Notes under the pieces: generated by a model
The model's database searches: none
What the model was told of the DNA's origin: nothing
The model's input: only the letters and a program-made list of their open reading frames with translations
Made by a program: the position numbers and the translations under genes
In this document: positions 1 through 64,000 of the stretch, in pieces
How positions within the stretch are numbered: the first letter of the stretch is position 1
Layout: every line of letters begins with the position of its first letter
NCBI RefSeq assembly: GCF_002775205.1
Contig: NC_036460.1
Coordinates: 21,470,751-21,534,750, forward strand
Source: Xiphophorus maculatus
Taxonomy: Eukaryota > Chordata > Actinopteri > Cyprinodontiformes > Poeciliidae
Length of the DNA stretch: 64,000 bases
Direction: 5' to 3'

Positions 1-2599
1 TGTCCTTGAGGCTCACAGAATATGAACATCATGCCTGAGTGCATGGGAGCCTGTACTTCCCCGTTTTCTTCTTTCACAGTTTTTTAATTTGTCCTTGTAG
101 CTTCCTCAAAGGAAATAGTAACAAACCTCATTAGAGAGCTGCCAATGTTGATAAAAGTTGCTTATCATCTCACCACAAATAGGCAGATTTCCTCTTTATG
201 TCTAACTATTGTCTCTGAGGTGTTGGAGAAACTTTCAGACACTTCATGCACATTTATGTCAAGCACTGCAATCAGGTTGAGCCGAGGCCTTTATTGGTGA
301 CCCCAAAAGTGCCAGCACTCTGGAGCTGCTGGAACCCAGAAGCAGTTGCTTCAGCCAAGGGGAAGGCAAACAGAAGACTTTACAGCAGTGCAAACATTGT
401 TAGGTGGAACCGAGAAACTAAGCTGAGTCATGGGTCCTGATAGGTTTGAGGAATGGAGGTAATTCAAACACTCCCCTTTGTTTTGAAGTGTCACTCTCAA
501 GCATTCATCAGTTATGTCTAACAAGCAAACATATGAAGAAGTATGGACCAAGAGAGAGTAATGAAATGCATGTTTCCTTCTTGTAGGTTTTCTCAAACCT
601 TATTACACCTGCAATATAATTCCTATTATGCAATCAACCAAAGTATTGTGTTGTTTTCCTCTTTAATTGACATAGTGTAACATGGGTTCAAAATGTCTAT
701 TTGTAAGTAAACAACAAGTCTTTTTGTTGCAGTTGCATCATTCTAAAATCAGTCTGAAGTGCACACAGCAGTTCAAAGTCCGGTTCTGTGAGACTATTTA
801 ACAGAGGTTATTCAGACTGATAGCAAAAACAGACACAAGCTTCAGTATACAGAAGAAGTTTATGATTAACAACCATGTTGTCCTGTGGTAATCACTGGCA
901 CAATCTGTAGTGTATGGTTAACCATGTCAGCATTTTGCCTCATTATTTTGTCTGTCAGTGAATGAGAAGCAGAACAGTTGTTGTGGAACTCTATTATCAG
1001 ACAGCGCAAGAGGAAATGAAATACAATTGTTATACAAACTTTTTTTCTATTTACTTAAACAATGAGTAGGCATACCACACTAATAGGAATGCATACTTCT
1101 ATTAATGGAATATATATTCCATTAATATGGAAAAGCTGAGAAGCGGTTTAGACTCCAGAAGACACTTCCCATGAGAAGGACACCAGAGTTTTGTTTCGTC
1201 AGTCTCCTCACATCCTCCATGTGATCATATGGCTCATTCTAATAACACAGCTGCAAAGGCTCATTGACTAAACACATTAATTTCTCCAATCTCCTGCAGT
1301 TATGATGTATGGAAACAGCTTTAAATCTCTGCTTTGTTTAAAAGGGACTGCACTCATTTATCAGTAAACCCGACTTGAGCCTTTAGTTTAGTTTCCTTTT
1401 GTGTTCACACACATTTGAAAAAAAAAAAAAAAAAAAAATCTTGATCATGGTGTTTGCAAAGTGATCCTGAACTGGCATTTCCTATCTTGCTGTGAGAAAT
1501 GTGAAATATTTTCAGCCTTTTATTTGGCACCATTCCTCTTGTTTGGATTTGACCCCAGCTGAGGCGCTAATATGCATTCCGTACATGTGCGTGCGTTTGT
1601 GCGTACGCACGCGTGTGAGAGCATTTGAAAAGAGAGCTTTAAATTGCTGAATTTGATGGGGAGGGATTTGTGCCACCCAGACAGAAGCTTTCAACAAAAC
1701 AGCAATTTTTGCTGTAAGCTAAGGAAAAAGAAAATAAAACACAGGACTGATTGTTTTATAACTTAGCAGGCTTGTCATATTTATGACATTTGTTTGAGCT
1801 GTCCAAAACAGAAATATTTTTCCTCATGTATTGGACCAAAAGGATTAAAGAAAAATATTGAAAATTTATATTTTTATATTTTGCAAGATTTTCTTGCTAT
1901 CGCAAACAACTATTCATACAGGAGTCCAATACAAATTTCCTTTGTGCTGATTTGCCTGAGCAAACTATTCTGGTACAATCAAAACCTCTCCAAAACCAAC
2001 AGTCTGATGGTATTTCACCTCTGCAGTGCTGCAGAATGAGGGCAGAGAGTGGGGAAGAGCCAAGTACTGTGGTTTATCACTGATCTTTCCCTCAAACAGA
2101 TGCCAGAAGGGTTAGAGTGCGTATGTGTTTTTGAGAGTGTGCGGTGTTTACATTGGGATTGCAGGAGCCGAGGCTGCTTCCCTCTCCCTCTGATGATATT
2201 TTCATATCTGTGCCTCACTTTTTTTTCGTCCCTCAGTTTAACTGTCAGTGTGTTGAGGCCAGCAACCAGTTGCTCACTGAGCTCCCTGCTGAAGCCTGAG
2301 TCAAGATATCCTCTTACACATTGTGGGGCTCAGGGGCCGCAGCAAACCCTTTTGGAGCGCAGGCTTGCATGGTGGAACAAAGACAAAAACTGAAAGATGA
2401 TTTTGTTACTTACTAGAGACAGCGAATGAGGTTGTTTTGATGAGATTTCAAATATTTTTTCCCCACATTGACAGCTAGTACAATGCAAAACTAAAATAAA
2501 TTGAACAAATAACAATTGGATACCCAAGTTTGAACTAACGTTAGATTTTCTCTGATCCATGCAAGCCAAAATGACACAACAAGGCTGAAACACGTACTT

Positions 2600-3185
2600 A
2601 CACCCTCACCAATATTTGGATAAAATGCACCATTGCAAGTTGTAGAGAAACCACACCCTTTTTTAAGCCATCAGCAAGCTGGTAAGTTTCCCAGCAAATA
2701 CCCAGCTTTGAGTAATTCCAGAAATTTTCAATGGAGTTGAGGTTTGGCTTTAAACTGGCTTATTACAAGCCTGCTTTATCCATTTCAAAGCCTGTTCTGA
2801 TGAGTCTGGGATCACTGTTCTGTTGAAACACCCCATCAGGAGCAGGTTTCACTTATCTGACACAAACTGTTTGCCTCAATTAATCTTTGGTTTGGATGTT
2901 CTTCTACAACAAACCATTAACCTCCAAGGTTCAAGTCTAACAGACCCTTCAAAACAAACACCATCAAGATTGACTGAAATTTCCCAATGCCCACACGGAG
3001 AAGTTAAATGTCTTCTGGTTAAAACTGCAGGAATTACTTCTTTCAGCCTTAAGAACAACTGTGAAGGATGGTGGTGGAAGCATGATGCTGAGGGTCTGTT
3101 TTACAATGAGAATCATGACAACATATTTTGGGGAAAACCTTATTGCCTCAGTCACACCTGCACTTCACAACAGCAGTTTATGAGA
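2600..3185. mobile_element. Degenerate Tc1-like transposon relic
   Basis: Contains phrases common to decayed fish Tc1 copies, such as AATGGAGTTGAGGTTTGG, TGTTCTGTTGAAACACCC and GGTGGTGGAAGCATGATGCT (the GGGS.M transposase motif region). These motifs seem to come from both orientations, so the copy may be rearranged. No intact transposase remains. Confidence 0.55.
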
Positions 3186-3199
3186 ACTTTAGCTTCGTT

Positions 3200-6100
3200 C
3201 TGAGAAGATTCACATGCAAACTATAGAATATTTATGTGGTATTTGTGACATGTGTAATGTTTCTCATGGCAATTATTCTCTGCCAGGCAGTAGAAATGTA
3301 CCTGTTTAGTTCACACACTGTTGTTAAAACAAATTTCTCCACAGGTCAGAAAACTCCACAGTCTGATCTTCAATTAAATTATCAGCAATTGCTTGCATTT
3401 GCACAATCAGCCAACGGTTGGAGTCACAAGTCTCTTCCAGCTATTTGGGGGGTTGGAAGCTGAAAAGGTTAGGTGCCACTGACAAATTTGGGTTTGTTTT
3501 TCACCCTTCACAACAATGTTCTCTTCTTGTCTGTTTCGTGTAATCTTGTTGTGTGGCCTGTGTGCACACAACTGTTTGTGTGGAAGAGAGCAGTTGAACA
3601 CCAGCAAACACATTTCATGACACGCAAAGTGCTTAATTTCGGAAGTAGAACTTTTCCTGCACATTTTGATTTTGCCAGCATACCAGCTTTAGAACTGCAC
3701 TGAAATTTGACCAGAACCCAATTATACAAGTCATATCAGAGTGAACATGGTGGCATTTGCCTGTGTCAGTGGAAACATCATCAAGCTCCCACATACTCTG
3801 ACATATTGTGTATATTCTGTGGTCCACTCAGACTCTGCACACTGTTTGCATACCAACTGCGTACATTTCTCATGACAAATTCCTTCATTTCCCACAATCT
3901 GTTGTGCGGTATGCACAACATACATACAGTGCAGTTCATACCGCACTGTTGGTGCGGTATGAAGTGGCTGATGAACATCTTTGCGACTGGTCGTGCCAAC
4001 TCTCAATCATCTCAGTTCCTTGTCGTTTGATGCAAACATTTACCTTTATGCGGACATGTGGGGCAGACAACCGCTTTGAGTCCACAATGTAAAATGCGCC
4101 TGATTATGTGGGGGTCTTAACTATTGACAAAATTCAGGTCATTGTGTGGAAAAAATATAGCTGTACAGTAGTACTGTTGGTGGTGTTGCCCTGCAGCAAG
4201 GTCTTGGGTTTAATTCTCAATCAGTAATTTCTGCATGGAGTTTGCAAGATTTTACCATGCATCTATGGGTTTAGTCCAGGTTCTCCAGTTCAGCAAGATG
4301 TAGTAAAGTAGCTTCTGATTATGTATGGTTTGGCTACAAAAAATTAAACTTAATTCTTTTAGATAAAATTTTCATCATGATTACATTTGACGTCCCATAA
4401 CTTGATGACGATAGGGTTTTTGGATTCTGTTGTCCAGATGTTCCTTAGTCATTAGGGTAGGGCTGAAAGATAAAAAAGAGCCCTAGCTAACCAATGTCTG
4501 CAGTTCCTCAGAAAACATTCTACCATATGGTTCCCCAACCCCGCACAATAACTTGTGAGGAGTGTATTCCATGGAAATTCCCATAAAGTTAATCACAGAG
4601 AGAGGGAGGGGAGTTACAAATACACTATCGGGAGGAGAGGAAAAAAAAAACTCTTTTCGAATTGTAAAAACAAATAAACATGCTTGGACTTATGGCTAGA
4701 AGCTTTTAAAACTCCACAGTGTGAATCTTTCCTGGCAGAGTCCCAGGAGAAGATGAAAGGCAATCCTCCTTTAAACACAGGCGTAGGAAAGTATCATTTA
4801 TCCTTCCCCATTATGGCAAGCTGAAGCTGTTATGATCTGATAGCTCAGGTGGAGCTACCCCGCTCTTTGTTTCCAGAAGATTCACATACAAATACTTTGA
4901 GCCTCTTCTGTATGCTTTGGAGACCAAAAAAAAAGCTTCATTATTGCTTGTCTGAACATGTCTGGAAAATTTTAACAACCCCAGATTTTTTTATATATTT
5001 TTTTTTACAAGTGACAAATTTATTTTCCTAAAAACAAAATCTTATAGTGTCCCTTCAGTGATTTGTTTAAAACAAACTTTGCTTATTGAATCAGCTTTAT
5101 TTGTGCTTAATGAAGAGACGATCAAATAAAAACCAAGATGCTCATAGTTGTTGCTCATTGCTTTTTGCATTAGTGGTTGTTGGGAATAGATGGATGTACC
5201 CTCTCCCTGCATCAGATGTTGTTAATTAAAGTCTTTGTCCTAAGGAGCTACATGACTCACAACATCTGTTCGGTATGCCGTGAAGACCTCCTTAATATTT
5301 AATTAATCATACTCTCAGACTACTGGATTTGGAGAATAAATTACTACTAATTCACAGTGGGGGGATTTTAAAAAGCTCTAGTGTAGAGCCCAAACCCAGT
5401 TTTTTGTCTAACTTTTTTATTGTTTTTTTTTTTTTTTTTTAGGTTGCTTAAGTATTTAGCTTCATTGCCTCTCAGCAGCTCCTGGTTCCAAATCCTAATT
5501 GAGGATTTTCTGTTTTGAGTTTGCAGATTCTCTCCAGGAACTGTGGTGAATGATGTAGATAAATTAATAAATTTAAGTCATTATGAGATATCAAATCTTC
5601 TTATCCTATGACTTTTAAAGACAGCTAAACCATTAAAGCTCATGCTCTGTGGTTAGATGTAATCACAAACCTATACTGAATGCAGGGATTAGACTTTGAT
5701 GGAAAAGTAAAGATTTTAAGGCTAAATACCCAAGGAACAAAGTAAATCAGACTGTGAATGTTAGTTTAACAAAGTGTGTCCTGAAAAGCTTTCGACATAA
5801 AGTCATAAACACAAGGAGAAACAAGACATGTTGTCAACTGTTTGTGTCTACTCAATCAGTATCTAAGATCTCTGTGCGTGATGTTACGATGCTAATAGTA
5901 TCAACATATATGAGATGGCCATAAAAAATGGTTTTGGAACTTTATCCTGCTGACATATCCAATAATGACCTATGGTTCATAATTCATTTTAAGCTTTCTG
6001 GCACCGAACTACCAGATTGTTATTAAGAAAAACTTCATGTTCTTTTGTCTAGAAGACTCCATGATTCTGTTCACTCCTAAAGGGTTCCCCAGAGCACATA

Positions 6101-6230
6101 AAGAGAAGCAAGCCCACAGCAATGCACCAAGTCATAGTGGCCAATGACTCTTTTCAAAACTTTTTAATTCAAAAGCATTGATGTTCCTGTTGAAACACTC
6201 CACTGCTTCCAGTCCAGTAATCAGCTGTGT
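3200..6230. other. No gene recognised
   Basis: AT-rich non-coding DNA. Only short frames without homology are present. A 12-bp perfect hairpin at 3935-3963 is the one structured element noted. Confidence 0.5.
3935..3963. repeat. 12-bp hairpin
   Basis: TTCATACCGCAC (3935-3946) pairs exactly with GTGCGGTATGAA (3952-3963). A further GTGCGGTATG copy lies at 3904, so the motif occurs three times in 60 bp. Confidence 0.9.
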
Positions 6231-6239
6231 CTCAGTCAG

Positions 6240-6810
6240 AGACGGATCTCTGACATTTATTCAGCTACATTTACTTGAAAAACACTTTTGGGAAAGCGTC
6301 CCTGTTAGAATGGCCCTTAGCGGCTGGTTTACAGAGGAGTCTTGAGGCAGAGAAATAGTGCAGACCAACCAGGTGTTTATTCTCCAACATTTAACATTTA
6401 GACAATCCTGCTTACAACAGCCATGGGTCTCAGCAGCAACCACACCTACCCAACCTGCAATGTGGCCAACATGCAGGTTTTTATAGTTCCTGGCTGCTCC
6501 AATTAACAACCCCACCAAGAAACAGGGTAGGAGAAAATACATGTACACAAACAATCTTGACAAAACAACCAAATCTTCAACACAATATTAACAAATGCTC
6601 TTCATTTTTAAGCAGCCATTTAATTTCTAAAAATATCTTTCTAGAAATATAAATCCAATCATTAAACTTCTAAAATGCATCGTTCTATCGCTCCCCCTCT
6701 TCCATCTGCATTGGTCTCCTCCGGAACCTTTATAAGGTGCTCAGGCCCCTGGGGACTCTTTTAGCCTGAACACCCTGCAGAGGAAGAGACAGAGGTAAGC
6801 CACATCTACA
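6240..6810 (-). mobile_element. Possible solo LTR or LTR-like promoter fragment
   Basis: Read on the minus strand, a TATA-like CACCTTATAAAGG (near 6730) is followed some 360 bp later by AATAAA (near 6370) and a short R/U5-like end. That is the order expected in an LTR. No target duplication or internal region was identified, so this is a weak call. Confidence 0.25.
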
Positions 6811-6844
6811 CAAACATTTCAGTGTATTTCAAACAGTTACAAGA

Positions 6845-8125
<1,281 letters not shown>

Positions 8126-8424
8126 CTATTCTTACTTGACCACATTTTTTTTGGAGACCTCTGCCCAATTCTGCTCAGTGCACTTCAGCAACACGCCTCC
8201 AACACGTTTAAAACGAGAAGAGGCTCTGGAGCATTTACCTGTTACCAGTCAGGCTCCTCTGACCAAAGTAAACATCTTTGGGTTTAGAACCCCCCCCCAA
8301 AAAAGACAGTATATGGTTACTCTTGTGAACCTTTTTTGATGACCATGTTGGAAAAAGAACTTGTTAGCATGTAGATCTTTAGTAATCTAGTTCTGGTCAT
8401 GAAGATTTGGTGCCACTCTTTGCC

Positions 8425-8814
8425 TCTGTTTGTAACGGTGAGATCAGGAGATTGTTACCTCTCTTACTGTGAGGATTTGGTTTTTCTGTGTATTAATGTA
8501 GGTTTCTGTGTTCTGTTGAGGCGCCATGTTGTCCCCGCAGCACCTTGATTGTCCCCAGCTGTCCATCATTTCCCCTGATTACCTTCCTTTGCATTTAATC
8601 CCACCTGTGTCTGTTTCCTCATTGGGTCCTTGTCTAAGTTGTCGTTGCTGTTAGACAGTTTGTTGTTTTACCAGTGTTTGAGTTCTTGTTACAATGCTCA
8701 CCTGTGCTACCTGGACTTTGCACTTGCTCTTAAATTCATTAAATCATCAAACTGAGTTGCTGCCTCACCTCTCTGCTTCTGGATCCAAACCTACAGCTAC
8801 TGCAAATTATGACA
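8425..8814 (+). mobile_element. Possible solo LTR (Ty3/Gypsy-like)
   Basis: Starts near TGTAACGG and ends near ATTATGACA. The middle resembles common fish LTR sequence (CACCTGTGTCTGTTTCC, then an ATTAAA signal, then a CTGCTTCTGGATCC-type U5). There is no flanking coding region, and a target duplication was not seen. Confidence 0.35.
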
Positions 8815-8820
8815 TTTACC

Positions 8821-8862
8821 ATCTTCCTCACTGTTTTTGTTGAGGAAAACAGTGAGGAAGAT
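8821..8862. repeat. Perfect 17-bp hairpin
   Basis: ATCTTCCTCACTGTTTT (8821-8837) and its exact reverse complement (8846-8862) flank an 8-nt loop. It lies directly after the LTR-like segment. Confidence 0.9.
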
Positions 8863-8969
8863 AAACTTCAGTCAAACAGGGATTTTTATTTATTTTAAAC
8901 TTTGTAATTATGGCTGTAACTCTACAACTCTACAGTTTCTCAGTCGTTAAGGACATAATGATCCTAAAT

Positions 8970-9014
8970 GCTTAATTAGAAGCCAACTTGAGTTCAGCAG
9001 CCTTCTAATTAAGC
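8970..9014. repeat. 13-bp inverted repeat
   Basis: GCTTAATTAGAAG (8970-8982) pairs exactly with CTTCTAATTAAGC (9002-9014) around a 19-nt spacer. Confidence 0.85.
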
Positions 9015-12000
9015 TCTTGGGATTTCGACAACTACAGATATGGGCAATTGTAGAGAAGGAACTATTTTCTTGTTGCAATTTCCTGCCTCATGTAGATCAC
9101 TACACATACATTCCTTGAATGGTAAGTTAACTCTTATCTGTTTTTAGAAGAACAGATTTGAAGTAAAAAGAACCTTCATGCCAAAGGACTTTAGTCCCTC
9201 ATCTGGTAAAATCTCTTCTAACCCTTCTCATAATGGAAGATGCATGAAGTTTAGAACCGTTCCACAGTGTCACGAGATTATTGAGATTATTGAGGGAGGA
9301 CATCAAAGCACTTTTTGGAATTGGCCTTTTTTTTATATAACTGTTCTCCATACGTCCATCTGTCTTTAAGCCAGCTCTGCTGGCGTAACAGGCCTCTTAT
9401 TCATACAGATAAGAAGCCAGTGTAATTGCTGTTGAGTCACGGCACGGCTGCTGATGTTCTGCCAGCACACAATCAAGATCTCTGCTCCAGATTATTGCGC
9501 TGTAAACAAACTGGTGAAGGTCTTTCCTTAAGCAAACTGTCTGTCATGTTTTAAGCTTCAGTCTGATAGTGCGTTTCAGTTTGCATTACGTGTGTGTTTG
9601 CTTTGCTGGTTCTCTGCTGAAGTGGAGAAACGGTTAGCTGTGCCAGTTTCACCCAAGAAACCAGCAAAAACCATCTCTTTTTGCTGGTTTAAGAGGAGGA
9701 CATTTCAGATGAAGAGAGCAAAATGTTTCTTTTACAGATTTTAAATTAGCATGTAAAACATAAAATAATTTAACTACATGAAAATGTTTTAATCATCTGT
9801 AACACAATTAGATGTTGGACTACAATGCAATAACCTCGGGGTTTGCAAATGAAAAATGTTTTTCTCGAACAAAAAATGCCAATGTGTTTCTCAACAACGT
9901 TCAAGCTTTTCATAGACAAATATTTCCCCTCATTTTTGGGTTGCTTTGCGCATGTTTTTAATTTTGAGCTTAACACACAATATTTTCCTCTTAATTTGCA
10001 AGATAAGAACAGCATGCACTTAATTATCAAGTGATAAATCTCAGCTATTTACTGATTTTTAAACAAGTTCAAAAGCAATTTAAACGGCAACAGCAAGTAC
10101 TTGATGTTCTTTCTTGGCATGAAAATACGTTGTATGTACAAAACTGCAAACAGCCTGTGCAGGTTTCAGGTTAAGGTCATTCTCTGATAAAATATGTAAC
10201 AAGAGAAGAAGTAGTTTTTTGTCAGCATGCGGGAGCCAGGGCTATAAAAGATACAAACGAAATGGTGGTATGCAGGTAAATGACACATGAAATAAACTAC
10301 GTGAAAGTTTCTTTTTTAGTCAGATGCCTCTATGTTTCATTGGATAGCTAAAGAATGTGGTCATGGAAAATCCTATTTTGCAAAAATGTTAAGACGCTAA
10401 GATGTACAACGCTGCTGAATTGCTATAGTGTCAGATCAACGCACTATGGTTATTTTAAACCACTTTATTATGTAGAGTTCTGTTTGGAGCAACCTGATAT
10501 TATATTCCAATGTCTCACATGTTCACATTAGGTTAAAATATTGAAGCCTCTGTTTTCAACTTGCCGAGTGAAGCTACAGTATATATTTAATTTGAAGGAT
10601 ATTTGGGATGGTAAAGGGAATATTGCAGGAACTGTCCCCACCAGCAGAAAACTGTTTTCTTTTGAATTTTGTGCCAGACCATGATGTATATCTGTCCTTA
10701 ACCAAGTGCTTTTTGGAAACAGCTATAGTTATATACCTGTAATTGAAAGCAATTTAGTGGTAGAGCAAAAGAAAAAATATATAAATAAATGAAATTCAGT
10801 TATAATAGAAACTGAATGGGAGGAAATATATATATACAGTATATAAAAAGAATCCCAAAGTTAGTTTTCAACTTGAACTGTGGCTTTTGGTGCGGCTATA
10901 GTCAGTATCCTGCTTGACCTTTGTGCTGAGTCTGTGCTGTTGATAAATGAGCATTTCAGGGCGATCGTTCCTGTTGGCATTTGCTTCTTGGTTTGGCCTT
11001 TACATAGATTAGTGCAGCAGAGAATCTGGCAGTGTGCAACCTCAAAGCAGTCTCTGTACTTTGAAAAGTCACAGCTTAAGTTTGCCAACTGTGTTGAAGA
11101 ACAACACAGTGCTGCTGATACAGTGATGATGAGGTGGATGGCATTGAATAATTCTGGACAAATGGAAATCCTTTCATAACATTTGAAACTGCTGAAGAAA
11201 AAAGTATCAGTAAATTTTGATATCTCGGTCTTCTTTTGGGGTTTCCAAAGTCTACCGTGACTGGTTTACATAAATGCAGTAATGGCAACAACTGGGCAGG
11301 AAATAGAAAAGGACCAATGTAGCGACAAGGACAAGATTTTATTCATTTAATTTACTAAGAGAAAATAATCTTGTCAAGTCAATGTGGTCCTATTGATAAC
11401 ATAAATACCACCACCCCTTGTTAAATCATGAGCTAACTGTAGTTACCATGTTTTTAGCAAACTATGACTACTCCAAGACCTGTAGCATCACAAAATCACT
11501 TAAATTGTCTGAACTTTCTGTTGATTTCCTTTCATAATTGCTTAACTGTGGTTGTTCTGGTCTGATGCTCAGTTTCTCTTGTCTTCTTGTTTCTTAGCAA
11601 GCTCCTATGATAAATTTTCAGTCTCAACATAACACTTACTTTCTCTTGTCTGCCTATTTATGCAATAAATCAAACCTGTCTGACAAAATGATGTTTGCAA
11701 AAAGAAACACATTTTGTCCCACATCACCAAGAAAAGATAAGAAACAAAGCGTAGATGTGTATGTAGATGTGAAAGTGGTCATAAAACTATTTCTAGTTCT
11801 TCTGATACCAGTAACAGCAATTGTCCACGAATTAAGAAAAAGTGGAACAAGAATGAACCTTCCCAGGAATGGTCAGGGAAGTTTACTCAAAGAGTGCACC
11901 AACAACTAATATAAAAGGCCATAAAAGAATACAGAACAACAAGTAAAGCACTGCAGATCAAACAACAGTAACAAAGTGAATGGGCAAAAATGGCTTCCCT

Positions 12001-13400
12001 GGGAGAATCTTAAAGTTGAAAACTATGCTTTTGTATAGGCAGACTGTATGCTGCCTATACAAACATTATTCAACAGCTAAAAAAGTAAAATTCTAAATAA
12101 TCTTTTGTTTTGGGATACTTGGTGCAAATACTCCTAAAATTATTTATTCTATAGGTTTTATTTTTAAAACTGTTGCAAAAATCCCCGTAATAATGCGAGT
12201 ATAAGTCTCCCAGAGTGGAGTGGAGGGTTTCACGAGATTATGTGCAACAAATTAATTACAGCATGGCTGCTGGTGGTTTTGCCAACACCCAGCTGGTTGT
12301 TGCATCATTTTAACATTCCTGTCTGGAACACAAGCACAGTCAGAGAGAAAAACTCATAATGTCATGCAGTCCCTTTGGGAATCCCAGAAACTGTTGGAGC
12401 CTCCCTGTGGTTTTCCCAAGGTTGTTTGGTTTTTTGCCTTATTGCTATGGTTTTCTTTCACACCGGGCATGTGTATTGGCTGAGATATAAATTATAATTT
12501 AACAATCTGGTATGAGCATTTGTTCAAATGTTCCATCATTAGGCAGCGCCTCACTGTTTTATGCCATAAATTCACCATAGTTACAATTTTCAAATTAGAA
12601 CCAAAGTTATTAATGCTGTTTTAGCGCAGACTCTTCTTTACAAATCACCACCTCATGCTGATAAGAACACACACCACTAAATGCTACGTAGCACAACCTT
12701 TGTGTTCATGTGTATCAATTCAGCCAAGAATCTAGAAGATATACTTCATTTCTTTAAACAACAACAAAACTCCTAAAAAGTGCATTGATATTCAGTTGTC
12801 TAAATCGATGCTTTGTAGAAGCAGTTTTGATTGTAGTTATAGACGTCAGTTTTTTTTGGCTATGTCTCCACCATCTTTACACATCTATAGCCTGAAATGC
12901 TTACTTACTGAGATCAAAATTGTACTTTTTTCTGCTTTGCAAAACAGTTTAAGCTCAATCAGACTGGATGGAGATCATCTGTGAAAGGAAGCTTTTGTTT
13001 TCACCTTCTTTCATATGTTATTTGTGTCAACAGAGGCAAACCGTGCATGTGGTGGTTTAGTTTTATTGACTTTTTTCCCACTCTTTCTTAAAAGGCCAGT
13101 TGGAGTGTCAGCAAGCTTATTACGTTTACAGATGACTTTCATTGAAAACTCGTGATGAAAAGCTTAGCCTGCTTTGCAATTCTCAGCAACTGCTATGTTC
13201 TTCCGTCTTTATGAAGTCGCGTCTTCATTATTGTAACAACACCTCTCAGGCCTTATATTAGATTACATACAGGTAAATAAGTTGATTTAAGTAGGCGAGA
13301 TCTGAAAACGTTTGGTAACGTTTGATTCCACTAAGGGAGGTGAAAGCAAATACATGCCACACTTTTCAGATTTTTAATAATTTTTTTTTGAAAACCATGT
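9015..13400. other. No gene recognised
   Basis: AT-rich non-coding DNA with short unrelated frames. A 13-bp inverted repeat is present at 12030-12063. A faint L2-LINE-like phrase (SRLHYCNN) can be read near 13215-13240. Confidence 0.5.
12030..12063. repeat. 13-bp hairpin
   Basis: TTTGTATAGGCAG (12030-12042) pairs exactly with CTGCCTATACAAA (12051-12063) around an 8-nt loop. Confidence 0.9.
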
Positions 13401-13421
13401 AAAGTTACCCAACCACTTCAC

Positions 13422-13630
13422 TTTTTTTTTTCTTTTCTTTTTTTTTTCTCCAAAGAGTTTTTGCGGCACTAGTGGCTCGTATTTTTTGTGACAGCAGGCA
13501 GACAGGAAAGAGGGCGAGGCCATGCAGCAAAGGTCACCGGGACCGGGAGTCGAGCCCGCGACGTCCACGTCGAGGACTAAGACCTCCAAATGTGGGGCGT
13601 GCTAACCCCCTGCGCCACCACAGCACGCCC
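13422..13630 (-). mobile_element. tRNA-derived SINE with target duplication
   Basis: On the minus strand the head GGGGCGTGCTGTGGTGGCG contains a polymerase III A box (TGGCGCAGGGGG, 13606-13617). A B box (GGCTCGACTCC, 13546-13556) follows, then a unique body and an A-rich tail seen as the T-rich run at 13422-13450. CACTTCAC occurs at both ends (13414-13421 and 13631-13638), the expected target duplication. It is a fish SINE, not a working tRNA gene, because the segment past the B box does not fold back to an acceptor stem. Confidence 0.85.
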
Positions 13631-13639
13631 CACTTCACA

Positions 13640-16440
13640 TTTCTGAACACATTTGAACTCTTCTATCATAAAAAAAATCAACTAAATTTACTGAAGTTTC
13701 ACCCGAGGGTGAAAATGTTTTTACATAGCACTCCACACTCCAAGATATTTTGCTCTCTCTCCTCCACCGGGTCTCGAAGTGCTAGTGCAAAAATGTAGAA
13801 ACACTGTTTATCCTTTACTCTCCTTTGTGACCTTTGACATTTTGCCATTATTAGCAGGGATATAGCTGTCATCAGTAAATCCAGCTTGTGTCCTCACAGT
13901 TTAATGGTCAAACAAGGAGCTTAGCATTCTTAGGAGTGTGGGTGTCAGTTCCTGGATAATTTAGCCATCCCGCCTGCTCGTTCGCCTTTGTTTGTGTGAT
14001 TTGTTTGGTCAGATGAAAACAGGCCAGTCTTGCCTTTGTCCTGTAACCAGAGAACATTTTGGATGACTGAATCTTTGGAGCCTAAAGTGTCGTATAAATA
14101 CAGTAACAAAGAGTGCGTTTGAAAATTTGGATACAACAATGGCATTCAAATTACGAGATACCCTGCTTGGTATCATTTGTTGGAAATTTTATCTTGTCTG
14201 CGTTACAAATGATCAAAAGTCACAACATGTCAATCATTGTATTATCATTTACAAGAAATTACCTGTGCTGTCACACAAAGTGGGTTTTCCCTTTTTCTTT
14301 TCAAGCAACAAACATTTTATCAGTTTCAATCAGCATTCCTGACTGCGCGTTTCTCACATGCTCTTTAATCTGATAAAGTGTGGATGAAACCAGATAAAAA
14401 GGATTAAGCGTGATCAAATTACCCTGTTTCTTTTTCAAACTCTCTCCTGGCTCCAAGATCAGGATTTGTGAGACCACCAGTGCAGATTTATAGCTCCATG
14501 AAAGTTGTGGGAGGTATGTGACATTTCTGCTCAGAACACTGAAGGTCTGTGGTTTAATTGCAAAAAAAGAAAAAAAAAATGCACACATAAAGCAGCCTTT
14601 TAGCTCAGCATGAGGAAATATAAGAAAAAATAGGTGGAGATAAATAACCAGCGATATCAGAAAAAACAGGATGAAATTAAACCAACATGTTTTAACATGG
14701 ATAGATATAGATATATAAACACTCATTAAATGTTAAACTATTTCAGATATAATTAATGTATTTCCCTTATATCCACAAACAGAGCAGCTGAAGTATTGTG
14801 GCAGTGTGCTGTGATGTGACACCCTCCCTGCAAAACAGCTACAGAGGTTTAATTATGAGGAGATTTAATTAGTGTTGATTTCATAAAAAAACACCAGTCA
14901 ACAAGTTAGAGACAGGCCCAACTCACTGCTGTAAAAAAGAAAAGAAAAAAAGAGATTGAAAGCTGCTTGTATCTCACAAAAAAATCTCTAAAATGAACAT
15001 GTTCCATCATCTATTTTTAATTAAGCATACCTTAGGCATTAATTATATATGACTCATTTTATTTATAGGTAGCATTGCAATAGACAGGGCAGTAATATGA
15101 TGAGATAAAACATCATTTGATTACATTACAGCATTCCTTGCATGATAAATCTCAACACTCTGTCATGCAATGTGGTGAAGGTGGTGGCTAATTACCTTAA
15201 TTGAAGTCCAAAACAAGCTTTTTCTCCTCTTTCATCTGAACAGCCACTGAAGCATGTGGTCTACTGTTTTCTCTGTTGTTGCCTCAAGATTATCTCTTTA
15301 GCAGCGTAAGTCGGAATAACACTCAAACTGACAGGCAAATGAACACATTAATCTAAATAGATTGCACATTGATGGGCTGCAAATGTAGTTTAGTCATGCT
15401 ACATAAATTTAAAAAATTCAGGCAAACCTTCCACCTAAAGTAGAGTACAAACATTGTTGATCCGCGCTGTTTGCCGGTGTGTAGTCATATAATTTCATCA
15501 GAACTACACAGGTGGCATTTAGTGGATGTCAGATGTAGCCTAAAGGTAAAGTAATAGCAGAGTAATTTACAACATGCTGCATAAAAAGGCATCCATAAAA
15601 ACAGCGTGAAGTACCTTTAGGAAAACCGCCACCATCCATGTGGCCCGCAGGGAAACTGTGGCAGGAAAAGTGGGTGTGGACTGTGGAGTGGGTTTCCATA
15701 AGTACACCTTTGGGTGTAGTCTCTTGGGAAAAAGTAGGGATAAGTTTGACACATAGGAGGTGTATCAGGTGTTTGCCGTAGAACAGATGAATGAAACACA
15801 TCAGGTAATGATGGTGGGGTGGGAACATGTGGAAGGTTTCCTACTCGCTACACGAGGCAGCAATCACAGATATAAAAACCAGCCACTAACCTTGTTCCTA
15901 TAACTTATTATGCTTTGCCTGAACTTTTAAATCACCGAGAGCACATGAGTTGTGTATATGACTATTTTGAAGTTGTTGTATTCTGTTGTAGACTGAGAAT
16001 GTGTTCAGAGAGGGAAAGATGTGGGACATCAAAGCATAGATCGTGTTTTTCTGTCAAAAGACAGAAAATCTGGTGCCTGCTATTACCTTGAGAAGGTTAC
16101 ATTACTGTCACAGTGTTTATACAGGTAAAAAAAATTCCACCAATGCAGCTCATCCAAAAGGCCTCCATCAGAGTCCTGAGCAATACCTCAAAAATGGATC
16201 CTATCACATCATCTCTTAAATCGACAAGAACTAAACAAGGTGAGGCAGTGTTTAGTTTCGGCACGCATCGGCTCTCGAACGTCTTCCTGAAGACATGAGA
16301 TGTGCAGAAATGGCTGGGTACTTTAAAGTAGGAATGATAACAAAATATTTACCAAAGTGACAGTCCATGTCGAACATTTTTGGTTATCTGGAGAAAGGTT
16401 TTTAATTAATCCCATTCACAGTAGATGTTTTGTTTATGCT
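13640..16440. other. No gene recognised
   Basis: AT-rich non-coding DNA. Open frames here (for example 14301-14726 minus) are low-complexity and show no known domain or splice context. Confidence 0.5.
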
Positions 16441-16454
16441 TTAACATTGCATTT

Positions 16455-16645
16455 GAATCCGGTTCTTGAGGCTGGGTGTACCGGCAACTTTTAGTCGTGT
16501 TTCTGCTTCAGCACACCTGAGTCAAATACTGAGGTCATTCGCTAGACTGTGGAGAACTTGACTGCATAATGTAAATGAGCCATTTGATTCTGGTGTGTGG
16601 TGCCAGGGACACATCTAAAGGTTTCAGGACACCGACCTTCCTCTT
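16455..16645. mobile_element. Degenerate MITE (hAT-type family common in fish)
   Basis: Carries the recognisable core CTGCTTCAGCACACCTGAGT, then GGAGAACTTGACTGCAT, then CCAGGGACACATCTAAAG, an order seen in a very abundant fish MITE. The ends (CCGGTTCTTGAGG and CAGGACACCGACC) are imperfect inverted repeats. Confidence 0.55.
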
Positions 16646-16699
16646 CCACCTTTAGTTGCAGAAAATAGCCAAAAGTAGGAGCAGAAAGTGATACAGAAC

Positions 16700-17080
16700 A
16701 TCAAACCAGGGTATTTGTCAATCCGTAGCTGGGCCATTGTAACTCTTTATCATAATGAGGTCTAAAAAATGACCTTGAAAGACTTCAAATGATCCGAAGA
16801 AAATTCTCATGATATCTAAAATTTAAACTTTGTTTTACATGTAAAGCCGTAAATAGTCTGGCTCAATCTTATCTCAACGACTTCATAGTTTTTTTTATTT
16901 CCAGCACAGCCCTTCACTCCTAGACTGCAGTTTTTATTTGTGGTTCCTGTAGCTTCTAAAATGGGAGGCAGGTCTCAAAGTTATCAGGCTGCTCTCTGGT
17001 GGAGCCAACTCCCAAGCTTTATCTGTGAGCCAGACACCCTGTCTGTTTTTAAGACTGAGGCTCAAACTATGTTTTAGCTA
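16700..17080 (+). mobile_element. L2-type LINE relic, 3' end of reverse-transcriptase ORF
   Basis: Broken plus-strand frames give fragments typical of the L2/Maui C-terminus: GHCNSL-like near 16733, CKAVNSLAQSYLNDF near 16842, then VVPVASKMGGRSQSYQAALW, QLPSFICEPDTLSVFKTEAQ. Stops and shifts make it dead. Confidence 0.6.
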
Positions 17081-18052
17081 AGTTTGGGTTGTCTTAGCTT
17101 AGGACCAATTTTCACTTTTCAGTTTGATTTTTCCAGTTTGTTCTCCATTAACAGTTGAGACTATTTTTGTTTTAATTGTAGCTTCAGGTCCCATACTTTT
17201 GTTCCATGTATTTTCCTGCCTGTTTAGTTTTAAACTGGATAAGGCAAATTGCTGCTATTGAGTTTTTTTTCCTATTAAAGGAGAGTTTAGTTTGGCTCCA
17301 CAGTCACCCTGTGTTTTCTCAGGATGAAAGTGCAAATCGGAGTAAAGATTGGATGCGATTGGCTGGTTTCTCATTTTTTGTAAAAGCTGCTGACTGCGCT
17401 GCATTAAAACTGGATCAAATTTGCATTCGACATAACTTTATAGTATTGTGGAAATTAACTGGATTAAACTTGAGATTATGTCTGTTATGAACTAGGATAG
17501 TATACAGAGTTGGATTGAGTTTAACTGAATTACATTTTAGAGCAGAGTGTTGTTCTCTACAGGACCAACCCAACACTGTACAGTTCTAGGTTTTGAGCAA
17601 AATTCTGTAGTTATGGTAAAACTGAGCCCTTCACCATAATTACATATTTGTGACAGTTATAAAAACTTAAGTCTGACTGTTTTAACTATCAATAAAAAAA
17701 ATGCAGTTGTGGCCTTAACTCAGACAGCAGCAGAAATGACTAAATTAGAATAAAAATTTAAGTAGATGAATATTTAGTGTGTACACAAATGCTGCTGTTG
17801 TAGCTCTTTACTGTGTAACATCTGGTGCAACAGGAGCTCCTAAATAGTTGGAACGTTTTCTTATATCTCCTATATACATTATATTGAACAGACATATATA
17901 GGGCTTGGCGACTTGCACTGTTTATAACACACTTCATGCACTGTATTTCACTAAAGAGTAAATGCAAAAGGACAATTAATTAAAAGATGAAAGTATGACA
18001 TTGTATAATTCTTGGGAAAAACATTAATAATACCAGTAACACCAAGTGAAAC

Positions 18053-18459
18053 TTTATTGCTAGATTTTCATTTAAAATGTGCCACTCTGGTCCATTTTAT
18101 TTATTTATTTAAACAGCTAAAACTTTGGTAAACTAGAAAACTTGTTCTATATATTGTGAAAGCACATGATAAATTAAAATAAATTACTTTCTGTTTGGAG
18201 AAAGCGATCCCCTTAGACTCTTTTGCCAAAAAAAAAATTTAAAAATGCAAATTTATAGAGGCTAGTGCTTTCACGGCATAAATATGCATGGGAGGTCAGC
18301 ACCTTCCTTCATCATCTGCTGTAAAAATCAAAGTCAAAGTTCAAGAGATGCATTGCCTAAATTTAGTTCAGCATGCTGCAGAGCTGTGTTGCTTTTATCT
18401 TAGTCCCCTGCTTCAGCTGTCATCTTCAGTATGCAGCACTGGATGTCTTCACCGGGGCC
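18053..18459 (-). other. pde9a: pde9a 3' UTR with clustered poly(A) signals
   Basis: Downstream of the predicted pde9a stop. The minus strand carries overlapping AATAAA hexamers (plus-strand TTTATT) at 18096-18109 and another at 18053-18058. This is the expected place for transcript end if the short terminal exon is right. The UTR limits are inferred from the hexamers only. Confidence 0.5.
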
Positions 18460-21400
18460 TCACTCACTTTTCAAGTCTTTCTTCAATCGGCTCATGAAAG
18501 ACGACTCCTGCAATAAAAAAAAAAAGAATTTAGGCAGACAGGAATTATTTTACCTCAAGGACAAAAGTTTATGTTAAGACTGGGTTTTAGATAAGTAGAC
18601 ACCCACTGCCCAGTTCAAATAGTGCATGATGGTTCAGTATTGAAAACCCTTGATTCAGGGCCTTGCAAAAGTTCCTGTTTTATTTTTTGCATTTCGTAAT
18701 ATTACAACCACAGAGTTCAGCTTTGTACCTCCAAAGTTATTTGGAGAAAATTCGACTTTGTGTTCAAAATGTTTTAAAAATCAAAACTTGAAAAGTGTGG
18801 TGTCCCCCCTGATTCAAGACTTTGTTGCCATGTTTGCCTGAGGTTATGGCTGCAGGTTTTGGGGGATATTTTTCTACCAGGTTTGCACAACAGGAGATAA
18901 AAAAAACAACACCTAATTCTTTCCAAAATGACTAGGTCTTAGTCAAATTTAATGAGGAGAATCTGTGAACAAACCCATGAGAAACAAGAAGCCTTCAGGG
19001 ATATTAAACATGTTGTACTTTGTGGTCCGTCACATAACATCCAAACAAAATACATAAATGGTTCTTTAAATCCTTCTGCAAGAAACAAAGTTTCAGAGCC
19101 AGGTTGTTAGTGAAGAGTAAATTTATAAAATACATCAAAGTTCAAATACGTCAAAGAAGTTATGATTTCAGCTCTTCAACAGAAAAAATCATGACTACAG
19201 GGGAAAAAAAAGAGAAGATTAAATACGTAACATTTTCACCAGTTTGTTTTCACCAATGACAAGATTAAATTTAAAGTTTTTATATCGTATCTGAGCTCAA
19301 ACATTTCTTATTTCTGTCTTTCATGTAAGAGCTCTGAAAAATTTTATGCTTGCTTTCAAAGTGAAAGATTTAGATTTGCCAGGAAACTCAATTATATGGG
19401 ATTATGGGAGCAAATTGATCTCTTAAAGCTGAAATGACAAATCAAACATGGGGAAAGTGCAGCACATTCCTGATTATAAATGTTTTCAGAGCGCTCACTG
19501 CACTCACTAAAACACACAAAACACAACTAAGAATTCATTTGATTTTATTTTACCCACTTGCTACGGACCATAATTTGTCTCAAAGCCTACTGACATATTT
19601 TCAATTTTTTCTTCTTCTCTGCCTCATTGAACAAAAGAGACCTTTATGTTTGCATGTGACGAGAGCCTGTGTTTGAGCCTGTGTTTGTGTGTGTGAATGT
19701 TTGAGTGACTTCATCTTGGTACAGAGGAAAACAGACTCTTTACATTATAGTTTCCCAATCAAATCCTCATGCACTGATCTAATCTGTCAGCACATGTAAG
19801 CTTTGATTTCTGCTGGTGTGTGTGAAGACTTAAGGTTTTTCACAGCGTTTTGTATGCCATCAGGGAAAAGTAGGAAAATACTTTTGGTGTTTTTTTTTTA
19901 AAATTATGTTGGCACTATGCAATCTTCCTTTTATACACCATAACAAGTGGGCATGCTTTATTGTCAGAACTAGGAATTATAATTCAAGTTGTAAAGTAAT
20001 TATGTGTGTTTAATGCTAATGAACTTTGTAATCATGTATAATTTAAAAATCTTAAAAATGCTCGTAAACTCTTATCTTAATCACGACCTTGACCTTGTGT
20101 TGTCAATGTTCTGTGTGTGTTTAGACTAGTTGAGCGATGGCAGATTTCACAAGAGTAAGAGAGACATTTTATTGTTTTATTGGATGTAAACAGTAACAGT
20201 TTTTGTTCATTTATTCTTGTGTTACTGTAGCATCGAGACTATAACTTGGATGCCCTCGAACAACATAAACACAATGATTCTGACTGCTACAAAACTTGAA
20301 ACATATAAAAGCGTAGTTTGGGATGTCATGTGTTTCGGCAAATAGATGTCTCTGAATGTTTCACACTGGGACTTTAAAGCAACCATTTAGGGAATAAAAA
20401 ATGTTCTTATTTGTTTTCTGGCAAAGAATGGGGGAAAAAGATTAGTTTCATTGCTTGGGTTTGTATTAAGTATTGCCTGGCTGGAGGACAGGGAGAGTTG
20501 GATGTTTATGAGTTTTTTTTTTATATCCCATGTAAAAATCATCCCTACTGTTTAATGCGTATCCACTAATCTTTGAATTTTGCTGGACTGGGTGAAATCT
20601 AGAACAAACGCATCTCAGGAAAAAGCAGTCAGTGTCCTGACCGTTTTAGAAAAATGTCAATAATTTGGGGTTCATTGTGACTGGCAACAGTATCACAGTG
20701 TCTCTCACATTGCTTTCTCTATGTAGCCAAACTGAACTAAATAAGGGGTGTAAAGCAAAAAAAAAAAAAAGACAAATCCTACCTCTGTCATTGAGTCTTC
20801 AAGCTGCTTCAGCTCCTCATAATGGTCTCGAGAGTCTCTCAAAGGCTGAACCATGATTTCTTCAATCTGAGGGAATAGCTGGTCAAAATACACATGTAGA
20901 GTAAACAACAAATTAAAAAAAAACAAAGAGTGCTGTATTAGCAATTCACATTTGTCCAATACCTTCATGGCTGTCTCAAACATGGGGATGAGGACAAACT
21001 TGATGAATCCAATCTGAGCTGTGGGTTTGGTAACTTTGTCTCTGTCCATGAAGGGAGCTACTGGAAGACCCTCAGACTTCTCCCTGTCACTCTTAAAACC
21101 AAAGAGGTCACTGCATTAGTATATTGTCATGTTAAGATTAGATCATTCTGGTCAAAGGAAATTCACCTGCATGAAGTATTCCTCCAGTAAACAGTCCACC
21201 CACGGCTCAGCAACCTCAGTTGGCCTCACTTCGTTGGAAATATCGCAGCACTTGATCAACACCTTCTGCAACTAAAATAACAAACACAAGCCTGTTCAAA
21301 CTCAAATTCAACATGTCCAAGAGCTGAGGACTAAAACAAGTGCAGCTGTGAAAATAATCTGTTTTGCTTGTATTTCTCGTTTAAATTTCTCATTCATCAG

Positions 21401-24400
21401 AAATGCCTTGTTTGTGACTGTGGCCCATTGCAATACATTTCGTCACAAAAGGCCCGATCCATAAGGGTAACAGTAGAGTAACATTAACAGATGGGGATTT
21501 TGTTGGTGAAAATGTTTACATACACACATTACGTGGTCCTCGTTGCTAAAATCAAAGTTGTCCAGTTTCTGCTTGAAGCCTTCAAGAATCTCACCATGCC
21601 TGGCCATGTCAGTGGCCAGAATAAGGGTGATAATAGCCTGAAAACATGAAAGGAAAGTCGAAATCTTTTTTATTATTATTTAGATTTGAAATCAACATAC
21701 ACTGGCATTCAAAAGTAGTCATAGCTCTTAAATGTTTTCAAATTTTGTCACTTTACAACCACAGGCTTGATTGAATTGGGACCAACCTGAAGTAGAGCAT
21801 AAGTCTGAAGTGAAAGAAAAGGCATACAAGGTTTACAGAATTGGTATGTACTCTATATTTAGCTTATTTTACCTTGGCACAACACAATACATGTTGTACC
21901 AAAGTGTGCTAATGTGCTCGTCATGGATTGTCCATGATGGACTCCATGTTCAAGCATAAGGGTGTCCAAATGTGCTCTAGGCACCAGGACATCCTTGGCT
22001 GCATTTCGTTGATAGACTTTGTTGTCGTCTCATCTGATCTGCGGCTTCATGTCTCGGACACTTGGGTGAAGAAAGGGGCAAAGCTGTCCACTGATCACTT
22101 CGGTGGTGAGTTGACTTCAATGATGGGAGAGGATGCCCAGAGGTTGGAGTAAACACAAGCATGCAGCATGTATCCTTATAGATTTATTTTGGCTAACTTT
22201 TTTGTTGCCAAATACTGGGTTTGTCAGAGAACCCATCATCATGCCACAAAAGTCTATAAGAGTTAAGATAAGTTTCTTTTTTCATGAGTCTAGACAGAAA
22301 TAAGTACGAACATCTTTGCTGATTCCTTGTGAAATCAGAATCAGAACGATACATAGATGTGACAGCAGTGCAAAAGATTCAAGACAAACTCAACATGACC
22401 AACATCTCACCTGTCGAATCTTTTTAAATGCCTCTGGATCAACATTTGCAAAGATGTTGCACTCAGGAAGCGAAAGGATCTGAAAGGCCACAGCACAATG
22501 ATGGTTCTCCAGCGGGGAGATGTCGTTGTAGCGCACTGCCAGCTCTGTGCGAGCGTTGATTTGGTATCTGATAAATGGATGACATAGTAGAATGGATCTG
22601 AGATGGTTGGATAGTAAGTTCTCATGAAGTTTTTCTGATAAGGTTCTCACCTGCATGAAACTCAGACAAACGTATCAACATGATTTGCTCAGTGGGAATG
22701 TTTTAATACCTGAATTCTCTCCAGGCTGAACTAGTTTCACAGCTCATCAACAACAATGTTGTGCAGAGTATATCAAAACATAACGAGGGTCAGTGGGCTT
22801 CTCCAGTGCTGCATATGTCAACAGTACTACAGACATAGGACTGAGTCTTACGTGTTGTTGTAGCCAGGGTGGTCCAAGTCATGACACACTGCTGTTGTCA
22901 TTAAAATTCCCAGATCTGTGAGGGTCAGCTTCCCCTGCAGGATAACGGATGATGAAACAAGCCTGTTGCCTGGAAATTCACTGGAAATACTGTTTTTAAT
23001 TAAATAATCTTACATCTGGCTTTAGTAAATAAGATTGAGATGTATTCAGTGCTTCATGCCTCTTTAATTTTTTATATGTTTTGCCACAATAAAACAACAA
23101 GCTTCAATTTTGCATGCATCATACTTTGTTAAAGTTCAAGATGTATGAATAATTTTGAAAGGCCCAGAACAAATATCTACCATACCTGCAGGTTGCAAAG
23201 GTGAATCATGCCGTACATCATCTGACTAACACAGAAGCAGTGACGAAAGTTGTGGAAAGGATTGTTGCGATAGTTTTCCTGTATTGCCAGCTAAAAAATA
23301 AAGAACACTCACTGTTTTGGTATTACGGGATATTAAATTAATCTGTGTTTCTAACAGAAATACGTAGCTTAACGTGCATCTGCTTTATTTACCAGCCAGC
23401 GTTTGAGTGTGATGGGGTTCATGTTAAATTCCTTCACCAATCCCAAGTCATGGTACATAAACTCCAGACAACTCAACATCTGTCACCACAAATAGAGAAA
23501 GAAAAAAAAACATCAGCCTTCCTTCTTGGAGGTGAGAGGGATAACATTAAACTGTAATGATGGAAATCACCAAACCTCATTATGTTCCCAGTGCCAAACA
23601 TCAAACGTTGGCTTCTTCAGTGCCTCAATGGTCTCCTGAGAAAGTGTGTACTGAATGTGGCAGATAAACGAACACGGTCAGAAAATCCACACACACCTTT
23701 TGTGAACTTCAAAGGCTGCATTGTGGAGAAAATACCTTTGGGTAAGTGGGGACATCTCTTCTAGGTGTGACCTTCTTCCCCTCTTCTGAGAAATTGAATT
23801 TGCATGAACAGCTTACCCTAAGGTCAGAAGTAGACAAAGTAAATCAATCTTCATTGTTGTTGTTGTTTTAATGTACTCGGTGTGATGCCATGTTTGAAGT
23901 CTCACCTACTTCCGCCTCTTGAAGTCATCTCATCTCGAAGTTTCTTCAGATCGTTTTTACATTTTTCGATTTCGACTACTTTCAAACCCTCCACTGAAAC
24001 AGGACGAATGATAAATTTGAGTTCCCTATTAGAGTTTTGTAGATGCTTCTCTTTTTTGTTGATCACTCACTTTCCACTCTCTTTTCCAACGCTGCCAACC
24101 TGTTGGTGACCTCAGACTTCAGCTCACTGATGCAGAAGGCTCTGTCTCAGACAGTTAAGAACAAATGAGAAATCAGCTCTGTTTACAAGTGATTCAGTTT
24201 ACCTCTGAGGGCTGTCGCGGTTTCAAGAACTTTTTGCAAAATGGCGATGGGAAAGCTTCAGACACAGCAAAAGATGAAGGTGTTACCTGGTGAACTGCTC
24301 TGCCACCTGAGACAGCACGCTCTGAAACATGTCCTCCCTGTCTGTGGCATGGATAAAAATCTGATGAGCCACTGAAGACCAGTACAATAATTTCCCATAC

Positions 24401-27308
24401 AATTTTCTTAAATTCTTTACCTCCTGGCTGATCAGTAGATAGCGGGACAACTTTGTATAGAAAACTGTTAAGAAATCAGATGTGAACACCTTAGTTAGAT
24501 TTCTCTCTCCCTTTTCATATCATCTGTCACTTTGAAGTTCATTTAGTTCTCCTAAAGAGCTGTTGAATCCATCAAAGGATGCAACCACATCTTAAAAGGG
24601 TGGTATTATGTATTATCTAGGAACATTGTCCTGTCTTATAGCACAATCAAGTAACTATTTTACCTTCAGTTGTCATAAAAATGCTGGATGTATAAAATAT
24701 GACTTAAAAGAGTTTTGACTTCATAACTTGACACCTTGAAATTGGACCTTTGTCTCTTTAAGAAGGTCCTGCTCTTTCCAGCACTCCACCTCCACATCGT
24801 CACAACAATGTTAGTTCATTATCCCATCTACAATTATGGGGAGCGTTGGACAGAGAAGCAGTTCACATGAAAAGCACTGCAGACTTGTAGTTCCACCAGA
24901 TGTTTGCTAATTGTTGCTGCCGCTAGTCTGGATGAACTGACTGTGGGAGTCAAAAAGTTGATTTTACATAATACCTCCCTTTTTAAGAAAATGGAATGTG
25001 AGGAAATTTAAACAAAGCTGTTATATTTCTACAGTATGTCTGGTAAGTTACTTAGGAGAATTGGTGGGCATTGTGGCATCAATAGAGACCATGGCACCTT
25101 CTGGATTTACAACCTTAATGGCAGAGTTCCTGTTGAAAGACAATGAGATTTGAAGAAAAATGTGAGTATTATATGCGAGTATTGCATGCAATGCCTCACA
25201 AAAATGTTCATCACCCCTTTTGTTTTACATTTTGCCATATTAAAACCACAAACTTCAGTTTGGTATTTCTTACCACTACCAATCTGAATAGTTTGGTGTG
25301 CATTTTTTTTTATTCAGCCCCTCTAGTTTATGGTTGTAACATAAAACAATTTGAAAAAGGGTGTGCAAACTTTTGCACATACGAAAAAAAGACAAAATGG
25401 TAACATTAACTTGAGAGAAAGCAACAAAGCTCACATTTGTCATTAATCCTCAGTTTTCATCTGTACAGTACGTCAACATTTTGCTACAGAATAGAACAGA
25501 ATATTTTCTAAATTGTCCCACAGTAGGAAAAAGTTTATATATATGTTTGTATATTTACTTGGTATTTCCTTATTTTGGAATGTGAAACCAAACCAAACAA
25601 CAAACCTGGGAAGGTTGGATGAGGAACACAGAAGTTCCTTGATGTCACACGGACTACAGTGCCGACTGAAAACTACCTGAAATGTTGTAATTCAACAAAG
25701 TCAGATCCAAGGTCAGACAGCAGATGATTTGCACAAAAAGCGTTTATGTTACACAAATTCATAAACATCGAGGTCATACAATTTATTGTGCTTTTTTTAA
25801 TAACTAAAAAAATCTAAGAAAGTGAAATGAGTTTTGGAATAAGCTAAAGGCAACATTGCTGTGTGGGAACACTTTGACAGAAAACAACAGCGGGAGTGTG
25901 AGATTTCCCGGAGCCCTTAAAGATGTCACATGCAAACAAATCAGTCTAGTTTACAAGAGTAAGTCAGCACTTGCAGGCTGTGAAATTGTAGGAATGAACA
26001 ATGATTTACAGCAAAGATCCAGAAAACTGTAGTTTTCATGGGAGCAGGGGCATTAGCCCCAGCTGTAAGGCAGAAAAACAAAAACACATCGCTGTTCAGA
26101 TCATGGGCTTGAAGCTCCTGTGGAGACATGTGTCATAGCCAGACCTCCACTTAAAAAACCTTTTACATCACTAGATGAGGAGCGCTTCTGCTTGTTACTA
26201 TTTTGAACTATGATATGTCAAACCTGAGCCAGAAACTGTATGTTGTAGCTGCTTATAGAAGGCTGAATTGGATTTATTTAAACATTATTTAAGATTTATG
26301 TCAAAAACAATTAACATTTAGAGCACTATGTTTTAAAAAAATGTTTTCTGGAGTCTTAAGGATGCAGGAAGAGACCTGTGTGTTGTTGGCAGCACCTTCA
26401 AGGCTCACTGACATCCTTCAGTGTCTAATTTTAGATCCTTGTTATGGTTCTTAAATCCTCAGGGATACTGTAATTGCTTTTGAACAGGTAACTTATGATT
26501 TAAGTTTTGGTTTATCATAGTTTGTTTTTATGTTTATTTTGCTGTAAACTCCCTTTCCATGTTACTGAGAATTAACTCATTTAATTTGAAATAACTGAGC
26601 TACAATTTGCCAAGAAACTCAAAAATAGGACAAAGATGAGAGAAAAAAACCCAAATAGCAATATTTGGAAAATAAATCAAGAACTCTGTTGTTTAATTTT
26701 TATTCTGTTTGTGTCAAAGTTATGTCGCTTATGTTAGCTAGTGCTAATAAATAATAATAAAAAGATCTTCTGACATGTAACAGGTTAAAAAATATATAAT
26801 GACATTTCAAACATACATGAAAAACTATTTAATAGACATATTTTCAAAAATATCTTTTTTTGTTGTTTATAGACATTTATTCTTATTGATTTTGTTTGCA
26901 TTTGTTCTTGTTATTACATTTGCTGTTCAAGCTTTTTGCCTCTCCCTCTGGTGCTCATTGTCTTTTTGCAGGCATAACAAAATAATAAATCCATAAATAA
27001 GCTTGTGAAGTGCAAAGGTTTGAGTAACAAAGTGTTCGTCTTTTCAGTAGTGAAATGATGCTGTTCCTGATGGTGACACTAACCTTTAATGCTCTTTTAT
27101 GTATTTTTATTCTATGCTCCCTGACGATTTCATTCATACATAATCCAGTCTGTTTATATTTGTGGATCCATTTGATATATAGCATTCATCAAGTTCAATA
27201 TTTCAAACTCTTCACTTGAACATGCACAGTTAGTCTCACCTTCTGCACCTTCCCTTCAACATCCAGGTAAATGTTTCTGGGAGGGAAAGATGAGGAACTG
27301 GACCCCAT
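18460..27308 (-). CDS. pde9a: cGMP-specific 3',5'-cyclic phosphodiesterase 9A, complete 18-exon model
   Basis: Hydrolyses cGMP to 5'-GMP in the cytosol. Exons in transcription order: 27240-27308, 25606-25676, 25052-25129, 24421-24464, 24287-24341, 24071-24141, 23906-23993, 23736-23817, 23576-23650, 23393-23479, 23186-23290, 22852-22934, 22411-22567, 21533-21637, 21167-21271, 20963-21091, 20783-20878, 18460-18507. All introns are GT-AG, phases join, and the total is 1548 nt (515 aa); human isoforms are about 533-593 aa. The start is [15 protein letters not shown], matching the mammalian N-terminus. The catalytic domain fills roughly residues 187-500: HNFRH (H253, H257), the PDE signature [12 protein letters not shown] (H293, D294), metal-binding D400 in CCDISNEV, and the nucleotide-gripping Gln near 451 in TAQIGFIKF. 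Identity is very strong. The least certain part is the last 48-nt exon ([15 protein letters not shown]-stop), which is unlike the mammalian tail but has a strong polypyrimidine acceptor and the right phase. Confidence 0.95.
18650..19080 (+). mobile_element. Tc1-like element relic
   Basis: Starts CAGGGCCTTGCAAAAGTTCC, matching the CAGTGCCTTGCAAAAGTAT-type terminal repeat of fish Tc1 elements, followed by the usual ATTACAACCACAGAGTTCAG and GAAAAGTGTGGTGTCCCCCC phrases. It lies in the last pde9a intron region and has no ORF. Confidence 0.6.
21690..21880 (+). mobile_element. Tc1-like terminal fragment in a pde9a intron
   Basis: CACTGGCATTCAAAAGTAGT and TTTGTCACTTTACAACCACA are decayed versions of the Tc1-family end found elsewhere in the window. 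Confidence 0.45.
21940..22150 (+). mobile_element. RTE/Rex-like LINE endonuclease fragment in a pde9a intron
   Basis: The plus strand encodes [19 protein letters not shown] and [20 protein letters not shown], then [10 protein letters not shown]. This is the end of an AP-type endonuclease domain ([10 protein letters not shown] ... STDHH) from a fish non-LTR element. It is opposite in direction to pde9a and truncated on both sides. Confidence 0.6.
23045..23165 (+). mobile_element. Short Tc1-like MITE fragment in a pde9a intron
   Basis: CAGTGCTTCATGCCTCTTTAA ... TTTTGCCACAATAAAACAAC resembles the family's terminal region; decayed. Confidence 0.35.
25185..25385. mobile_element. Tc1-derived MITE in a pde9a intron
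   Basis: Both ends look like the same inverted terminal repeat: GCAATGCCTCACAAAAATGT at the left and GTGTGCAAACTTTTGCAC at the right, with TTTTACATTTTGCCATATTA and ATGGTTGTAACATAAAAC just inside. About 200 bp, no coding capacity. Confidence 0.6.
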
Positions 27309-27309
27309 G

Positions 27310-30300
27310 GTGCTTTTTTGTCTCTGCTAAACACCTGAAGAGGTTTCGCTTTGGATACCCAATTAACAACCCCGAAGAGTCAAAATCTCTGTTCTGCTTC
27401 TTAGGATCTGCTGGAAATAGGTTGATGTTTCGGTATGCTTTGCACAGCAATTCAAGCAATAAATACAAATCTGACAAAAAATAAATAAAAAATCAAGCAA
27501 TAACAACAAACACTATGTCAACAACTTAACACTTAAATTGTATTTGTAACAACTCGAGAACTTTCAATGAGACAATGGATGTAATAAATTGATAAAACGA
27601 AAGTAATAGATACAACGATGAAAGAAATCAGTGCATGTATTGAACTCACGGTGTCAGCGATCCTCCTTCTCCCTCGTGGAGACTGGAAACAAAGTCCCAG
27701 GTGCAGAAGAACCGGCTTACTTGCATCTCACATGACAGCGCGTTTAGACACAAACAACCGCATGCCCACTGACATACAGTAAAGAGGAGAAGGAGGCTGT
27801 GAGTGATGATGCTGGTGACGCCGGACATGTGAAAGCAGTGAATATAAGTAGCACTTGTTGCCATGGGACTGTCACCATGGAGAATAAAGAGACAATCATC
27901 AGGTCTGAAAGAGTAAGAGGGGTTTACCTGAATGGTTTCAGACAAAGCTAAAGATGTTCAACTATGTTTGCAAATGATTTAGCCTTAGCCAGTTCTTCAT
28001 TGGAAAATACCTCAAGCTTGATCAAGTTTTATGAAAAGTGCATTTGAAAAGAAAAACATCAACCCCCGCCAGCATGGGAGTATTACCAAACAAGTTTCAG
28101 TTTGGTAATAGTAAAACCTGTTCCGCTGAGTTGAAATGCCAATTGGTTTTTGGGAATAAAAAAAATCAGCAAGTTAAATAACATCAAAATGGGATAACAG
28201 TGGTTAAGACAAGAGACAAAAGATAGCTGTGGCTATCAAATCAAAGTCTGCGTCCATTCAAATCAGTTTGTCTGTCATACAGCTTTTGGTTAGTTGACAG
28301 ACAAAAAAAAAGGAATTATTTGCTTTTGTATTGTGAAGAAAATGCTAATGTTTTTAATATTCTAATATTTCTGATGATAAAAAAATTGAGAAAATTCAAA
28401 ATACCTTTATGCTGCAAGTAAGGCTCCATCAGCATGGGAGAAGTCATTTTGGGGAAACAAAATATGCTATTATATTATGGATTACAAAGTAAAAAAATAA
28501 AAATAAAAAGGAAAATATATTGTCAGTTAAATAATTTTGCTCCACTCCCTTTTACCATGATTTGAATAAAGTTATAAACATATTTCAAAAAAGTAAAGAT
28601 TTTAAAATAAAATAGTCTTTCTGCAGGGAATTTCAGATTGACCGACTGGTGTTAACAAGGACATCATCAGTGACGCTCAGACAGGAGCAGGAGGTGAATA
28701 ATTGGAACTGGGGAACGTAGATCAGCTCCTGTCAACTCAGAGAACACCTTCTCTCCACACACCTGCAGACCCACAAACACACATCCTCTTTGTACTCTGA
28801 AGTGATGCATTTCCCCCAGAGTCTAATTACACCCCTACCCAGCTCTCCTGCCACACCAGGGGGAAAGGTGGAACATGACGGGACAGACCGTGTGACCAAC
28901 GTTCAATAAGTGAGATCACCAGAGATTATAAGAAACTTTCCAAAGCACAACAATGCTAACCCACTTCCACTATCTGACGACGTTTCACGTTGCATGTTGC
29001 ACACGTGATTATGCCCCACTTTTCTGTGTGTTTTTCTTTCTTTGCTGTCATGTGAGGACACCGTGCTGCATGTGTATTCATGAGTGCGAGCACCAGTGAA
29101 CAAATGGTGCATCCATTAATACAAAGACAGCAATGAGCAGATCAAACCGAGCGGATCTGATGAGGTTATGCAACCTCGGGACTCACACCTTCAGCGAGGG
29201 AAGATCCATTTTGGGATAAAAGCAATCGATTACATTGGGAAGATTTCCATAACAAAACATGTGCAGCTGGACTTCTGAGGAGAACGCATTATCCTGATTA
29301 TACTAATAGATCGGGCCTGTTTAACTGCATGAATTTTTACACTTCTACTTCACATGTAAATACACCTCATTTCATTTTTGTTTTGGCCCGTTTTGACATT
29401 TTATGCTATTTCAATGTTTCTTTAGATACTTGGCAACATAAAGAAGGGGCAAATAAATCATAGAGTTGCTTAACTGTTCCTCTTATGCATGGATAGAGCT
29501 GTCATGTTGGGGCAACACCAGACAAAACTCAAGAATGAAAAATGAAGAAACTAAAGACAGAAGAAAGAACATCTGTAAAAAGCCCCTTAAGGACATACTA
29601 ATGAACTGAGTTTGGCAAGACCTGTTGAGCAATAATATAATAACAAATATGAACGAAACCCAAAATTCAAACATCCAAGGATCTCTACCTCAAAGGACAT
29701 ACTTGCATAGTGTAACACTTGTAGTTTTGCAGATAACAGATTCTTCCACTTGAGCTTTGGTTCTTGCAGCTCTTCTGGAGTTACAGGCCTCTGAGAAGAT
29801 CGCTCTCCTTTATGCTAGGTGGATGAAAATATCCTGGCAGGCTTTATTCATGCTGTTGGTTTCCTAATGCTCTCTAACAAACTTTTGAAGCTTTTATTGA
29901 AGAGGTGGATTCGTGAAATTCAATTACACCCACTGTGAAACATTTAGTGATTGGTTCAGGGGCATTGAATGCAACGTTAGATTTTTGTAATACATTTGAA
30001 GCATGTGTCATTTTACTTCTACATTACAATTAGTGCTTCGCATTAGCCCATCCATTATCTATACTCGCTAGTCCCTTGGTTGTGGAGGTTGTGGAGGAGC
30101 TGGTGCCTGTCTCAAGAGGGAGAATGTGGAATAGTTAAAGGAGTATGAGAGCTTTTGCATGGCACTGTTATTTTTACACCAATCAAGGGGCTTGCTGTGT
30201 GGGTTTTACATCTCACCGCCCAAGGCAACACAAACAAGCAAGTGTTGTGAGCCTTGAAAAAATAAGTTATCTGTCAGTTACACCTCAAAGTTGCATTGAG

Positions 30301-32240
30301 TCACTCTATGTGTTGCTGTAGGAGTCAGCATGAAACAACACTTTGTTCAACTACATGACCTGCTTGGGAAAATCATGATAAATCTTCCTGATATTGAGCT
30401 TTTAATAGCACCGTTGGTAAATAATTCAGTTTAATAATACTGAAGTTTGTATCTGTTTTCCAATTCAAAATCACATTTACTCAACTTCATCTCAATTGAG
30501 TATCATACACAAAATCGAGAATCTTTAAAATGCAACCTGAGATTTATGAGACCTGGACTATTTCATATTGAGACAGATGTGAAATGTAGTGTGTAAATTG
30601 GTCACGCCTAGAGTAATTTTTTTTTTCTAAAATGAAAGCAGATGCTTTAACACATCTGCATGTTGTTTGGATGGATGGATCACTTTGAAAGCACCAAATA
30701 TCAAAAGCTTCAAAATTAGCTCCAAAATTCTGGAGCCCTCTAGTGAGTTTTTCTATGAAATGTAAGAAGAGTGCTATTTTCTGTGTTTATTTATTTTACA
30801 TGTACTTGAACTGGATTTCAAGCCTTTGGAGGCAAGTCAACAAATTTACTTTTCTTGCTAGTGACTATTTTGAGGTGCGACTGGGTTGTTTATTCAGGGC
30901 AGAAAAAAATCTGCTGGTGTTACTGCTCACTACTGCTCGACAGGGACTCACATGCACAAGCATGCACACAACAGGACCTGGGGGCCACAGTGCTAAAGAC
31001 AAAAGCTCAATTTACAACAGAGTTGGTATACAGAACTCCCTCTTAACACAGCTTATACAGACAGAGCTGTGAGGAATTGTCCTCTTGGGGATTCCTACTG
31101 TTTTGTCCTTTTTGGTCACATTTATTATTTCAGATCATCAAACAAAAGTTTAAATCGTAGCGTAAATACAAAATAGTGCTATCAAATTATTATTATTTTT
31201 GTAGAAAAAAACCCTTACTTTTGATTAAAAAAAGACAAAAACAATAGTTTAAAAATAATACTGACACTACAACAAATCATGTCTCAATCTGAATAAACTT
31301 GAAAATCAAAGTCATTGACATCTATTAGGCATAAATTGGACTACCTGCTCAGAGTTTATGTGTTTAGTTGTGCTTCTCTCCTAGATGAAGCCACTAAAGG
31401 AGCTCTTTTGCCATTAACTCTTTACTTTTTCTTTAATTAAACAAGCACTTACAAGTTCTGTGGAGCTCATTTATTCTTTCCTTTGTATTTAATTTCTATT
31501 TTACTTCTTGTGTACTTTCCTCTGTGCACTGCGCTTTTTTCTCTTGATATTCAAGTTTTTTCTCATTAAGATTTGTATATCCTACTATGTCAAACTCAGT
31601 GTCCTCCATATTATCTGTGTTAATTATTCTCTTACAGACTTATTTCCACCACCATTTGTTTTTCCATTTAGGACATCCATATCACAAGTTATACTTTTTT
31701 TTGCATATAAATTAGATTTAGAGAACAAAAAAGTTTAAATCACTGAAAAACATAAAGACAGATAAAACCTGCTCAAAATGTCATTTCTTATACCTTTTGG
31801 ATCAAATGTAAAGGTTGATAAAAAGCAGACAATCCTGTAAGAGTTACTTTTTATGCAGTGTTGCCCAATCAGTTGAAATGTTTTGGTGACACCTAACGGA
31901 CTGAAGAAGTATTACAACAACATTACAAACCAGGCAAATTATTTTAAACTTTCTCAGGATAACAAAAGAAGGCAAACCAAAGTTTAAGATGTTTTTTAAC
32001 AAACATGTCATTGTGTCATATGTTTGGTTATTTGAAATAAGTTTCAGAAAATAAAGCAGGAGATTTTAATTGCAGGAGCTGCGGTATTTATTGTCACAAA
32101 GTACATAAGAAGATACAACATATAATAATATTCTTTTTATCGTTATGTTATAAAGTGACCTAATGTGGAGAAAAAAAATAGAACGTGTGTTTAATGTCTT
32201 GAAAGAAAAATAAACAACACAAAGAGCAAATAATTAAAAA
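27310..32240. other. Intergenic between pde9a and hepacam
   Basis: No exon with homology and splice support was seen on either strand. The first few hundred bases (27309-27700) should hold the pde9a 5' UTR and promoter. The segment 28640-29240 is more GC-balanced than its surroundings and could hold regulatory sequence, but nothing specific is visible. Confidence 0.4.
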
Positions 32241-32249
32241 ACATAAAAC

Positions 32250-32990
32250 TATTGACTTATATATATTTTGTGTGGATGCCACATTACGGGTGGCACATTT
32301 AGTGGCACCCTATTTTGTTCTGCAGATTTTACTCAGATTGTTTTTTAAATTGACCTTCGATATGAGTATACTTATTCAGTGCTAGAAAATATCTTAAGAA
32401 GCAATTGTTAACAAAATCACCAGTGCCAACTCAAACAACTGTCCTAAAATAAATCTAACTGGAGCCATTTTTTTTCATTTATACTTGGAGAATCTTGAAG
32501 AAAGAAATAGTAGAAAAACACCCCCACTGTTATGTATGGTGGAGGATCTGTGATGGTGTGGGACTGTTTTTCTTCCATAGCCCCTGAGAACTTTACTAGA
32601 GTGAATGGAATCACATTTAACATAGAGAAAAATATTAAATAAAAATCTGGAGAACTTAAAATCTATGAAGTGAAAAAGACAGTCCAGGATTCTGGATAAT
32701 GTGCAAAAAGGACGAGCTAACTAAACCTCTTTCTGTCTCTGATCTATTCACTATTAGATCACTACTAGATATGCTGTTAGATGAGACCAACAGCAGAGAT
32801 GCCTGAGAAATATGTTGGATTGAAACAATTGTTTTGCAACATAGGATTTATTTCCCTAACTGAATAATTACACTCAGATTAATCATTTGGCTTTATTGAG
32901 CTGCTTAAGGTGAGACAAAAATGCAGCAATAAAATTGAAATTCAGTATAAGGCTTTTTATGGATGCCAATAAATATGGCTGGGACTTTGT
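32250..32990 (+). mobile_element. Tc1-like transposon relic downstream of hepacam
   Basis: Contains GGTGGAGGATCTGTGATGGT and GTGGGACTGTTTTTCTTCC, a recognisable transposase region (GGGSVMVWDCFSS). It ends in GATGCCAATAAATATGGCTG, a terminal phrase of this family. Frames are broken. Confidence 0.6.
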
Positions 32991-33246
32991 TTTGTATTTT
33001 ATTATATATTTTCTAAATCAAAAACTCACAATATGAAAACAAATAGATCTGCATATACCAGAACACTGAACCGTATTTAAGAGAGAATCTTAAAAATGTT
33101 TGTGCATAACCATAAAGAAGTGCATCATAAATACCGACACGAGGAAAAAAAAAAGAAGTGAACCCATTTGTTAGCCTAGAACGTGGAACCCAAACTAAAC
33201 ATGCATTTCACATATCTCAGGGTGAAAACTATTTTCCATACGGCTG

Positions 33247-41631
<8,385 letters not shown>

Positions 41632-42205
41632 CTTGTGTCCTGGGCAGAGTGTTTCTCCCGCTCAGTGAGCATGGTTTATCCACCCCGGGCACGTCTCTGC
41701 GGCACAGCACTCTCTCCACTGCCTGCCTGCCTGCGACGCTGGCCTCTGCCTGGTCACACTGAGCCCCACTCTCCCCACAGCACCCCACTCACAGCCAACA
41801 ACAGCCAACTGTGTGTGCGTGTGTATGTGTGTGTTCATGTGACACAGAGACAGTGTGGTTGGAGTAGATCAGCCCTTCTTTTCTTCCTAACTTTGATCTT
41901 TAAAAGTAGGGGATGAAAGGAAAACGTGTTTTAAACAGGCCTTATTGTGTTTGTTCGCTTTTGAAGCCTCGTAATCTACAAACAGAATTAAATGTTAATG
42001 TTTTTGCTTTGTGACTAGTTTAAATAAATCAGTAACTCTTAAAGAAACACGCAAAGTGCCTTTTTTGGCTGCTTTTGTCTCACTGTTCTATGCTTATTCA
42101 CAGTTTAAAGCACATTGTATGTAAACATGCAGTTAACCAAAGAAAGTAAATCTATGAAGGCTATTTCCTGTTCCACCCTTTGACCAGGTACATCAGTGGT
42201 ATATT

Positions 42206-42927
42206 ACAGTGCCTCGCTAATGTCCTTCTTCTACACCTTGAACATTTCAACATTTTGTCAGACTTCAATCATAAACATTGATATATTTTACCATAATTTC
42301 TTTCTTTTTGCTGTAGTCTATACAAGAGGCTCAGCAAAACGCTACGTGGTGTGCAAAACGAAAAGAGCACATAACCCTGAACACGGCGTCCCCTCTGTGA
42401 GACATGGTAGTGGCAGCATCATCCTGTGAGAAAAATATTGATTAGCACGGACAAGGAAGAAAGATTGAAGGATGGAGCTAACTACAGGCCAATTCTGAAG
42501 AAAACCTGTTAGAGGCAGTAACAGACTTGATACTGGGGCAAAGGTCAGCCTTTGTCCACCAGGATTATGAATCTGACCAGTACGATGGAATGGTTTGGAT
42601 GAAATCATATTCATGTGTTAAAAGGCCTAAATCCATAGTTTGAAATTTACAGCTGCTCTCCATCCACTTTTTCTGATCTTGAACTATCTTGCGAAGAATG
42701 ACCAAGTATTTTAGCTACAAATCTGGGAGAAACATCCTAAAAGACTTTCTGCTGTGATTGCAGTGAAAGCAGGTTCTATGAAGTCTTACGTCAGGGATTT
42801 TGAATCCAGAGGTAAAAAAAACAAAACATCTTTTAGATTCTTATTTGATGAAAGTGAAAGTGACATAAATACTTTTTACACATATGTGAAAAGTTCAAAG
42901 GGGATGCATACTTTTGCAAGGTACTGC
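42206..42927 (+). mobile_element. Tc1-like non-autonomous element with both ends
   Basis: The left end CAGTGCCTCGCTAATGTCC and right end ATGCATACTTTTGCAAGGTA are inverted copies of the family terminus. Inside, GACATGGTAGTGGCAGCATC is a transposase relic (GSGSIIL). About 720 bp, frames broken. It is the best-delimited Tc1 copy in the window. Confidence 0.65.
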
Positions 42928-43753
42928 GCCTGTTTATTTATTTTATGACAAAACGAGCAGCAAATTACCGAACCACTATAAACAATGAGCTTATACTTAC
43001 TTTGTCCTCTAGGTGGAGTAGAGGCTGCATCAAGACAGCAGCTTCTCATCTGAGAAACAAAGTGAGCACTAGGTGGGGTGGGGTGGGGGGGTGCATCAAA
43101 AGAACAGTCTAGGCCATGTTTTCACATTAAAGCTGTGCAAAACTGAAGGAAAAACATCAAATGCACTGCTGGAAAAAAAAGACCTAAGAAGCAGCAGATG
43201 AGGCAGAAAACTTTAATTGAAAGACTTTAACACCATACAACTTTTGCCACTACCAGATGTTTTTGTTTTACTTTTTATTTTTTTAAGTTTGTCGAATTAT
43301 TTCATTCCAGATATATAAGTCTTTGCATGTGGTCTGATGAGTCAGCAGCCATTATAAGTGATCTATCTCTCCGACTTCCAGACTCTTTCTTTTAATCTGG
43401 ATATTGTTGGAAACAAAGGTCGCCTCTCTCCAGAGTGGGAATCATGGTTGACGAAGAGCTGCAGGACTGTGGGAGCAGCTACTGTTTTAGTCACCCAAAC
43501 GTTCAGCCCCCTGTGTACCGTGCCATCATAGTCGAACCTCTTCCCCTCACCTCTGTCCTCGCTAAAAAGCAGACCTCGCCACTCCTCTCATCCCCTAATG
43601 GTCTCTGAGTCAAGTGGGACGCTTCTTCTCCGACATGAAAGGCAGAAAGGGAAACAGACTGAGAGATTCAGACAGTTTTAGCTTAATGTCTCATGACTGA
43701 AGCCACTGTTGTTCTCACTAAAGTTATTCGCCAGACGTTTTTGTAAAATCAAC

Positions 43754-43785
43754 CAAACTCAATATAGATTACTATATTGAGTTTG
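43754..43785. repeat. 13-bp hairpin
   Basis: CAAACTCAATATA (43754-43766) pairs exactly with TATATTGAGTTTG (43773-43785) around 6 nt. Confidence 0.9.
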
Positions 43786-44191
43786 AATATGTCAAGGTTG
43801 TTTTTCAAAAGATTTTCTATTTCGCTGTTTTACTCAACATGTCTCTGACGATATGGGGCATAGAGCATATCTCAAAATCTGAGATCTATTATATCTATGT
43901 TGTGATTTTCCCCCCTACTTAGATTTATTTTTAAAATTCTTTCTTTATATGTATTTAATTGGCCTCATTAGCACCATATGTAAGAATATTGCATGGATTT
44001 CAGAAAACTACGGCAATCATAAAACATGTGGAAGCATTTTGAGAAGAAGCCAAGGCTCACTCTGTAAAAAATTTATTTATTTTTTTGTCTAAGATCTTTA
44101 GTGATTATTTAAAGTCAAATTGCTATAAGAAGCAACCTGGTAAATGTGTTGCATTAAGATTATGTTCCAAGTCCCAACTTTTATGTCTGCC

Positions 44192-44227
44192 CATGCCATT
44201 GCAATTGGCAAACATTGCAATGGCATG
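44192..44227. repeat. 14-bp hairpin
   Basis: CATGCCATTGCAAT (44192-44205) pairs exactly with ATTGCAATGGCATG (44214-44227) around 8 nt. Confidence 0.9.
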
Positions 44228-45234
44228 TTCTCATATGAGAAGGAAGAAAAGGGAAACAATCTCATTGCGTGAGGATCAGAAAGAAAGATATTCTTGAAGT
44301 CTCATGTAAAGATTCAAACAGGATTATAAGTAGTTAAAGTTCTGGATTCTTGTTCCTCCTGTGATGTCATCAACCCAAATACACATAAAGTAGGGTTGGG
44401 GCGTTTCCTCTTCAGTGTGGAAATCCATACGACATTTCTCAGCTGCGCTTTTTTTCTTTGACATTTATTAGTGGAAAAACAAGCAAAGAAAAAATTATGT
44501 TGGCAACATTTTTTCTTCCTGATTAACTTATGGTTGTGACAAAGTGAATCCTTCCCCCCCCCCCTTAAACTAGGCCTTTCTCTTCACTGTCAGAATTCAA
44601 TCTACCGCACAAAGTGGGTGTTGTGCTATGTTTGGAGGTGTGCATAATATTGATTGTTCACCCACAGTCATTAAAGAGACAGCAGAACGTGGCCATGGCA
44701 CCTCTGGGACTGAGTAGGAGAAAAGAATAGGTCCAAATAAAACCCATAGAGGATGTTTATGAGATTGAGGAGGAGGAGGAGGAGAAGTAATGTCAGCCTG
44801 AGAAGGAAGTGTTTGCACTCTGCCATTGCCAAACCACTTCTAACGAGATGTCGGCTGTCCTATCTCTACAGCTGGTGACACAGCCCATCATTTGCGTACG
44901 TGTGTCTGCGTGTGTGACAGTGTGTGTGCATGAGAGACGGTGGGAATGAGTGACTCGAGTGTTGATGAGCATGTTAAAGTATGGGCTGTGTTCTTCCTGT
45001 GTGAGGAAGCATGTGCAGCTCGGGTTTGTGCAGTGTGCTGCGTGGCTCAGATGTGTGTGGGTGGGCTGAGTGGGTGCACAGGGAGACTGAAGATGCACTA
45101 TCCTGTTTCTCATAAAGTGAACAAGACTGCCTCGGCAGATAGAGAGAAATGGAGGAACACTTCTGTGATTTAGCCAGCCTTATTGTAATAAGTCGTCTAT
45201 TATTGAAAACGGCTCCTTGCGAAGTTATTTATAC

Positions 45235-46145
45235 CGCTTGACCTTTTTCCACATCTGTTGCGTCACAACCTCATGATATTAGAAAAACACAAAGTAGAGA
45301 GCAACTGGGAAGGATAGGGAGACATAATATTCAAAACGTTTTTTTCTAAGAGTGAAAATCTGAAAAGTATGGCATGTACTTGCACTTACTCACCTATGTA
45401 GATATTTTTCCCAAACCACCTGTTCAAACTTCAACATTCGTTCTTCTAGAAATAGATCAGGCTGCTCAATAAAATATGAGTTTTTCAGGTCTGGACTTTG
45501 ACTAGACCATTTTTAGACATGAACATACTATAATAATTCCCATCATAGTTCTGGATCAATGTTAACATTATTACATTGTAGAAGATCACATTCTTAAGTC
45601 AAATATAAGATTCCCATCTATCTTCACATAAACTGTTTCTTATTGGTACCCTCAGAAGAATGCATTCACACATCATGACGCTGCTACCACCATGTTACAA
45701 TGTAGAGATGGTGTGCTCACGCATTGAGTTTGGAATGTAAACCTAAAATTTCCATTGTCCATTGGGTTCAGCTCTGACCAGAGACACTTCTTACACAGCT
45801 GTGCTGTTGCTCCAACACGGCTTTTGGCAAATTGCAAACAGAACCAGCTATGGCTGTTTTCTGGCCACCCTTAAAAACAAGTCCATATTTCTGCTGTTCA
45901 CAGCTGGTAGTTTTCTTGACTCCCAAAGCTATCATGACCATCTTGTGGCTGTCCAATATTTGTTCCATTTTGGGATGTTGGATTGATGAATTAATTGCTG
46001 TTTGAGATGTTCAAATTATGAGTTATTGTTTCATAGCCCAAACCTGCTTTCAACAACTGAATATAATGATCCATATTAGTCTGTAGGATGCTGTTTATTC
46101 ACAAATATTTCCTAACAATCTTCTGAGGTCTTGACAGAACAGCTG
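45235..46145 (-). mobile_element. Tc1-like transposon relic
   Basis: Phrases such as GTTGCGTCACAACCTCATG, TTTCAGGTCTGGACTTTGAC and ACCACCATGTTACAATG are typical of decayed fish Tc1 copies read from the antisense side. No intact frame. Confidence 0.55.
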
Positions 46146-46844
46146 TATATATATAAACTTACGTTACCAGTTAAGGAAGTTGTGAAGGCAACTCTTGGTC
46201 TGCATTTTATTTTGGGGTGTCAGAGTAAACAGGTACTGAATATATATGCCTTGTCCGTCTTTTCAAACTTTTGTAGAAAAGAAAAAAAAATCTTGTAGCA
46301 TTTACCCTTTACTTCTCTATCATGCACCGATTTGTGGTGCACATAAAATCTTATTAAACTACATTAAGGTCTGTAACTGCAATGTGGCAAAATATGGAAA
46401 AGTTAATAATTTTGCAAGCCGCTGTTGCCCTATATGTGAGAAGAACAAACATCACTGTGTGGAGAAAACATCTGGAGATATGATTAAAGCATCTGTGCCA
46501 TTAATCCACGCTGGCTCTCCAACTATGCAAAACATAATTACTATAATAAAGCCATGTTGACTAGTAAACATTATTGCTACCAAACCTGGGAACTTTGTCT
46601 GCAGCTTGAAAAACACACATTTATGTTATAAATTATTCATGAGATTTCTTGCATTAGTGAGCTCCACAGGAGACAGAAAAAAGGTTTCAGCTTCAATAAA
46701 ACATGCTTCCTCTGATTAAATACTCTGCTACTGTTGCAGAGGAGAACGAGCGGCTGAACTTTTAACAATTTAATGCAAGGGCGAGATGTAGGTGAACATC
46801 AAGGGGCCTGTTTGAAACAAACACATCCTCAAGTTCCACTGTAT

Positions 46845-47763
46845 AGTTAGAATGGATTTATTAATGCCACGACTATACACCAAAGTTCAGGTACTACTCA
46901 GTTAACTATTGAAGCACCAGGGCTCTGAAAAAACTTACAGCACAACACAGGAACAGAGCATATAGAACTATTACCGGATAAGGTAAAACGGTACCAAAAT
47001 GCATCTGGATAAGAGTGTAGATACGGCATGCTTACGGCTCTGGAAGATCAGATTTATAGAAAAATGCTTGTTGTGAAAAGTCTTATCACATGGTCAGAAA
47101 GATATAAACAACAAATAGAACATACATAGCTACTTTTCTTTTGGCGATTTGGATGCTTTAATTGTTTTTGTAAGCAAGTCAGAAAAAGGTCAAAATACAA
47201 GCACATCAAAAAACAAAAACAACAAAAAAACGTGGCAAATCAAAAAACAACAGAAGCCACCAGTCACAAAAAGTGATGCATACAAGGTGTATACACAGGA
47301 TATTTGCACTGATCCATTCAAAAAATAAGCCCTGTTTAACTTTTGGCAGACATTCATTTTCACATTCACAGATCATCATCTAAAAACTAGCACAGTACCA
47401 GAAATTTCACAAGTACATGCAGTGAGTCGCAAATTCTGGGTCATACATATCCGTACTGATGAGGCTGCCGAAGAAGCAGGGAGGGAGTGTTAAAGTTCAC
47501 AAATATTTCACATAACACACCCTCGAAACTGTTCATTTTCTAAAGCTAACTCATGTTAGGGGGGAGGTGGAGGAAGGGATATGATTTTGTTGGGGTGGGA
47601 TTAAAAAGGTAAGCCTGCAAACCAGCTTATGCCAGCTTGAGCCACACATCTTTCACTACCTCTTCTTGACTCTTCTCCCTCTCATCATCCAGGTCAGGAC
47701 AGGGGCGTCACTGCTCCGGCACAGATGTGTCGTCTCTCTCTACTGCCCCCGATCTTCCTGTCT
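46845..47763 (-). other. nrgn: Probable nrgn 3' UTR exon
   Basis: Inferred, not proven. On the minus strand a clean acceptor (TTCTGTTTTTAG, then AGACAGG) at 47763 opens a stretch with no long ORF that ends at an AATAAA signal (plus-strand TTTATT at 46857-46862). Mammalian NRGN has its 3' UTR split over later exons, and strong donors follow the stop codon at 50.7 kb, so this is the natural downstream exon. RNA-seq junctions from about 50.65-50.71 kb to 47763 would settle it. Confidence 0.45.
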
Positions 47764-49941
47764 CTAAAAACAGAAATAGGCGAGGCGTAGTCAGGATATG
47801 AAGAACCTAGAAAGGACTGTTCCTATATCTATTACCGTCAAGGTTAAAGAGCCTCTCAGACAAAGCGACACACTGATCGTACTGAAGTTGAGAAAAGCTA
47901 TTGGAAAAAAAAAAGTGAGAAAGCGTTTGGCTCAAATATGTTTATTACCTCTCCAAACTTTTAGTGTACAGTTTATACTGGAGTTTTCTTGAGGGTGACT
48001 GTTGAAATGACTGATGAGAACGTCTCTTGTAGAAAGGGGGTCTACCCCTGCGGGAGGAGCTCAAGACGCTCAGTTTCCCTCCGACAGGTCCATTAATTCT
48101 GCTCCGCCGTTTTAGGCTTATACTGTACCTAATGCACCTGCAGCTATAAATACATCTCCTACCTAAAGACACAAAGCATCCAGCAACTGGGTTAGGGAGA
48201 ATTATTGATGCAGATCCACCATGTTAAACACGCTCACCTGATTAAAACCCGGCCATACTTGGGAAAGAAATGGGTCATACATATTTAAAGTTTTATTTTA
48301 AGTTCATGGAGGTTGATTAGAATTATGAGGAGTGAAGGTTGATGGAAAGAATTATCTTTGTAATCTGCATTTCATTTTTTTCATTCTTTCCTTTTTTTGT
48401 TGTTTTCATTTTCTTGCCTGAATGTAGGTCAGTCATCGCCTCACCATATGTAGCTTTGGTTATTCTATGGCCAACGTTTTTTGTACCTCTCCATCTAACT
48501 ACGTGTCATTTCGTACATGCAAGAGTACAACCAACAATCTAAGGTGTTTTTCTATCTTACTCAAACTCTACTTCAGGTAAATGTGAACTTAAAAAAAATA
48601 TCTACCAGCATGAGGACACTTTGAGTTGTTTTGGTTTGATGAGGAACATCCAGAGTCTCAAACAGAGACTCTCCTCAAAAGGATTGACCTACTCTGCTCA
48701 CTTTACCCTTGCAAGCAGTGTTGCAAAAACCTCCCAGAAGGTAATACACTGTCAAAATAAACTAAGCCTGTAATTCAAAACTAAGACTTGTTGTTTATGT
48801 ATATGGATGTAATGGTGTGCTAACATACAATACGTATGATAGGAAGACTGGGTGATGCAAAGGTATGAAATGGAGTCTGAACTGACTGACCTGCACCTGG
48901 TTGAGGATATGTGAGTCATGCTAATTTTCTTGAAAAATGCAACAGTTTTCACTTCTTTTATGTCATGTTTTCTTTTTTTATTAATGATCTTTTTTGTGTT
49001 TCTTTTTTGTTATTGCTATTTTGTTTTGTTTCTCGCAGTTGCCTTCGTTTTCAGGCTCCAGGCTTCAGGATTATGATTGTTGTGCCAAGTTCACCCTGAT
49101 GCTTGGATCAGATCGTGTCTGTCATGCCACTGAGTCAATAAAGACCAACATGCAATGAGAAGAATATCTCACTGTCCACAGTAAGATTTAAACATAAAAA
49201 AAATAAGACGTCAGAGTAACCATTTCATTCATCTTAACCCTAACATATCGTCACCTTTCTAAAGGAATGACGGTGGTGATTATATAAAATTTTTGTTTTC
49301 AAAATTGTACTCATCGCTCCAAAGACACATCCTGCTTTGGTAAAGATCTGAACAGAACGAGAGATTATAACTGTGATGATTATTCGCTCAGATCATAAAG
49401 AGAAATTAAGACATTGACAATATCACCCAGATGTTTTGGTAAGGCAAAAGTCTTATTTTAAAATAAATTTACAGAAACAGGAAACCTTTTCTACAGGTTG
49501 CTATATTAATCAAATACAAATTAAGTTATGTATTTAGCAAACATTGGAGGATTATTTTATTGGTCAAGCACAAACTGCCTGCACTTTGCAAATTGCTCCA
49601 TGGTTACAAATGTGACGCAATGTTTGTTAAAAGAAACATTTCCGAACTCAAGGTTCAACATCAATTAATAATGTTGGTAATTAATTATCAGTAATGTTGA
49701 TAATAATTAATATCCATAAAGCAGTAGTATTAATCTTACAGTTTGTGGCAACTCTTCAAATGTAAAGTTCTAGTAGTCTATATATCTTATATCATTTGAA
49801 TTTCTTTTGCTTTTATTAAATTTTTTAAAACTAAATTTATTTCTCACTAAATTCTGTATTTGAGTTCTTGTCTACATTTCTATGTAAATTGTTTCATTTT
49901 GTATGTTTGTTGTGATGTGGGATAAAAAATAAATAAATTAA

Positions 49942-50043
<102 letters not shown>

Positions 50044-50708
50044 TAATAATAAAAACATTTCCTTGGACTTTTGTCACCGACAGAAATGCTGGTTTGTAAA
50101 GCTTAAGCTCAACTCGTTGAGTATTTTGTAATGTAATAATTAAAAGTTACTTTTTTTTCCCACCTACTCTCTTACATCAAATAGAGACTAGTAAATAGGT
50201 GCGAGATGACGGTACTTGACATTTTCCAAGCAAACGGAACCTGAATACCTTCTGCCTCTTGCATCTAGAGGCAGATTAATCTGAGCTCTCGAGGAGAAAA
50301 AATGAACTGAGACATTCAGTCATCTGTCGCTATCCCGTGGGGTAATTAAATGAGTCACTCAGTTATGTCTTGCATTAATCACACTTGGGTTAAACCATGA
50401 GGGACTTTTAAAAGACAGACTGAATTATGTATAGGATTAAATGGCTGTTGTCATAATGTTTAAGATTATATTAGTGTTCCTTCAATATGTGTTTGTCTCA
50501 GAGAAGACATCCTGAGAATATCAGATCATGTTGCTTTTGTGAATATATTTGGCTTTATCTAAATATTCTGTCACTGTGATTAAATAAGTAACTTCCCCAT
50601 CACTTACCTTAAGTTGTCTAGTGTAGTTATGACGTGATGAGAGCCTCTCTTACCATATTTACAATCGCTAACCATAATGCCCTCTTGGCTGCATTATGGG
50701 ACTTAGTC

Positions 50709-52187
50709 TTACCCCTTGGCTCTACAACACTGACCTGAGCCCCCCTGGCTGCTGTTGAGCACATCCCCAGTGCTGCTCACCTCCTCCCCTTCGGTTTTGT
50801 CCTCTGGCTTCATCTTCTTACGAGTCATGTGGCCGCGGAAGCCAGCCTGGATCTTGGCAGCAGCTCTGTTGGCCTCGGGGTCGTCCAGGGGGATGTCCAA
50901 GATGTCCTCCTCCTCCTGGGGTCGGCTGCACTCCTCCTGCTACGAGAACAAGCGAGTTTACAGCAGTGCGGGGAACGGACTTGAGGATCATGCGATGGTG
51001 TTTTCTCTTAATTCCTTTCCATGAAACACTTGTGGGAGTTTTTCCACCGATAACAGATTGTGAGACCATATTTTGCTAGGTTAACTGTAAATGCTTAACA
51101 GTTGTATTTTTTTCTTTTTCTTTTTTGCCTGAAGCATGTTCGTTTTAGCAGCTGTGATCCGTGTTCTCAGTCTGTCAACATTCAACTCTTTCCAAGTTTT
51201 GATTTTGTTTTTGTCAATGAAACACTGCCGGTTCAAATATACTAATTTAAAAAAAAAAAATTTCTGGGTTTTGTTTTATGAGTTTTTATCTTCAAAGAAG
51301 GTGAGGAAAGAGTTCAATCTTTCATCATGAGAAACTAACAGTGCCCAAAATTTGAAGACTGCAGATTGAAGGTACTTTACATCATTCCAAACTGGCCAAA
51401 TTCACACCCAAAGTCACCTGTCAAAGAAATAAAAATACACCTTCTCTTCAGCATTCCCCCCCCACAAAAAACAAGACGATCCAGCAAAAAAAATTGTTGC
51501 AGTCCACGACAGACACTCAGAATCCACTGTCCCAGAGGACAAGCGGAGTGGGCGGGAAGAGAAATTCCTGCTGGTGACAAATTGTCAGTGAAAAAGTGCC
51601 ACGGATATTGATGAGTTATGTAAACACCTATTCAATTTTTGTGGAGACAACAGATTGTGCGTACGTCGTGCTTTGCGTGTGGTAACGAACTGACATTTCC
51701 CACTAAAGAAATGCAGCCCACAGAACGGTCCCACTGCCATCCCGCTATCTCAGTGAAGCAGCGCATCATGTCTCCAGTGAAACCCCTTCTAGTGTGGGAG
51801 TGTGACCACCCACCTGTTCGGCCAGCATTCATTAGCCTCTCTGTCTGACTGCTCACAGAGCAGCCAGCATCCAGCTCTTTCACAGGAGAACAGAGACATA
51901 CACTGGCAAACACATCTACTGTGTAAAGTTGGAATGTTTTTTTTCTTTACAACATATTCACTTCTTTTAAAGAATTTAGCTTTGAAAAAAAAAAAATAAT
52001 ACCAGGAAAAAAAAAATAACTCACCGCCGTAAAGGACAAAAAACAACAATTCTAGCTTCTGCATGCAGTTTGACATTCCCAGTAACAAAACCTTGGGGAT
52101 TGTCTTAAAGTAACAACAGATTCATCCAAACAGCTAAAAGGCGTTTAAAGTTCATTTGAAGCATTTACTCACATTGTGACAGTCCAT
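50709..52187 (-). CDS. nrgn: Neurogranin (calmodulin-binding IQ protein)
   Basis: Small postsynaptic protein that binds calmodulin at low calcium. Exon 1 codes only MDCHN (52173-52187, donor GTGAGT); exon 2 is 50709-50939. That five-codon first exon is the same organisation as mammalian NRGN. The 81-aa product has the acidic block [12 protein letters not shown] and the IQ motif [17 protein letters not shown], then a divergent Ser/Gly-rich tail ending QCCRAKG. The tail is shorter and less glycine-rich than the human one. The acceptor is a tandem TAG-CAG, so a form lacking Gln6 is possible. The residue equal to mammalian Ser36 (PKC site) is Gly38 here. The stop lies in exon 2 and is followed by good donors (GTAAGA at 50712, GTAAGAG near 50653), so the 3' UTR is probably spliced. 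It is likely the nrgna-type paralog. Confidence 0.93.
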
Positions 52188-52364
52188 TTCTTTTGCTCTG
52201 GGACGACTTCAGTCTTCAAGTGAGCTGATCTAGTTTAACTGGAGTGCCTAAATAAATTCTGACTTGGGCCAAGGAGGACGCTCTTTAAACGGGTTTCTGA
52301 TACAATACAGATGCCTGATTGGCTCTCACTAACAGTCGCTGTATGTTCAGTAACAGTCGCTCAC

Positions 52365-52437
52365 GCACAGAGGGAGAGGGAGAGAGAAAGAGAGAAGCAG
52401 GGACACACAGGGAGAGAGGGAGAAGAGAAAGAGAGAC
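52365..52437. repeat. GA-rich tract upstream of nrgn
   Basis: Purine-rich AGAGGGAGAGGGAGAG-type sequence 180-250 bp upstream of the nrgn start codon, possibly part of its promoter region. Confidence 0.8.
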
Positions 52438-54289
52438 CTCCTACAAACATAACAGCATGTGTTTCATCCTTTCGGTCTCATTAGGGTTGCTGACCTACTC
52501 TGCTCACTTTACCCTTGCAAATGTCTAACAGATCCACAAAGTACAACATCAAAATGGAAATTACACATCACATGAGCAAGCAAAAGATTTAGTTTAACCC
52601 TCTATGGCATGGCGTTGCCCTCAGGCAACAAACCACATAGCTGTACCTCACATTGCTCCTTTATTTTATTTTTTGGGGGGCATGATTTTTGACATATTTT
52701 TGTCCAAAAAATAGTTCTTTTATGAATATAGTTTTTGTTTGATTTGTATTTCATTTCTCATAATCAGTGTAGACAATCTTGGTGTTCTAGACCAATGTTA
52801 CCCTGAGGCAACAAACCCAAATCTGGTTCCAGGAGGTGTCAGAGTCCGATTTTATGATTGACATGTAATTAGGGACCACCAAGCTCCCAAAGAATGCAGG
52901 AAAATATTTCTTCCCCACAAAAATAAAAAGTCATGCCATAGAGGGCATCTTTGTGTAAACAGAAAGCCGGTTCTGCACGGAACCTGTATTATTAAAATTT
53001 GACAACTTTCTCCATCACGGTAAGAAACTTCACAATTAAGAAAAAAAAACAAACAAACAAAAAAAAAACCCCAGAGAGTCCAGCCTGGACGTACTATTTA
53101 AAGTCCAGATGGCAAAAAAATTCTACTAATAGTGTGAAAACAAAAACTGTGCAAGCATCTTGGAACGTTTTTTTTTGCGCTGGGAGGTGTTATAAATTTA
53201 TTAGAGGCAGAGAGAGCTAACAGTCCTCTCCATCCCTCTGATCCCAGCTGGTACGGCCGCCCACACTCCTCTGCAAGCCTAACAGACAAGACGGGGGGAG
53301 AGAGGGAGGACCAGAAAACATCCATTTATCCACGTTGTATGTTAAACAGCAACGCAGTGATGCCAATTAGCTGAGCAGTTCATCATGGTAATTGCGGCAC
53401 ATGCCTTACAGCTCGAAGCTGAGTTGCTCTGATAATTAATAGATCAATATTTAGACATTTTAAACACATTTAAATAGGTGGTAACGAATCCCTATGTAGC
53501 TAAGCTGCTTCATTTGTATTGTGAACATCAGTATTTAAAATTGAGTTAGTGAAAAGTGAAAATATAAGTCATAACCAAAAATACGTAGGTGTCACCATAG
53601 CTGTCTTAATGTTGCAAAAGTGGCCTCATTTTAACTTATGTTAGGGGATCTACTTTTTTACTCAGTGAGTTAGAAACTGTTCTAAAAGGTACAGCACTGA
53701 TACAGAGGGTGCCTAGCAACTATCAGCATCACCATCTCCTATTAAATCCATGACGATACGTGGATGGTGAGGGAGTTACCATAGTAACATTCTCGGTATC
53801 CCTTCCTACACTCCCTCCCTGTATGTTTGGAGAAGCCTGGTTGGTCCAGACCAACCAGATGGGGGTTTTACCTGTGACAGCACTGAAAATGTTTGAGAAA
53901 TTGTTTAGTCGTCCTTTTAGAGAGATTACAGAGACCAGTTTCACTCTGGGGGCGCTGCGTTGGCTTCCAGGAGGAGACTTGATCTAATCCAGACTTTTTT
54001 CTTTTTTTTTTTACAAGAAAACAGGCATTGATACAGAGGGATGAAGACCACCTAGTCATTTCTATCATCATGCCAGAAAAGATGGCATTTAAAGTATCAG
54101 AGGGAAAATGACACATCATTATAAAGAATGAAATATTTTGGAGACATTTTCAAACATTTCCCTCCAGACAGAGTTGTGTTCCTATAAAAGGCCCCAGTTT
54201 CTGTCAGAGGTTTACAAACACCAAACATTAATATTTATGTCACAATAATGTTGAGCTTTTAATGATTTATTTAAATGATTCTCTATTTG

Positions 54290-54510
54290 AGAGTGGATAC
54301 ACAGTATATACAGGATTAAACATATGTGGATACACATACAGGATTAAATAAATACACAGTATATACAGGATTAAACATATGTGGATACACATACAGGATT
54401 AAATAAATACACAGTATATCCAGGATTAAACATATGTGGATACACATACAGGATTAAATGGATACACAGTATATACAGGATTAAATATATTTGGATACAG
54501 GATTAAATAT
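54290..54510. repeat. 55-bp minisatellite between nrgn and spa17
   Basis: About four copies. The marker CATATGTGGATACACATAC recurs at 54321, 54376 and 54431, giving a 55-bp period. Each unit contains two CAGGATTAAA submotifs, so the unit itself is an older duplication. The last copy is degraded. Confidence 0.93.
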
Positions 54511-54752
54511 ATAATATTGGAGAAAAGGTAAAACAACAACAACAACTACAACAACAAACAGCACTTATGTAGTCATTAGCAACCTTCCGGCATATTCTGC
54601 AAGGTTAGTTGATCCATCTTCTGACCCAAAATGGCGGAGTTCATTTAAAATATTTCTTTTCCTGGCTCCAAGCCCATGAACTTTGAATGAGGTCGAGGTG
54701 TGGGGCATTCCAGAATCTTCAGGCCTGTAGATATGTTGAAAATATGGAAACA

Positions 54753-55278
54753 TTTATTATTTTTATTGCTTTTATTTTTAATTAATTAGTTATCAAAGTG
54801 GTAAGAACAAGGAGCTCTTTCTGGCCTGGAAATTTTCCTGCTTCACAAAGACTGTGTACAACTCATTTACAGTGTCGAAGTCCAAGGCTGCAGAATTGAT
54901 TTTGGTCATTTTTAAATTTCTGACCAATCATGTGTGAAATCACACTCAAAAAAAGTTCTGCCCAGAATATGTGTCAAAAACAAGCCGAAAGAACTCCTGA
55001 AGGGGCGTTGCAAAAACAGAATGGCGTCATTAGTTGCACAATTAGGCGGTTTCAATGCAATAAGGGAGGCTTGCTCAAATATTATGGAGGGTAATATAAT
55101 GATCAGTTTCAGTTCTACTCAAGTTATGGCAGTAAAAGAAAATTGCTTGCAGAAATTGTGCAAATATTAATTTTACTGCATAGGAAAAGTGTGAAATGCA
55201 TCATAACAGAGACTGGACAGTTTCTCAAACAACCAGGATTACCTTGTCGCTGTTGTTTGCGCCTGCTGTGCTCTCCTC
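54753..55278 (-). other. spa17: spa17 3' UTR
   Basis: Non-coding stretch after the spa17 stop, ending at minus-strand AATAAA signals (plus-strand TTTATT at 54753-54758 and again within 54761-54780). It contains no IQ-motif exon in any minus-strand frame. Boundaries are inferred. Confidence 0.4.
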
Positions 55279-58200
55279 CTAAATCCCAGCAGGTCCTTCC
55301 TCTTCCTCAGCGTCAGCAGGTGTCCCATCAGAATTATCAGAACGAGTCTCCTCATATTCATTATCCACTTCAGGAGTAAAAATTTCATCTTCTTCTTTAA
55401 ATGTCACCTGCTTGAAGGACTTCTCAGAGACTGTTGGACTTACACTGCTTTTCTCAGGAGAAACTTGAGTCTCCGTTATTTCCCCCTCACCTTGAGTCTC
55501 TGTTATTTCCTTCTCTTTTAGAGTTTCAGTTACTTCCCTCTCACCTTGAGTCTCAGTTTTATCCCTCTCACCTGGAGTCTCAGTTATTTTCCCCTCACCT
55601 TGAGTCTCTGTTATTTCCCCTTCACCTTTAGTCTCTGTTATTTCCTTCTCTTTCAGAGTTTCAGTTTTATCCCTCTCACCTGGAGTCTCAGTTATTTTCC
55701 CCTCACCTTGAGTCTCAGTTATTTTCCCCTCACCTTGAGTCTCAGTTATTTCCTTCTCTTTAAGAGTTTCAGTTACTTCCCTCTCACCTTGAGTCTCAGT
55801 TATTTCCCTCTCACCTGGAGTCTCAGTTTTATCCCTCTCACCTGGAGTCTCAGTTATTTTCCCCTCACCTTGAGTCTCCGTTATTTCCCCTTCACCTTTA
55901 GTCTCTGTTATTTCCTTCTCTTTCAGAGTTTCAGTTACTTCCCTCTCACCTTGAGTCTCCGTTATTTCCCTCTCACCTAGAGTCTCAGTTATTTTCCCCT
56001 CACCTTGAGTCTCCGTTATTTCCCCTTCACCTTTAGTCTCTGTTATTTCCTTCTCTTTCAGAGTTTCAGTTACTTCACTCTCACCTTGAGTCTCAGTTAT
56101 TTCCCTCTCACTTTCAGTGTCTGTTATTTCCTTCTCACTTTGAGCTTCATCCTTTGCTTCTTGTTGGGTGTCAGGATGAATTTCATACTGATTTGCAGGT
56201 AATTCGACAGCATTTTCCTCAAGCTGGGTTGTTATAGTTTCTGTCTCTTCAGCAGAATATGTGTCGTCTTGACAAATTGATGTTTTTGTTTCACCAGGCT
56301 TTGAAGCAGAGGCGTCCACAAGAAAAGTCAAATGTAGAACGCTCTGAAGTGATTCTGATTCTACAGTATGCTCTTCTTCTGAGCCAACAGTTTCCTGCTC
56401 TCCAAATGCACCAACTGGTTGATCTTCATCCTTATATTCCTGATCCTCCCACCTTTGGGAAGGACTTTCCCCCTCGCTTACATCTGAAGTTTCATCGGCT
56501 TGGTCCACCTGAATCAAGCTCAGGTGTAGTAGGTCATCATCTACTTCACTATCTAGTCCGATAATTTGACTAGGTTCAGCTTCGGTAAGCTCATAATCTT
56601 TGTCTATCCCGCTCTGTTCATCTGCTTCAGATGTCTGTTCTGTATCTTGTAGTTCAGTTTCTTCATCCTGTGAGCCTTCAGCCGAATCAGTTATATCTGA
56701 AATTGGAAGATGTTCGGTGGAAAGAGCTGCATCTTCAACTGAGTGACTTGGCTCTTCTTCAGTTTCGAATTCGCTTGGTTTTCTCCTAAGAAACAACGAA
56801 ATGGAACATTTTTAGAAACATTACAGATTAAAGCAATGCTTAGAATTTATTAAATGCATCTTTCGAACTCAACTGCAACCTGTGTATGTTCTCTGCTGCT
56901 TTTAGTCTCAAGTAGTTCTGTTCCGCCATTTCCTCTCAGCCATGACAAAGAAAATCTTCTTTTTTTTTCTTCTTCTTGTTTGTCTCACTTAAATGTTTTA
57001 GGTCATCAAACAAATTTTGATATTGGGTATAACCTGAGTAAATACTAAATAAAATTTTCTGCTTGAAAAAAATCTATCCAATCGAACCCTACACTACGTG
57101 AAAAGGTGGCCACAGGCATGACTCTCTTGTTAAATCATGAATTAGTTGTGATTAACCATATTTTTTGGTTTAATTTCACAAGCCACATTTACTAAGTGCT
57201 AAATTACTAATCAAGAAATCACCTAAGTAGAACATGTCAGCAAAATGTGGCCCAAAAAAACAACACATCAGGCCTGTTCTAAAAACACATCAAGAAAACA
57301 AAGCAGTCAACTGAATAAGACCACTGTTTCCCAAACTTGGTTTATTATGGGGGCACTGCACAAGCTTGTTATTTCTCCATTAACTGCTTAAGTCTGTTGA
57401 AGCAGGCAGACCTCTAACAATACTTCCCATGCAGAGTTCACATGCTTTGAGTTCCAAGGATTTTGGACAAAATTTAAAAAAAAAAAATAGGTGATGTGTT
57501 TCTGTACATATTTCACATCATTAATTCTAATTGGATTATCAAATCAGCTGAATTTGCTAGAAATGCATTGGAATTGCTCTTAAATCTTTGCTCTGAAATC
57601 TCAATTACAATACTAGTGTAATTGTATTACACTAGTATGAGTTGGATTGATTTTCTTATATTTCAGTATAAAGGGATACTGAAACAACAGAACCTATTTG
57701 TCTTCAAAAGTACATTGAGAAAACAGTGGTTGTAAAATGGCCTTATATTAACTCACTTAGTAGAGTTGAAAGGTCAACATAAAAATGTAATAAATGACAA
57801 ATTGAGTAAGGTTTTTTTATTGATGAAAATGTAAACTCCAATGTAATTTCATCAGAGCACATTTCTATCTTTTCTCTCATGTTCTTCATCTCCCTCTCCT
57901 CTTGATCGTGCTTGCTGCACTTAAAGTGACACTCACTTGGAAACGTGGGCCTCCTCTGTTGCTGTTTCCTTTTCAAGACCAACAGTCTGGAAAAAATAAA
58001 AAATAATAATACAATAAACTAACACAGACTCAGTTTAGTTAGACATGTTAAGAGCTGTAACTTCAAAGAGTGTCTACCTCTGTACTCTTGAAAGCATGGT
58101 TATTGTAGAACCTGTCTTCCAGCTTGGCAGCCCACTCAGAAGGGTCCATCCCACTTTCTGTGAAGAAAGAAGGAAACACAGTTTGTCCTTATTTAATGAA

Positions 58201-58405
58201 ACATGAAGTTTCAATATAGTATTGTTATCTCATTTTCTTATGATCGGTTACCTTCTCTTTCTTTCAGAAGTTTGTCAAAATACTGCGCTGCATATGCAGG
58301 GATGTTGTCGGGCTGGTCCCGGAGAATCTCCCGGGTCAGTCCCTCTAAGAGGGCCCCAAATCCCCGAGGTACCCTCAGGTGAGTGTTGGAAAAAGGCACT
58401 GACAT
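55279..58405 (-). CDS. spa17: Sperm autoantigenic protein 17 (Sp17) with giant repetitive acidic C-terminus
   Basis: Exons: 58252-58405, 58078-58157, 57937-57986, 55279-56785; total 1791 nt, 596 aa against 151 aa in human. Exon 1 starts MSVPFSNTHLRVPRGFG, nearly the human start, and encodes the RIIa dimerisation/docking fold (LLEGLTREILRDQPDNIPAY) by which Sp17 binds A-kinase anchoring proteins in sperm flagella and cilia. Exon 2 gives FDP-like DPSEWAAKLEDRFYNNHAF, also conserved. After that the human and fish proteins part: exon 4 encodes a long Glu/Asp/Ser/Thr-rich segment, then about 25 copies of a nine-residue repeat (EITETQGEG type) at 55464-56130, then an acidic end (PADAEEEEGPAGI). The C-terminal IQ motif of mammalian SPA17 is not found here or in the 600 nt downstream. 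An upstream in-frame Met at 58432 exists but the homology favours 58405. Confidence 0.9.
55464..56130 (-). repeat. Coding 27-bp tandem repeat in spa17 (about 24.7 copies)
   Basis: Period 27 nt encodes a nonapeptide of pattern [E/K/D]-[I/V/K]-T-E-T-[Q/L/K/P]-[G/K]-E-[G/R/K/S]. 667 nt divided by 27 gives 24.7 units. Unit types recur in an ordered run (EVTETLKEK, EITETKGEG, EITETQGEG, KITETPGER, DKTET...), which shows a higher-order repeat of about five to six units that was itself duplicated. The frame is kept throughout with no stop, so the array is under coding constraint or young. Confidence 0.97.
57610..57638. repeat. 13-bp hairpin in spa17 intron
   Basis: ATACTAGTGTAAT (57610-57622) pairs exactly with ATTACACTAGTAT (57626-57638) with a 3-nt loop. 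Confidence 0.9.
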
Positions 58406-58706
58406 TTTCCTGAACCACGTGTCTGATTCCAAGCTATAATAACAGCAAAAAAGGTTTCCGGCTTTTCACAAGTGAAATGTCACCACTAATTTAGCATCTG
58501 TAGTTAACGGACTTTCTAAATGTTGTTTGGGTTCGTAATTAAATCGCGCTGTCGAATCGGTTAACTGTTTAAATGTAAACCATCTTTCTTAAAAATCCGT
58601 TCTAATACAACGGTTTGTTGTGACCTGGTAGCATTTTAAATCGACCTTTACCGAATCGTTTATAGTTATCTAGCGCCACTACTAGTGCCGTGTCTTGTTG
58701 ATATCT

Positions 58707-58719
58707 GTTACTTAGCAAC
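58707..58719. promoter_or_regulatory. X-box (RFX-type) motif upstream of spa17
   Basis: GTTACTTAGCAAC fits the RFX consensus RYYNYY-N-RRNRAC at every position with a 1-nt spacer. It lies about 300 bp upstream of the spa17 start codon, where RFX sites drive ciliary and flagellar genes. The sequence match is seen; the function is inferred from the known role of Sp17 in flagella. Confidence 0.55.
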
Positions 58720-58794
58720 GGTTCCAAGTACGGAGACAAATAAGGGTCATGTTTGACGCAACACATTCCAGCATAGTTCAATAAAAAAAAAATC

Positions 58795-60385
58795 TTTATT
58801 TCAGACATAACATGATAATACAGGCAAATAGAAATACCTATAAACAGGTTTTGTATTTTTAATAGACTTAGAAAAAAAAATCAATGATACATTCATAAAA
58901 AACATTTTTTTTTAAATAAATGTGTATAAAAAAATCAAATAATACTAAAGCGTATATTACAAAAAATGACTTTCACAATTGTATAAGATGAACATAACAT
59001 AGCTTTTAATGAAAAAATGATTATTGATTATCCCCATTTTCTTTTTTTTATTGAAAAAGAGAAAATGAGTAATTTAAGATGTTTTTAAACAATAGGTAAC
59101 TGCGGTAATCCTGGATTTGTTCAAAGAACACCAAAACAAAACAAAACTTCTCATAATGGAGGATCGTATCCACACAAAAACAAGTTGTTTTCTGAATTTT
59201 CAAGTCTACTTCTACAAAATTATCATGTACTTCATTGTGATTAACATAAAAAAATCACGGTTTGCTTAACTTGGGGCTTTCAGGTTTGAAAGAGTAAATA
59301 CAACTTATCATAAATATCGTGAACTTTTACTAGACATAAAACGCTGTATTAACAATGTGCTATACATGTGGATTTCATCTGCTGAAACATTTAATGTATT
59401 TACATTTATATTTAATTTACAATCAGTTAGTTTTTCTTGCAGTTATTCAGTTATCAGATTGGCACAATTTTGTTTAAAGACAATCTTGATTATTTACACA
59501 ATCCTGATTTTAAAAAAATGTTTATTTGCCCAATTTCCTTATTCAAGAAGTTTTATTTTTAGCTGTTTATCTGCTGTAGCAAAATAGGTCTCCCTGTTTT
59601 TTTATTTTATTTTATTTTTGCACAAGACTAACAAGAACATTTACAACATTTTAACCAGAGAAGATGCATAAGTATCTATTTTCCATCCTCCCTTTACAGC
59701 AGACCTGCACAATAAGCCTCTACTGGGTGCTGAAATAGCTGTGTGTAGGCTAATGTATCCCTGGCACAGAGGTTATGTGAACAAAATGCTGCTTCTACAA
59801 AATCCCAAGAAAAGACAACTCAGAATGCATGTGGATTGGCACAAACATATTATGTTGTGAGTATTTTAGGGGCTTAATGCAAGCTCTTTTTTTAATGTAA
59901 GATTTTGAAACTCCAAATAAGCAGAAAGAGGATTTGGTCTTTCAAAAATTTGTTCAGGGTTTGTCTTTTAATTGTACAAAACCATCTTTGAAACGTTTTT
60001 TTCTCAAGTATAATTATTTGTCCCTTTAGAATGATCCATGTGAAGATAAAAAGAATGCATTAAAACTTAACTGAATCATCTTATACACTTAATGCATGTT
60101 GTCCATATGTAGGCCTGGTGTTGTCAGAGTGAAAAGCATCAGAAAAACAAGAAAGAACCTGTGCTCTGTTGTCCATGATTACTCTCTATTTGCGTTTTAT
60201 CACCTCTGCATTTTAAGCAGCACTTGATTTAATAGACCTTGCAAAAAGCATTAACAGGAGTATTTGAATCACGGTTTACACAGTTAAATGTAAGTTTCTG
60301 AAATGTGATTGGAAAATTTACCGAGGTACGGTGGATGCTTCCTGGACCACATGGTCCAGTGAAAGGCAGGCTGAAGTGCTTATGG
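58795..60385 (-). other. 3' UTR of the ITIM-receptor gene
   Basis: About 1.6 kb of AT-rich DNA without ORFs follows the receptor stop codon. A minus-strand AATAAA (plus-strand TTTATT) lies at 58795-58800. No splice acceptor followed by coding sequence was seen here. The span is inferred from the signal position. Confidence 0.4.

Positions 60386-64000
<3,615 letters not shown>

Follow-up and report, generated by a model that had tools for sequence, protein, structure and literature searches.

A spa17 ortholog in Xiphophorus maculatus with a repeat-bearing acidic tail and no IQ motif found

We asked what is encoded by a locus of Xiphophorus maculatus at which an Sp17-like docking head runs into a long Thr/Glu-rich repeat: whether the gene is spa17, whether it has kept the calmodulin-binding IQ motif, and what its tail may do. 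The locus lies in a window of 64,000 nt (RefSeq assembly GCF_002775205.1, contig NC_036460.1, positions 21,470,751 to 21,534,750), which is the whole stretch of DNA analysed here and to which all positions below refer.

Gene model and docking head

Four coding exons on the minus strand, from 58405 to 55279, join at AG/GT borders with compatible phases into a single frame of 596 codons, with exon 2 ending in phase 0:

58252–58405, minus strand: spa17 exon 1, coding part, with the RIIa docking/dimerisation domain (ATG at 58405; PDB and Pfam matches)
58078–58157, minus strand: spa17 exon 2, with the FYNNHAF extension of the docking domain (splice borders, frame, alignment to Sp17 chains)
57937–57986, minus strand: spa17 exon 3, a short acidic linker (splice borders, frame)
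55279–56785, minus strand: spa17 exon 4, 1507 nt, a 501-residue acidic tail up to a TAG stop (frame, splice borders)

Splice borders and the open frame are the basis for including exon 4 in this predicted transcript. An initial annotation of this DNA had proposed that one exon of about 1.5 kb codes for about 500 extra residues, and exon 4 bears this out in both length and residue number. The joined protein has a net charge of about −114 at pH 7.2 and a pI of 4.15.

RIIa (Pfam PF02197, E 1.5e-13, residues 15–51) is the sole Pfam domain in the whole protein at E up to 0.1. In the PDB, the three top-ranking chains are all Sp17, namely 9fqr (bovine sperm), 8j07 (human airway) and 7my4 (zebrafish); their E values are 2.2e-37, 8.7e-37 and 4.9e-35, and PKA RII comes next at 1e-06. 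The head is identical at 54/75 residues to human Sp17, 55/75 to bovine Sp17 and 55/72 to zebrafish Spa17, so the close likeness of RIIa and FYNNHAF region to Sp17 noted at the outset holds. The extended docking domain DPxEW...DRFYNNH is present; it aligns to zebrafish 7my4 as far as residue 72, and past that point to the mammalian chains. Human (8J07) and bovine (9FQR) Sp17 have the RIIa head and FYNNHAF extension in common with the X. maculatus protein, but their chains run to only 151 and 147 residues, compared with 596. The RIIa docking domain is also that of Chlamydomonas RSP7 and RSP11, which the PDB search matched at E 1.9e-05 and 0.0049.

To place the gene in its genome, exon 1 was searched against the X. 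maculatus assembly (704 Mb, 101 contigs). Only one of the four matches, the exon itself, was at full identity (100%); the other three were 35–38% identical and were read, by inspection, as first exons of PKA RII. Exon 4 DNA matched itself only, in a search that skips simple repeats. A single spa17 copy, apparently without an IQ, is seen in this genome, in a loose first-pass search that a divergent second copy could escape. Downstream of spa17 on the minus strand lies a neurogranin exon with an IQ motif (about 50735–50936, borders by inspection). Neurogranin presumably adjoins human SPA17 on the same strand as well, as part of the mammalian neighbour order. Because of its head, its neurogranin neighbour and its single copy, the gene is, by its sequence, a fish ortholog of SPA17 that lacks the IQ module, and not a standard Sp17. 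The name spa17 given by the initial annotation is thus upheld by Sp17 chains as top PDB matches, by RIIa with its FYNNHAF extension and by the adjoining neurogranin.

CABYR likewise is an RIIa protein with a long low-complexity tail, and the X. maculatus gene could in principle encode it or another RIIa protein of that build. However, the weakest of the three Sp17 chains scored about 90 bits above every other RIIa chain in the 20 PDB matches listed, and the FYNNH extension is shared with the Sp17 chains. The gene next door is neurogranin, and the exon 1 search found no better-matching spa17 elsewhere in the genome. Head, extension and neighbour all fit Sp17, although no CABYR chain is among those 20 matches. 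CABYR is counted among proteins added in higher animals in PMC8339350. Overall, we find an identity other than spa17 very hard to credit.

Published structures indicate where such a head may dock. According to excerpts of PMC8339350, residues 1–75 of zebrafish SPA17 form an RIIa-type four-helix bundle, and AKAP18 was bound at 82 nM by SPA17–ROPN1L compared with 9.6 uM by SPA17 alone, the binding constructs being human and the crystal zebrafish. 9FQR is a bovine sperm doublet model in which RIIa and DPY30 domains are reported to dock on CFAP91 and RSPH3 (parts of PMC11779644), and 8J07 is described as a human airway model (parts of PMC10266980). Six Sp17 chains are modelled in 9fqr and four in 8j07; the terms SPA17 and SP17 are absent from the main text of PMC11779644 and PMC10266980. 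From these chains we infer that Sp17 sits at the radial spoke, and radial-spoke helices are the likely docking sites of the X. maculatus head. As for expression in other fishes, a higher sp17 level in testis is reported for Diodon hystrix (PMC8068034), and in sea bass spa17 counts among the genes of spermiation (PMC13342237); zebrafish spa17 is reported in forerunner cells and the pronephric duct, also in vessels and other tissues (PMC3306315).

Absence of an IQ motif

The Pfam IQ model had no match in the three minus-strand frames of 52000–58420. As a positive control, the scan was taken down to 50600, where it recovered one IQ, that of neurogranin (E 0.00015). With this control in place, the proposed absence of an IQ motif is confirmed for these frames. 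A pattern search in all six frames of the window returned four IQ-like strings, among which only neurogranin's at 50852 was convincing; a stricter pattern found nothing and missed neurogranin too. When the bovine Sp17 IQ stretch was compared with 50600–58420 by tblastn, the one match below E 0.05 was again neurogranin (1e-07), and the next matches, at E 0.096 and 0.50, fell in acidic parts of exon 4.

A relic of an IQ downstream of the gene was not supported: the best Smith–Waterman score in 51000–55290 was 26, compared with 28.6 on average and 42 at most in 60 shuffles. We also searched the bovine IQ against the X. maculatus genome for a second, IQ-bearing spa17, and set this possibility aside. 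The four matches were weak (E 0.048 to 0.32): neurogranin, one exon resembling gap43, one in which an Ig-like stretch follows the IQ (by inspection), and one match without a listed frame of at least 300. Neurogranin itself was recovered only at E 0.048, which marks the sensitivity of this loose first-pass search; a divergent IQ exon could be missed by it. Derivation of the Sp17 IQ from neurogranin was not supported either: compared with its score against neurogranin, the bovine Sp17 IQ did better against two proteins that carry several IQs each, Chlamydomonas RSP23 and CFAP91.

Whereas mammalian Sp17 has an IQ stretch that aligns with neurogranin's, no IQ was found in the X. maculatus protein. 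The initial annotation had drawn its comparison with mammals; the motif is indeed missing here, but zebrafish is needed in the comparison too. Both zebrafish spa17 and human SPA17 are reported to have RIIa and IQ, and in zebrafish a glutamine-rich region, which human and mouse are without, lies between the two (excerpts of PMC3306315). Zebrafish spa17 (zgc:153721; 7MY4 covers residues 1–75) therefore resembles the X. maculatus gene in having a low-complexity region after RIIa. As PMC3306315 describes the zebrafish tail, however, this region is glutamine-rich and is followed by an IQ, whereas X. maculatus has Thr/Glu-rich repeats and no IQ was found. Because of this zebrafish gene, the absence in X. 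maculatus is probably derived, by loss, and not a trait of fishes in general, a polarity that turns on the zebrafish IQ as stated in one paper (PMC3306315, in part), and a long low-complexity insert in fish Spa17 is not new in kind. Related calcium-binding motifs are ascribed to RSP7 and SPA17 in excerpts of PMC8339350; in contrast, no calcium or calmodulin module was seen in the X. maculatus protein.

We also weighed whether the major transcript differs from the predicted one, with exon 4 shortened or skipped, or with an unrecognised downstream exon that restores calmodulin binding. One feature past the stop bears on this:

55237–55246, minus strand: weak donor-like site CAAG/GTAATC, 36 nt past the stop and in phase 0 with the frame (from sequence)

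Reading beyond the TAG runs for 12 codons up to this site, which is weak at its +5 and +6 bases when graded against the splice-donor consensus. An acceptor-like site before 54724, together with an AATAAA at 54271, could form a 3' UTR exon. The donor-like site may be due to chance, or it may mark an intron in the 3' UTR or a coding exon once present downstream. Another transcript would draw further on the zebrafish gene with its reported IQ (PMC3306315, in part), and on phase: exon 2 ends in phase 0 and the IQ exon of neurogranin appears to start in phase 0 (by inspection), so that a fusion of the two would be in frame. To our knowledge, however, a spa17–neurogranin fusion transcript has never been described. 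Joining the exon end at 55243 to 54724 would read Ala and then a stop, even if the TAG were passed (by inspection). A downstream IQ exon, which the initial annotation had named as evidence against its own reading, was looked for, and the sole minus-strand IQ in 50600–58420 was neurogranin's. A major transcript of another form thus appears decidedly unlikely to us. Separately, a 55-bp tandem repeat (3.7 copies, 95% match) lies at 54297–54499, on or next to what may be the 3' end of spa17.

The acidic tail and its nonapeptide array

As first described, the tail is long and acidic: the 501 residues of exon 4 have a net charge of about −110. Its repeat array and the sequence that follows it are placed as follows:

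55468–56142, minus strand: array of 25 units of 27 bp coding for 25 nonapeptides (residues 310–534; coordinates from residue numbers and the stop at 55281–55279)
55282–55467, minus strand: non-repeat C-terminal 62 residues (535–596) of exon 4 (computed from residue numbers)

Net negative charge is common to the non-repeat parts on either side of the array. By the charge–hydropathy rule, each of the three tail segments is placed on the disordered side of the line; the rule is coarse, as the folded head also scored as borderline disordered (0.027 vs 0.024). In a single-sequence AlphaFold model, the mean pLDDT of the tail was 42.1, with 0/501 residues at 70 or above, and the 501-residue tail is predicted to be disordered. 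The same model drew roughly one short strand per nonapeptide, and over the array pLDDT climbed from values in the thirties to values in the fifties. This strand-per-unit feature, at pLDDT below 60, is probably an artefact of near-exact repeats.

The 642-nt non-repeat stretch of exon 4 before the array has no stops in the coding frame, compared with 4 to 24 in each other frame, and none of 2000 mononucleotide shuffles of it was open. The non-repeat part after the array was open in 24/2000 shuffles. No Pfam domain matched the tail at E up to 0.1. Searched against the PDB at E up to 10, exon 4 had two matches, both of which were taken as composition: a Thr/Glu-repeat LIM-domain protein (E 4.9e-05, with a bias of 46.9 bits in its best stretch) and a WD-repeat protein (E 0.61). 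Descent of exon 4 from the mammalian linker before the IQ was also considered and rejected: phmmer extended the bovine alignment slightly, but 722/2000 shuffles scored as well, again a matter of composition. A sub-threshold PCC_BT match in another frame was set aside.

The nine-residue Thr/Glu repeat is real, but in the protein register it counts 25 units, of 11 peptide kinds, rather than the 24.7 copies first given. Exon 4 does not end in it, contrary to the initial annotation, as 62 non-repeat residues come after. At the DNA level, TRF reported 25.2 copies of 27 bp at 55464–56144 and a 135-bp super-period with 5.0 copies. By inspection, three leading units are followed by blocks of 5, 6, 4, 5 and 2, each opening with LKEKEITET; the higher-order pattern of five to six units therefore stands in part, beside blocks of 4 and 2 and the leading units. 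Units five and ten apart are the most alike (identity 0.857 and 0.847), and the longest exactly repeated tract, of 97 nt, is found at the five-unit lag. With such an identical tract, fast length change of the array is plausible. The literature listings searched contained no description of a tandem repeat in spa17, which is weak evidence of absence.

As assemblers can miscount tandem arrays of 675 bp and the number of units comes from one assembly, the repeat number might be an artefact. However, the units keep both register and reading frame, and the copies are not identical but vary at several sites, with 11 peptide kinds in the 25 units, unlike a plainly duplicated piece of contig, and we regard a miscounted array as very improbable.

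The last Thr of 24 of the 25 units reads T-x-x-E/D, with an acidic residue at +3, which is the CK2 pattern. The array holds 27 CK2-type sites, compared with a shuffle mean of 16.7 and a maximum, in 2000 shuffles, of 27; these sites are one motif copied and not independent evidence. Judged from its residues, the tail could carry many phosphates.

What the tail may do

We hold with fair confidence that the locus is best explained, taken jointly, as a spa17 ortholog that has lost its IQ and gained a disordered spacer tail. The head would pair with another RIIa protein such as ROPN1L, and the pair would dock on amphipathic radial-spoke helices (RSPH3 or CFAP91) or on another AKAP. The calmodulin-binding end would have been lost in this lineage, with no calmodulin recruitment through an IQ. 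The tail would be a disordered polyanionic chain tethered at the docking site, working as an entropic spacer by excluded volume and charge. It may also be a multi-site CK2 substrate, because the last Thr of nearly every unit (24/25) has the T-x-x-E/D form, and the array would gain and lose units by unequal exchange, in many cases about 135 bp at a time. The initial annotation had suggested an acidic spacer at flagellar AKAP sites; the acidic, predicted disordered tail agrees with this, but the likely sites are radial-spoke helices, and the spacer role is one that we infer.

Orthology and IQ loss are common to a rival explanation, in which the translated tail is near neutral ballast and the minisatellite expanded without function, either after IQ loss or because acidic disordered tails tolerate change. 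Across all unit pairs pN/pS was 0.73, which is not significant against a neutral simulation (mean 0.89, range 0.54–1.29, 60 runs) and fits such ballast. The 97-nt exact tract, as a trace of recent slippage or exchange, and the lack of a Pfam domain in the tail at E up to 0.1 also fit it. However, 6/10 changes within equivalent repeat positions were synonymous, compared with an expected 0.217 (P 0.0096), and without units 3 and 7 this was true of 5/5 changes (P 0.0005). In this test 21/25 units were placed by hand, with units 1, 2, 13 and 25 left out, and if one third of changes were silent by chance the P for 6/10 would be 0.073. The changes at equivalent positions, being mostly synonymous, provide a mild hint of constraint on the repeat and argue mildly against free decay. 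Also against ballast, the frame is kept across 642 nt of non-repeat sequence and 25 units, and negative charge is common to the non-repeat parts on both sides. Overall, we consider a tail without function possible but rather doubtful.

In a bolder proposal, which we regard as speculative and unlikely, a radial-spoke adaptor has in X. maculatus exchanged its calcium-sensing end for a polyanionic brush that varies in length and can be phosphorylated at many sites. If it were true, several copies per 96-nm repeat would line the spokes, repeat number would tune spacing or charge near the spokes and through it the beat pattern, and alleles would differ between males. Under the preferred reading of a disordered spacer, and provided that the tail is produced and maintained, an axonemal docking head that is itself conserved would be uncoupled from calmodulin and would carry a tail able to change its length fast. 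Such a protein would offer a direct way to ask if the radial spoke depends on Ca2+ sensing by Sp17 and if sperm motility responds to the length of a coding repeat. It would also be a warning against carrying over to every fish an Sp17 biology that is based on the mammalian IQ.

For the neighbour upstream of spa17, Pfam gave no match at its curated cut-off in an upstream flank of 9,950 bases (both strands) and in 58.4–64 kb (plus strand). Elsewhere in the window, exons with Ig V-set and Ig_3 matches lie at 37887–39040 on the minus strand, in a gene that we take to resemble hepacam, and a Pro-rich frame without a PDB match lies at 33247–33621. Three minus-strand frames at 14000–23000 match PDEase_I, presumably in a pde9a-type gene. 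Tetranucleotide microsatellites are found towards both ends of the window, with 39.8 copies of CTAT at 7615–7773, and 67.8 copies of TATC and 59.2 of ATAG at 63410–63917.
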